A stretch of DNA of 64,000 bases from Gracilaria vermiculophylla (Eukaryota > Rhodophyta > Florideophyceae > Gracilariales > Gracilariaceae), in assembly GCA_019155205.2 (NCBI GenBank), contig JAHNZQ020000049.1, positions 2,182,307 to 2,246,306 of the forward strand, read 5' to 3'. Position 1 is the stretch's first letter. Every line of letters begins with the position of its first letter. The translations under genes and the position numbers were made by a program. Below the pieces are notes generated by a model. The model was given only the letters and a program-made list of their open reading frames with translations, did not search any database and was not told the origin of the DNA. Shown here piece after piece: positions 1 through 64,000 of the stretch.

Positions 1-301
1 CGCATATATACAATTTTATGAAAGAGTGTTTGCAAAAAGAGAATATAAAGGTAGTAGACGTTTATGTGCAATATAAAAACTGGAACCACATTAAGCATTT
101 ATGATTATTGTTGTCAAATATTTTAGGGCTGTTAAAGTCAGTTTGAGACAGGTTTTGATTTAGAAAATGCAAAAACATTGCTATTGTGATATACTAATTT
201 CTAAAACTCGTTGCTACGCTAATTCAATACCAAAACGCTTCGAAAGCGTCATTCATCAAAACGGTGTTATAAAGGGAGCGAAATACATCATGGTTTGGCA
301 T
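1..301. other. AT-rich left edge, no gene seen
   Basis: No supported reading frame, RNA gene or repeat boundary is visible here. The sequence just before the direct repeat at 302 does not resemble the LTR that precedes the second repeat copy near 9.1 kb. Confidence 0.5.
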
Positions 302-555
302 GCGGCGTGGCCGTTTTGACAAAAGTCAAAACTAATTATTGGCAACTAAGTAGAACTGCGAAATTATAATTGATGCCAACTCGCTGCTATAAGCAGCATG
401 GCTGGAGCCACCATTCCGAGCACTGGCGCCATGTGGATTGCGGGCGAGGAGTGGGGGCTCCACACCATAGTTAGAGAAGTACGTGAACTCCTCCCTCCAT
501 TACTTAGAAAAGCTATGTACCTTCTGGCAAAGTTCTGACCCCTACAGGTTTTGTA
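302..555 (+). repeat. diverged direct repeat, copy A
   Basis: The stretch beginning GCGGCGTGGCC aligns along its length with 9124-9375 (GCGCCGTGGCC), sharing AGTCAAAACTAAT, CTAAGTAGAA, AATTGATG and a CTCCACACCATA/CTGCACCATA block. By eye the copies are roughly 70-75% alike with small indels. The two copies lie 8.8 kb apart in the same orientation. Neither has TG...CA ends or a promoter, so I do not call it an LTR. Its family is unknown. Confidence 0.6.
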
Positions 556-3359
556 GTAAACCCCCAGACTATCCGGCTAAACCAAGAGACAACTTTGACC
601 CACAAGCGCTGCATACACTTTTTCCAATCAATTGGCGTAAGCTTGCCGGCCATCCTGTACCTATAGACGTTTCTTGCTGCCGTTAGTGTCTTACGTACCA
701 TTGGGTCTCTTCTTCTAATACGAACCACTCCTGCCAGCCATAGACCAGTCGCCCCCTTTTTGCCTCGCAACCGGTTCCGCGAGCACTGCTCGATATATAC
801 TTCACACATTTGGGTATCCGAACTTAGAAAGTGAGGGTACCTATCGATAACATGAAAACAGAAGATCCAAACGGAAGAAGAAATTTGAGTACCGATTGGT
901 TCCGACATTTGTTGCAAAACGATCCCCTCACATCATTTTCCCAAACAGACTAGATTCATGAACGCAGAGAGAGATGTAAAAACTCGTCCGTTGGTAGGAG
1001 AACACACCTTTCCCCCTGAAAGCCCAATTATAGATAAGTCAAAATATTTGCAACTGGTAGAGCTGCCATGGGATCCAAAGATGATGAGACTAATGGGGAC
1101 GGCTCATCGGACTTGTAGCACAATTACCGACTGAATCCGAAAGAAAAAATGTACAAAACAAATTGGAACGAAAAACAAGCTACAGAGTCCGGCTCGGCGA
1201 CTTCCAATTCCAACTCCGAAACGCTTCTCTCGACGGACAAAGAGAAACACCACAAACGAAGACGGCGAGAGTATTACAGCCGTAATGGAAAACGTCGCCG
1301 TATGAAATAAACCAATCAGCATACATCATCAGATTCAGATTGTGATAATGAAACCCAGCAGGTACTGCAGCTATTGAATAACCTGTTCACGAATTATTTT
1401 TAATACTGCGCCTACAGGCGGGCCAAATGCAAAGCCCTATATACGGAAAAGTTGGTGTATATATATATATATATCTAAGCGGTATCGCTGCCGTAATATT
1501 CAAATGAGAGATATGAACCTCACTGGTGATAAACGCATCGCAATACTAGGGATACCTCAACGGTTCAAGCTTGCACGTGAACAAAATGTCTTCGGAAGGT
1601 ACTTTCGTGTGACGTTTTCAATTCTACATCACTAGACCAGCTGGTTCCTTGGCATACTGTAGTATGAAAGGAAAGCAAACTGCGATTGACGAGGATAATA
1701 CGGAGAGGCTACGCGCCTACTGCCAAGTGGTGAACTATCTGTTGCAAACTTACTCAACCGGTCAGATTCTTCAAGATGCCTAATCAGAGGTATTGGATTG
1801 GCGACAACGTGCTGCGGGGACCGCATTGTACTTCTCTAAGATATTGTTTGCCACTGCCATTTGGCACAGTAAGATCTTCACTACAACTCGGTAGAAGTTA
1901 TTATACGCTGAAAACCTGGATAAGGCCATCAGAGTGTAGGTGGGGAACAATTTGTAAAATTATCTTTCGCTGGATTTCAACTCCATTGCCAGGTATACCC
2001 AAGGAATAAGTGACCTCCACCAGAGCTGGACGACGCATTCAGATACCAATACGTGTCCCATCTCAGGAGAAACTGAAAGCCAAAACGGTGCTTGTCGTGA
2101 AGTACTCCTTTGACTCGGAAGGAAAACTACCGAGCAGTTTAGAGTGGACAGCAAAATTAGTCTACTGGGCAGATGCTAACAATTTCCAGGCGGTTAGCAC
2201 CTCCTCCAACTGGTCTTTTACTTTAATCTCCATCCTAGAAATGGTGACGCCACCTCTTGTACGATCTGGCTCTAATCAGGCGTTGTTCGCCGTGCCTTAT
2301 GGGATGCAAATCCAAGGATGCCAAAAGGCGTCGTACCGAACGACAATATGGCAAGCTATACAGGAATCGCAAGCCCCACTGGATATATTTGCGTCATTAG
2401 TCATCAACAAGCCATCAAAGACTAATTTCTTGTGTTAGGTTTGCCAATCACCCTATTTTTTGTCTACAGCACATCCCATTGTGCCCCCGTGTCGACGCGC
2501 AACTCTCCTCTAAGTTATAAAGAAGCAACAGCAGTAGATGACATGGACACCAAAGATATGAAGACCGCAACCATATGGGATAGGTGCCAACCGACGATGA
2601 CCGCTGCAGCATCAGGCACGGAACATCCGATTCGTCACAGACCCATATTTTAAGACGGTAAATCCCAAAGAAGACCCATAAGAAGAAAACGTATAACGGT
2701 TGGACATAAGACCGCCCTCGATCGAATCCCAAATTGCGGCGACATAGATCACTGAAAATGTAGGACGGGTGGAAACCAAATGGTGGTCGACGAAGCACGG
2801 GACACCGAACGGGCAAACGCGACTTGATTCGTACCGTATGATAGCTATAGACTCGATCCAATCCATGGAGTCTCACTTTACAAGTTCCACCCTATATAGC
2901 AATCCTAAGCACTGGGACTGGACCGTGTCTGTTGGCCAAGTAGCTGTTACAAATTTTAAGTTTTCATCAGTTTCAGCACTTGCATCTGCCAAACCTTTTG
3001 GTATATGCAAATTGACAGCCACCTTTCATCAATCACTCTATTTGACTTCAGATAATGGTGAGGATATTGACCGTCCAGATACAGTATATTGTCGTCATCC
3101 AACTGGCAACAGACTGTATCCTGCGTACATCGTTCATTGCCCGCCACGAAAGAGCGATTTGCCACTGTACCGATTCATATGCTCTCCACAAGGGCATCTG
3201 TATCGCCTTAATATGCCATTCTTTTCGGGACAAAATAACCAAGACGTAATGAACATTCGACACATGAAGTTAGAATATCTAGCAAGGTACGTCTCGCCCA
3301 CGATGTGGTGTTAAAAGCATCTCACCAAATAGTTGTCTCAGTTATATATGTGACCGACC
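556..3359. other. no supportable gene; decayed repeat-like sequence
   Basis: Open frames here are short, lie on both strands and match no family I recognise. A TA microsatellite lies near 1455-1474. The segment is just upstream of a decayed gypsy pol and could contain its gag and leader, but I could not find a zinc knuckle or other gag landmark. Confidence 0.4.
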
Positions 3360-6300
3360 TGGATTTTTTTCGCAACAAAATGACCGCGGGCTATTGTATC
3401 GTCATTTCACCTTACTGGCTAGTGCGATCGTGGATATAACCCCGAATGTATCTTTCAAAGTGTGTTTCAAAAATGTCCATGACAACGAGCTGAACATTCT
3501 AAAACGGACCATTCTCGGCTGTGCGCTCTCTGAATGAAGCGCAGATCTTGGCTTTTCACCGAGAATGGTCAGCAAGGACGGCGACCCTAAAGAGGGATAG
3601 GCAGACATCAATTTCAAACACCAAAAGAATCAGAATAAAACTTGAGAGGAGAATGTCCAAATTAGACTTGAAGGAGACGTCTTGCGAGGCAAAATTGTCG
3701 ACCTATTAGAACCATTCAGCTGTATATGGTAGAGCTGGTTAGGGTCGATGAAGGCTATAAAGAACCAGATTGAACTCACCCCTTAAGCTAAAGGAATCCA
3801 TCAGGCTCCGTATGGCGCGGGACGAAAAGCCCAAGAAGTAAATCTTCAAGACGTTTCCCACATGGTTAAGGAAAGCGTGATTGAACCTGTCACTTACGAG
3901 TGGGACAGCATAGTTCTTTTGGTCCATGAGAAAGAATACACCTGAATGAGCTTTTGCGTTGTCAACCGAAAGGTGAATGAACTGGCAGTGAGAGACGTTT
4001 ACCTGATACCAAGGATGGACGACTGCGTTGACTCGCTTGGATATCGAAAAGTATTTACTACATAAGATTCCAATTCTGGCACCTGGAAAGTGAAGATTGC
4101 CGAGAATGAAAGGACAAAACGACGTTCACGGGCCTCGTGGCTCTCTATCGGTTTGGATAGATGCCATTCGGTTTGCGAAGCGCACCCGCCTTTTCTCAGA
4201 GGGCTTTGGCCGTCATCTGTTCGAGGGTTAAATGGAAAACGCGGTTGGTATACATCGACGATGTCGTTATCTACTCCCGCACGAACAGGTATCACTTTCA
4301 ACGTTTGAAAACTGTACGTAGCTTGATCCAACAGTCCAGAGTGACTTTGGAGCTGAAGAAGTATATGTTTTTGGACCACAAGGTAGAGGAAATGAGGCAA
4401 ATTATAAGTCCCGACGGATTAGAAGTCGCCCAAAAGAAACATTCATGCGGTCCGAGAAGTGAAGATTACAAGAAAGCGGACGGATATCCGTTCCTCTATT
4501 GGCTAATGTAACGAATACCGTTGGGTTTTGAAGAAATTTGCAACGAATCTAAACTTCTTGACTAGGGGATTACAAAAAGACCACCCGGAAAATTTTGATA
4601 ATGTAGAGGGGGACGAGGTACAGGCTTTCCTGACCCTAGAGGCTGTGCTTCTCATCCCACCGGTGTTTGCCATGCCAGAGTCAGGACTCCCGTTCACGTT
4701 GGATACTGACGCCTCACCCATTCATAAAAGGTGTTGCCGCATACAGGTGGAAAGGATGGAAATAAATCACAGACTTGATATTGGAGCAGAGATCTGACAG
4801 TGGCGTAGTAGAACTAATGCATGAAGGAAAAAGAATGCCTTGCGGTAGATTGGAGAATTGCTCATGATTAGGATTTACCTGTATGAAGTAACGTTCACCT
4901 TTCGGTTGGAACACGACGCCTTGAGGTGAACTCCTGGCCTTGCGTATGCATCCTGACGGCTAGTCAGATAGAGATTGTGACTGTCGGTATTTGATTACGA
5001 AGTACAACACCAACCGGGAATATAGCACATTTTGGAGGAGGGGTGTCACGCCTGCAAACCGATGGGGTGAAAGAAGAACCAATATCAGCCGAATAATCGT
5101 ATTTAACGATGGAACCAACTGGAAAAGAGGAAAAAAACGCCAGTATGGAACTTAAATGGGGCCTTTCGGAATGAAGAAGATTTTTAAGACACAATGGTAC
5201 CTCTCTTGTCGGTGACGAAAACCCTTACGGAGCCCATCACCACCGTAGACTTCTTGCAAGAGCAAGCGACCAACCGGTATGGCAACAAATAGCTCCCATG
5301 TATTGGTCAAAAATTGACTCAGGTTGACTTCGATCACGAGGAGTACCTGGTGCGGAGATCTACTCTACTTAAGCTGCTATAAAAACTGGTCTACGAGTCG
5401 CTACATCAACGGAGTTTGTGCGTAGGACATTTTTCTGTGCTTTTGGGCCATCCAGTTAGTTCCTGGACGCATTCATGGCTGTGGTAAGAGATTTACTAAC
5501 CCCTGTTGGCATATGACATTCAAAGCTTTTGGCTATCTCTTAGCCTCGTGTCAAGACCCGGTACGGGTTGCATAAGCACAGAAATACGTGAACGTTTTTC
5601 TTGCTGACGACCCATTGAGGGTCACCACAATCGATCTACTGGGACCTTCTACGGAAACTCCAAAGAAATATAAGCACGTGCTTGTGATCACCGACCGGTT
5701 TCTCAAGTGAAACAGAGACGTTCATCTGAATAGCACCATCTCGAATGGCCTCGCGAAAACATTCCTGACCGACTGTTTATATCATTGTGGTGCGCCTCTA
5801 TACCCCTTACAGACAACGATCCAACTTGGCCTCAAAGTATTTCAAATCCGTCTGTGCGTTGTTGGGTCTAAGGCATTACTACACAGCTGCGTACCGTCCC
5901 CAAACCAGTGGCCAAGAAGAATGGTTCAACAAAATATTAGTGGCGAGGCTTCGATACTATGTAGCGGAAAACCATACCTGTTGGTCGGATTTAGTTCAGC
6001 CAATAACGTACCCCTATAACCTACAGGTATATTGATCCATAGGGAGGAGACCGTTCGCCCTGATCCGCACTTGTCACTCGTTTAGGATTTTTTAAACCAA
6101 CGGCCCGATAAATTACAGGCGGCGGGGACTCAAACATCCGCACTGGTGAAGAAGTCCATTTTCCAACACTTCTGGGACCGTTAAAGTTTGTTCTAGACGG
6201 ATGCCGAATGCTGAAAAGCGGTACAAAGCGTATCAAGACAAACAGGTGAGACGCGAATTTCAGTTGGAACCTGGAGACTACGTTTAGCTGGATGCGCCTT

Positions 6301-6500
6301 AAGGAAAAAAAGCAGCGCAGGCCGAAGATCGGGAAGACAACTTGGAAGACGAGCAAATAAATTTGAAGTTATCGCCAATATCGACTGGCCCAATTGAGGT
6401 GTTGCGGAATGATGGTAGCACTGTATCCATCAGGGAACAAGGGCTCGCCAATACCATTTCAACTGAACGGGTTTCAAACGCTTTTCCACCGCATATGATG
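3360..6500 (+). mobile_element. decayed Ty3/gypsy pol (RT, RNase H, integrase)
   Basis: Successive fragments in shifting frames follow gypsy pol order. Around 3770-4060 comes the RT N-terminal part, with VIEP, the VRDVYLIPRMDDCVDSL block and YRKVF. Next is MPFGLRSAPAFSQR with the catalytic YIDDVVIYS at about 4161-4270. RNase H follows at about 4530-4850, with FTLDTDAS and later KECLAV. The integrase core is at about 5600-6030, with VTTIDLLGP, VITDRF and RPQTSGQEEWFN. An SH3-like integrase tail sits at about 6255-6480 (EPGDYV, STGPIEVLRNDGSTVSI). Many stops and frameshifts interrupt it, so it is a pseudogene. Reverse transcription and integration are the family's known functions. No 5' LTR was found, and the LTR at 8.8 kb may or may not belong to it. 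Confidence 0.85.
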
Positions 6501-8803
6501 CCCATTGCCGGTCCTATTTTAGAACAGGTCAGCAGAAACGGACCATATGAAAGAACCCGCATCACAGCCAGTTCTATTGAAGAGTTGCACAAATCCCCAA
6601 TGAGAGCTGGAAATCGTTTAAGCGGTTATGGAAATCATTGTGGGCTATGGATGCACACAGGATGCTTTAGAATCCCCGTGGCATATCACACACAACTTCC
6701 TCCTCTGGTTTTGGCGCCATTGCGACCGACATTCATCACTTAAAGCACGTGACGTACCTATTGAACAGCCACGCTAAGAAGGGGAGTAGTAACATTGTTC
6801 ACCGAGAAGATCGAAAAGAAACTAGAAGGAAAGAAGAATACAGAAGACGGAAGAAAGAAGCAGAAAACTAAAATGCATGAACCGTGGAAGACAGAAGAAA
6901 GGATTTGAATACAGCAAAGCGTTACTGATAGGAATGCACGAAGTGGAAGAGACTATGCGAACCATACATGCCAATTTGTTGGTCAAAGACATCAAATGGT
7001 ATCGGAGCTGCATAATGACGCTCAGAAATGGCGCAAAGCGAAGCAGTTGCATACCCGAAAGAGGCACCCGTAGAAGCAAAAGTACCCAGTGGAGTCGGCG
7101 AATCCGAAAGGGCGGGATTGTATGCGGGGCGCATATCCCTATGTTGGTCGTAGCCCTGCAAGCGCGTGAGGACATGCATGTGCTTGTTGACCATATGCTG
7201 AGAATTGCGCTGAAAAGAGTCCTTTATATCACTCATGTTTTCGTCCATACCAGCCAAACGGGCCATTTGGAGAAAACGAATTAGTAGTACGTCAATTGCG
7301 GAAACCACATTAACAGGAATAGGACGGTCAAAGTTCTGGAGACAACCCTGATGGAGACAGCGCAGTGCTTCGTCGAGGCCCAGTTTGTCGGGTACTACTC
7401 ATAGACCAAAAGATGTCATCACCCCTTTTCTGCAGCAGTAGGAGCAGTGTGACAATCTACAGAGGTCATTGGAAGGCATGAATCTGGGATCAAGCCCGGA
7501 TAAAAAGAAGAACTGAACAGCTTGGTAGACAAGCGCTTGTAGGTGTCGCCGGAGGTATGGTAACCGAAACCAGTACCCCTGAAGACTCGCTGTCTCTTGG
7601 AGAGGGAGGCACCACTGGCAATTTTATCAACGAGGCGTCATCATCCTTGCATTCAACCAAGAGGGCCGCTAACCTAGTGTTCGGGTTCAGAAGCAACCGA
7701 CGTGGTATTGGGATTCCACGCGGCCCACTCCTGGCTATGTTCCAACTCTTAGGAACGTGCCTTGCGCATAACGACTCAACGCTTGGCTTTTAGCGCTCCA
7801 AAAAGGAACTGTGCTACCCTGACTGGTCGAATACGGTGTCCGTTTGAAAATTCAACCGTACGATCCGACCCTATAGTGGCAATCCCTGTTGTCATCTGAA
7901 CGGATAGGACCTATGAGAAAGCCCAAATGTCTGGCTGTAACCTTACTTGTGTTAGAACCAGTTGTGGACGAGATACCGACTGGTGTCCAAGAAGAGAAGG
8001 GGTTTCCAGGTGGCGGTGTTTTCCAACGTGCGCGTTTTATGACAGGAGGCGAATCAGATTGGGTGTGAAGAACCGTTTGGACCGCCAACGCTGAACCGGC
8101 ACGCCCATAAGTAGATTTTCACTCACGCAGCCGCAATGGCGGGAATGCATCCCGAGCAGTTGCCACCAATCAGGATCTATGACCAGTTGGAGGCGATGGG
8201 GGACGGTCATCCCCAACCCCGTTTGTGACTGTCTCACCGCTAGGTTCCAGTGCTGACGAGTTACGTTGCCGCGGTATTCCTTCGAAATGGTTGCCAAGCG
8301 GATGAAAGGAAACGGACCACGAACTGGAGTAACGAAAACAGAGAGGAGCGTGTGTTTCTCAGCCAAGGTGACACAAAAAACCGACAGGCCAGAGAAACGA
8401 ACGGCCCACTGCCTGGAGCGTGACGGAAACGATAAAAAGACCCACTGGTGTCCTAAGGCCGACGAGACTTACAGGTGCGCAAAGTGTTTGGGACAAGTAT
8501 CACTTAGAAAACCCGGCTGGTGTGATGATAAGTGACGATGAAAAGCAGCTGAAGACGTGTCAAAGCGGCCGAAAGAAATGTCCTCCTCAACAAGACTTGG
8601 GATACCACCCAGTTCAATGTTCACAGAAGCCGACGTCAACATGGGCAGCCCGCGTGAGGTGCAGTGACCAAGAGGGTGAAAAGATGCGCCACAACGAAGA
8701 TGTCAACTTACGCTTACCAAAAGAGATTCACAGCCCTATACGGTATCGCCGCTAAATGGTGTTCTTGATGCCTTGGGTTAGTCGTCCAGTAAGAGGGGGG
8801 GTG
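6501..8803. other. no supportable gene; purine-rich retroelement-like sequence
   Basis: The stretch between the gypsy integrase tail and the 8.8-kb LTR carries no recognisable domain. A purine run GAAGGGGAGTAG followed by TAACA near 6778-6794 looks like a polypurine tract at an LTR edge, so the pol above could end there. The rest could be part of a second element ending in the 8.8-kb LTR. Short cysteine-containing frames near 8.4-8.5 kb are not convincing zinc knuckles. Confidence 0.35.
8791..8803 (+). other. polypurine tract before LTR
   Basis: AAGAGGGGGGGTG stands directly before TGTAATACAG. A purine run next to TG is the usual plus-strand priming site of LTR retroelements. It marks the following LTR as a 3' LTR of a plus-strand element. 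Confidence 0.6.
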
Positions 8804-8854
8804 TGTAATACAGTGAGAAAACTATCTCAAGGTTTTTCTGTTGTAGAAGTAAGT

Positions 8855-8869
8855 AGAAGCTTCTTGAAC
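8855..8869 (+). promoter_or_regulatory. perfect heat-shock-element triplet in LTR
   Basis: AGAAGCTTCTTGAAC is three contiguous alternating nGAAn pentamers, the consensus site for trimeric heat shock factor. It lies in the U3 part of the LTR, 127 bp before the TATATAA. Function is inferred. Confidence 0.55.
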
Positions 8870-8897
8870 AAAGTAGACAGCTAGAAGGATCTCGAGT

Positions 8898-8912
8898 TTT
8901 CTAGAAGATTCT
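8898..8912 (+). promoter_or_regulatory. second perfect heat-shock-element triplet in LTR
   Basis: TTTCTAGAAGATTCT is again three perfect alternating pentamers, followed by another GAA. Two complete sites within 60 bp upstream of a TATA box suggest a heat-inducible LTR promoter, as is known for some plant copia elements. This is inference from motifs only. Confidence 0.55.
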
Positions 8913-8995
8913 ATAGAAGAACATAATATGCATTTTATTGGTTACAATAGAAAAGATATATAAATATACTATATAGTAGAAATGATGTAGGACAC

Positions 8996-9002
8996 TATAT
9001 AA
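8996..9002 (+). promoter_or_regulatory. LTR TATA box
   Basis: TATATAA followed by GAACGG in the 3' half of the putative LTR, in the expected place for a retroelement U3 promoter. Confidence 0.5.
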
Positions 9003-9123
9003 GAACGGCCTAGCATTACGTTTGACGGAAGAAAGAAGTCAAGCCGAGTGTTCAAGATAAAAAGAAGATTGCGTTGATTTAAGTCTATCAAAGCATTTTA
9101 CAGCACAACCTATATTATTTTCA

Positions 9124-9375
9124 TGCGCCGTGGCCATTGTGACTTAAGTCAAAACTAATAATTAGTGACTAAGTAGAAGTCAAAGATTCTAATTGATGGC
9201 GGCAAGCTACAGTACGCAGCATACCGGTAACCACTATTGCTGGCACTGTCGCCACGTTGGGGCTGGCAGGGGGTCAGAACTCTGCACCATACTTAGATAG
9301 GCGGGAGACCTCCTTCCCTACTGCTCAGTAAACCTTTACACCTTCCCACTACGTTTAGACCTCTGTGATTTCTAT
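9124..9375 (+). repeat. diverged direct repeat, copy B
   Basis: Partner of the repeat at 302-555, in the same orientation. It begins about 20 bp after the LTR end. Similarity fades around 9375. Confidence 0.6.
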
Positions 9376-9919
9376 ACTTGACCAGCAGGTTAGCCAGCAA
9401 TACCATATGTAGTGCAACGTCCTCCGCGGAGGTTTTTTTGGCACTTTTCCGATTCACCGGATTCCGGTTCGGCCATAACGCCGCACGCGCGATTCACGTA
9501 CGTTTGCACGATGGATTCTGGAGTAACCGACCCGACCTGTGTCGCGCAACGTGGCACGCGTGCGGTAGCCGCGCATGGCCCGATGTCTACAGTATGGGCG
9601 CCGGCTGACACGTGCCTTACACGGTTAATATTTTCGCTATTTTATTTATTTAGTTATCTCGGCCATTTTGGCCTTACCGCTGCAGTACTTAGCGCGATGG
9701 CACTCCGGCGGTCGCGCCAAGTAGACCGCACCAAGCGGAATTTCCAGTCTCAACATGCCGCCCACGCGGGTATCTCTCTCTACCTTGGAGAAGTACGCCG
9801 TGGACTACGTACGTCGACTGCCCGTGACGCCGAGAACCATCGTCTAGACAATTCTGCCCTTCTTTCGGGTTCACCCTCGTACGAGTATATTGTGATACCG
9901 TCAGTTCTCCTTTTGCTGT
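9376..9919. other. no supportable gene; moderately GC-rich
   Basis: Frames on both strands reach 169 aa but show no known domain or signal peptide and overlap each other, so I treat them as chance. A 12-bp palindrome CCTCCGCGGAGG at 9421-9432 followed by seven T resembles a terminator hairpin by chance or by remnant function. Confidence 0.4.
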
Positions 9920-9920
9920 A

Positions 9921-10800
9921 GTAGTACACAACGTCCGATAGGAGTTTTTGTTGATTCCAAAGGTGGGAGTTACTAATGCCGGTCTCCGGTAATCGCTATC
10001 ACGAGCCGGGGGAATCCTGAAAGGGGATCCGTAAAATCCAAACGGTGAGGGAGGTTCACTGTGCGGACATTGCTCCTGCAGTCGCTCCTACGAGGTGACC
10101 TACTGATTGGCGGCTTAGAAACCTACGGAGGTTTGACGAGAGTCTCCAACCGAAACAATAGAGGTAGTCTCAAGGGTGCTTGGTTTCCTTCCCCAGAGGT
10201 GGAGCTCGACCGGCAGATTACGTATCACGCCTGGAGCCTGCCTCGGCATGTATCACAACTGTACTAATTACCTGCAACAATTAGCTATAATAAACCTAAA
10301 TTTTACCGTTCCTCAAAGGTGCTGTAGCGCACGTGGGCTGCATTATGTGTGGTACTGTCAGCCCTGCTCTCGAGGTAGTAAAGCACAACGTCCGTTAGGA
10401 GTTTTTGTTGACTCCAAAGGTGCGTGTTCCTAAAGGTGGTCTCCGGTATCTGCTGTCGCGAGCCGGGGGAATTCTTAAAGGGGATCCGTAAACACCAAGC
10501 GGAGGAGGAGGTTCACTGGGCGGACAATGCTCCTACAGCCGCTGCTATGATGCAACCTGGGGATCGGCGGCTTAGAAACCTGAGTTGATCGACGAGAGAC
10601 TCCAACCGGAAAAGTAGATGAAGACTCAAGGGCGCTTGTCTTCACTTTCTCAGAAGTGGAGCTCAACTGGCAGGTTAAATACCAGGCCGGGAGCCCGCCT
10701 CGGCAGGTCTCACTACTGTACTAATTACCTGCATAAATTAACTAAAATAAATAATAATTCTCCCGTCCCTCAAGGATACTGTAGCGCACGTGGGCGGGAT
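9921..10800 (+). repeat. tandem pair of about 455-bp repeat units
   Basis: Unit 1 runs from about 9921 and unit 2 from about 10375 to 10800. Shared landmarks appear in the same order in each: CACAACGTCCG, GGAGTTTTTGTTGA, GAGCCGGGGGAAT, GGGGATCCGTAAA, GGTTCACTG, CGGCTTAGAAACCT, CTGTACTAATTACCTGCA and CTGTAGCGCACGTGGGC. Divergence is modest. They could be two LTR-like or satellite units. No coding sequence is evident. Confidence 0.8.
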
Positions 10801-10951
10801 TATGCACAACGTGGCCCAGCTACTAAAATACGAGCCCTCCTTAGGAATATTATAGCATAAAGCCAAACCATCCTATTTCCTTAGGAGCCACTGTACTACA
10901 TTATGCACAACGTGGCTCAGCTAATGAAATATGAGCCCTCCTTAGGAATAT
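10801..10951 (+). repeat. tandem 101-bp short repeat
   Basis: TATGCACAACGTGGCC at 10801 recurs as TATGCACAACGTGGCT at 10902. Each copy is followed by CAGCTA, an A-rich run and GAGCCCTCCTTAGGAATAT. The motif partly resembles the start of the 455-bp unit (CACAACGTCCG...TTAGGA), suggesting the same family. Confidence 0.75.
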
Positions 10952-13900
10952 CCCGTCTTAAAGCCACACCACCATATCACCTTAAGATTGACTGTAATAA
11001 AAGAATCCACACCGGACCTCCGGTTTACCTCTTTCGGAATACGTCCGCCTCCCACTGAACATGGCCTGCCCGAAACTAGCGCGTCCGAATATATTACCCG
11101 GCCGCGCCGAGGTAGCCCGATGTGTAGCAGAAAAATCTCAGAGAACAGTACGGAAACTGCATCAGTCACGGGACTTGCCGGATCTCTGGTTTCTTCATTA
11201 ATCTTCCTCCTGCACCCTTTGCTACGGCTTGGCCCCAGAGTTACGCCCGGCTCGTGTGTCTTGCCCGAAGAAGGCTCTGCTCCTGAGCCAACTGGAAAGA
11301 GAGAGCTTCAAACATCCCCCATAGTTATTTCCCCTTTTGGGGTATTTTACTACTCTATGAGGCTCCAAAGATCCGTAATCGCTGTATCTGCTCCGACAAA
11401 TCTGCTGCCGTAAGCCTGTCGGACACTTTGTGCCTGCAGCTATTTTGGTGCTGCTGTATATCTTTTGCATACCATTTGGTCTCTCCTTTTGGATGTATCC
11501 ACTTCTGCGCTATGTACTCCAGTCGCTCCCTGTTAACCACCAGCCGTCTCCGCGTGCACCGTAAGATGTCCTAGAGAAGGAGGAAAAACTATTTACTGAA
11601 TCATCAAAAAGAGTCAAAGTTCATAAAGCTAATAAGTTTTTCAAACGATTTTAAAACTGAGATTCATTTCAGAACTCGTTGTCGTGGTCTTCCATTATTA
11701 TTATTACGGGTTTCATACTTTGCCAAAAATGTGATATATTTTTGAAACAGACTACACTTAAGAACTTGGTTGATATTCGATTTGACATATTGATATATGG
11801 ACAGTGCATGTTGAATAAAATATTTAAGAAAAATCACCGTTTGGGCTATGCTGAGATCCTTTTTTTTTATGGTGCCCATGCGTGGCAGTTCTTATCAGCC
11901 AGAACAAAAATCGGATTTTCATGGTAATGTGGCCAGCCTCATGCGTTATATGGCAACATGGGTTTTTTTTTCAGACGAGGTACGTGGCTCAAGCCCGGAC
12001 AACATAGGGGGAAGTTTACGCATATTTGGTGGGATGGGTGTGGGAAGTGATACTTGTAATAGAACAAGTACCGGAGTTCTAGGCAAGTTTGTGGCTACAC
12101 CACGAGCTGTTTTATAGATTCTGAAAATAGCATGTGACTAGCAAAGAGTAGGTTGTGCATAGAATGTAAAGGAAAGCTGGTCGGACTTCTGCCCAGTACA
12201 ATTGTAGCGATTTAGATAGGCTCAGTGAAATGCATATACTGTCGGGTGAATTGCAACTATGAAAAAAGCAAAGTCAGTATGCGGCGCTATGAAATTTATA
12301 GTTGTGTCAGATATTCGTCTGCTGGATAAGCAGCTTATGATGATCATAAATAGCAGGAGGTAAAAACATGTCAATTAAACGAAGACGCCAAATATTTTGA
12401 CGTCATTCGACACACGATATTGCTCATGTCGAACCATACCTGGTACGCTACTGAAACTTATCAAACATAGGGCATGCTATTTCAAGTGTTTAATGTCATG
12501 TGCACTTTTAGTAATCGGTTTAAAGCTTGAAAGATCTCGAGCTCGAGTGCATCAGCAATATCAGATGTACAGAAAAGCGATGATACTTCACATTAGCATG
12601 GCATTTTCGAGAGTGTTTGAACCATAGAAAAACTATATCATGATCACAATGCCCTGAGGCTGATCGGGCAAACCGGTGTCCAGCAGAATCAATCCGCGGT
12701 TAGGTATGTTCCTCAACAGTCTAAGAGTGCAGCAAGACTTCTCAAATTTCGAATATACATGGTTTGTGTATGCCAGCAACGGTGGCATCGATGTGGTTCT
12801 TTTGTCAATATGGACTTTTTTTCAAACTTTCAAGTTTCGCTCCACTGTCAGCTACTTCAAAGTAGATCATCTAGGATCTGAGTACAGATTTAAAACATAA
12901 CGCTTCAAAAAAGTGAAAGCAAACGTCACCTCTTGAAATCTGTAATCAGTAGAGGATGACCTAACTTACTTTGAATGTGCCCTTAAATGAAACCTTGTTT
13001 CATGAGAGGAGGAGGAGGAGCCACCGGAAAAGCCATAGATGGCAGCATTCCGCGCATAACAAGCTGCATTCGTGGAGCACTGATTTTGCAAGCTCGGCAC
13101 AGATGGGGCTTGTCCAACATGTCCGCACTCTTCGTAAGGTATCTACGGAAGCGCGCCATTTGAAGGGTTTCGTTTTTGTCGAGGGTAGAAGGGTATTTTA
13201 TGAGCGATGGGTTTTCTCTCATGTAGGACCTGAAGGTGGGGGGCACAAATGATGAAACATCACAGTGAGAGAAAAGGGGGCGTCGAAACCAACAACACAA
13301 GCGCAGCAACAATAAAAATCGTAATAAGATTCAAAACATAGACTGTTGAAGAGATGCGCGAGTAAAATGCAAGAAACGGCTGAGTGGCGGGAAGGGCAGA
13401 CTAGCTCATTTTGAGAGACATTCGACGAGTTCAACAGACATATCCGACGACCAATGTTTTCAACTATCTGTTGTGAGAGGTAGCCGTGTGTTTAGCGTCA
13501 AGTGCTCAATAATCTTGTGTCGTTTAAGGAGGCAATGCACGGATCGGAACGTTGACAAGGGATCTACTGGCGACTACCTTGTCTATCACACCGTGCACTT
13601 CTCTATGAGGTTAGACTTGGGCGGCGCCACCTTCTGTTTCATGATTTGGCTCCGGACTTGGTTTCCAGGGGAATTTATGAGAACAGCGCAAGGAACTGTG
13701 GCTGCGTCCCCTTCTTGTGGTCTGTTTGAAGCTAAAAATTTAAGAATATGAATACGCGGAATCGTGTCCTGTGCTGCGAAAGCGGCAGTGGTGAGAGCGG
13801 TAACGATGCGCGGGCTTGCGACTGTGCTGCGTTGTGCACTTCACAGGAAATGGTGTGGGGAGGGTAGAAGGTCTGATTGAGAGCCTTCTAGAACAATGGC

Positions 13901-14686
13901 AGACGTAGATAGTGTACGCTAGTTGTGTGGAGCCTCTCGCTTCTCGGTGGAACGGGCCTTTCCATCAGGGCGGAATGAGAGTGGTGGCGCAATGGTGCTC
14001 CGAGGCAAGCAGCTGGCGCAGACAGCGCTCGTGGGTGGACGCCATACGCCCCATGGTATGTGAGTATGGCGCCGCTACGCTGCTCGCTGGTACCGCAAGC
14101 GCAAAACGAACGTACAGCTGCGCACCGCGAGGCGGAGAGCACAAAGCCGCGACATCGGCGTGGGGCCAATCGAATGACACGCAGTCCATGTGGTGGATAC
14201 ACACTCGTCAGCAGTGTGCACACATGCGCGCAAATGTGCGCCTGCCGCGCACCGAGAGGCGGTTCGCAAATGGGACGTTGGCCGGTGCCCACTGGCGTCC
14301 CTTAGAGCCCTGTAAAGGGTAACGTTCGAAGGTGGCAGTTGTGTAGCGCGAGAGGCTAGTCAAAGTGATAGCGGCGGCTGCGCGCGCGCTGACCGTTGAG
14401 TGAAAGTGGTAGCGGCGGCGGTTTGATTTGCGACGCGGCATCGACGCAGCATCGGCGCGGCAGCGAAGCGTGTTCCCGCTGCGCTTGTAAGCGCGCAATT
14501 CAGGCGGTGACGTGCTGTAAACAGCGGTACAATTCAGCGAGCAGCGATGCGCGCGGCGGCGCGGCGGTGGGTCTTAACCGTCGCGGCGATCGCAGCGGTC
14601 GCGGCGTGGTGAGAACGAAAGACATCGTCTGTGAGAGCGCCACCATCATTACCGAGACCACCACCGTCGTTACCGAGACCACCACC
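10952..14686. other. long stretch without a supportable gene
   Basis: Open frames exist on both strands (for example minus-strand frames at about 11.2-11.5 kb and 12.98-13.3 kb, and overlapping GC-rich frames at 13.9-14.3 kb), but none has a domain, signal peptide or consistent start I trust. Composition changes from AT-rich near 11.6-12.9 kb to strongly GC-rich after about 13.8 kb. A 21-bp imperfect direct repeat (CACCNTCNTTACCGAGACCAC) occurs twice just before the ATG at 14687. Confidence 0.4.
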
Positions 14687-15097
14687 ATGCTTCTTTCCTG
14701 CCGCCCTACCGTGCTGCTCGCCTGCGCGCTGGCGCTGGCGCTGTCGCTATCGCTCCCGGCGCCGGCGGTGGGTGCGCTGCCTGCCCCGCGCCTCTGGCAG
14801 CAGCGTGCGCTGAACCAGGCGCGCGCAAAGGAGCGTGCGCTGCAGGCCGAGCTGGCCCGGTCTACGAAGCTGGCGGGCTGCATCAGTAAGCGCGAGGCGC
14901 TGGTGCGACGCCTGAGCACGCTCGCGACCGCGGCCGCGCGCGTGCAGCTGCTCGCGGCGCGCCGGCTGTGCGGCGGCGTGCGCGCGCGCGCGCCCATCGA
15001 GGCCGACCTGCGGCGCGTGCGCGAGCGCATCCGCCAGCTGCAGCGCGCACTGGCGCCGCGGCCTAGCGTCGCGCCGCGTCCCGTGCACCCGTGGTGA
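14687..15097 (+). CDS. small secreted coiled-coil-like protein, unknown
   Basis: This 136-aa frame starts at the ATG in ACCACCATGC, a good eukaryotic context; the frame upstream of it lacks an ATG-initiated extension. Residues 1-29 are a strong signal peptide: MLLSC, then an Ala/Leu/Ser-rich core ending PAVGA. The mature part is rich in Arg, Ala and Leu with heptad-like spacing, has few cysteines and ends in a Pro-rich tail. I do not recognise a family. It lies 235 bp upstream of the DXS start in the same direction, and a G-box lies between. In sequence this GC-rich, long frames arise easily, so the gene could be spurious; the signal peptide and start context are the main support. Confidence 0.4.
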
Positions 15098-15149
15098 CCG
15101 ACGCTCGCCGCTCCGCTCCCCACCGCTGCAATCCGCTAGAGCCACTCAT

Positions 15150-15155
15150 CACGTG
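15150..15155 (+). promoter_or_regulatory. G-box CACGTG upstream of DXS
   Basis: A CACGTG palindrome in TCACGTGGC lies 178 bp before the chosen DXS ATG. In plants such boxes bind bZIP/bHLH factors and are common in light-regulated plastid genes. Relevance here is inferred. Confidence 0.3.
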
Positions 15156-15332
15156 GCAAATTGTAATCGTTGTAAACACGGCCACGTTGCCACGTCCCCG
15201 TTGCACTTCGCCCCCTCGCAGATGCCCATCGTGTGGCACAAGCGAAGCGCCGCTCCCCACTTTATCCTACCCCCACCGTCAGCGCTGCGCGTCATTTCTC
15301 CCGCCGTCCATCCGCCCCCCGCGAATCACAAA

Positions 15333-17531
15333 ATGCGCCCCCTCGCTGCCGCTTTCACCGTGCCGGTCGTGCCGCTGCCGCGCCACTCCTCCTTCGCCCC
15401 CGCGTCTCGCCCGCCTCGCCCTCCCCGCCACCGACATGTACCCCTCCGTGCCGCGCTCGACCCTTCCTCCTCCCCCTCGCAGCCCGCCTTCCGCGGCCCG
15501 CGCTCCACCCCGCTCCTCGACTCCATAGCCTCTCCCCAAGACTTGCGCCGCCTCCGCGCCACCGATCTCTCCGCACTCGCCCAAGAGCTGCGATGGGACG
15601 TGCTCCGCACCGTCGCCGCCACCGGCGGCCACCTCGGCGCCTCGCTCGGCGTCATCGAACTCACCATCGCCCTCCACTACGTCTTCAACACCCCCCACGA
15701 CCGCCTCATTTGGGATGTCTCCCACCAGGCCTACCCGCACAAGATCCTCACTGGCCGCCGCAACCGCATGCACACGTTGCGCAAGAACGGCGGCCTGTCC
15801 GGTTTCACAAAGCGCGCCGAGAGCGAGTACGACCCGTTCGGCGCCGGCCACTCCTCTACCAGCATTAGCGCCGGCTTGGGCATGCAGGTCGCACGCGACG
15901 TCGCTGGCGTCCCGGGCCTGTCCATCGCCGTCATCGGCGACGGCGCCATCACCGGCGGCCAGGCTTACGAGGCCATGAACAATGCGGGCTACCTTAAGAA
16001 TCGCTTCATCGTCATCCTCAACGACAACGCGCAGGTGTCGCTGCCCACCGGAACCAAGTCCGTCGCCGGCGTCCGCCCCTCAGGCGCCCTCAGCGACTAC
16101 AGCAGCCGCGTCCTGTCGTCGCGCCCGTTTCAGGACCTGCGCGGCGCCGCGAAGAACCTGTCGCGCCTCTTTCCGGAAGGCTTCCAGGACGTTGCCGCCC
16201 AGGTCGACGAGATTGGCAGGGGCTTCCTGTCGCAGGGCGGCACCCTGTTCGAGCAGCTGGGCTTCTACTATGTGGGGCCCATTGACGGCCACAAACTCCC
16301 TGTGCTCGTCAACGTGCTGCAAAACGTCCGCGACATGCCCGGCAACAAGCCCGTTTTGATTCACGTCAAGACCCGCAAGGGCAAAGGCTACCCGCCGGCG
16401 GAGGCCGCCCTGGACAAGTACCACGGCGTCGCCCGCTTTGACGTCGCTACGGGGAAGCAGCACAAGTCCGTCTCCAAGACCCCTTCGTACACCTCCGTCT
16501 TTGCCAACGCACTCGTTGCGCATGCGCACAAGGATCGCAAGATTCTCGCCATCACCGCGGCCATGCCCGGCGGCACGGGCTTGAACGTTTTCGGAGAAGT
16601 TCATCCCACGCGCTGCCACGACGTCGGCATTGCCGAGCAGCACGCCGTCACCATGGCCGCTGGCATGGCCTGCGAGGGCTTTAAGCCGTTTTGCTGCATC
16701 TACTCCACCTTCTTGCAACGGGGCTATGACCAACTTGTGCATGACGTCGCCCTGCAAAAGCTGCCGGTGCGATTCATTCTCGATCGCGCCGGCCTTGTGG
16801 GGAACGACGGTCCCACGCACCACGGATCGTTTGACCTGGCCTACATTGGCTGCATTCCGCACATGACCATCATGGCGCCCTCCGACGAAATCGAGCTGCA
16901 GAACATGGTCGCCACCGCTCTCAACATAGACGATGGACCGTCTGTCGTGAGATACCCGCGTGGAGTGGGTGTCGGCTTGGACGTGATCAACTCCAAGTTT
17001 GGTGGCAACTATCCGGAGATGCCTGTAAAGGGGCGTCCCGTGCCGATTGGGCGCGGCCGTATCATCCGTCGTATCGGCTCCATGAGCGGAAGGAAAGGAT
17101 CTGTGGCCATCCTCAGTCTGGGAACGCGTCTGATGGAGGCCGTCAAAGCATCGGAAATGTTGCAGCAACTGGACATTGCCGTCACGGTTGCCGATGCGCG
17201 CTTTATGAAACCGCTGGACCGCGATTTAATTCGCGAATTGGCGTCCACACACGAGATTATGATCACAGTGGAGGAGGGTTCCATTGGTGGCTTTGGTGAT
17301 CATGTGTTGCACTTCTTATCCCTCGAGGGTCTGTTGGATGACGGCGCTGTCAGGTTTAGACCTATGGTTCTGCCGGACCGATTCATTGACCACGGCAGTC
17401 AATCGGAGCAGTACGAAGAGGCTGGTCTGAGCGCCAAGCACATTCACGCCACCGCGATGCGCTTGTTGGGTCGCTCGGCGGAGCTCATGCCCGTCTCGTC
17501 ATCCATGGATCAGAGCAGCGCGGGCAACTGA
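15333..17531 (+). CDS. DXS: 1-deoxy-D-xylulose-5-phosphate synthase, plastid
   Basis: The enzyme condenses pyruvate and glyceraldehyde 3-phosphate with thiamine diphosphate, the first step of the plastid MEP isoprenoid pathway. The protein is 732 aa, normal for plastid DXS. Residues 1 to about 45 are Pro/Arg/Ser-rich with no acids, a transit peptide. Visible motifs: GGHLGASLG (His100), [15 protein letters not shown], the ThDP motif GDG at 202-204 with NDN at 230-232, [17 protein letters not shown], the catalytic Glu435 in [10 protein letters not shown], and [15 protein letters not shown]. In the last motif Asn and His replace the commoner Ala and Cys. I chose the ATG at 15333 (AAAATGC context). 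The frame is open upstream, with an earlier ATG at 15222 and a GTG at 15153. No intron. GC is very high at the 5' end and falls towards the 3' end. Confidence 0.96.
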
Positions 17532-18361
17532 CAACTCGTCATGGTGCTCCACGTGAGTCTGCGATGGTGATACGCCTTTGCACCGACGTTTTCCTTCCCC
17601 TCCCACCTCATCCCCTTCTGCCCCCGCTTCATGTTTTTCTTGTTTTTTTTCTTTCTTTCTTCTCCGTCGTCTCCAGAAAGGTTCGGTGAGGGTTTAGTCG
17701 TTCATTGTGTTTTTGAAACAGGGCTCATGTGAATTAAGACTGCTGGGTAGCAGCACGCTTTGGCCACTACCTTAGCTGTTATAAACACGGGCTCATGTAC
17801 CCTTATTGTCCAAGACGTAAACAGATAGTATTTCAATTATGGAACACCAACCAGGCAGACCTGAGCGAGCCTTGCATTCTCTTTATTACCTCGTCGGAAA
17901 GCATGCCCTGCGTACTTTCCCCTCGCATACTTTTGCGTCCTCTCCGCCAGTGCGGTTTCCTGCACGTCGTCGTTATAGTCGCTTTTTCAGCCTGCGCTAT
18001 GCAAGCACAGCATTGCGGCTTTTAGGGAAGAAGGGACAGCGTTCGCACACGCGTCTTCGGATTGTTTGGAAGAGTCAAATTGGGTTTTTCTTAAATGGCT
18101 CAGATACTTGTGCTCTTGGTCGACGTGCCAGTTTGTCGCTTGAAACAACCCCCGGTGCGCAAGCGTGCGCTCGCCACACAAGCCGGGCCTCGCGCTACAA
18201 CCGTGCACACAATGACCGGCACGCCATGCAAAACTTAATCGCAACTAGACGGCCCCGCACGGAGCGGAGATCCATGGTGTGCGCGGCGCGACCAAAATCA
18301 ACGCAAAACAGCAGCACACCGCACGAGAAGACTCACCAGCGCATGTTGGGCGGGGGCGGAG
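17532..18361. other. intergenic between convergent genes
   Basis: This is the 3' flank of DXS and the 3' flank of the minus-strand PGRL1-like gene. It begins with a pyrimidine-rich tract at about 17575-17665 (runs of TTTC and T8). No domain is visible in the short frames. Confidence 0.5.
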
Positions 18362-18913
18362 TCAGTCAGGCGCCTCGTACTTGTTATTGGAAGGCTGTGA
18401 GACCAGATATATCTTGGACCATCGCCTGTTGAACCCGATGGTGCATCCGCACATGCCGCACGTTCTCTCGTCACGGTTTCTGGCGGCGCCCGTGAACAAG
18501 CAAGAAATGGGCGCCTCGCATATGGGACACTCGCCACGAAGCAGGCTGGGCTGCCCCAAGTCCAAGTAGTCCAACATGACAGGCGTCACCTGATTCGAAA
18601 ACCACACCGTCATCATGACCACCAGATACGACAGGATTCCGAGGCGGAAACGGCCGGCCGCCGTGACGGTGATGCTCATCTCACCGTCAAGCAACGCAAA
18701 CAAAATGGTGAAGACCGAAGCCGTGACCAGCGACATGAGCACTGCTGGAAGGTACAGCAACATGATTTTGAACCTTTCCTCGCTAGCATCTGTGAAAATT
18801 AACCTGCGGAACACAAAGAACGGCAAGACGGGTGTGCATATTTGAGCGCGTGTGTGTGTGTGCGTGCGAGCGAGCGGGCACGCGAGAGAGCGAGCGAGCG
18901 TGCGAGCGTGCGA

Positions 18914-18944
<31 letters not shown>

Positions 18945-19691
18945 AGCGTGCGAGCGTGCGTGCGTGCGTGCGTGAGAGCATGCGCGTGTGTGTGTTAACG
19001 AGTGAACTGCGCGTGTCAGGCGAATAGTAGCGAATACAAACCATTTGAGTCTCTCGTTCATTTTGGCATCAGCATCGATACGGCGGGCATCGTTGCACTT
19101 GTCAGACGCGCCGTTTAGCAGACGAATGTCATCGTCGCCGTCGGCGGCCTCCTCCTGCTCCTCATCGCCGCGATCGCGTTGCTCGCGCGCGTGTCGAACG
19201 TCGGCCGACTTGACCGCGCGTTGAACAATGCCCGCTTCCAACAGCCGTGTCTTCAACGCCCTGAGCTCCTCCTCCGAGATTTCGAACTCCTCTCTCACGC
19301 GGCGGTCAAAGTCGCGCGAGCTGGTGGCCTGCACCCACACCTTCTCCATGCGGTCCAGGCGCAACTGGTTGGCGCCCAGATGCTCCAACTCGTCGCGCAG
19401 CGTTTGGAACTCGCTGTCCGTCAGCATGGGGTTGTCTTGGTAGTACGTGCGCAGCGTTTCCAAGAAGAGCTCTTCCAGCGCCTGCTGCCACATGTCCTCG
19501 GACTCGCCGTTGTCGCCGCTGGAGGTGGTGCACGCCGGCGGCGCGGCGCGGCGGCTTGGCGTGGCGCGCGCGCGCCGCGTGCACGAGGCGCGGCGCGAGA
19601 GACGGCATCCTTGCGACGTGAAAGAGGAGACGCGGCGCGCGACGCGGGGGGGGACTCGCCGTGGCGCAGGCAGGAAGACGCCGAAAGCCAT
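18362..19691 (-). CDS. PGRL1-like (PGR5-like 1) thylakoid protein, two exons
   Basis: Minus strand, join of 19691-19042 and 18803-18362, giving 363 aa. The frame joins exactly through a GT...AG intron (donor GTTTGTATTC, acceptor CCGCAG). PGRL1 proteins work with PGR5 in ferredoxin-dependent cyclic electron flow around photosystem I. Support: an Arg/Pro/Ser-rich transit peptide beginning MAFGVFLP in a GCCATGG context; the block YYQDNPMLTDSEFQTL, which matches the family's SGNPILNDEEYDKLK region; ERFKIMLLYLP leading into two membrane segments; and a C-terminal zinc-ribbon-like CPIC...CGMCGC, matching the family's CPNC...CTNCGT. Acid-rich linker at about residues 170-200. Converges on DXS. Identification is from remembered family features. 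Confidence 0.8.
18804..19041 (-). other. spliceosomal intron of the PGRL1-like gene
   Basis: The 238-bp intron is phase 2, with GTTTGT donor and TTCCGCAG acceptor on the minus strand. Without removing it the reading frame is full of low-complexity His/Arg/Ala. It is the only intron I can define in the window. Confidence 0.75.
18846..18996. repeat. GTGC/GAGC microsatellite inside intron
   Basis: About 150 bp of TGTG, TGCG and AGCG tetranucleotides (CGAGCGTGCGTG-type) fill most of the intron. Confidence 0.9.
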
Positions 19692-20250
19692 GGCACACGG
19701 GGCGCGTTGCGGCGGAGTGGCGCGAACGGCGGGAGACGAGGGGGCGGCGGGCCGGTGCGCGACGGGGGCTGCGGTCACCAGAGCGCTTTCATCAAAGGCG
19801 CGGGTCGGCGGGGGGTGCAGCGATTACGGAGAAGCAACGAAATGTCGGCGGTTGGCGTGGAAGCGCGCAGCCAGCACTCGGCGGCGGCAACGCTACGCCA
19901 GTTCACGACAGTCGGGGGGGTTGGCTTCGCGGCTCGGGCGGTGGAGGCGGTTAGCGCAGAGAGATTTGGCGTTTATTGGTGCCGCACGCAAATTGGATGG
20001 CGCACACGCGCCCGTTTACCCATCCATCCATTGCACGCGCGATGCAGCCCGCGGGACGCGTCCGGCACCAGTGCGTTTTTTTCCGCCGGTTGGGGGGTTG
20101 GTGCGCTCGAAACACCGTCGCTCATCGCTCACGATGCGGCAAGCTACTTTGCCGGTCGGTCGCGCGGGGCATCAGCACGATTCTTCACCGCCACCGCCCC
20201 CACGCCCCTCCTCTCGACTGTGACTAAGCAAAAGCGTCCGACACGGAGGC
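19692..20250. other. GC-rich intergenic, upstream of PGRL1-like gene
   Basis: It probably holds the 5' UTR and promoter of the minus-strand PGRL1-like gene and the 3' flank of the gene at 20251. No TATA box is evident. Long plus-strand frames here are antisense shadows of the GC-rich gene. Confidence 0.4.
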
Positions 20251-20778
20251 TCAGTTGGAGAACGAAATCTGCAACGTGGAGACTCCGGAAACCATGTCAT
20301 AATCCAGCTTGCTGCTTGCCGCATCAAAGACCTTGTCAAAGTGTCGCGTTCCCGCCAGCGCCCCAAAAGCATCCTCGAAAACGGACAGCGGCACGGGGCC
20401 GATGCAAGTCAACGTCGATATGATCAGGATCACCCCACACGCGCTTGTTTCCACTTTGACCCCAGCGCATACAATGCCGTTGTCATAGAAGGACCGCACA
20501 CAGATGTTCTGCAGCAAGATTGCTTTATCCATCGCAGTCATGTCCGAACTGAATCCTATGTTTTCCTCAACACTCTCCGGTGCAGAGACGTTGAAATACT
20601 CTTCATCTATACTCGGCGTCTCGCTGGGTAGGAGCTCTTCCGGCCCTTCGAGCATCTCTTGAGTGAAAGCCATTTGCCATGATTCAGGTTGGATGTCATA
20701 CACTTTTGAGCGAGTGACATGAACCCATACAGAGAGGTACAAAAATATCAGCGTTGGAATACGATTAATTCTCCTCAT
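20251..20778 (-). CDS. secreted protein of unknown family
   Basis: The 175-aa frame starts at an ATG and has an N-terminal signal peptide: basic MRRINR, then a hydrophobic core IPTLIFLYLSVWVHV. The mature part is acidic in its first half (EGPEELLPSETPSIDEEYF) and has four cysteines in the second half (NICVRS, IVCAGV, SACGVI, LTCIG) with short hydrophobic stretches, suggesting a folded, disulfide-bonded domain. I do not recognise the family. A TATATA box lies 73-82 bp upstream of the ATG, which supports a real gene. The 3' end faces the 5' end of the PGRL1-like gene, both on the minus strand. Confidence 0.65.
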   Translation of the reverse strand: MRRINRIPTLIFLYLSVWVHVTRSKVYDIQPESWQMAFTQEMLEGPEELLPSETPSIDEEYFNVSAPESVEENIGFSSDMTAMDKAILLQNICVRSFYDNGIVCAGVKVETSACGVILIISTLTCIGPVPLSVFEDAFGALAGTRHFDKVFDAASSKLDYDMVSGVSTLQISFSN

Positions 20779-20850
20779 CTCTGATATTCTTCGTGACGAG
20801 CTAAAGCCTCTAACTATCTCCCTCCTCAGACTGGACGCGGTTACCTCTCA

Positions 20851-20860
20851 GTATATATAC
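20851..20860 (-). promoter_or_regulatory. TATA box for the secreted protein gene
   Basis: GTATATATAC on the minus strand, 73-82 bp before the ATG at 20778. Confidence 0.55.
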
Positions 20861-22770
20861 CCATTGTAGTGAACTAGATGCTACTTCAAGCGCGTTGCGT
20901 GCAACGAAAGTGGCTTGTCAGACTGATTGTTCCTTCAGGTGCTTCTGGGCTGCTTCCGATAAAGTTGAAACACACCCAATGTATCAATATTAACGATACC
21001 TAGTTGATACTCCACCAACCGTACTTCAAATGAGCACAGTACCCAGCAAAAACTCACAGCGAGTAGAAGTGTGGCACTCTACGAAAAGAGAAAGAACCAT
21101 CTTCCTCCGTGCCAGTACACATGAGCCCCACCCTGGAAATCTATTAGGATAGACCAACGACATTGTGCGCATCATATTGGAAGGGTGCCAAAAGATTCTG
21201 CCTTTTTGGCGAGCAGAGGGATTTAGGTTTTCTGATTGAAGCTTCTTTTTTATGAAAGTAAGCCGCTCATGATCGATATATCAATGACAAAACACAGTTT
21301 TGAATCAGATTGTATTAACATCGAAACCAAACACGAAGGCGGTAAGGCGCTTACGTATTCACTCGGCTTCATGCTACGAAGCAGAAAAAGGTTCTATCAA
21401 TAGCGCGCATATAGTCGATAAACTTGAGACTCAGAAAAGGTTCATCCTGCCCCTGTACTATCGATATCAACACCCGACCGCATAGGTTCACAAATCACAT
21501 AATCGAGGGTTCAGACGGGTGAGCGGAGATGTTCCCGTAACATGGTCAGTTCTTTCCACACCTCATTCAACTCCTTGAATCTTCTTCCCCGCAAAAAGGC
21601 CTCATTTTCATGTGGTTCCCATTTCAAGGTGACGACAAGCTGTGAACATGGAGAGAACTCATAAAGCTTTTTAAGGTAATCACAGTTTTCTTTAGTGATG
21701 CTGGTTTGTGTGATTTGCCGACGTTTTTTTTCTTTTCATCCAGAACCTTCTCGAATGGTTTCGATCAAACACCTGCTTATACCCTGTGCGTCAAGGATAA
21801 TCGATAATTAGCCGAATGAATTAAAAAAAAAGTTTTTTTGCACGGGCTTAGCGACACATGTGAAGCGTAGCTATCGACACCAGACCATCTTATTTGACGA
21901 AAGAAAAGAGTGTCCGTACAATTTGCATGTAAATTGGAGCTTGTTATGTGCTATCAAATGGTCCTGGAGCATTTGCGCTTGCAACATTGTTGCGAAAATT
22001 GACTTTGCGCTTAGTGCATGCAACAATCGTCAGTTGATCTTATGTTTTATATGAAACAATGGGCGAAATACAATAGCTCCGATTTGAGCGACATACTCTC
22101 AGATCTGGTTATCAGAAATGAGTCCTTTTGACAACTCCCAGTTAACGTATGGGTCCTCATACCTTTCTTTGGAACAAGTCAGACCAAGGGGATGTTCGGC
22201 TGATTTCTATATTGTGTACTTAATTTCAAAGAATTCTAATTATGAAAAACAATTGTGAACAGCATATTTTCTGGAGAATCAACAGCGCAGCTCACTTAAT
22301 ACTTTACAACTCAAATAAATGGTTCATTTAATCACATAAGTTTTTTTATTTTGAAATGCTCTATTTACCTTTGTATAGTTCTTTTTGTTTCATTCTTACA
22401 TACCTTAAAATTTTAAAAGCAACTGAATTTATTTTCATATATGTTACTCTCCACTTCAGTTTATCAATAATTTTAAAATATTTTCATTGGTTTTTTCAAT
22501 TCGATAGGCTGAATATCAAACTAATTGAATTATGTATTGATCTTTTCTGATCAACGAGATATGTCCAGACAGTGCTTGTGTATGGTCAACAAAGAAAACC
22601 GTTTTAGCGTGTAGAAATTAAGTTGAGCAAAACTTCGAAGTATCTTCTCTTCTGGTTGAAAACTGTTCTTTTTGATAAACGTTAAGAGTTTGATTTTACT
22701 CCGGAGGTTTGCTCTCATGTCTAATTACTTTCCGTAATAGTTATATAAATAATACATATATATATATATA
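20861..22770. other. AT-rich stretch without gene
   Basis: About 1.9 kb with only short, unconvincing frames. It ends in a TA microsatellite (about 22757-22771) that serves as the target site of the Tc1-like element. Confidence 0.55.
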
Positions 22771-22985
22771 TACAGTGCGTTTCAAAAACATATTACCCCT
22801 CAAAAGTGCCCCAAAACTGTACTGTAGGCTAGATATTGCACATAGTCTATGTAGAATCGTTTCAAAAAGATATGTACACCTTCTTCTTTCTAGTAAAAAT
22901 GGCTCGAGGCCCGCCACTTTCCAAGCAAGAACAGCTTCTAATCGTTAAGTTGAACGCCGAGAAGCAATCTAACAGTGCTATCCAA
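22771..22985 (+). mobile_element. 5' end of a Tc1/mariner-like transposon
   Basis: After a TA target the sequence begins CAGTGCGTTTCAAAAAC, the typical start of Tc1/mariner inverted repeats. A direct repeat of the inner part (CGTTTCAAAAA then ATAT) recurs exactly 80 bp further in (22778 and 22858), as in elements with paired transposase-binding sites. At 22899 an ATG opens MARGPPLSKQEQLLIVKLNA, which reads like the first helix-turn-helix of a Tc1 transposase. The coding similarity stops near 22985, where LINE sequence begins. No catalytic domain or right end follows in place. Confidence 0.65.
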
Positions 22986-25900
22986 TCCAATCGACGACCA
23001 GTGGGTAGGGGACAAGGAGAACGAGATGTTAGTGAACTTTATAACAGCAGCGGCAGAGAAAGCAGTTCCCAAAGGTAGGATGCGCCGTCGCACACCATGG
23101 TGGTGCGATGAGGCGTCTGTAGCAATCCAAGCTCGGGAAATTGGCTTGGCACAGTGGTGCTTGAATCAATCAAAGAAGGCTGCAACAAACCTGCAGAACA
23201 CAAGACGAGAAACGGCAAAGACAATAGATAGACTAAAACGAGAGAGCTGGAGAAAGTTCGTTTCCGGGCTGCAGCCACACTCTGACGACTACAAGCTATG
23301 GAAGATAATAAAGGCCATGAACACAAGCCGCGCACGATCGACATCAATTTTTCCTCCCGGCGGCGAAGCATGGTCAGACATGAAGCGGGCAAGATGGTTT
23401 CTCCGAAAAAAATTAGAAGGCCAGGACATTCGGAAAACATCACGTTCACTAAAATCGATACCGACGAGCCTTGGACATTTACAGGGAAAACTCAAAGCGA
23501 GAGACACCGGCCGTCTTCGAAATGACACAACTCAAAAATGGGCTGCAGGACATGAACGAGAGACGTGCAGCCGGCCCCTACGGAGTTGAAATAGTATTCT
23601 TACGTCGACTTCCCGAAACTGCCCGGTCCCGCCTTCTCCACCTCATCAACAGGACACACAGAGTGGGCGTCACGCCGAGCAGCTCGAGAACGGCCACGCT
23701 AGTTCCCATCCCAAAGCCGGAAGCGCGAAGAAAGTTCAGGCCTATCTCCCTAACACCAGTGATATACAGAGCCGCCCAGCAGTTAGTGAATAAGGTATCA
23801 ATGCGGTGGCTTGAACCTAAACTTCCACCCCAGCAATTCGGCATTCGCATGAACAGAATCACAGAAGAACATGTAGCCGCCATGACGGAAGGCATCACAA
23901 GTGGTTGGAATCAACGAAAGCTGTCTTTAGCAGCCTTCTGCTATATCTCTAAAGCCTACGACCGCGTCCCACATCATCTGCTGTTTGCGAAACTCAAAGC
24001 CTTGAAGTGTCTTGCACCTCTTTTGAGGTGGCTACGATCCTTTGTAACGGACAGGAGGTGGAAATTCAGATGGAACACGGGTATTAGTGCTAAAGCGCTA
24101 ATACTTCAGGGTCTTCCCCGGGGTAGTACGCTGTCACCGGCCTTTTGGATAGCTTCTGTACTAGAACTGCCCTCCAGAATCACGCAGACAGTACAGAATG
24201 TGGAGCCCAACCTCTTTGCAGTCAACACCACCGTATGGACAACTGCAGGACGTCCAGAAGAATATCAAAGAAGGCTGCCGGACACATTAATCGCTCTCGA
24301 ATCCTACTGTGCAGAGAATGGCATACTAATGAATCCATCAAAAACAGTACTAGTTCTCTTCACCCTAAGCCGGTGGCAAGCCAAGAAGGAAATATATGCT
24401 GTCCGATTTGTGGGCGATACTGTTGTATTGAGCGAATGTGCACGGTTTCTAGGGGTCCTCCTGGACTCCCGCCTAGACTTCAAGACACATATTGACCTCA
24501 TTGCCGTAAGATATAAGAGATGAAACAATCTCATGTGCTGCTTAACACGCCGGTCGTGGGGCGCGGAGTGGGACATGATGGACACTGTGCGAGTGGGGTT
24601 TGCAGAGCCACTTGCATCATATGTGGCAGGACCTGTTATACTAACTGCAATCAGGTCCGGATTCGATTCAATCGAGTTCCAACGGAACGAGGCGGTACGC
24701 ATTCAAACCAGATGCTTACGATCGACAACTGTACCCATACTTTGGGAACTCGCTCAGCTTCGAAAAATAGAGGAAATCGACAAGACGAAATCGGCGGTGC
24801 TTACCGATAAAACGATGAGACAGGTCAGCACTACTCTGCTGAAGACAAAGCTCTTCTGCCACGTACAACGAGGATTTCGCAAACGCAGATCCACATTGAA
24901 ACGCGTCGCTGAGATATATCTGGCACAGAAACGCATTCTGCAACTTTAATACCGCGAGCGATTGCCGAACGAGGTTGGGCTTCTACCCCTGAAACACATA
25001 AAGTTCGAATGCACGCCATTCAGTAAAGATGACCCGCCGGAAGAAAAAGCCACAGCCACACGCTTGTTGATCCTAAGCTTACCTAAGGGAGACTGGGACA
25101 TCTGGTGTGACGGATCTATTGGAAATTATAAAGTAGACGCGGCTGACTGATCGAAGAGAGTAGCTGTCTGTTGGGACTATGGATGGTTTGCAGGAACTTC
25201 AAACTACATTTCTAGCGTAGCACCAAACGACCCATGCGTTGAATAACTTCTTAAGAGACAGAGAACTGTACCAATCATGTGGGTCCACTACGATGACAGT
25301 TAAAAAATGACGTAAAAGATGGAGAACGAAACCTCTACCATTGATTTAGACGGACATTTCTTAGAAGTCTAAATTCTCCCACAGGTTACGGTTAGATCAG
25401 GAGCGTATAAAATATGGCGAAAGGATTCACTGGTAACGGAAACAGAAATGGTGCCTTCCGGTGTCGATGTTCGCTCCTACACAGCAGAGATTCGGGAAAT
25501 GGATGCAGCCTTTGACAAAATCAGTGAGGAAATCGAGAAGTTCATTAGGATCTCTACGGACTCGTTCGCACTCGTTGAAGGGCTTGAAGGGAATTTTCAT
25601 TTTCAGTGCACTGGATTGCAACGTTTAGCTTCCAAGCTTCACGCACTAGGCAATCGATGCGAGATGTATTTTATTTGGGTTCCCAGCCACTGTGTTACAG
25701 CGCAAGACGAGCTCGCCAACACACTTGCAAAGTCTGGATTGGAGCTGCCGCTGGAACAGCAACTGGCCGTGCTGGTGGATTTCGCGGACGTCAAATCCCA
25801 TCCAAGAAAAAGAGCAAGACCAAAAGTGTTTTAAGGAGTCAAGCGGAGCACGAGGCAGGAGAGGCAAGAACAGTAGAATTAATGCTCGCCCAGTTCGCCA

Positions 25901-26256
25901 TGAAGCATGTCCTTTCCCTATATCCAGTGGGTTCCTATCATAATAAGAAAGTAGTTCGTTGCGAGTGCAGCACAGCAGCCGAGAAAAATGTAGATCACGT
26001 TCTGTTCAGGTGTCCGTTCACTATCGGATCCCGCCGCAATGAACTCCCCGCCGTCCGAGAAGGAGAAGACAAATCGCTTTTAGAAATGAATAGAACATGG
26101 CCGTCAACGTTTTTGGCCTTCTTTAAGAGAGAGAAATACCAGTATTCAGATAGATCTCCTACCGCTTCGGAATCAAAAGCGATAGAACATAGTAAAGAAG
26201 AAGAAGAAGATATATTATTAAACTGCCGTGACGCACAACGTTCCTTGTACACATAG
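22986..26256 (+). mobile_element. dead non-LTR retrotransposon (LINE) with RNase H
   Basis: The order is pre-RT region (WWCDEASVAIQ, about 23090-23280), reverse transcriptase (23471-24523: KFRPISLTPV, YDRVPHHLL, GLPRGSTLSPAFW), post-RT region (RRSWG, to 24949), RNase H (IWCDGSI near 25100; IWVPSH near 25675) and a C-terminal CxCx9Hx4C knuckle near 25965. The RT catalytic FADD-type motif is FAVN, so both aspartates are lost. Lesions include a frameshift near 23500, an in-frame TGA at 24521-24523 and a frameshift near 25830. The endonuclease domain is missing at the 5' end, the common 5' truncation. The clade resembles I/ingi-type elements carrying RNase H; that placement is tentative. Confidence 0.85.
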
Positions 26257-26948
26257 TGAAAGAGAATTTATATTACCACTGTACGAGTTTCCTCAACAGA
26301 CGTTTAATGTTAATTTCAATCAATGATACCTAGTAACCGCCAGTTGTTTATGCTATATTCTACTTTAAAGATTTTGATAGATACCTTGCCAGTAATGTCA
26401 TGTTTAACAGTGATTGTTTTTCATTCAAAACAAAACATGAGCAGTACTCGCTAGATATTTTTCTGCAGCAATATTCTTCATTCATTTTTCTTCTTAAAAG
26501 CGGCTCATAAACGTTTTACATGCACCAAAAGCATGGACAGAAAAAAAAAACTTTTATTTTGAAACAAGAATGAGGACCATCCTTTTTTGCTGAAAACGCT
26601 GGATCTATACTTGATATTAATCTTTTATTCATTTCAAATAGATAAGCCCTTATTTTAAGAAAAGATTCATGTAGATGTTTTGCTTTGCTTAGGAATGTGT
26701 TTTATCTATTAGAGAATTAACGCAAGAAATAGTTCGTTAGTAGGTGAATAGAACCATGCGACCCGCATTGCAGTGTGTGACGTGTCAAGGACATTAGTGA
26801 AGTCTGCCATTCTGAGTTAGTAAAGAATGCGTCAATAGTGAAGCAACGTGAGACTCAAGAAAACGCGCGCATTTGAGAATCCACGCTCTCTCCATGAGCA
26901 TTTCACCACGCTCCTCGCACAACATGCACCCCCCCCACACCCATATCT
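26257..26948. other. AT-rich stretch without gene
   Basis: It follows the LINE 3' end (which includes an AAG-rich run near 26190-26210). No domain, TIR or RNA gene recognised. Confidence 0.5.
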
Positions 26949-27565
26949 ATGGATATCCCATTTACCCCATCTTTTGAAGACCATCAATCACAACCACCGC
27001 CTAAAGAGCCCCAGACAAATCCTGTCAGTGTTGCATTGCAAACCTCACCAAAGCCGCCAAAAAGCAGATGCCGTTTATCGAATGAAATGACATCCCCATC
27101 TTGCGCAAGGTTGCTGCTGCAAAAGCAAGTATTGCACCTTATGGTGGAACCAGAGCGCGTTTTGAAATTTTGGCCGCAAAAGTGAATGGTTCCAAACGAA
27201 TCAAGCATGCAGTTACATGGAAGTCTATTCAAGACAAATATAAACGTTTGAAAGACCGCTTTGACAGAAACGATGCTATTGAAGCGAAGCTGAACGGTGT
27301 TGGGGGTGAAATTAGAGAGCTTGAGGAACTGCTGGCAGTGATAAAGGAGGCTCGTGATGATCTAGTCAAAATACGGGAAGATAAGAAAAGGAAACAAAAC
27401 GAAACGGAAAAAAAGAAGGAGCTTCAAGGAGCGTTTATTCGTCAGCGTGCTACCCATCGAAGGGACTCCGATAACAGCGACAACGGATCAGAAGCCCAAG
27501 GCCAATTCCAGGCAAAGAAGGCGAGAACTAGTTGGTCGCCAGCCTCAATCTCCATAGTGGACTAA
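26949..27565 (+). pseudogene. Myb/SANT-like accessory gene of a PIF/Harbinger element, frameshifted
   Basis: The ATG at 26949 opens a Pro-rich N-terminus (DHQSQPPPKEP) that runs towards RCRLSNEM. The sequence then continues in another frame from about 27090 as DIPILRKV, APYGGTRARFEIL and VTWKSIQDKYKRLKDRFDR. The frame goes on to a Lys/Glu-rich coiled coil and ends at 27565. The W-S-I-Q and Y-K-R-L pattern is that of the Myb/SANT-like DNA-binding proteins that accompany Harbinger transposases. One frameshift near 27085 breaks the gene. It converges on a Harbinger transposase fragment at 28129-28512, the same arrangement as in the element at 28.9 kb. Confidence 0.6.
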
Positions 27566-28128
27566 AATGCGTCTTTTACGGCTGCTTTTGAGAGGGGAGG
27601 GGGAGCACGCAGATTGCAGTTGGAAGAGGACAGACTGAAGTTGGCGAGAAATTTTTGAGGCCGCGCAGAGGGTGAGGTCCTTGAATCTGGAAGAACGCCA
27701 GCGTGAGCGTGAGGAAGCGCAGAAATTGGACCTTCAAAAGTTTCAGATGATAATGGATGTCGTGAGAGGCCTCTAGTCTCCCGTATACTTTGGAGAGAAA
27801 GACCGGTCGAGTCGTAATACTGACAGCGATGAGCCTGGCACATCGCGGACCGCTGTGCCAGGCTCATCACCACTATCACTCTTCTTCAGGAGTGTACATA
27901 CTGTTCAAGCGAGGGAGGAGAGCACTGAAAGTATTTGGAGATTTGGTTTCCATGTAGGCAAGTTCTAAAGTTGGTGAGAATAATCGCCGTTAGATATAAA
28001 GAGCAGACAGGGGCTTGTAGAACGCGAAGCTTCCGTCTAAAATCCGCCGTACTCTAATACGTCTTCACTTTTTTGAAGAACCATTTCACAGTTATTCTTC
28101 CAGTTGAAATCCTAGCTTTAAACGCAGC
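27566..28128. other. intergenic within decayed Harbinger
   Basis: No coding region is supported. It contains the perfect 15-bp hairpin described at 27828-27868. Confidence 0.45.
27828..27868. repeat. perfect 15-bp inverted repeat (hairpin)
   Basis: GATGAGCCTGGCACA at 27828-27842 is followed after an 11-nt loop by its exact reverse complement at 27854-27868. It lies between the two convergent Harbinger frames. Confidence 0.85.
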
Positions 28129-28512
28129 CTAATTACGGTCTAGATTTGTTTCTTTAAAAGGAACCTGTAGATACTCTCGTTCATTGTATCTACTGTCTAC
28201 ATAGAAGCAGTACTGCATCCCGTTACAGAGCAACGTTGACTCTAACTGTCGACCCATTTCCGACCTTGCGTATAACGTCCAGTCATGCTTTCTTCCCTCC
28301 ACTGGTCCGTACCCAGGAAGCACGACTCTATCAGGGGTCATCACTGTTTGATACTTCAGACTATGAGCTCTTTTTTTTCCTTTGTAGACAATTTTTTGCA
28401 AGCTTTCGTCGTTTGGGCGTGCAATTTTCCATACAGTTCCATCAATAAGACCGATGCAATTATCCAAACCTCCAGTTTTATGAAGTACTGCCTCTGTCCA
28501 AGTGTCTGCCAA
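28129..28512 (-). pseudogene. PIF/Harbinger DDE transposase fragment
   Basis: The minus-strand frame contains GLIDGTVWKIARP (first catalytic Asp block), YKGKKRAHSLKYQ, TPDRVVLPGYGP, EGRKHDWTLY and FYVDSRYN (second Asp block), the order of DDE_Tnp_4 transposases. The N-terminal part continues in another frame past about 28512, and the C-terminal third with the last acidic residue is missing. It uses a non-ATG start in this frame. It belongs with the Myb-like frame at 26949 and is a different subfamily from the transposase at 29068. Confidence 0.75.
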
Positions 28513-28888
28513 TTATATACCATCGTGACATTATTCCTCCAACACATTTTGTGTAACCCTGAGTTATTTCGGTAGTTGGCAATAGCCGCGACTAAACATT
28601 GAAAGTGTGGACCATTTTCAAAGATTTTTTTCTTTTACAACGCTTCCGATTTGAGAAAAAAATTTTTTTATACCTTAAAATTACTTTCTCGCCATTTTTT
28701 TCAAGCTTTCGTAAAGACATGTTCTCCAAACAGAATGTTTTGAATTTTAAAATACCCTTTTTTTCTTTGTTGTCAATTTGAAATTCAAATATAATGAACC
28801 CAGAAGAACTTCAGAATTTTTCAATTTTACTTTGGCGTTAAATATTTCTGGAGAAGCTCGGTCTAACTAGTAAAGCCTACTTGTTTTA
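28513..28888. other. AT-rich spacer up to the Harbinger insertion
   Basis: The first part is transposase-derived in broken frames. The rest is T-rich with no gene. It ends with the TTA target duplication at 28886-28888. Confidence 0.5.
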
Positions 28889-28914
28889 GGCCCTTTCTAC
28901 ACATGGACAGGACA
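28889..28914 (+). repeat. left terminal inverted repeat of Harbinger
   Basis: Starts GGCCCTTTCTACACATGGAC and pairs with 36393-36418 read on the minus strand with a few mismatches. Preceded by TTA. Confidence 0.85.
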
Positions 28915-29067
28915 CGGTGCATTCTGTCTGATATACCCTTGATCCTGGAGATTCCCCATTTCTTAGGACAACTGTTGTCCTGTCCAAAATACCCGGCATT
29001 TTGGGGTCGCTTCAAAGCGACTCCAACCCAAAACCCAAGCTTCGCAACGGCTTTCATCACTATACAT

Positions 29068-30279
29068 ATGGACTCTTATCGCTGTAGATGCTTTGCCGCA
29101 GCAGTTGTGGCTGTACTTGTGACTCAAGAAGACAACTCTGATATTACCACAGTTCAAAGCTTGCTGTCTTTGCACTCTGCTCCTGTTGTGATCCTTTCAT
29201 CTTGCGATGTACGCCGTAGAACACCCGGAAGGGTATGGTCCCGACGCAGAAACTCTCCAACCTGGTTCTTCGCCTTTGCAGTCAAAAGAGATTTCATGGG
29301 CTGCGCGTTCTGGAAAAGTCTTTTCCGAATCACGTACCTGTTATTTCAACAATTGTCGCAAGGACTACGGGCCATCATAGAGGCAAGCAATTCAAAGGTT
29401 CGTAAAGCTCTGCCAGAAGAGATCAAAGTAGCAGCTTTTCTGCTGTACGCTGGCGGATGTACTTGCGAAAAGGCTGCGACACATCTCTGAAAAGGCGCGA
29501 GTACAGTATCTGCAGGCGTGAAGACAATGACGAAGGCTATAACTCAAAAGTACAAAGACGCTGTGCGCTTCCCAACCGAAGAGCAAGATATTGATCTTGC
29601 AATGAATGGATTTGAAATGCTGAGCGGTCTACCCTACTGCGTCGGGACAATTGATGGAACTCATATCAAATGGCTATGTTTCCCTGAAGAACATTACTAT
29701 GAATACAGATGTTACAAAGGATATCCAAGTGTAGTACTGTTTGTGGTGGTTACTGCTAATGAAAGGTTTACTTTCGTCGATATTGGAAAGCCTCGGGTTC
29801 TTGGTGACTCTACAGTATTCGAGCAATCTACATTAAAGAAGAATATTGATAATAGAACATGGATGGGGGACGACATACCAGACTTGGTTATCGCAAACAT
29901 CGCTGTTCGTCCGTACGTAATTGGAGATTGCGCCTTCCAGCTCACCAAACATATGATGAAAAGCTGTACCGAACGTGAGAAAAACGCCAACCCGGTATTG
30001 CGGACGTTGGATAAAGTGGCAAGCACGACGAGGAAGGCAGTAGAATGCGCATTCGGAATGCTCAAACGACGCTTCTGTGTTCTGAAAGATGGAATTCGAC
30101 TGCAACATGAGGACGACATGGTCATATTTATATTCGAATGCGTCGTTCTACATAACTGGAGCATTGACAATGGCGACGACCCGGAGTTTTATTTAACTAC
30201 TGACGAAGACGAAGATCAAGATCTTGTTGTCACTGTGGTGACGACTGCAGGAAAGAGACAAAGGGATGACTTATTATAA
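29068..30279 (+). pseudogene. Harbinger DDE transposase with one in-frame stop
   Basis: From the ATG at 29068 one frame of 404 codons runs to 30279, broken only by TGA at 29488-29490. The N-terminal part has a helix-turn-helix-like segment (EEIKVAAFLLYAGG...CEKAATHL, stop, KGASTVSAGV). After the stop come the DDE_Tnp_4 blocks: YCVGTIDGTHIKW (first Asp), YEYRCYKGYPS, FVDIGKPRVLGDSTVF, VIGDCAFQL (second Asp), ECAFGMLKRRFCVLK and VVLHN. A downstream ATG at 29524 could still start a protein with the catalytic core but without the DNA-binding part. The role is cut-and-paste transposition of the surrounding element. The C-terminus is acidic with a basic end (GKRQRDD). Confidence 0.85.
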
Positions 30280-30315
30280 TATATAACCAACAACTGTAGT
30301 GCAGAGTAGCATGCA

Positions 30316-31029
30316 TCAGAACATATTAACTAAACGTTCCAAAAATGTATTCGTCTTCTCGCGCTCTTCGTTACTTTTCAGAATCTCTGACATCAAAGTC
30401 TCAATTGCCTGTTCTTGCGATTTTATGAATTCGGACAGTAAGGAATCTCGAGAGAGCTTCACGCACTTCCGAGTGCTCGATGCTAGTAATTCCGGGGCAC
30501 TAGCACCGTCATCCGTTGAATACTGCACTGGTGGATCGAAGCGCGCCTTTCCATTCTCCAACTGGTGCATCTGCTCGAAATACTCCGGCGTATTGAAAAG
30601 AAATTCGTCATCACTATCCCTGCCAGATTGGTTGAGTTTAACCATGAGTGCAGAGTATTCCTGCTTTATGCGGGTGAACCTTTTTTTGCCAATCTAAGCG
30701 GTTCTTTTGATGCCATGGCTGCTTTCAGCGAGCTTCACGGCGTCGGTGAAGAAGTCCTTTTGGCTTTTCATATGTTGCTTTCGATCGCCATAGCCAGCTT
30801 GCTTTATCATGGAAAACAAAAGATTAACTGTGTCATTGTCATAGGTCGGTATGATTGGCACACTGTTGGATGGTGCATGGTTTTGTTGGTTTCCTGGCTG
30901 GAATGGTGGGCAGCCTGGTGAAGTGTTTTTTGTTATGCCAGTACTATGTTCACTTAGGGCAATGGGTGGGGCTTGAGATGCCGCGGCAATAGCTGCAAGC
31001 GTGGGGTCTTGTCCTGAGGTGTTTGTCAT
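30316..31029 (-). pseudogene. Myb/SANT-like Harbinger accessory gene with one in-frame stop
   Basis: On the minus strand one frame runs from an ATG at 31029 to 30316, interrupted only by TAG at 30694-30696. The N-terminus is Ala/Pro/Asn-rich. Next come VNLLFSMIKQAGYG and, after the stop, KKRFTRIKQEYSALMVKLNQSG with an acidic block and EYFEQMHQLENGKARFDPP. This matches Myb/SANT-like transposon proteins (the LLNQSGFGWDEE...W..Y...P pattern). The tail is a coiled-coil-like helix (SEFIKSQEQAIETLMSEIL). Such proteins assist the transposase in nuclear import and DNA binding. The frame is also open upstream to the retrotransposon junction and beyond it at 36332-36400, so the 5' leader was split by the insertion. 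Confidence 0.7.
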
Positions 31030-31144
31030 GGCTGCAGCAGAGCTCTGGTGAGATTCGGGTAGGAAGAAAAACTTCTGGTACTGCGAGATGAACGAACGAA
31101 CGAACAGTTTTCCCTGGATCTTCGTTGGCCGGAGATGTGCATAT

Positions 31145-31353
31145 TGTGCCAAATCGCGCTCTCGCTGAGACAAAGACCGGCATTCTTGGGAAGTTGCCTT
31201 CCCCTCCTCCGATCATTCTCCGATCGGGTGCCTTTTATTTTCTCGACTTTCTAATTTGACTCCATCAAATTAGCCCAAGATATCTTGCCGACCACGGCGC
31301 GCTTAATTTTTGAGTACCACTCTTAATTAGAGCTTTGACTTCTATTTGTCACA
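31145..31353 (-). repeat. 3' LTR of the nested gypsy element
   Basis: 209 bp, TG...CA ends, four differences from the partner LTR: C versus G near the left edge and three C versus T. Flanked on the left by CATAT. Confidence 0.92.
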
Positions 31354-31407
31354 GTGCTCAATGAACTAGTTTGTGCCAAATGTACTAAACAACTGAGACT
31401 ATCTGGT

Positions 31408-33390
31408 TCATTCTAGGCTACACAATCGCAAAGCTCTCTGCTTCAAATCAAGCTTTCCAGATGTGCTTAAAAAGTCTTCAACCATTCCAGGTTGGTCCTC
31501 AAAGACTTGATGAAGTGGTTCCCAAGTAAAATCAGTCTCATCAGGCAAACCATCCCATTCTATGAGAATCTCAACACCTGTCGGACCATCTCGAATGTCA
31601 TTCAAGCGTTCGACTTTCTCTATGACAGCCTCATTTTGCTTGATTGCAGACAGTAAGTTGTCATCGACTATTGCTCCATCCAAATTTGTTCTGTATGGCA
31701 GCATACGGCGTACGTGAACAGACTCTTTCTTTTTCGTCACGATGTTTTCTACGGTAAATACCGACTCCGATTTCACCGCAACAATCCGTCTTGGTCCTTT
31801 CCACCTGAACTGGAGTTTTTGTCTACCATCCACAGTCTGACGCACTAAAACAAACGATTCGACCTCTAAACTAGGGAAGTGAACCATTGTCTTCATATTG
31901 TGCTGATGAACCCTATTTCTTTGGCCCTTCGAAACCAGTGTCGCTACATCGCGATGCATGCCCTCTATTGCCTCCTGTAATGCATTGACTTCAATCAACT
32001 GTCGCGCACGAGCTTCACTTGTTGATACTACTTTGGGATACCCCTCCGGTACCCATGCAGACAGCAGCGGACGTTTTGGCTTATGCCCAGTGAACACTTC
32101 GAGAGGAGTCCGGTACACATTCTTCTCTGAGTTACTTCTCAGTCCCAGCCTCTTCAAAGGCGCATGATTAAGTACACTCTGTACGACTTCCGTGACCTTG
32201 TTCCATTCGGTAGGCTTCAGTTTCCACTCGGCTAGCAGCACTTTACAGGCTCTTTGCACCTCACGGCAGATGCGTTCTACAGATCCATTTGCCCAAGGAC
32301 AATATGCCGTAGTAAAATGATGATTGTAATGAAATTCTTCTGACGAACTCTTCATCAGACTGTTCCGAAAATGTGCACCTTGGTCAAAGACTAATGTTTC
32401 CCAACCACTGAACGACGCAAGCCATGTCGATAGTGCCTCGACTGCAGTGATACTGTCTGCGGTTGTCGATGGCCATAGCCAGACAAATCCTGATAGGTCG
32501 TCCCTGATCAATAAAAGGTATTTGAACTCTGATGTACTTCGCCCCATGTGCAAGAAATCGACATGAAGAACTTCGTTTGGGCGTGTGGCGTGAAGTGCCT
32601 GTCCAAAAGGCCTCGCCACGAATGATCCGGCTCTGGACAAAATGCAATAGAGACAGTCTTTCACAAATGCTTTGACGTCTCCTGACAGAGATTTCCAATA
32701 AAACTCCTCGCGGATGATGCTTTCCGTTGCAGTTGCACCCCGATGTCCGCAACTACCACAATGACGAACGACCATCAGTTTGAGCTTGAGCTCAATATCC
32801 TTATCTGGGATCCACATTCGTCCCATGACGCGATACATTCCGTCACTGTCTTTCATCACTTCAGCTTCTTTCTCATAATCCTGTTGAACTCTTTGAATGT
32901 CAGCCCTGCTCGCCCAAACAAAGCAATTTGTCGGAGGAATCATTTGCGTAGATGCAACTAATACGCTGGAAATGGATCTGGCTGAAGGTTTTGAACGGTA
33001 TCCCTTTGTCCATCTGGTCAGCATGTCCGCACAGACATTCCTTTTTCCTTCAATGTGCTCAATGATGTAATCAAATCTTGCTAAATATAAAGCCCATCCC
33101 TGCACCTTGCTGACTATGTGACGTCCCAGGGAAGATTCGTAGGCAGTGGGACAGAATACGAACAAAAGATTGTGATGGTCTGTAAACACTACGCTACCCA
33201 GGCGGCCAAGCAACATGTCGTCCATCTTCTTGAAGACCTGGAATATCGCATAGGCTTCCTTTTCGTACGTAGTCCACCTCTCCTGCGTCTGGTTGAAAGC
33301 ACCACCAACAAATCCGAGTGTTTCATGTTCTTGTGCTTCCAAAGGCCATCGTATATGATCATTAGGTATCTGGGTGACCACACCAGACCA
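31408..33390 (-). CDS. RNase H, integrase and chromodomain of the nested gypsy element
   Basis: A long uninterrupted frame, in the same frame as RT after the TAA. The RNase H remainder has EKEAYAIFQVF and VVFTDHHNL. The integrase zinc domain reads HCGSCGH...DCLYC. The catalytic triad is Asp in LHVDFLHMG, Asp in VFDQGAHF and Glu in WANGSVERI, with the DD35E spacing. A chromo-like C-terminal domain is visible: VEKVERLNDIRDG...ILIEWDGLPDETDFTWEPLHQVFED, with the aromatic residues expected for methyl-lysine binding. Integrases with chromodomains direct insertion to heterochromatin; here the insertion lies in another transposon. The first ATG-like start is at about 33381. Confidence 0.88.
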   Translation of the reverse strand, partial: WSGVVTQIPNDHIRWPLEAQEHETLGFVGGAFNQTQERWTTYEKEAYAIFQVFKKMDDMLLGRLGSVVFTDHHNLLFVFCPTAYESSLGRHIVSKVQGWALYLARFDYIIEHIEGKRNVCADMLTRWTKGYRSKPSARSISSVLVASTQMIPPTNCFVWASRADIQRVQQDYEKEAEVMKDSDGMYRVMGRMWIPDKDIELKLKLMVVRHCGSCGHRGATATESIIREEFYWKSLSGDVKAFVKDCLYCILSRAGSFVARPFGQALHATRPNEVLHVDFLHMGRSTSEFKYLLLIRDDLSGFVWLWPSTTADSITAVEALSTWLASFSGWETLVFDQGAHFRNSLMKSSSEEFHYNHHFTTAYCPWANGSVERICREVQRACKVLLAEWKLKPTEWNKVTEVVQSVLNHAPLKRLGLRSNSEKNVYRTPLEVFTGHKPKRPLLSAWVPEGYPKVVSTSEARARQLIEVNALQEAIEGMHRDVATLVSKGQRNRVHQHNMKTMVHFPSLEVESFVLVRQTVDGRQKLQFRWKGPRRIVAVKSESVFTVENIVTKKKESVHVRRMLPYRTNLDGAIVDDNLLSAIKQNEAVIEKVERLNDIRDGPTGVEILIEWDGLPDETDFTWEPLHQVFEDQPGMVEDFLSTSGKLDLKQRALRLCSLE

Positions 33391-34314
33391 TTACTGTTCG
33401 GAAGCATCCGTAAAGATACATACGAGCCATTCGTCTTTTAGAAACGACAGTCTTACAATGTTACGGAGACTCTCTTGTTTGTCCTTGAACGCAGTCTCAT
33501 GGTACTTTCCCCAAGAGAGACTACGGAGCTGAACACGCTTCAAGAGACTCTTCTTTCGCTTTCCAATTTTGGCATATGCCTGTTGCAGCAGGTCTGTCAA
33601 GGGCTTCATTCGTGCGACCAAATCTGGTATGCCATTACCCATCCACCTACAGCAGGGTACAAACTGACAAAGTTCATTTGCCGTCTGGGGCAATTGTAAA
33701 TCTCGGAATGCCTCAATGCGCGTCGGATCCATGCGGTACCCGTTTTCGTCAATGATACGACCACACCAGCGAATTTCCTTCTTGAAAAAGCTAGACTTTC
33801 TTGCCGAGACGTACAGTCCTTTCTCATGACATACCTTAAGGAATTTTGCATCTACCTCCATCAATGATTCTTCATCTTGGTCGTGGAGTGCAAAATCATC
33901 AATCCAAAGCATCAAGGACGGCTTCATATGTTCAAATAGTGGGTATATCGATCCCTAAAAATGTGGAACTGCATTAGTCATACCCATAAGCACTCTGCGT
34001 GATGAGTATACGCCATTTGGCGTTACAAATGAGCAATTAGAATACGAGTCTTCATGCAAAGGAAGCTGCCAGTATCCTGATACTAAGTCAATTGCCGCAA
34101 AGACTGTGCTTCCAGCAAAATCTTGCATCTCTACTTCCAAGTTAGGCATCGGCCATGCAATATTTTTTGTAGCTGCATTCAGTGGCCTAAGGTCTATGGA
34201 AAGCCTGAAATTCACCCTTCCTTTCTTTGGTACAACTAAAGGCGCAAATTGCCATTCTGCACCTGGGTTAGGAAAGATAAACCCCATATCTACCAGCTTG
34301 TTCAAAAAAGGCAT
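33391..34314 (-). pseudogene. reverse transcriptase and RNase H start of the nested gypsy element
   Basis: One frame, with TAG at 33955-33957 in the middle and TAA at 33391-33393 at the end. Blocks in order: LVVPKKGRVNFRLSIDLRPLN, MPNLEVEMQDFAGSTVFAAIDLVSGYWQLPL, FVTPNGVYSSRRVLMG, then after the TAG the catalytic LWIDDFALH (WIDD in place of YxDD), the thumb and the first RNase H aspartate in CIFTDASEQ directly before the TAA. The catalytic aspartates are present; only the stops prevent a continuous protein. Confidence 0.85.
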
Positions 34315-35134
34315 CCATGTAGTTTCTATGCGGTGTCGCGTAACGCCTGACCTTCACCTTAACTGGCTTCTGCCCTTCGTTGATGTTCACACGTGAGGGC
34401 AGTACTTTGGCGGAAGGGGTCTTTTCAAGACGTAAGCGAACTACATGCCTGTACTTCTTGAATAGTCGGTGCAACTGCTGACAGCCCGTGTTGGACATCC
34501 CATTGGCCCTGGCGTCTTCAACAAGGCCTGCAAGAGCTGCGTCCAAATCCTTTGGGTCATCTTCACCAAGATCGATATAGATGTCGTCATCGGAGAGTTC
34601 TTCATCCTCAACGGTACCAACGCTGTGATATATCGAAGTGTCGGTAGACAGTAGAGACGCTATCTTCGACTTTTCACCCACATTCTCTTCTTGTGGATGC
34701 AAACTTACGTCAATATCTCCTTTCAATCGTGTGGCTGCTGCCTTAAGATCCTCACGATTATTTAGACCCAAGGTATCCAAGGTTTGCCATCCGAGAATGA
34801 CATAGTCACAAGTAACGTCCATAATCCGCCACGTCGAGTTCCTTATTCGAAGTCGGGTCCCATGTCGGATCCCAAGCTCAACATCAGCGACGCGAATGCT
34901 ACGCGTTGCTATAGACGGAGCCTTGTTGTCAAAACTGTTGTAATACTCTGTCGGATTCAGTTTCTTAACATCCCGAACGCAGTTCTTTTGCTTCAGTCGT
35001 TTAAAAATTGCTGTGGGAATGAAGTTGACCGCTGCTCCTTGATCAGTGAGAAGAGTCACATCCAATATCTCCCTCTGACCAATGAAGGTTGCATCAAACA
35101 TTACAGAACTGAGAGCCATACCAAGAGATTGCAA
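34268..35134 (-). CDS. protease region of the nested gypsy element
   Basis: The frame is the same as gag and continues 12 codons after the gag stop. LLTDQGAAVNFIP occupies the place of the retropepsin active site; the usual D-T/S-G is D-Q-G, an unusual change that may abolish activity. VILGWQTLDTLGL is the expected C-terminal flap-side block (family pattern ILG.D.L...G). An acidic linker and the start of RT (QKPVKVKVRRYATPHRNYM) follow. RT then continues in another frame from about 34314, so a frameshift, natural or mutational, lies near 34.27-34.31 kb. Confidence 0.7.
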   Translation of the reverse strand: MQSLGMALSSVMFDATFIGQREILDVTLLTDQGAAVNFIPTAIFKRLKQKNCVRDVKKLNPTEYYNSFDNKAPSIATRSIRVADVELGIRHGTRLRIRNSTWRIMDVTCDYVILGWQTLDTLGLNNREDLKAAATRLKGDIDVSLHPQEENVGEKSKIASLLSTDTSIYHSVGTVEDEELSDDDIYIDLGEDDPKDLDAALAGLVEDARANGMSNTGCQQLHRLFKKYRHVVRLRLEKTPSAKVLPSRVNINEGQKPVKVKVRRYATPHRNYMDAFFEQAGRYGVYLS

Positions 35135-35170
35135 CGTTTTGATCGTTTTCTTCTTCTCTCTCTGTTCCTT

Positions 35171-35932
35171 TCAGATCTGCGCAAATATTTCTTTCTTCTT
35201 CTCTGTAGAAGTGTTCTTGCAGTCCTTGAGCTTGTACCTCTCTCTAGGACATGTCTCCTTGTTCCAGCAAAATGGAAGCATACGCGGACGTTTTATGTCC
35301 TCGTCACTCGTGCTTCCTTTCTTTGCGTCGGAATCAAGATGTCGCTTCTTGGAAATCATACGGTTAGCGCTCAGTGGTAGGATATCCGAAGCATCACCAC
35401 CCAAACCAGAACGCGTACTTCCTGTCCGGGCTTGTTCAATTATTTGCGCTTCTTCGGCTAGTCGTATAGCATAAACGCGAAAATCACTCTTGTGAATCTT
35501 TGTCTTACACTCCATACGGATGATCTCCTCCATATGATTGAACAGCTTACGGGGCTGCGTGCGCTCACGAATATGACGAATTGCAGTTTCCGGGCACTCG
35601 CAAATGGCTTCAGTGTATCCCGCTTTGCGCAACGCTTCCATATAGTCCACGATTAATTGCCATACACGACTCTTGGCGTCAGAAAGCTTCATGTTCATGC
35701 GCACATCTGCGACGATTCGTTCCCATTCAGTCATGCGTAACTTCTTAAAATCCAGCTTTGAATGTTTCTCGAGACACCCTTTGAGCATGTCTTCAGTTAT
35801 GTCTTCAACTTTCTCCGCATAGAGATACTCGCCATCGATCAGTATTTCAAGAACAGTCTGAGTTATGGATGCTTCGTACGACGTAGGAGTGATCTGAACA
35901 TTAGGATCCTTGTTCTTTTCACTAACTTTCAT
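35171..35932 (-). CDS. gag-like protein of the nested gypsy element
   Basis: 253 aa from an ATG. The N-terminal two thirds is helical and charged (EDITEDMLKGCLEKHSKL, MKLSDAKSRVWQLIVDYMEALRKAGY), as expected of a capsid region. Near the C-terminus is a cysteine knuckle, CWNKETCPRERYKLKDC, a variant of the retroviral CCHC zinc knuckle with altered spacing. A homologous region, including DAKSR and the same C-x5-C-x9-C arrangement, occurs on the plus strand at 36.89-37.52 kb. The frame ends in TGA at 35171-35173, and the same frame continues at once into the protease, so the stop may be a readthrough site or a mutation. Confidence 0.75.
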   Translation of the reverse strand: MKVSEKNKDPNVQITPTSYEASITQTVLEILIDGEYLYAEKVEDITEDMLKGCLEKHSKLDFKKLRMTEWERIVADVRMNMKLSDAKSRVWQLIVDYMEALRKAGYTEAICECPETAIRHIRERTQPRKLFNHMEEIIRMECKTKIHKSDFRVYAIRLAEEAQIIEQARTGSTRSGLGGDASDILPLSANRMISKKRHLDSDAKKGSTSDEDIKRPRMLPFCWNKETCPRERYKLKDCKNTSTEKKKEIFAQI

Positions 35933-36122
35933 CTCATAAATCTGTCGTTCTATCAGAAAAGCCGATATAGATGGAACATCGATATGCTGCAGAAGAGGAG
36001 CTTCGAGACCGACATTCGTTGTCTGGGGAACAGTCGCATGATCCGTCTTTTCACTTCATCTATGGTTGCCAGAATTGTTGTGAGCTGCGAGCACGACCTG
36101 TTTGTTCGCAAACAGTAATTAC

Positions 36123-36331
36123 TGTGCGAAATCGCGCTCTCGCTGAGACAAAGACCGGCATTTTTGGGAAGTTGCCTTCCCCTCCTCCGATCATTCTCCG
36201 ATCGGGTGCCTTTTATTTTCTCGACTTTCTAATTTGACTTCATCAAATTAGCCCAAGATATTTTGCCGACCACGGCGCGCTTAATTTTTGAGTACCACTC
36301 TTAATTAGAGCTTTGACTTCTATTTGTCACA
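36123..36331 (-). repeat. 5' LTR of the nested gypsy element
   Basis: 209 bp with TG...CA ends, followed by CATAT at 36332-36336. It would be the promoter-bearing LTR of the minus-strand element. Confidence 0.92.
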
Positions 36332-36392
36332 CATATGACCGAAAAATGTCTTGTGGACACCTTGGCGCCAAATTGTGTCCATCGGGAAACTT

Positions 36393-36418
36393 GTCCTTGT
36401 CCATATGTAAAAACGGCC
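36393..36418 (-). repeat. right terminal inverted repeat of Harbinger
   Basis: On the minus strand it reads GGCCGTTTTTACATATGGAC. Followed on the plus strand by TTA. Confidence 0.85.
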
Positions 36419-36889
36419 TTAAGGAAGTGATTTTTTGGGATTTCTGCGACGTTGTGATATTATCAGTTTTTGAAATTGAACACTTGTGACCCAGAATGAA
36501 GCCATATGAGATCAGGGGGAAGAAAATACTCCACGTCGAGCCATCAGCCTTTCTTCCGGTTTCCTTCAGCGAAGGTGCGAGACATAGATCTGCATATTTG
36601 CATATTTACAACGTCGGCAAACAAAGATCGCAGTTTTTGTTTGCAAATCAATGGGTCAGAAAGATGACAGTATTGAAGATGATTCGCATGTTTAGCAAAC
36701 AAATGTGGTGGAAATAGAAACATCGCAATTTCAGCATATTTGTCTAGAATCTATACTCTGTTTAGTCGAAACCCAAATCGTTACGAAAAAAGAATTACTG
36801 AAAAAAACAAAGAAGGTCTCAGTATTCTTCCAAAGTCCCTGAATATGTGATCAACAGAAGTCGTTATGGAAACGATGATTTAAGCAATA
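36419..36889. other. AT-rich spacer right of the Harbinger
   Basis: It begins with the TTA duplication. No gene is supported; one short frame at 36496 shows no domain. Confidence 0.45.
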
Positions 36890-38021
36890 TGTATTACCGC
36901 CAGCTTATCAGAAAACGTCACTGATAATATGATCAAGGCTTGTCTGCAAAAGCGGTCCAAAAAATCGCAGAACAAAATTAGTTTATATTCTTGGGGCAGG
37001 GTCCTCAAAGATGTGAAAATGTACATGACCATCAATGACGCGAAAAGCCGTTTCTGCACTCTAATGGTTGAATATAGTAATGAAATTCGAGATGAAGGGT
37101 ATGTGAAAGCTATTACCAGGAACCCTGAAGTAGGCGTTAATAATATTTTAAATACAGTAAAACAGCGCCCTTTTCAAGACCATATGGAGGGAAAGCTTCA
37201 GATCAAACCAAACGCTAGCCTTTAAATTAAGGACTTTGGTGTATAATTCAGACAGTTTGGAGAAGAAGCGAGAAAATATATCTATGTCAAACGAAACAAA
37301 GAATGACATATGAAATGATTGAATCATTCCCATTAATGTTTTCTCTTCAGCACTTAATATTTGTAATAAATTACATGATGATAACGTGAAAAGAAATTTG
37401 AAGCCGAATAGGGAAGTGTCTTTCTGTCCCAAGATAGTAAAATGCAGAGAGAAAAGACACCACATAAGAAGGTGCCCTAATTCTACACCGCAGAAAGTGG
37501 AAGTTTTTATATAGGCTTGTAAAGAAAACAAGAATAACACCAACACCAAAGAGGTGAAAAAGGAAGGTGTTGCAGATCGTTCTTGTGATACATTGTGCTA
37601 TTTTATAGTGTCGGATGCTTCTTTAAGCGATGAAAAGTCAGAAACAGGAATTCTTGCGTATAAAGGAACATCAGGAAACATCATCGCTGAAGAATTATAC
37701 TAAAGAATTTGAAAGTAACATGGTGTCAAGGAAGTTCAGCAGTCAGCATGCCTGGGCCCACTCGAAGTTTTTATCAAAGCGGCATCACCTGTAACCTCTG
37801 CTACTAGGGATAATGCAGATGTTATGTTGGAGGTAAGGCATTGCGAAAACATGATTCTTCGTGGAGTGGACGGGTTGATCACAAATAAGAACGCATCAGG
37901 TGTAGTAAATTGCAGGCAGTTGCTCAATGCTCTTAGTTTGAGCAACCATGTTCTTTTGGACGTCACAATATCACAGGTCAACAGTTTAAAGATGAACAAC
38001 AAAGGGCTTCAGGTGACATGA
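36890..38021 (+). pseudogene. decayed gag-protease relative of the nested gypsy element
   Basis: Plus-strand fragments in several frames line up with the minus-strand gag and protease at 34.3-35.9 kb. TDNMIKACLQKRSK matches EDMLKGCLEKHSK, and MTINDAKSRFCTLMVEYSNEIRDEGYVKAI matches MKLSDAKSRVWQLIVDYMEALRKAGYTEAI. Near 37.25 kb IKDFGV, stop, FRQFGEEAR matches KSDFRVYAIRLAEEAQ. Near 37.43 kb a knuckle FCPKIVKCREKRHHIRRC matches FCWNKETCPRERYKLKDC. At 37.73-38.02 kb SATRDNADVMLEVRHCENMILRG and NALSLSNHVLLD resemble the protease flank. Stops and frameshifts are numerous. It is an older family member in the opposite orientation, with no LTRs found. Confidence 0.7.
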
Positions 38022-41000
38022 TTCTAAGCATAAGCTAATAAAATCTTTATTTTAATTACATCAATTAAAGCGAAAGTGAACTTTATGTTATCAATAAAAG
38101 TAAAAGCGCTATACAGAGTTTTATTGTTTTTTTAGAGTTGCAGTAGTTTTGGGCTTTTACGAGACTTGTGACCCCATATGATGCTTATTGTTGTGTAGAA
38201 ACTGAGAACAACAGTTTATAGAACATAGCGTATTAATGTGTATGATGAATAATATAGTATAGATATCGAAAAATAGTTTTAAAATATTAATACTGCATTA
38301 AAAAACCGAAGGAAGAATAAAAACCTACATTGTCTAACAAACGGAAAATTTGAAATGAATGTACTAAAAAAGAGAAATTTTACCAATACGATTTCAAAAA
38401 CGTTTGTGCAAGACATTGTATTAAATGTATCATCATTTGTGCAAACAGATGAAAAACACCAAAACGTTTGATAAAATTTATATAAATTAATACAGTAGTC
38501 AAAGATTTAAATGGGAATGCTTTGGAAAACAAAAAAGAAAACGGAACTAGAGAAATAGTAACCGATCGAAACAAATTAGAAAAGAACAATATCAATGCCA
38601 ATACATTTACAGAAACACATTCAATGTATGACAGATTAAGCGAAATAAAAAGTATGTTTTAGAAAGAGCTGTTTCGAACAAATTAGCATATTTAAAAAAC
38701 GATTAGCTTATACAAAGAATAAACCAATAGAAAACATTTTCGAAATCGACAATTTGTTTCCCGTGGGTTTTGGTTCTACAGAACAACTGAACATACAGAA
38801 TAAAAATATACGTTGTTCAATTAGAACTATTACGAAAGATGACAACGCATAGATAAAGTATTTTATTGAATGTTTCAGCAAAAATAGATCTAGTATTTTT
38901 GAAACCTAAAACCAGGAGTTTTCGGAGACCAACTCAGAATTAGAAATAGAGAAAACATGGAACAAAACGTTGTTACAAAAACAAAGCACTACGACAGTTT
39001 TTCCTAGAACTTGTTCACAGTTAGCGCATGCTGGCGCTCAGCAACTAGCTCAATAACCGAACGGGTATATTGAGCTGGGGTGCAAATTCAGTTTTAATTC
39101 AACTTCCCTTTTAGGCTACACTTGCATTACACCATCTACTCCCAATAAATGCGCCACAAGACACTAGACAACGTCTTCTGGTAGACCACCACATCTCAAA
39201 AACTCACCCTTGAGCATCATTCTCCCGCCCTTGAAGGTCGTGACTTTTCGCTCAGTCCGAGCACGACGGTCAATTTGGGTCATAGGGGAAAATTACAAAA
39301 ACTAAATAAAAGTAGTCATAGCCAGAAGGGTGTGCAGAGAATTTAAAAGAAACATGAACTTGATACTTAGAAAATATGTGAAGCTGTTCTGAAACAGGCG
39401 CTTAAACATCTTCGCTGTCTTTATCTGTATAACGGAAATATTTCATATAGGATATTTCATCTTTGTAATATGTTTTCAACTGACACGTTTTCTAGAAAAT
39501 CGTTATATTACGAAACGTGGATAGTTTATCAATATCAAAATATTTGATCATGTATACAAGCGTTTAAAGTGAATTCATGGTTTAAAACAGGGAAAAAACA
39601 AGGCTTGAATCAGTATTGGACATATTCCAAAATCGGAGTGTTGTAAGCACCCGTTTCAGATAATGCAATGTTTATTAGAAATTCGAGGCAATACTCATCT
39701 GCATATCTCTATATTTCGGAGATATTCATGCAGCCTTTGAAACAAAAGATGTCATTGCTATCACCAAGTAAACACTTCTTTCTTTCGCTCAAAATGAGAA
39801 CTTTGCGATCATTTGAGAATCGTTTGTATAAAGATCGAAAACAATTGACATGAACGCTAAACGAAAGTTTTTCAATAAAATCTATAAAGCAACAGTTATA
39901 AAAAGATTTATAATAAGCATTTGAATAGTCATGAACACTCTGGTGAAAACAACTATGGTTCTGAGAAACGGAACGACATCTCAGGATAGATACTGTCTCA
40001 TATTATGGATAGCTTTTCTTTTACTTATCTAATGTTCAAGACAAACCCCGATTTAAGATTTTAGGATACAGGTAAATTGCTCAAATTAATGTAAAATTCT
40101 TGTTGAGAGCTTGGAAAAGTGTTCCAAAGCGTATTGGAAGAAGAGGAGACTATTGTTTTTACATTGGAAAGCAAATAAATGTACTACAACACATACAGTC
40201 CTCCTAGTTGGAGCAGTACGCGTGACAAACTGTCTGCAAGTTACAATTTATTTATTTAGTGTGTCATGGAAAGTTAGTTCATCGACGTCACTAGAATTGT
40301 CTTGAAGCTGTACAGCTCAGCTTGCTGTGCTGGACAACTTACAACTTTGTTCTAGATTTCTCCACGGGAGAGGATCTGAAGTCTATATAAAACCGTGGTG
40401 CTCTCGATTAATGGAGGCATCGGGAAAACTCAAGAAAAGTTTTATTCAACCTACCGTCTACCTACATCCTCTTCATGTCAGTACGGAAAGATAAAAATCA
40501 TTTAAATGATAAATCGTCTTTCTTAGAAGCCAATTCGTGCAACGGAGTAGTCGAAAAAAATGTCAAGGGATTTTTCACCCACCGACGTAGCGTTGATCGC
40601 TCTCAATAAGTCTTTAAAATAATAAAGACTGCAAAACGTATAATATGGCACACTGATTCACTTTTAAACTCTCTAAAAAAGAAAACTATGATGAAAAAAC
40701 AATACGTATAATAATAATATATTTGTTGTTCTTTATATTACAGAAATAAATACAACTTGAATGCTACTTCAATAATAATATGACAGCATAAAGTTTTAGA
40801 AAAGCTTTGCGAAGGACCGAGTATTAATTATTAATAAAAAACTATTGAACAAAATGTATTCTTGGCTTTAACGTTTGATGTTGTAGACGCAAGCAACAAC
40901 TGCTTTTCACACATGGATATTTTAAAAAACCTGAAAAGTTCTACATGACATTTTGGAAGAACATATAGTTTGTTTTCATGGTTAATGTTAGAAAATATAC

Positions 41001-43143
41001 AAAAAGAGATTACATTGTACTAGTGATATAGAGCACTAGACAAGTACAGATGTATCACTGTGTTTCACGGAAGATAGAAGTTAGACCAAGAACCTGAGAT
41101 AAAACAATACTGCCTTTATTGAAGACTAGGTAAGCTCTGTACTTTTCAACTGACATTAATAACATTCAAACCCTTCTCTTTTCTCAAATTCACTGTTGTA
41201 GAAGCAAGAAGAAGCTATGAGTGGTTGTTCTGTGTGACATGAATTGTAAAAGGGTGTGCATGTGAATTCGTGCATTAAATGGCAGTACATATTCTTCCAA
41301 ATAGTAGCAAATTACGTCAATTGAAAGAAATTCAATTAATTAAATTCCGGTCTGATTCTGTAGCCTTTGAAAACTTTTCAATGTACAAAAGTGTATGTAC
41401 ATTGGTTGCACAATGCAAAACTGACATAAACGTTTCGGCCTAATACGTAATAATTTCTATAAGAAGTTTTATTCACCATTTTGAGAAAGGGAATTTCTTT
41501 GAGCACCATTCATTGTAGTCGAAATGATGTAAATAACAAGATTAAAGAAATTTGAAAAGTTTGTAAAGTACTTTACACAATTCCTTTTCTTCATAGAATT
41601 GGCTTGTATTGTAAATATGATTTCTTTCAAAGATGGAGGCAAGTTGCTGTGTATTTCTTGTGCGTTCTTGGCTCCAATCCTTCTGTTCTATACTATATTT
41701 AGTCTCTAAACGCCTGAAACTCTGGCCTCATATGAGGCCAATTTGGTCTGATACGAGGCCAATGATTTGGAAACATTTTCGATAGAAGTTTGTTGATGTC
41801 CAGAAAAAGCCCTTTGTGTCCGTAATGCCAAGATAACAGCCAGAAATACTGAAAATATTAAACTAACTACAAATACAAGCACATTCAAGCACTAAATCCT
41901 CTGCTGTAGCCAAAAAGTAAGAGTGCAATCAATGCTCAGCCCAATTACCACCCCGTTATCAAGAGCTGAGTTTCTCCTGTCATTTTTTGCAGTTTTACAG
42001 CTCCAGCATTATTGGCCTCCTACTTTATGAGGCCAATTGTCCAGTAGACACTAGTCTCCGGGATTTGTGTCTCACAGCAAATCCTTTTCGCAATGACGTT
42101 TTGCGTGTCATATTTGAAGCAGTAACGTTTCGGTATGAAATGAAGAGTCGGTTCTCAGCGTTACAAATTCCTTACCTGCAATGTATAAATCATTGTCATC
42201 TTTTGTTTTCTACTTTATTGGCCACTCATAGTTTACAAGCTATCGGGGCAACTGAAGTGTGATATGCTGTATATTAAACTTGAGCGAATTCATGTTTAAC
42301 ATTTCTCCACTGCCATGAGCAATTTTGTTTGGTCGAAGAAACTAGCATGAATAATATATTATTGAAGAAAGTCTGTGGGAGAACATTAAGCTTGTCGATA
42401 ATTGGTGACCTTATTGGAGTTGTACGTTTGAAATTTGTCATCTACGATCTTACGTTGCCCTTTTCCGAAGCGTTTCATACGACAGGACAGACCTCTTCGA
42501 GAATTTGAAAAACTTTACTACCAATGCTTTAGACATTATCTGCTTTGAAATCATTGACTTTGCATATTTTTTGACAACCAGATGTGAGCTCAAAGGTCGA
42601 TTTTCTTTTCGAATATCATGAGCATGGATGGAATGATGTACATTCTGAAGTAGATTATTGTTTACAGTGTTTCAAGTTGGCTATTCTTATATTTTGCATG
42701 CTGTTGTGCCAGAACGGCAAATCAAACCGTGTTATTCGACACAGAAAATCCGAAGTGTTTAGCCATTTTTTGCTTTTTGGCACATGAAAATCGCACGGAG
42801 GTGTTATACCCAGCATTCGAAGTGTATGCCATACTTTAAAACCATATAAGAAGTTGGAAACCTCACATTTTCCTTTCAATTCTGACACCAGCGATATTCT
42901 TGTTATTACTTACCAACTTAAAAATCAATTTCGAGAGAGAAAACAGTATAAAAAGAGGCTGAGGTATCACAAACAGTCCCCTAAACCCCACCGTATAAAC
43001 CACTCTTTGAAAAGATAAAGTTTCACACGGCACGATTCTCGTCTCAATAAAGAAAAGAATTTCGGAACACTGTTTGTGCCGCGAAACTCGTGGAGACCCT
43101 CTGAACCATGATGCTCTTATGAAGTTTTTAGTCATCTTGACAC
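38022..43143. other. 5-kb AT-rich region without genes
   Basis: No frame longer than about 90 aa looks coding, and no TIR, LTR pair or RNA gene is evident. Minor structures: TCTATATAAAACC near 40382, a TATA-like run in sequence that could be a solo LTR, and the GGCC palindromes near 41.7 and 42.0 kb. The 3' end (about 42.9-43.14 kb) is probably promoter of the cupin gene. Confidence 0.5.
41723..41740. repeat. 18-bp perfect palindrome
   Basis: TGGCCTCATATGAGGCCA equals its own reverse complement. The half-site GAGGCCAAT recurs at 41755-41763 and, as an inverted pair with ATTGGCCTC, at 42011-42037. The half-site contains a CCAAT box. Confidence 0.8.
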
Positions 43144-43150
43144 TATAAAA
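43144..43150 (+). promoter_or_regulatory. TATA box for the cupin gene
   Basis: TATAAAA 121 bp upstream of the ATG at 43271. Confidence 0.6.
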
Positions 43151-43270
43151 GCGGGGACTATTGTGACTGCCTCAACTAATAGTTTCGTCTCAAACGAACG
43201 AATACGACGTCTACCTTGCACAGAGCAGACAATCCTTCTTCACAAATCCTGCAAAATTTGCTGTGGCGCC

Positions 43271-43786
43271 ATGATGACCAAAACTATACCTACTTTCATT
43301 GTGCTACTCTTGGCTGTGTTTTCTTCAGCTCTGGGCTCAATCCCAAGTTTCGGGACGCAGACCAATGGAGCGATTCGAGGGGCACTTGGAGACGATGAAT
43401 TTCTCATCAACCCCGCAGAGGGTGTAATCACTGATACTCCAAACTTCCGTGTGGAGGTCGCAGAACTTGGAAACTTTCCGGCCTTGGCAGGACAGGACGT
43501 TCAAACTCAGTTTACTCGGGTAACCATCAAAGCTATGCAGCCTTTTTTCCCTCACTATCATCCACGCGGAGCAGAATATCTTACTTTGCTCAGGGGAACG
43601 CTCCGCGCTTCTTTCAGGTTTGAGGGCCTCGAACCCCGCATCGTGACGAATGATCTTAACGTTGGAGAATCAACGGTATTTCCGGTTGCGCTTACTCATG
43701 ATGTGAGTTGCATCAGCACAGTAGACTGCGAATTCGTGTCTACCTTCAATTCTGCAGATCCTGGTCTCGTTCCGGTTTCTGCGTAG
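43271..43786 (+). CDS. secreted germin-like cupin
   Basis: 171 aa, starting at the first of two adjacent ATGs (GCCATGATG); the longer open frame upstream has no ATG that fits the TATA box. Residues 1-22 are a signal peptide (TIPTFIVLLLAVFSSALG). The cupin has the metal-binding first box HYHPRGAEYLTLLRG (H-x-H, then Glu) and a weaker second box with VFPVALTHDV supplying the third His. Germin-like proteins bind Mn in the cell wall and can act as superoxide dismutases or oxalate oxidases; the activity here is unknown. Two cysteines near the end (SCISTVDCEF) may form a disulfide. Intronless, with a clear TATA box. Confidence 0.85.
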   Translation: MMTKTIPTFIVLLLAVFSSALGSIPSFGTQTNGAIRGALGDDEFLINPAEGVITDTPNFRVEVAELGNFPALAGQDVQTQFTRVTIKAMQPFFPHYHPRGAEYLTLLRGTLRASFRFEGLEPRIVTNDLNVGESTVFPVALTHDVSCISTVDCEFVSTFNSADPGLVPVSA

Positions 43787-44254
43787 AAATGTTATTAGAT
43801 GTGCTGTAAGAACGACTTTTTTCGTCCGCTGAGGCGAGCGCACACATTATTATGAATATTATCACTTCGTATTAAAATGATTTGAATTTCTCTTCCGTTT
43901 AATATTGTTGGTAGGCGCTCTTTAGAGTCATGGTAATCTGAAAGTTAGCCTTCACCCCAGTCTTGTGTCTGTCTTGTGGCAACCGCCGGAGGCAAGAAGT
44001 TGGTGTATCCCTTTGCATCTCTTCTTCCATAAAAGTGCTTGAATACTTGAATGATTCGAATTTTAAACGCGTACTGCATGAGTTCATGCCAATACACGTG
44101 GCTTTGTTTTACACCTCATTCAAACTCTGACTGTCATTCTGCCACAGCACTGCATCTCTACCATGCAGTCTCAGGAAGCAAGTGCTCCAATAAGCTTCCC
44201 CTCTCGTTCATACCCGTCACTCGTCTCCGCTACTCCTTCCATCTCTTCTGACAA
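43787..44254. other. intergenic, cupin 3' flank and Sey1 promoter
   Basis: No gene supported. The last 120 bp before the Sey1 ATG are pyrimidine-rich and have no TATA box. Confidence 0.45.
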
Positions 44255-46690
44255 ATGACTTCAGCAATTTCTGATGATGCAACTGCCGTTGAGGCTGAAG
44301 CCTCTCACATGGTGCAGGTGGTTAACTATGAGCAGCAATTCAATGACGATTTGGAGACATTTCTGCGCGCCAAGCGCATCTCGCAATTGGGTTTCGACTA
44401 TAACGTGACAGCAATTATGGGGCCTCAGTCTTCCGGAAAGTCTACTTTGATGAACATGCTTTTTGGAACGAAGTTTCCTACTATGGACAGTGGTGGTGGT
44501 CGTTACCAAGTTACACAGGGTGTGTGGCTTGGTCGTGATAAAGAAGCGGGCATTCTCGTCATGGATTTGGAAGGAACGGATTCACGAGAAAGAGGGGAAG
44601 ATGCCGCTACATACGAAAGAAAAAGTGCACTGTTCGCTTTGGCACTTGCGGAGGTGCTTGTGGTGAATGTGTGGATCCACGACGTTGGTCGAAACAACGC
44701 GTCTAACATGCCCTTACTGAGAACAATCATGGAGCTTGACCTGCAGTTGTTCTTTGGCGCCGCTGGATCGGATGCTGGAACAAAGCGCATGCCAAAGACA
44801 AAGCTGCTCTTTGTTATCCGCGATTACGATTCTACCCCCTTTGAGAAGCTGTGCGCTTCCCTTCGTGAGGACTTGGATAACATCTGGAATACAATCAATA
44901 AACCAGAAGCGGCCTTGGGCACTCCCATTACCGATTATTTTGACCTTGACTTTGAGGCATTACCTCACAAGGTGTATTGTCCCATGGAGTTCGAAGAGAA
45001 AGTAGGAGAACTGAAGAAGCGTTTCCATGGCGGCGATGTCTTTAAGAAGGATTATAGCCGTGGGGTTGCCGCCGATGGGTTTTCAGAATATGCAAGGTCC
45101 GTATGGGAAACCATTCGTGCAAATAAGGAGCTTGATATTCCCTCGCAGAAAGAAATGCTGGCTCACGTTCGATGTGAACAGATCGCCAAGGATGTATTTT
45201 TCATCTTTGAGAACGCAATAGGATTGCTCAAGGGGGATCTTTTGCCTGCGGATCGTTCCATGCCGACGATTGTGCCCTGTCTATTCAGCACCCTTTTGGA
45301 AAACTGTGATAGCGCGCTGAGCAAATACAATGAAGGGGCTTCACGCTACTCGGCAGCTGTAGCCGAGATGAAGGCAGATGACGTTCGCGCTCACCTTTCG
45401 TCCGAGTGCAAAATGCTGTTCGATTCTCAAATTACTGCCGCAACCGATGCGGCCATAAAGGAATTCCAGGAAATTGTTAAAGGAAGCGAGAACGGATCAG
45501 TGTCTGAGCCGTGGCTCAATTGGAATGAACACTCGAAGACCGCCATGGAGAATGCGATGAAAGTCTTTGATGATGCGTGCAAGACGACTGAGTTATGCAA
45601 GAGCGTTTCGGATGCCAATGCGATGAAGGCCCATCCCCTTGGATTTGCAATTACTTCATCGATGATTGCGCGAAAGAGACTGGAAAAGACTTTAGAAACT
45701 GAGCTGAAGCGTGAGACGGCCAGGGTTCTTTCGGAATCGCGTGCGCATTGCTTGGGAACCTTCCGATCTGCTTTTAAGGCTCCGATGACAACTGTCTTAG
45801 AAAATGTGCCTGACGATATGTGGAGCCGCACTTCCGAGGTCGCTGATGTTTCGTGGGAAGCTACGGCGAGGGAGGCCAAGACTGTCTATGGTGAAAATGG
45901 GCTCGCACTGGAGGAGGACAAATTGAAGAACTTAGAAGAGGAGTTGAAGAACGAGTGTCGGGACTCAGCTGTTAATGATATCAAGGCTGCAATCGGCACA
46001 CCGTCCAACATGTTGTTGAGAATGATGAAGCGCTTCGAAGATTCCTTCCGCTTTGACGAAAGAGGGGTGCCTCGGCATTTCGGACCGAGTGAGGACATTG
46101 AAGCGCTGTTCGTCGCTGCGAGAGAAAAAGGAGAGAAACTTGTCGAATTAATGTCGGAAGTGCGATTGCAAGGATCTCTTGGTGGTGCGACAACCACTGC
46201 CAGCCGGAGCATTGGCAAGAAAGGAAGCCAGGTGACTATTATTGACTCAAACGCGCAGGCCGACCTCAGGGACAAGCTCAAGCGTCAGAGTGGAGCCATT
46301 TTCATGGAGGCAAAACGTGCGCAAGAAGCTGCAAGAATCACAACCAAGGTTCCGATCTGGCTCATCGGCGTGGTACTGATTCTCGGGTGGAACGAATTCA
46401 TGGCTGTTTTGCGGAATCCGTTGTTGCTGATGCTCACGATAATTGTTGTACCCATGGTGTACGTGGGATACACCCTGGATGCTCCTACGTATCTGGCGCC
46501 CGCGGTGATAGCCACTCTGAAGCCCATGGTGGATCAAGCAAAAGACTTTTTAGAACAGACCACCAGCGCTCCGGTTTCCCAGCACGCCGCAGAGCCCGCG
46601 CCAGTTTGCAAGTCTCCGTCAAGCGAGAGTACCGTGGTGTCGGCAAACCATACAGAGAGTGCGATAGTCCCGGAGGAGAAAACAAGCTGA
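44255..46690 (+). CDS. SEY1: Sey1/RHD3-type dynamin-like GTPase of the ER
   Basis: Members fuse ER tubules, like atlastin. The protein is 811 aa, normal for the family. GTPase motifs: P-loop GPQSSGKST at 56-64, DLEGTDSRERGEDAATYERKSALFALA with G3 at 104-107, and RDYDSTPFEKL with the G4 Arg-Asp at 189-190. Long helical middle region. Near the C-terminus, after a basic linker, a membrane hairpin reads WLIGVVLILGWNEFMAVL and NPLLLMLTIIVVPMVYVGYTL, followed by a cytosolic amphipathic or Ser/Pro-rich tail. The start (ACAAATGAC) is the first ATG of the frame. Single exon. No TATA box, fitting a housekeeping gene. Confidence 0.95.
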   Translation: MTSAISDDATAVEAEASHMVQVVNYEQQFNDDLETFLRAKRISQLGFDYNVTAIMGPQSSGKSTLMNMLFGTKFPTMDSGGGRYQVTQGVWLGRDKEAGILVMDLEGTDSRERGEDAATYERKSALFALALAEVLVVNVWIHDVGRNNASNMPLLRTIMELDLQLFFGAAGSDAGTKRMPKTKLLFVIRDYDSTPFEKLCASLREDLDNIWNTINKPEAALGTPITDYFDLDFEALPHKVYCPMEFEEKVGELKKRFHGGDVFKKDYSRGVAADGFSEYARSVWETIRANKELDIPSQKEMLAHVRCEQIAKDVFFIFENAIGLLKGDLLPADRSMPTIVPCLFSTLLENCDSALSKYNEGASRYSAAVAEMKADDVRAHLSSECKMLFDSQITAATDAAIKEFQEIVKGSENGSVSEPWLNWNEHSKTAMENAMKVFDDACKTTELCKSVSDANAMKAHPLGFAITSSMIARKRLEKTLETELKRETARVLSESRAHCLGTFRSAFKAPMTTVLENVPDDMWSRTSEVADVSWEATAREAKTVYGENGLALEEDKLKNLEEELKNECRDSAVNDIKAAIGTPSNMLLRMMKRFEDSFRFDERGVPRHFGPSEDIEALFVAAREKGEKLVELMSEVRLQGSLGGATTTASRSIGKKGSQVTIIDSNAQADLRDKLKRQSGAIFMEAKRAQEAARITTKVPIWLIGVVLILGWNEFMAVLRNPLLLMLTIIVVPMVYVGYTLDAPTYLAPAVIATLKPMVDQAKDFLEQTTSAPVSQHAAEPAPVCKSPSSESTVVSANHTESAIVPEEKTS

Positions 46691-47565
46691 TAGTCAGGGT
46701 TAGATAGTTTGACACACACACCTATGGTGCGTTTTTGTCAACTGGAAGGCGTGTGTGCTAACTGCAGTTTGGCTGGGATGCAAGCTGCGTGTTTATCGGG
46801 GGTGGATGTCTGCGACAAAATTAACTTAATCACTACACTAACGAACCCCCGCTGCGAATGTTGTGCTTTACTGATTTGTGCGGCAATGGACGTCAACTCG
46901 GCAGTTTCGAAGGTAGTCAATCGAAATGCGGTTTTTAGTGACACAGATTAAAGGCGAGGCGGCACGGAGCAGTACGAACGGCGACTAGCTGGCCCGTTAT
47001 GACGCAGTACGCATGCAACTCGTCAGAATGATGGCTGGCGGAGGAGGTGCGCGGAGCGAAGCTCGCGCGACGCCGCTGAGCTACAGAATAAGTGCTGTGC
47101 GGGGGCGAGCATGTCACCTGCAGGCAATCTTGGCGGGACGCCTCGCTTGGATCAATGCGGGCGCACGCTACCTGCGACTTTGGCGCGACTTTCGCGCGAC
47201 TCTCACGCCATGGTTTGGGTGTGAGGCGGGACGATTCCGTGTAGTGCGCGCCCCAGCTTGGCGGCGCGCTGCGACGCTTCTTGGTGGAGCCGTCCGCCAC
47301 GTGGCCACAGCTGCGAAGCGAAACAGTCGACTGCGCGCCAGAGGGCTGCCAAATGCCCTCGTGCTGCGCGTGGACCAATGCTGCTGACGCACCACGAGCC
47401 TTAAGCGCACCGCACAACATCGACGCCGCCTGTCAACCGTCAACCCAGCGACCGCTCCCAGCCTCCGCGCCGCCGCAGGGAGCAACACACGCACGTTAAA
47501 TTTCACATGCTCTCTTCCCCACCCCAAGCATAATTAATCTGCTGCGTTTCGCCCATCGCTTTGCG
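46691..47565. other. GC-rich intergenic, promoter side of the USP gene
   Basis: Short frames on both strands have no domain and look like chance in GC-rich sequence (about 46.95-47.5 kb). Confidence 0.45.
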
Positions 47566-48912
47566 ATGGGTTCAGCCATCTCCACGGGCAATAAACTGGA
47601 GAAGGCTTTAGATGCCAACCTCCCCGAGGATGAACGATACTTTGGCCTGGAGAACTTTGGCAACACCTGTTACTGCAACTCCGTTCTTCAGGCACTTTAC
47701 TTCTGCGAACCGTTTCGAAAGGCGGTTCTGAACTACACAAGCAATCGCAGGATCGCTAAGGCGCAACCGATTGACCCCAGAGCGAACTCCAGTTTGCTTT
47801 CCGCCGCCCCCTCGCTGCTGCCCAAGGCTACAAACTCCTCCCTGATGGGCAACTCTGTTTCAAACGCTTCGCGAACGACAGAAGCCAACTCGGCGGCTGA
47901 ATACGGCCCCTCGACGAGTGCCAACTTTCTCGACTCGAGCGAAAATGGCGCTGAAGAAACAATGCTCACTGCTCTTGGCGACTTGTTCATGCAGATTGCC
48001 ACGCAGAAAAAACGCACCGGTTCTGTACCTCCCAAAACCTTTGTGAACAAACTACGCCAGGAGAACGAGCTTTTCTCCAGCTACATGCACCAGGATGCCC
48101 ATGAATTCCTCAACTTTATTCTCAATGAAGTTGTCGAGTGTTTGCACAGGGAGAACTCTGCGAAGAGCCAACGCGAGCAGAATCATCCCTCGAAGGACCC
48201 TTACTCAAATTACCTAACAAACGTCAATGGAAAGCTACAAAACGGCTCTGTCATCCCGATTTCCGAAGAGAAAGTTTTGCAAGGAAAGGGAAACTCCAAG
48301 ACTTTTGTACATGAGTTATTCGAGGGCCATCTTTCCAACGAAGTTAGATGTCTGTGCTGCGAAACCGTCACGCAGAGAGTAGAATCATTCTTTGATTTGA
48401 GTGTTGATGTGGAACAGAACTCGTCGCTCACTTCATGCCTTCGTAATTTCTCCTCGACAGAGTTGCTTGAAAAGCAGGACAAGTTTTTCTGCGACGCGTG
48501 TTGTTCACTTCAGGAGGCAGAGCGACGTATGAGAATCAAACAATTACCCAAGATTCTTGCACTGCATCTGAAACGTTTCAAATACGTCGAGCCGTTGGGC
48601 AAATACAAGAAGCTTAATTATCGAGTCGTATTTCCGCTCGAACTGCGTCTTTGTAACACTAGTGATGACGCCGAGGATCCTGATCGTTTGTATTCTTTAT
48701 TTGCGGTAGTAGTTCATGTTGGATCGGGTCCGAACCAAGGTCATTATGTATCTCTCATCAAGTCACATAGGCAATGGTTAATGTTCGATGACGATGCAGT
48801 AGAACCGAAGGACGAAGGCGAAATTCAAAGCGTGTACGGTGTGACTCAGGAGAACGCACAGAGCACAGAGGCAGGATACATTTTGTTCTACGAACAAATC
48901 AGTGCCTCTTAA
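47566..48912 (+). CDS. ubiquitin-specific protease, USP12/USP46/Ubp9 type
   Basis: 448-aa C19 cysteine protease that removes ubiquitin. The Cys box is [20 protein letters not shown] with Cys35; the His box is [12 protein letters not shown] with His393, followed by WLMFDDDAV giving the third catalytic residue near 409. A four-cysteine zinc ribbon is formed by CLCC and CDAC flanking [18 protein letters not shown]. The Cys box close to the N-terminus and the compact length are typical of the USP12/46 group, which in other organisms is activated by WD-repeat partners. The N-terminus MGSAIS fits an N-myristoylation site. A Ser/Asn-rich insertion lies at about 80-135. Single exon. Confidence 0.95.
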
Positions 48913-49326
48913 GCCAATCGCAATCACGTTTTAACAGGCTTCACAAGAGGTTTTTTGTTTTTTGCTCTACCTTTTGTCATGGTCAGCGCGCTGGTTTCGT
49001 TTTGCTTGTATCTTCGTGGTCTAATCAAGCCTCTACGACGACGTGCATATAACTTTCTAAGCTCACTGTTCAGCCCTTCAGTCGTTACGCCGACTGTGTC
49101 ACCTTGTTCATTTCATTCAGGTTGAAACTAAAACTCAAGTATTTCGCATATCTGCGCCTACATCACTTTCACAGTGCGAGTTGACTCCTTGGTCTAAGGC
49201 AGTTTCTTTGCATGAATCCGATTTCCATAGTTCTGCGGCGGTTATTGAAATGCAACGACGCTTAGATCTGAACTAGCAGCATATCAACGCTAGTCCAGTA
49301 ATATTTGGATGGGAACTTTCAAATTA
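48913..49326. other. intergenic, 3' flank of USP gene
   Basis: T-rich start (TTTTTTGTTTTTTG near 48950), no gene. Confidence 0.45.
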
Positions 49327-50172
49327 TTACACTCCATTATGGGCGACAGATGTTTCATGTATGTATTTCTCAATTTCTTTCGCGAGCTCAGTGTCCCATT
49401 CAAAGCCAAGGCGTCCAACCCAAAATCCTGTCCATACAATTGTCATTACATCGACTGCCATAATCGCCGCCATCTGACTCGAAATGGCAAGTTTTACGAA
49501 TGTCTTCAACGATTCGATATTTTGCTTCGCTTCATTCTTGCCCAGCCCGTACATCAACGCAATTATCCACATCGCGTCGAGATAGTCACTCTTTTCAGCC
49601 AACTTCTCGCATAAGTCCAGTGCACCTGATGCTATTATAGCCGCAGCGTTTACATCGGCCCAGTACACCACTGCTTCCAAATCACGCATTGAACTTATGT
49701 CTTCACTCTCCCTAATAGCCGTTTTTCACAATGGTATCGCTTCTTCCATGTTTAATTTGACTCCTTCATAATCGTAAAGCAGCAAAAGGGCCAAGATTGA
49801 CACGCCATTTTGTGAAACACCGTCTGCACCACAATGCAGTAGCCTTCCCAGATTGGGCATTTCTGAAACCAGCTTCCTTTCTTGTATAGCTCTTTGGTAC
49901 AAAATGACAGCTCGAGGAGCGTCTAATAGATCCCCTTCCATGCCGCTTCCAACAACAGTGCTATGTTACACCACCTCACCAAGAACTGCGAGAATTGTCA
50001 TACGTTGACCTTTCTGTAACTGTCGAAGCAATTGACGATGCAAATGAGACCACAGCATCCTCTGACTTTCGAAACGTTGTGACCAACGTGAATTATTGGG
50101 GGGATCGAAGGCATCAAAGACCCATGGTTGATGGTGACAAGACTGCAGAACGTTCTGGTGCACTAAAGACAA
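49327..50172 (-). pseudogene. Sel1-like repeat protein remnant
   Basis: On the minus strand three open pieces in the same frame (50172-49966, 49941-49726, 49689-49327) are separated by in-frame stops at 49966 and 49726. The middle part reads DLLDAPRAVILYQRAIQE and NLGRLLHCGADGVSQNGVSILALLLLYDYEG, the Sel1 repeat pattern (A..LY.RAI...A..NLG.LL..GA.GV). The next piece (DLCEKLAEKSDYLDAMWIIALMYGLG) resembles a decayed repeat. Sel1-repeat proteins are adaptor scaffolds. No intact start is evident, so this looks like a dead copy. Confidence 0.55.
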
Positions 50173-50448
50173 TCTTAACGAAACTTGGGAATGTCGAGCG
50201 TTACTGAAGTAAAGAATTGCGAATTTAGTTGGTTGCTTCCATGATTATCATGGCCAATGGTAATGGTACAATATGACGCCGGACGGTGATTGCAATCAAA
50301 GCCGAAAACAAGGATTCGTTGAGCTGGTTCGCAAATCATGAGCCCAACGTTTAGTCGCGATACGGCTGCTCACCTACAGCCACGTGCCGGAGCAGCTCGC
50401 ATGCCGAATGGACTGTTCTCTTCCACTCTGTCAGCCACTCTAAAGCTT

Positions 50449-50457
50449 CATAAATAG
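50449..50457 (+). promoter_or_regulatory. TATA-like box for the cysteine-rich protein gene
   Basis: CATAAATAG about 130 bp upstream of the ATG at 50586. Confidence 0.4.
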
Positions 50458-50585
50458 AACTTACCAATCGTATACGTCACACCGTTTCACAACGGCAACG
50501 CCTAAACTTGCCTCGTCTGCTCGTCAAAATCTAACCGTTACACCAACCTCGATCACAGCGCAAGCCCTTCACCAACCAACGCAAC

Positions 50586-51536
50586 ATGATCGCCCTGGCC
50601 CTCTGTTTCTTTTGTGCTGTCTTCGCCGCTCTTGCTTCCAATACGATCATTTGCGCCCCTGGAACTTTTCTGACCACCGAACATAATCGAAATGTATGCC
50701 AACGCTGTCGGCCAGAAACTTTCTCTGACAGTTTCAATTCGTCGTCGTGTCGAAGGTGCAGCCCCAACTCTGTCCCCGATCATACACAATCCACGTGCTT
50801 ATGCAACCCCGGCTTCTTGTTCAACCTCACCACCTTTGCATGTTCCCCATGTCCATCGGGTACCTATCGCGACGGACTGAACGTCAGGTTTGAAACGTCA
50901 TGCCGAACATGTTCCCAGAACTCCGTGCCAGACCAGGCGCGAACGACGTGTTTCTGCACGCCCGGATTTTTCTTTGATCTCACCTCTTTGGCTTGCTCGC
51001 CATGTCCCGATGGAACTTTCAGAGAAGGGTTGAACACTGCTTTTGAAACATCATGCAGACAATGCGCTCCCAATTCCACTCCAGACCAAGCTAGATCAAC
51101 GTGTTTCTGTAACGCAGGTTTTTCTTTCGGTGGTTTCAGTCGCGGATGCGTTCCCTGTCCCCCAGGCACCCGGCTCGGCCTAAATACCGACTTCGCCAGA
51201 TCATGCACGCCCTGCGGGTTCAGGGAGTTTCAACCACAGCCTGGAAGCACCTCCTGCATCCCGTGCGGTGCGAACGGATTTGCCAACACGGATCGCACCA
51301 GTTGTTTCTTTTGTAAGCCCGAAGAAACTCTCATTGACGGCGCTTGCGGCGTTTGTCCACCTGGTGCGACTACCAATCTCACCTTCTTTGTTGCGGCCCC
51401 TTCTCTGTTGAGACAGGGGACGTGCAAACTTTGTCAAAGAGGTTTGTTCAAGCCAGAAGTCGGACAGCAAGCTTGTGATCTTTGTCCGGTTGGCTTTACT
51501 TCGGGCAACGGAGCTACTTCGTGCTTCCCAGCTTAA
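50586..51536 (+). CDS. secreted cysteine-rich repeat protein (TNFR/ephrin-receptor-like repeats)
   Basis: 316 aa from the ATG in CAACATGATC. Signal peptide MIALALCFFCAVFAALAS. The mature protein is built from Cys-rich modules with the CxxCPxGTxR...C..C pattern of TNFR or GCC2/GCC3-like extracellular repeats. Three successive units of about 51 residues start CRRCSPNSVPD, CRTCSQNSVPD and CRQCAPNSTPD and share CxCxxGFxF, CxPCPxGT and LN..F..S. Four further degenerate modules follow. No membrane segment or GPI signal is obvious, so it is probably secreted to the wall. Its ligand is unknown. Single exon. Such repeats expand by unequal crossing-over, consistent with the strong likeness of units 1-3. 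Confidence 0.8.
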   Translation: MIALALCFFCAVFAALASNTIICAPGTFLTTEHNRNVCQRCRPETFSDSFNSSSCRRCSPNSVPDHTQSTCLCNPGFLFNLTTFACSPCPSGTYRDGLNVRFETSCRTCSQNSVPDQARTTCFCTPGFFFDLTSLACSPCPDGTFREGLNTAFETSCRQCAPNSTPDQARSTCFCNAGFSFGGFSRGCVPCPPGTRLGLNTDFARSCTPCGFREFQPQPGSTSCIPCGANGFANTDRTSCFFCKPEETLIDGACGVCPPGATTNLTFFVAAPSLLRQGTCKLCQRGLFKPEVGQQACDLCPVGFTSGNGATSCFPA

Positions 51537-51933
51537 TTGGTTGTGAAGGGCGCACTTTGTGTGCAATTGCGTGAGTGTGTGTGAGAGTGTATATGCGTGT
51601 GTGGCGTGGCTCTGTTGTTCTAAGTGCCGGTTCTACCGATGAATAACATGATTTGTCATATACAAAGCATACCACTTGTGAAGTACTTGTGCCTCCAGCT
51701 TGCCAATCCCAACGTCATGTATGCGTTCAACATCTCAAAGTCATAACCTTATTTGTGTCCTAATTGACACAGTGGTTGCAGAGTAAGCGGAAAGGTATCG
51801 AAATGAATTTGGTGAACCTCAGGCACCGAGAAATGTGGAGTGCGCTTCGAATGTGGCAAAATATCGTCAGCAACTATGCATTTGCGCAACATTCATCCGA
51901 TATAGGCGCGTATAGAGCTGTTGGCTGGCCTAC

Positions 51934-52176
51934 ATGAGGACGGCAGGTAAAATATATACGAGTCAGAAACGAATTCAGTCGCAAAACGTGTCGGCCTTTC
52001 TTGATAGAGATATCTTTTACAGAAGCTTCCCTTCAGCTTGGTATAGGAAAGGTGAGGACAGTAAAGACGAAGAAGAAGATCCGCTGCACGATATCACACA
52101 CATTTCAAAGATGCGTTCGCTACTCGAAAGATCTTTCCACCCTAACGTGAGCAACAGTGACTGTGACGTCGACTAA
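51934..52176 (+). CDS. small hypothetical protein, doubtful
   Basis: 80-aa frame from an ATG, with charged, partly acidic sequence (GEDSKDEEEDPLHDIT) and no recognisable domain. It overlaps the 3' end of the convergent dipeptidase gene by 35 bp. A smaller ATG frame of 44 codons lies just before it (51803-51937). It could be a chance frame or the last exon of a gene I cannot reconstruct. Confidence 0.2.
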   Translation: MRTAGKIYTSQKRIQSQNVSAFLDRDIFYRSFPSAWYRKGEDSKDEEEDPLHDITHISKMRSLLERSFHPNVSNSDCDVD

Positions 52177-53956
52177 TAACCTTCTTCAATCCTGCAATCA
52201 TCTTTTCATCTTTTCGCCTCTTGAGCACTTCTGAAAGCCGAGCAATGCTAGGATTCTTTAGTTCCAATTCAAAGATATTATAGATGATTTGAGTGCTGAT
52301 CTCCATATCGGTCATTGGCGCTGCCTCAGAAATACCATGATAGCTTATTGGCATTCCCATATTTGGGGAGAACAGTGGGCCCATGGCTAACAACGACGTA
52401 TTTCCTTTCGCATCAGTGCCCCCGCCGATCGCCAAGCGAGCAGGATCTACCCCCATGACCTTCCTGTATGCTTCTTCTACCTTTTGATAGTTCTCGTTCG
52501 TATCCGGAATGCGGATGTCAGGTCCAAATATTGTACTTGTTGTATGAGAAATGCGTCCCAGTGCCGCATGCGCAATACCAAATTCTGTCGTGAGAGCGGT
52601 AAATATGGCATGAAACCGACTATGCCCCTCTAATTCTCCTTCTGTATATCCATCCCATTCCTCACCATGATGGTCCAAGGCGTACCTGATGTCAATCTCC
52701 AGCTTCACAGATCCGTCGTCTTGCATAGTACACTTTGTCACGGCATAGGTCGTGCCATTGCCTTCGAGAAAAACGCTGTCATGCTTGTAGAGTGATTCGT
52801 GTTTCTCACCAAAAGCATATGTACCCCACGTCCATTGAATAAATTTTGCCATCGATGTCACAGCGTTGACACCCAAATTTCCAGCATCATTCAGTCCAGC
52901 GACAAAGTTCGACAGCGACACTAATGGATTCACTCCCTCACTGCGATTTTCATCGGGAGCAGATCCATGTTGGGCACCTTCCACGTTGATTGTTAAAATC
53001 ACCTTCGAGATGGCTCCGCTAGGATCATTTTCAGAGTCCACAGATAGCTTACCACCATAGTAATTTGGATCGTCAAAATTGAAGTTCTTGAACGTGTCTT
53101 GTACGGTCTCTTTGAATGTAGTGAGTGCTTCGGACCGACCAGTCACCTCAACCTTAGCCCAATCCGGAATGGTATTATTGGAGTTATTGGGAGATGTAAA
53201 CATGGTGGAAGCGTACAAGGGCACCTCAGCAGACTCCTGCATCATATCTACGACAAACACAGGACGTTCACCACCCTTTTCTGCTCGAACAGCCCACATA
53301 GCATCGTAGACAATGCCAAAGCCCGGCCTCCTTGTACCAGGAGCCAACATATACCGAGGAGTTGACATGTCCGATTCCTCTGAAGTATCAAAGATGATCT
53401 CTACTTGTGTAATGTCAAAGAAATCAGGGTCCGAGGAGTCATAATTTTCAGCAAGCGCGCGGAACATGATGAAGGCAGACATAGCAGGGCCCTTATCATC
53501 TATGCAACCTCTGCCTACTAGAAACTGTTGGGGTGATATAGTACCCTCCGGATATTCTCTCTCTTCTGAAGTGGGTGAAAATGGAGTCCATCCATCACCG
53601 TCTGAAGCCGGAACGGTATCAAGATGGCAAATGATGCTTATCTTCTCCTTGGCAGAATCAGGACCAATGCGATATCCAAACACCCAGTAAGGATTATTAG
53701 CGATTTCTTCCTCGTTCGGGTCATGGGTACCGTTTGTCCCATCCCCACACCACTCGAAAGAAGCGAGCTGGTGTTTCTTCAATATGTTTCTGTTGAAGTC
53801 GGTTGCAATTGTGTCTATATAGTTTCGGCACTGTTTCAACCCGGCGCGTACTTGTTCTTCTGATAGTTCAGCATTTCTGTATGTTCTGATCTTGCAAAGA
53901 TCCGTGGTCTCCTTCACCCAATTTTGCCACAGTTTCTTCAAAGTAGGGTTGTCCAT
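52142..53956 (-). CDS. M20 family metallopeptidase (PepV/carnosinase-like dipeptidase)
   Basis: 604 aa from the ATG in ACCATGG at 53956. A longer frame starts at 53992, but a TATA-like AGTATATTAC lies only about 30 bp upstream of that, which favours the inner start. Family motifs: ICHLDTVP with metal ligand His111 and Asp113; GRGCIDDKGPAMSAF supplying the bridging Asp; DTSEESDM in place of the usual DEE(T/S)G, supplying catalytic Glu and ligand; the His of EGAQHGSAP in the lid domain; and GGTDAKGN...YHGISEAAP near the C-terminus. No signal peptide, so probably cytosolic. M20 dipeptidases of this type hydrolyse small peptides with two zinc ions. The substrate cannot be told from sequence. Single exon. 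Confidence 0.9.
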   Translation of the reverse strand: MDNPTLKKLWQNWVKETTDLCKIRTYRNAELSEEQVRAGLKQCRNYIDTIATDFNRNILKKHQLASFEWCGDGTNGTHDPNEEEIANNPYWVFGYRIGPDSAKEKISIICHLDTVPASDGDGWTPFSPTSEEREYPEGTISPQQFLVGRGCIDDKGPAMSAFIMFRALAENYDSSDPDFFDITQVEIIFDTSEESDMSTPRYMLAPGTRRPGFGIVYDAMWAVRAEKGGERPVFVVDMMQESAEVPLYASTMFTSPNNSNNTIPDWAKVEVTGRSEALTTFKETVQDTFKNFNFDDPNYYGGKLSVDSENDPSGAISKVILTINVEGAQHGSAPDENRSEGVNPLVSLSNFVAGLNDAGNLGVNAVTSMAKFIQWTWGTYAFGEKHESLYKHDSVFLEGNGTTYAVTKCTMQDDGSVKLEIDIRYALDHHGEEWDGYTEGELEGHSRFHAIFTALTTEFGIAHAALGRISHTTSTIFGPDIRIPDTNENYQKVEEAYRKVMGVDPARLAIGGGTDAKGNTSLLAMGPLFSPNMGMPISYHGISEAAPMTDMEISTQIIYNIFELELKNPSIARLSEVLKRRKDEKMIAGLKKVISRRHSHCCSR

Positions 53957-55266
53957 GGTTTCTGGCTTGAAGAGACTGCGACGCAAGCACATGTAATATC
54001 AAAGGGCCAAGCACGGAAAAGTAATATACTGGCGGTCAATGCAAACATTTATACTGAAGCGTGAATATCTAGGTCAACAGGAAACGAGTGAGTTTCACCT
54101 GCTCCTTGAGATTGACATTTTTGACCGTCGTGATATTATTATCGATATGAAACTTGCGGTAGTATACTACGAATTACCCTTCGTGCTCCCTTAGTGGAAT
54201 AAAGACGCCAGATTCATGAAGTTATTCCACACGGATAATGTGCTTTTTCTTTATTGTGGACGCTGTGCTTCAATTCCTGGCTATAGATGTATGTTCAGAT
54301 GTATATCTTTCCTCAAACGGCCAGAACCTCGTCTGTAAGTTTCAATATCAAACTGTGTTATTTCATCTCCATCTTCAGTAACCTGGAACGTGTTCGTCTC
54401 CGTTGGAGATATGACCGCAAATCCGTTTCGCTTCACCGAGAAGGAAAATCATAAACACCGTGAGAAGGCGGATCGCTTGTGCCCTTGTGTTTTGTGTTTA
54501 ATGGTGAAATTGTATTTCACTACTAACGTTTAATATTTATCTTTACGCATTCGGAACTCGGGGGATAGAACGTGCTTGCTGACCGAGCCTTTCGACAACT
54601 ATTTTGTAGATGTTAATTCTTTCAGTGGGGCAATGTCTGCATCCATTTTTCGAAGCAGGTTTCAGAGCTTCCAAGTTGCTTCCAGGAAGCTGATTGTACT
54701 GTAGGTACCAGAAGCAAGAATATTAAAAAAAAAAAGACGAAAATAGTTTCAAAAACACTCCATCCAACGTTAGTACTGTTGCTGCTCATTCACGGTATTA
54801 TGTGCATTAGCTCTTGTGCTCTCATCTCTACAGGGCATTACGTACTTTCTAGCTAGATATTTACTGTAAGAGCCACTCAAAAAAAACATGGCGCAGCAAT
54901 GTTACTAAAGGCATCCGCAACGTTAAAATGCTCTGGTATACTGTGGACCTTTCCAGGACCTACTGGACCCCACCGCCTCAAGTCAAGAGTCTAATTTTAT
55001 TTTAAAAACTGCCCGAAGTCCAATAGGAAAGTGATGTTCCTATCGGTTATTAGACAAATGTAAAATTAGGCATTTGTTGAAAAATACGCTAACGAAACTA
55101 TTTGTTTTTCTGGAAACTGGAACAGTTGTCTACCAGGACTTCATATGTGGGATATCAGAGGCTCCATACATTGAACAGCGTCTCGCGTTCGAAGGAGTTC
55201 AAACGTATGTTCTTTCGTATATTATTTCAAGCGCTCTTTAGAATATTCGAACCTATTTCCAAGACT
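53957..55266. other. AT-rich intergenic region
   Basis: It contains the promoter of the dipeptidase gene at its left end. No other gene supported. An A13 run lies near 54726. Confidence 0.5.
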
Positions 55267-55737
55267 TTAACCAGATGCCGTGAAGTTCAGTTCCTCAGAG
55301 TCAAAGGTAGTAACCTGAGCGGCCATTTTGAATCCACGAGTGACATACGCATCAGCACCGTGATAGTCTTGCATGAACGGAGCAGAAGCAACCCAACGGA
55401 CATTCCAGGTACTGGACACAAGAAAACTGTCCTTAATTGTAAACTTGATACCTCGCAGTCCCTCCGGATATGGTTTGCAAAACGAACCAAACAACTCTGT
55501 GGCACCTTCCACACCCTCCACAAGCTCCCCTCGCGGAAGGTAAAACTTGAAATCGTCGGTACGAAGACGAATTAGACGTTTTAGATCACATTCATTGAGA
55601 GCATCTAGATGTTCTTCCGTCACTAGTACCGGGAGAGGTGTTTCGTCGGTGCAGTACTTTCTACCTGGTTTAGAAGCGTTCGTCACAGCAAGAAAGGCGC
55701 ACATAAATAGGAATGCAATTACATGGTGGCTATGCAT
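55267..55737 (-). CDS. secreted NTF2/SnoaL-like small protein
   Basis: 156 aa from ATG, with signal peptide MHSHHVIAFLFMCAFLAVTNA. The body has the feel of the SnoaL/NTF2 cone fold: an N-terminal helix (EEHLDALNECDLKRLIRLRTDDFKFYLPRG), a central GVEGATELFGSFC helix and a set of beta strands with WNVRWVASAPF. These folds host varied enzymes or binding proteins, so function is unknown. Three cysteines. A TATA box lies 128 bp upstream. Family placement is tentative. Confidence 0.65.
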   Translation of the reverse strand: MHSHHVIAFLFMCAFLAVTNASKPGRKYCTDETPLPVLVTEEHLDALNECDLKRLIRLRTDDFKFYLPRGELVEGVEGATELFGSFCKPYPEGLRGIKFTIKDSFLVSSTWNVRWVASAPFMQDYHGADAYVTRGFKMAAQVTTFDSEELNFTASG

Positions 55738-55864
55738 ATTTCAGTCCGAAACGACGCTTGAAGAAACGTGAGAAGTATATTCCAAATAGCCGGAATTGCC
55801 GCTTCGACGAAACAGTTTTGCTTTCTAGCGCTGGTCTTCGGTCGTATTAACGCGTGGCTATGCT

Positions 55865-55872
55865 TATTTATA
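55865..55872 (-). promoter_or_regulatory. TATA box for the NTF2-like gene
   Basis: TATAAATA on the minus strand, 128 bp before the ATG at 55737. Confidence 0.6.
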
Positions 55873-57944
55873 CCCCTTCAAAACCGTTCGTACTGAAAGG
55901 CATTTGAATTTAAATCTTCGAGTCATGTGTTCTGTTCCTGATTTCTGTCTGAAAAAAGGTCCAAATCTGTGGGATACTCAGTTTAGTCGGTATGTATGCT
56001 AAATCACCTGTCTTCCCAGCCATCCGTTTGGATCACTTACATTAGCAAGGTACGAAAAGCACGTCTTGATTTCTGTGTTCGGAATGGGGGTGGAAGATAA
56101 ACAAGGTTTGCCTCGACAGGCTTCCGATTCACTTATTGCTTGATTTTAGGTGACAAATTCAGTAACCCTGGAATGACAAACTACTGTACTTCACGACTGA
56201 GTTTCGTACGGCTTTCACAACTTGTTAGAGGTTTGGTCATGCAACCCAAGCCTTCGCGATTAGGTTTAGTGCTCTTGAGTGCACATCGCGAGAATGGCGT
56301 AGAACCATGGATGTTCAGCTCTGTGCTTCGTGGTTGGGACAAACTCAGTACCGTACCAATCTTGTCCCCTGGAAGATTTTGTATAGGCTTGGCAACAAAG
56401 CAGACAGTGTAATGAGTGAGTGGGTCAAATTCTGCATCTATTGCTCGGATGGTGAGTGGCCGGCCTTGATCATGTGTGACTTGCTGCGGCATCCTCAATA
56501 TGGTGCGCATCCATGGCTACATAACTGAATCAACTACGGCTTTGCAAGCGTTGCAACAAGTCGATAATACCACTCAATACTGTACGTGCGTGGCCCGACC
56601 GAGTGGAAAGTTTGTTTCAAGAACAGTGAGTATGGCCCGACCTCTTGTTCGATTGCGAGGAAACGCTTGGATGACTGCAAAGCGTGATAAACAAGATTGA
56701 CTTCCTGCACAGCAAGTGACTGTTCGTAGCCTAGGACCCTTGGAAACACTCCGAACGTTATTCCCGTGGGTGTGGGGCAAAAAGTTTGTGGAGCTGTTCA
56801 GGTCCACAGTAATTAGTATAAGAAACCATCGTCTGAAAACGAGCGCCTCCTTTTTCGTTGCAACGTACGGTTCAAGGGCTGAAGTACAGTGGTTTACCTC
56901 ACGAAAGCAGTATGAATCTGCTGAACATCAGTATCTTAGTATCTCACAATTCCGTGTCGCCAATCAGCGCACAAAAGCTGGGATCAAGAATCTGCGCGAT
57001 ACTGTAATCGCCGAGTTGCCACTGATTATTTTCCAAAAAGCGATGCATTTTGTAAGCCATTTCAAACGAGGAATGAGATTGGAAAATGTGGACAACCAAC
57101 CAGTCACCATCCTCTGGCTGTTCGAGAAAACTATCTCGGAGAGATCAATCGAAACGCCAGCCTGACAGTTACTGCTCTTCAGACTCCTACTGTCCGCAGA
57201 AAGGAAATCAACGGCGGCACGGATGCCCGATTTTGAATTTTCCGGGTGAATGCGTTTAATGAACTTCGTCGTCGAGACCATCGCGGCAAGGCGTCCGAGA
57301 AGATGCATCCACACAGCATGGAACGGCATGGCTTTGTTTGGGAAGCCGGGCTAATTTATGAGTACGACTCCACTGATATTCGCACTTTAGGGTACTATGT
57401 TTCAACCACCTACTGGCTGGTCGCTTCGAAGTTAACTACTTTTCAAAGAAGTGTAGATTTTACCAACCGAAATGGATAGCCGTCCACGAGCACGTCCATA
57501 GATACCAGCGAAGACGCTGCGCACACAAGTGCACTCTACGTAGAGCGACTGTTTCCATCATAGGACGTACAGGCTCACCGGCGATGCACTTTCCTTACAG
57601 AGCGTTTGCACGCTTCTGCTGTGCAGAAGCGATGCCGCACTTCTGAGGTGGCTCTATCACCAAGCACCACAGGAATCCAGTCCTTCTCCTGACGATATTT
57701 CCTACCATTGCCGATTCCAATTGGAACCACGTGTCTTCGACTCAACACAGATCATTTAAATGTGCCTATTCAGTAATCAACCGCATCATGACTTCCATCC
57801 GCTGAGAGCCTTTCGCATTTCTTTGCTTGTAATTCACTTTTTTTCGCTGAGCGGGAAGGGTTAAACAAAACATGCGTGTCACTTTGCTTCACTTTTGTCA
57901 TTCTGTGTACCTGAGATGCAAACCCCGATAACCCGTCCTTGCTC
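55873..57944. other. stretch with decayed, unidentified coding-like frames
   Basis: Minus-strand frames at 56181-56510, 56534-56749 and 56964-57329, in different phases, look as if they derive from one protein, but stops and shifts break them and I recognise no family. The perfect 9-bp hairpin CGCTTCTGC/GCAGAAGCG is at 57611-57631. Confidence 0.3.
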
Positions 57945-57952
57945 TATAAAAG
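57945..57952 (+). promoter_or_regulatory. TATA box for the peroxidase gene
   Basis: TATAAAAG about 95 bp upstream of the ATG at 58043, followed by a second TATAAAA 9 bp later. Confidence 0.65.
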
Positions 57953-58042
57953 TATAAAATCTTGGTCCTCTCACATGTGCATCGCGGTCGCTGTAGCTCG
58001 CTGGATGCATCTTGAGCCACAACTTCTAGTTGTTATCTAACC

Positions 58043-58918
58043 ATGGGAATTCGTTTGTCTGTTCTTGTGTTGCTTTCTGCAACCTTTGTCTTCCATGTTG
58101 CTGAGTCCGGCGGTTCGAACTGCTTTGCAGCTCACAGCGAGATTCGAAGAATGCTGGAAAAGGGAATGAAGACAAACCCAGATCTAATTCCCTCTTTTTC
58201 TCGTGCTGCTTTTCATGATTGCATCACAGCGACCAAAAGCAAACCGAAATCTGGATGCAATGGAAGCCTGCGTCTTAATAATGAGATTACGAACATGAAT
58301 AATGATGGATTGCAACCACCTCTAGATTTCCTCCGTAAGATTCTGCCCACGATTAGGAATAAGAAGTGTGCGTCGTTCGCGGATGGACTCCAGCTTGGGG
58401 CTGAAGTGGCTATGAAAGTCTCCAAGGGGCCAAATGTTATTGGGAGGCTGGTAAAAAGTCTGGCGCCTCGTAAGGATGTTGATGAGCCGGATACAGTGGA
58501 TGGAGAGCTCCCTGACAAGGACGATTCATTTGAAAACCTCAAAGAGTTCTTTGCAAGAAAAGGATTTAACGTCAGGGAAATGGTGGTTGCAAACGTGGGG
58601 GGTCACGCTCTTGGGGCATTCGTGGACGATGCAGATAATCAAGACAAGCCTTTCACAACAACCGAAACGGAATTCAACATTGATTATGCTGTGAATCTTG
58701 TGCAGAGGATTGATACTGGCGTCAACCTTGAAGGATTTCATACTTTGAATAGTGACTTGGAACTCTTGGAAAACCCAGAATCCGTGTACTGGCTCAAGTA
58801 CTATGCTGGTTATTTTGGATTCGGTTACAATGAAGCGCTCGGAAGGATGCGACTACGCCATGATTATGGGAGATTTCTTATCAAATTGGCTCAACTTAGA
58901 GGCTCAACCCTCCCGTAA
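58043..58918 (+). CDS. secreted haem peroxidase of the plant/fungal superfamily
   Basis: 291 aa from ATG in ACCATGGG, with signal peptide MGIRLSVLVLLSATFVFHVAES. Distal side: FSRAAFHDC with Arg54, Phe57 and His58, the R..FHDC signature; Phe instead of Trp separates it from ascorbate-peroxidase-type class I enzymes. A GCNGSLRL motif (GCDGSL in many relatives) follows. Proximal side: EMVVANVGGHALGAF with His188 as haem ligand, where most relatives have LSGAHTLG. LGRMRLRHDYGRFL near the end resembles the family's C-terminal helix region. These enzymes oxidise phenolics or halides with H2O2; class assignment is uncertain. Single exon. Confidence 0.85.
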   Translation: MGIRLSVLVLLSATFVFHVAESGGSNCFAAHSEIRRMLEKGMKTNPDLIPSFSRAAFHDCITATKSKPKSGCNGSLRLNNEITNMNNDGLQPPLDFLRKILPTIRNKKCASFADGLQLGAEVAMKVSKGPNVIGRLVKSLAPRKDVDEPDTVDGELPDKDDSFENLKEFFARKGFNVREMVVANVGGHALGAFVDDADNQDKPFTTTETEFNIDYAVNLVQRIDTGVNLEGFHTLNSDLELLENPESVYWLKYYAGYFGFGYNEALGRMRLRHDYGRFLIKLAQLRGSTLP

Positions 58919-60044
58919 ACTTTGGTATGAACATGGTATTATTTGTGTCATCGTCAGTATTTAGGTGAAATGCTTTCTTGCGAAGTGGGCGGCCCACCGA
59001 AGCTTTCCGGTGGGCAAGCAAAGCCTGCTCTCCATAAACAACTCTTTCCTTTCGGAGGCAAGAAACGCCCCCAATCGCATGCGATAGAATGGGTGGGTAG
59101 AGGGAGAAAAAAGAGACAAAATTTTGTCTCGACAAAGTTGACAAAGTTCAGCGCAAGCATTGCGAGAGGCGGCGGTGGTGATCGAGGCTGCTTCCAGGGC
59201 GACAGCGATCACGGTTGTTCCCCTGAGGACGGCGATTGCGGAAGCGGCGCCATGGAATATTGAATATTTTATTTTACAAAACTTTTAAATGTTTAAAATC
59301 CTTCTTTCATATCCAATCTATCTCTCTGCATGTCGAGAAGATTACGAAGCCGTGCTGCATCGACTCATACTTAATTTGTCACGCAACACCGTTCCTCATT
59401 GATGATCGATTATCATTTTGATTCGTAAACAACACAGGGATGTGAGAAGCAAAGCAGCACCATTTCAGCGAGGTAAATAATTGCCGCAAAAGGGATATCG
59501 AGTTTTAAGTTCATTCGGTATGTACTTATGCAACTACGATTTCTTGACAAGAAGGTACCTTCGCAGATGTCATCATGTGCTGCACTTCTTCTTTAGAGTG
59601 AGCAATGAATATGTGTTTCTCGTACATTGCAAGGACCTCCAGAGACCTCCAATCTTTTAACGCTTTCTCTGATATCGCATCTACCGGCTAAGATTCAGCT
59701 GTGTTAGGGTCGCTGGGCATCTTTATGATTATGCAAAAGAGTGGTAAATCTCAAAGGTACTCTCGTCTGCGTGAACTTTTCGTCATCGATTGTCATCATA
59801 TTTCATTTTCTCTCTCTATGCGGGTCATCGGCCATCGGGCACATCTCGACAAGGCGCTCAGCAAGTACCACGTTATGCATTTAGATCATGACTGTTTTTC
59901 TTCTTCCAATCTTCATACATGTGCTGCACAAGGCGGAGAATACTAATTTCATGAAATATGTGTACTCGGCGACAAGTAAGGACAACAAACAGCGTCGATA
60001 CTAATCAAAGTTTAGTATATCTTTTATGTGTCCGCGAACTTCGC
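58919..60044. other. intergenic with palindromes
   Basis: It includes an 8-bp stem GCCCACCG/CGGTGGGC at 58992-59015, about 75 bp after the peroxidase stop, and an 18-bp perfect palindrome at 59113-59130. No gene supported. Confidence 0.5.
59113..59130. repeat. 18-bp perfect palindrome
   Basis: GAGACAAAATTTTGTCTC is self-complementary, with AT-rich flanks. Confidence 0.8.
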
Positions 60045-60893
60045 TTACAGGTCTCTGAAGCATTTCACATCCCTGTCATTTAGAGGATGCACAGGGCGGT
60101 TGTTTCCAAACTGTGCGCTTCCTGCAATGCTATGAAAGAGGGCTATATCGCTGGCATCGGCGAGCTGCTTCTGCATCGAGATTAACCAGATGACGTTTTC
60201 AGAGCATGGTGGAGTTGTCAGGGAGCCTTGGTAGGTGCAGTATCCGCCACGACCAATAAACCACGGCAAGTGAACCAGAAACTTGTGATTATCAGAGACA
60301 ATTTGATCAACGATTGAATGAAATGATCTCTTTGACAAACCGACAGATGGAGGGGGGGAAAGGAGGTTGCCGTCATTGATAAGTTCAGAATCAGGTTCAC
60401 TGGTGAAAAATGTACCCACGACAAGAAGGGAGCCGTCGGATGCTTTGTGCACCATATGGGCTTCCAAGGGGTAATGTCTTCCGTTCACTGTGTGCTCGCT
60501 AGGAGAATGGAAATGAAGATTTATGAGATCGTAGCGCTTTCCGTTGAACACGGTTCGCCCACATGCGCCGACGGCTTCGCAATTAAGGGCCCAATTAAAG
60601 GTACCTTTCTTGAACGAAAAGAAGGACGATATTGGTCGAACCCTGGGCCCTGATTTTCTTATGTCTACTTGAATAGTATTGGAAATAATATTTATCGGGC
60701 TCTGGTGGTGTCCAGAAGAACAAACAGCAGCATCATCTGTGAGCGTGCCCCAATGAGATGGACCGTTGTGAGAAGTGTCGTCATACGAATAGTCCGACGC
60801 GACTTCTGCATGCACAACGAGCTGGTCAACTTCGGACGTCTCAGCAAAAAGGGTCTTGAGAACCAATAAACAGCAGAAAAGAACGAGCGTCAT
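60045..60893 (-). CDS. secreted alpha-type carbonic anhydrase
   Basis: 282 aa from ATG, with signal peptide MTLVLFCCLLVLKTLFA. It interconverts CO2 and bicarbonate, useful for carbon uptake in the wall or periplasmic space. Motifs of the alpha class: HHQSPINI at 62-69; zinc ligands His127 and His129 in NLHFHSPSEH and His146 in YPLEAHMVHK; YQGSLTTPPCSENVIW with the Thr gatekeeper; and GNNRPVHPL near the C-terminus. C58 and the Cys of TTPPC could form the usual disulfide. Single exon. No clear TATA box was found upstream. Confidence 0.95.
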   Translation of the reverse strand: MTLVLFCCLLVLKTLFAETSEVDQLVVHAEVASDYSYDDTSHNGPSHWGTLTDDAAVCSSGHHQSPINIISNTIQVDIRKSGPRVRPISSFFSFKKGTFNWALNCEAVGACGRTVFNGKRYDLINLHFHSPSEHTVNGRHYPLEAHMVHKASDGSLLVVGTFFTSEPDSELINDGNLLSPPPSVGLSKRSFHSIVDQIVSDNHKFLVHLPWFIGRGGYCTYQGSLTTPPCSENVIWLISMQKQLADASDIALFHSIAGSAQFGNNRPVHPLNDRDVKCFRDL

Positions 60894-63180
60894 GAAGGGA
60901 TTTTTCAGATAGTGAGACCAAGAACCTGATGTGAAAAAAGAAAATTGTTCTGACTGGTCAAAGATGCAGTGGATGTCGATGCTGAGCGGACTTGATAGCC
61001 CACAAGATTAGATCGTGGGTGTTCGGATATAGTTGAAATGAAACATGATGCGAATGTCAGATGCAACCTACGTATCTGAATGCAATTTTTACAACTCATC
61101 AGTATCAAATCATTTCGGCAGTGACACCTGCCAGTGCACATAAGCTAAGCACTACGCAAGTTGAAAAACATTTCATCCTTGAAAACACATCACGGTGACC
61201 GAGAAAAGTAATGGACACACTATGAAGCCATACTTCATTGTTATTGATATGTTGCAGTTATTTCTTCTTGGTGCGTTAGGTAAAGAACTTACTATCCGAC
61301 CCACCGTGTACTTTATTCGAAGCTTAGAGTTGCATTTTAGCTCTCTCACTATAGGTGTATGCTTTGCATTTTACATGCAGTGTAATTATTATCCTAGATT
61401 ATGTTGCATTGAGCTCCCCGGGTCACCTTTCCCCCCCCAACTCTTTGAAAATGAATAAGATGTACTCGTTAGAATGATTTATGGCCATTTTAGGCCATTC
61501 TGAACAGGTATTGATTAAAGCAAAAGTATTGGAAATAGCGCGAAAACTATGAATTTTTATGGAATGGGACGTTAGAGAAACGCGATGCAAAAGCGTTGAA
61601 TTAGTATTATTTAGTACACAAAAGCGAAAATCAACTACAGTACTGAAGAAGGCAAAATGAAGTTTGAAAGTCCAATTTCCTCTGATTTTGAAACGGTTTT
61701 TTAACAGTTTTTTGAAAACTGATTTTGGTAGCACTACATTACTAAAAACGATGATTTGCATCAAAATGCCAGGTGTCCTATACTTTTGAAACAGACTTCA
61801 TCTTGATATGGAAAACACATTTACGACATGAGACCGTACAACACAAGCAGTTGACGCTCATGGTGAACCATATTTATTGATTCTTTTAAATCTGTTAAAA
61901 ACCTGCGTTGCGTTAGGTGTAAACAAATTTTATGCGGATGGAACAAATATCAGTGCATAGCAAGGAGGGCCACAAGTGTGGCTTGCGCGCTCCGTATGCA
62001 ATACAAGCCAATTGTTGCAACACGCAGTCTTTCTCGCTCGCTTTGCGACTTGAATGGTGGGCACAATAGCTCTGACTCTGTTTTGCCATGCTCTGCCTTT
62101 ATTCGCCCGTTTTATATCAGTCTGATCCTTGACGTTCTGTGTGGCTCAATACCTCTATGTGTGTTACATGCATAACAAACCTGCGCTAGAGCACTGGAAT
62201 TGATAATCTGCCCTTTAATAGTTTCAGGCCCAAGTTCAGGGGTCGCGAGTTTAATTTGGACCTTTGTTCATATCTTTGTATGTGCTACAGGAGCATGATG
62301 CACTGTAAAAAATACTTTATCCCGACCTGATAGAACAGCCCAGGATGGGTCCACATTTTCAAATACCGAGCAGGAGTACGCAAGATGTGTGATACGTACA
62401 AAGATCCAGCGCAAGAGCTACAAAGCCGCTCCATTGCTATTTCATACCGCCATTCTTATTTTGCTGGTTTGTAGCTCTAGGCTAGAGGTCACAAGTGTTT
62501 GGAAGGAGACTCAGATCTTGAAGAAGATCATGCCATGTCATTTTTGCGAATGGGAACCTCTTACTGCACACAACATACTCACCATGACATGTTCGTTTGC
62601 TTATCAATAGTTTGAGATGTACAAGAATAGGCGGTGGGGAACTACGTTTATGACAGAAATTTTGCATGTTATCATCCAAATAATATTGTAATATAATTCT
62701 CAAAGATTTTCGAAACCCCAGGTTTTTCAAAAAAAAAGTACTGATACAATCACATAATTTTGGATATCTTTAGAATTTCCCAAGATTTATTCGAAAGGAG
62801 CAAGCCGAAATTGGATCCTAAATCTCTTTCGAACCTGACCTTCCCCGCCCCCGGATGAATCTCATATGCTTAATCTCGCTCATTCTGCCACCCTGACAAC
62901 TCCCTTCGACCTTTTAATTGCAAGTCCTCGCACACTTTCGTGCTGGCGACGCTTTGACGAAGCTCGCTGACCGTACATAGCAGATGCAGTTCGCGCGAGA
63001 CGGATAAAATCTGTCCTCAGCCTTACTCACCTGATGAAAGGGATCTTCTGGCCCTAGCTCGATCGAATGGGCCTTTTTAAGCATTGTCGTATACATCAGG
63101 CCGTACGGTGAATCAGCAATAAATCCGTATTGTAAACCAGAACTTGTAAGAGAGGAGAGAGGATAGCAATTGAAGTTCAC
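60894..63180. other. intergenic, no gene supported
   Basis: Short frames only. Near 61770-61792 the sequence CCTATACTTTTGAAACAGACTT resembles the right end of a Tc1/mariner element. Before 63180 the composition is unremarkable. Confidence 0.45.
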
Positions 63181-63355
63181 GTTTACTCACTGCAACGATG
63201 AAGCTTACTGCTTCCGTCGTTTGCTATGAGACTCTTGCCTTTTGTAGGCATGTCTCCGACCGTTCATATGTTTGAATCACATTCAAACATATGATTTGAA
63301 ATAAGCGGTCGTCGCTAACAGTAGTCTAAAAGGAGTAGCTTAATACTATATTACA
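63181..63355 (-). repeat. part of a 3' LTR of a minus-strand gypsy element
   Basis: On the minus strand the integrase frame ends in a purine run AAAAAGGGGG, then TGAA, and next TGTAATATAGT at 63355, a polypurine tract followed by an LTR start. The start resembles the LTR at 8804. The left border is not defined. It contains a perfect 13-bp hairpin at 63265-63293. Confidence 0.5.
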
Positions 63356-63356
63356 T

Positions 63357-64000
63357 TCACCCCCTTTTTGAATCAGACGTCCTCGTCGATTCTTCAAATT
63401 CACGTATGCGATCCTTGCAGTTACTCAAGTCGCTTTTCGGCATCCAGATAGCATCTTCCTGTGCATCATTTTCAAAGTGTACCAAGTAGTATATCTTTCT
63501 ACGCGATTTCTTCTTACCAAGTATTGCTTTCACTTCCTGTTCGATATTTCCATCAGCATCGATTACTACCGACAATGTAGTATTGTCATTCTCAGGCCTC
63601 ACGTACTTCTTCAGTTTGGATACGTGAAATACATTGTGCGCACGATTCATTGTTGGCGGGAGCTCAACTTTGTACGTCACAGGACCCATGACTTCGGTGA
63701 TGGCGAGAGGACCAACAAATTTTGGTCTCCACTTCTTCGGAAGGTCTGCACGAGATAACAGCCCAGAACCAGCAAGATTCAACATGACTAATTCTCCCAC
63801 TTCAAACGATATATGTCTTCTTTTCTTGTTGGTGTAGTATACCTGTTGTGCTTGTGCCACAGCGAGGTTGTCACGAGCAATCGTTTGAAACATTTTTCGT
63901 CGTTCAAGCATATCGACTGCAGCTTGACAATTTGAAATAGTTCTGGTTTCCTTCGACAGTTGCGATTGTGGCACGTGGCCGAGATCCACTTCGAACGGAG
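63357..64000 (-). CDS. C-terminal part of a chromodomain Ty3/gypsy polyprotein, cut by window edge
   Basis: The minus-strand frame is open at the right edge and ends at 63357. It carries the integrase C-terminal part: an ARDNLAVAQAQQVYYTNKKRR helix, FEVGELVMLNLAG, KKWRPKFVGPLAITEVMGPVTYKVELP (GPY/F module) and HNVFHVSKLKKYVRP. A chromo-like domain with EQEVKAILGKKKSRRKIYYLVHFENDAQEDAIWMPKSDL follows. It differs from the nested element at 31-36 kb, so it is a second chromovirus-like family. No stop within the visible part. Confidence 0.88.
   Translation of the reverse strand, partial: PFEVDLGHVPQSQLSKETRTISNCQAAVDMLERRKMFQTIARDNLAVAQAQQVYYTNKKRRHISFEVGELVMLNLAGSGLLSRADLPKKWRPKFVGPLAITEVMGPVTYKVELPPTMNRAHNVFHVSKLKKYVRPENDNTTLSVVIDADGNIEQEVKAILGKKKSRRKIYYLVHFENDAQEDAIWMPKSDLSNCKDRIREFEESTRTSDSKRG

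Follow-up and report, generated by a model that had tools for sequence, protein, structure and literature searches.

Structure of the nested locus

In the window, the 64,000-nucleotide stretch of Gracilaria vermiculophylla DNA analysed here (contig C18, 2182307-2246306; the genome searched comprises 44.8 Mb in 27 contigs), a transposon of PIF/Harbinger type is split by a Ty3/gypsy chromovirus-like retrotransposon, which occupies 31145-36331 (5187 bp) on the minus strand and sits between the Myb-like frame of the transposon and its right TIR. The ends of both elements, and the short duplications that border them, are listed with the coding regions in Table 1. Two further traces of mobile elements have been identified to the left of the nest: a piece of a different DDE_Tnp_4 transposase immediately beside it, at 28132-28512 on the minus strand (E 3.2e-13), with an 82% match on contig C21, and a plus-strand reverse transcriptase frame at 23453-24520 (RVT_1, E 1.1e-23). 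The DXS protein encoded in the window (ORF 14916-17531, of which residues 240-640 served as query) points to a red alga: among the best 120 of 8000 matches, it shows 97% identity with a EukProt transcript protein, 86% with Chondrus crispus and 74% with Porphyridium purpureum.

Table 1. Features of the nested elements, in window coordinates
Feature	Position	Strand	Basis or remark
Outer PIF/Harbinger transposon, split by the inner element	28889-36418	+	TIRs, TTA, copies with the same borders elsewhere
Left TTA target-site duplication of the outer element	28886-28888		Read directly
Left TIR of the outer element	28889-28913	+	19/25 matches to the right end; common to other copies
Transposase frame, cut by TGA at 29488-29490	28891-30279	+	DDE_Tnp_4 in the second piece
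Second gene (Myb-like), stop at 30694-30696	30316-31120	-	Upper limit projected from the open frame of L038
CATAT duplication, left of the inner element	31140-31144		Read directly
3' LTR of the inner element, 209 bp	31145-31353	-	Read directly
Downstream pol frame (RNase H, integrase, chromodomain match)	31408-33390	-	Pfam matches
Reverse transcriptase, TAG inside at 33955-33957, TAA after it at 33391-33393	33391-34353	-	RVT_1
Upstream pol frame, protease-like by position	34268-35170	-	Other reading frame than the reverse transcriptase piece
Frame taken as gag-like from its position, closed by TGA at 35171-35173	35171-36055	-	Open reading frame
Expected primer-binding-site region after the 5' LTR	36098-36122	-	First eight bases are GTAATTAC, a palindrome
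5' LTR of the inner element, 209 bp	36123-36331	-	Read directly
CATAT duplication, right of the inner element	36332-36336		Read directly
Right TIR of the outer element	36394-36418	-	Match to the left end; other copies
Right TTA target-site duplication of the outer element	36419-36421		Read directly

The outer PIF/Harbinger element

The original prediction had placed the outer TIRs at these positions with TTA on both sides, and both are found there. When 25-mers of the window were paired at random 200,000 times, no pair agreed as well as the two ends do over their first 25 positions, in a comparison that ignores the earlier search for ends from which the prediction came; the same TIRs are common to other copies of the family in the genome. 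Subtracting the retroelement and one CATAT from the 7530 bp of the whole block leaves a predicted outer element of 2338 bp, in keeping with the roughly 2.3 kb first proposed and with the 2337-2340 bp of its eight uninterrupted relatives.

The transposase, broken in the window, is a single frame of 463 aa in copy L045. Its second piece in the window matches DDE_Tnp_4 (E 5.3e-19, 68.8 bits against a cut-off of 24.8), a Plant_tran transposase match is present in the element as well, and a protein search with the transposase piece returned 13 relatives, none of which carries a name given by its source. The second gene is a 267-aa frame in copy L038, where it shows a weak match to Myb_DNA-bind_4 (E 8.5e-4, 20.1 bits, below the cut-off of 27); a Pfam search with the broken pieces of this gene in the window gave no match.

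A Harbinger element usually has a DDE_Tnp_4/Plant_tran transposase, a second gene read in the other direction, target-site duplications of TWA and ends of GGCC type. The outer element shares with autonomous, two-gene PIF/Harbinger elements the DDE_Tnp_4 transposase, short TIRs, TWA duplication and opposite-strand second gene (Myb/SANT-like only by the weak match), and no essential difference from them has been seen, apart from the interruption and the broken frames of the window copy. That it belongs instead to some other group bearing DDE_Tnp_4, outside PIF/Harbinger proper, is very unlikely: the Myb/SANT match lies under the Pfam cut-off and one copy is flanked by TCA, but the transposase matches, the placing of the second gene, the TWA duplications and the GGCC-type ends together make up just the anatomy usual for Harbinger.

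Copies of the outer family elsewhere in the genome

The first 512 bases of the outer element gave at least 24 matches in the genome (23 loci, including that of the window itself) and its last 87 bases at least 14. Apart from the window's own, 22 loci have a 5' match; 19 of these were fetched, together with one that has a 3' match alone, 20 in all, and the three left out were short 5' matches. Uninterrupted copies of full length lie at eight of the 20 (L038, L039, L042, L043, L045, L046, L047 and L048). Three others are full-length with inserts (L040, L044, L055), three have both ends and internal deletions (L041, L052, L057), and six show one end only within the fetched stretch (L049, L050, L051, L053, L054, L056). 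The BLAST borders of L047, L048 and L055 were lengthened by 1 to 4 bases, up to the query ends. One of the deletion derivatives, L057 (contig C17, near 4992460), retains both ends and a matched TTA in only 380 bp, the size of a non-autonomous miniature element.

When the window copy is taken together with the 14 others that have both ends, TTA or TAA is matched on the two sides in 11 of the 15; in three (L040, L044, L055) the duplications differ by one base, and in one (L042) the duplication is a matched TCA rather than TWA. The family thus ends at the TIRs originally proposed, mostly with TWA duplications: among the copies read, none extends beyond those TIRs, and the related insertions are not generally without TTA. 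Uninterrupted Harbinger copies, the object of the suggested search, were found, eight of them at the expected length; the empty TTA site also sought was not seen when each 1000-bp flank was searched separately across the genome. The right flank matches itself alone; the left has two further partial matches, the better of which stops at window position 28507, 381 bp before the border. Since eight of the 20 fetched loci are uninterrupted and of full length, the description of most copies in this genome as shredded overstates the decay of the outer family.

The three full-length copies with inserts carry four insertions of a single family of about 554 bp (L040, L055 and, twice, L044), which are 86.5-96.2% alike, have TG...CA-type ends and no coding part, and are bounded by short duplications of 4-5 bp as judged by BLAST overlap. 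These are probably solo LTRs; a full element of the family was not seen among the sequences examined. Two adjoining copies about 80% alike, at 9888-10984 of the window, are related to the same family. Nested insertion is common in this genome.

The inner Ty3/gypsy element

The two LTRs of the inner element differ at four positions without a gap, and their borders and the CATAT on either side lie exactly where they had been predicted. In the frame encoding the downstream part of pol, RT_RNaseH, Integrase_H2C2 and rve all score above their Pfam cut-offs, and a Chromo match falls just below (E 2.4e-5, 24.6 bits against 25.1); RVT_1 was found in both pieces of the reverse transcriptase, in one of them above the cut-off. 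No Pfam match was obtained in the gag-like frame or in the upstream pol frame, though the latter contains a D-x-G-A motif that we take to be protease-like. The TGA at the end of the gag-like frame divides it from pol in the same frame, and may be either a fault or a read-through stop.

Read along the minus strand, the order of the Pfam domains is reverse transcriptase, RNase H, integrase, as in Ty3/gypsy chromoviruses, which the element also resembles in its TG...CA LTRs, and its 5-bp duplication; a candidate C-terminal chromodomain has a Chromo score just under the cut-off. The element differs from chromoviruses in having neither a TGG-type primer site nor an ordinary polypurine tract.

The LTR gave 15 matches in the genome, ten of which make up five copies with two LTRs, the rest being unpaired or partial; one of these, L012 on contig C4, resembles a solo LTR. 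The LTRs of the window copy are 98.1% identical, against 94.2, 93.7, 90.2 and 89.8% in the other four, so that by this measure the window insert is the youngest of the five. Duplications read elsewhere are TGGCT on both sides of a copy on C1 and GCCAG/GCCTG on C14; no 5-bp duplication was found in the flanks read of the copy on C17. In place of a 5-bp duplication, a copy on contig C21 (L019/L020, 1908419-1913598) has a direct repeat on its flanks that is about 87 bp long, with four differences by our count.

Order of the two insertions

At the point where the retroelement lies in the window, all 12 of the other outer copies compared are uninterrupted, eight of them reading CATTT and four a variant of one or two bases, while the window has CATAT twice. 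The borders of each element and the duplications beside them can be read directly at the locus, and with them the order of insertion; the proposal of two events in a fixed order is upheld. Almost certainly, then, a PIF/Harbinger transposon came first and a Ty3/gypsy chromovirus-like element inserted into it later. A 2.34-kb transposon inserted at a TTA site, duplicating the TTA, and the retroelement subsequently integrated in its right part, duplicating the 5 bp CATAT. As to the agents, the encoded domains point to a Harbinger transposase for the first event and a retroviral-type integrase for the second.

The order is proven by the nesting itself and not by dating. The left part of the outer element is 87.5-90.3% identical to the 12 other copies, a divergence that sets only an upper limit to the age of the outer insertion. 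Beside the 98.1% identity of the LTRs it is consistent with this order, being no proof alone; these ages are relative ones and carry no dates.

Because the retroelement lies wholly between the outer TIRs, the entire 7.5-kb block might be a single composite element with the retroelement as moving cargo, but the chance of this is vanishingly small, as not one of the 12 other outer copies carries a retroelement at that place and the retroelement family has flanks of its own elsewhere, such as the TGGCT on both sides on C1. An artefact of assembly, with repeat copies falsely joined, is also highly improbable as the origin of the nest. Assemblies do tend to fail in repeats, and each of the two families occurs in more than one copy; a misjoin would be unlikely, however, to yield two separate matching duplications, TTA and CATAT, together with a 2338-bp remainder that agrees with its relatives. 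In the nest as read, with the retroelement inside an older transposon, both window copies look dead: the reading frames of the transposase, the Myb-like gene and pol are broken by stops or a change of frame.

The region following the 5' LTR

Directly after the 5' LTR, six copies of the inner family read GTAATTAC, and none of the six has a TGG primer site there; an ordinary polypurine tract before the 3' LTR is likewise absent from the copies of this family that were read. Three further gypsy families were compared. In L063 the 5' LTR, its border set in our reading by a GCCCG duplication, is followed by GTTATAAC, and in L064 and L065, which form one family, by GAAATTTC; in L066, an old copy whose border is set by a GTTAC duplication, it is followed by GTTATTTC, with no palindrome. 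An 8-nt palindrome thus follows the 5' LTR in three of the four families read, with paired changes between families; by chance an 8-mer would be palindromic in 1 of 256 independent families. No LTR pair was found in the fetched stretches of L062 and L067. The lack of a polypurine tract had been considered as a shared trait and was rejected as a general one, since in L066 the 3' LTR is preceded by a short run of purines, GAGAAA. The comparison covers the inner family, L063, which has no ordinary tract there, and L066, the fetched stretch of L064 and L065 starting inside the LTR.

As a tRNA test, the genome was searched with two patterns of 18 bases that complement the stretch following the 5' LTR. 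The first was found at ten places with at most two mismatches, six of them the family's own copies, against two for a reversed control; the second was found at 35 places with at most three mismatches (again including six own copies), against 36 for its control. None of the places outside the family overlaps any of 63 tRNA predictions (63 of 1559 candidates scored, a list that may be incomplete), and one lies about 100 bp from a prediction. A sequence recurring at three of the 3-mismatch places was dropped as a primer because, in our reading, it encodes a conserved stretch of reverse transcriptase; one of the three has a distant pol match some 400 bp away. As to self-priming by the LTR, its predicted pairing with the 25 bases that follow did not surpass that of shuffles, the observed energy being reached by 30 to 199 of 200 shuffles in the six sequences, that of L066 having been taken with its border one base late.

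For SM-Tcn1 of Selaginella, likewise, neither tRNA priming nor self-priming is reported to be evident; it differs from the inner family in that a polypurine tract is present (PMC2864245). Since published chromoviruses include some in which no primer site is recognised, its absence here has not been taken to exclude membership among them (PMC2864245). Most elements of the Tcn1 clade are described as having no tRNA-type sites and as predicted to self-prime (PMC6317226).

One possibility, which we consider unlikely, is an unusual start of reverse transcription in the inner family and its relatives in this genome, with the 8-nt palindrome in place of a tRNA site. The palindromes GTAATTAC, GTTATAAC and GAAATTTC could perhaps pair two RNA copies, or fold so as to prime synthesis; the fourth family, with GTTATTTC in an old copy, does not fit. 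Four families represented by few and decayed copies are a small sample for such a reading.

Significance

Nested insertions as such are commonplace, and this nest is a clean example of an ordinary event. Both elements add to known kinds, PIF/Harbinger on the one hand and chromovirus-like Ty3/gypsy on the other, and are of low general interest; within the literature searches made, no title described this nest or these families, which is no proof that none exist. For the odd priming region of the inner family to matter, it would have to prove both general and functional. What the locus does provide is exact ends, target-site duplications and relative ages for two families of mobile elements, which aids annotation in this alga.
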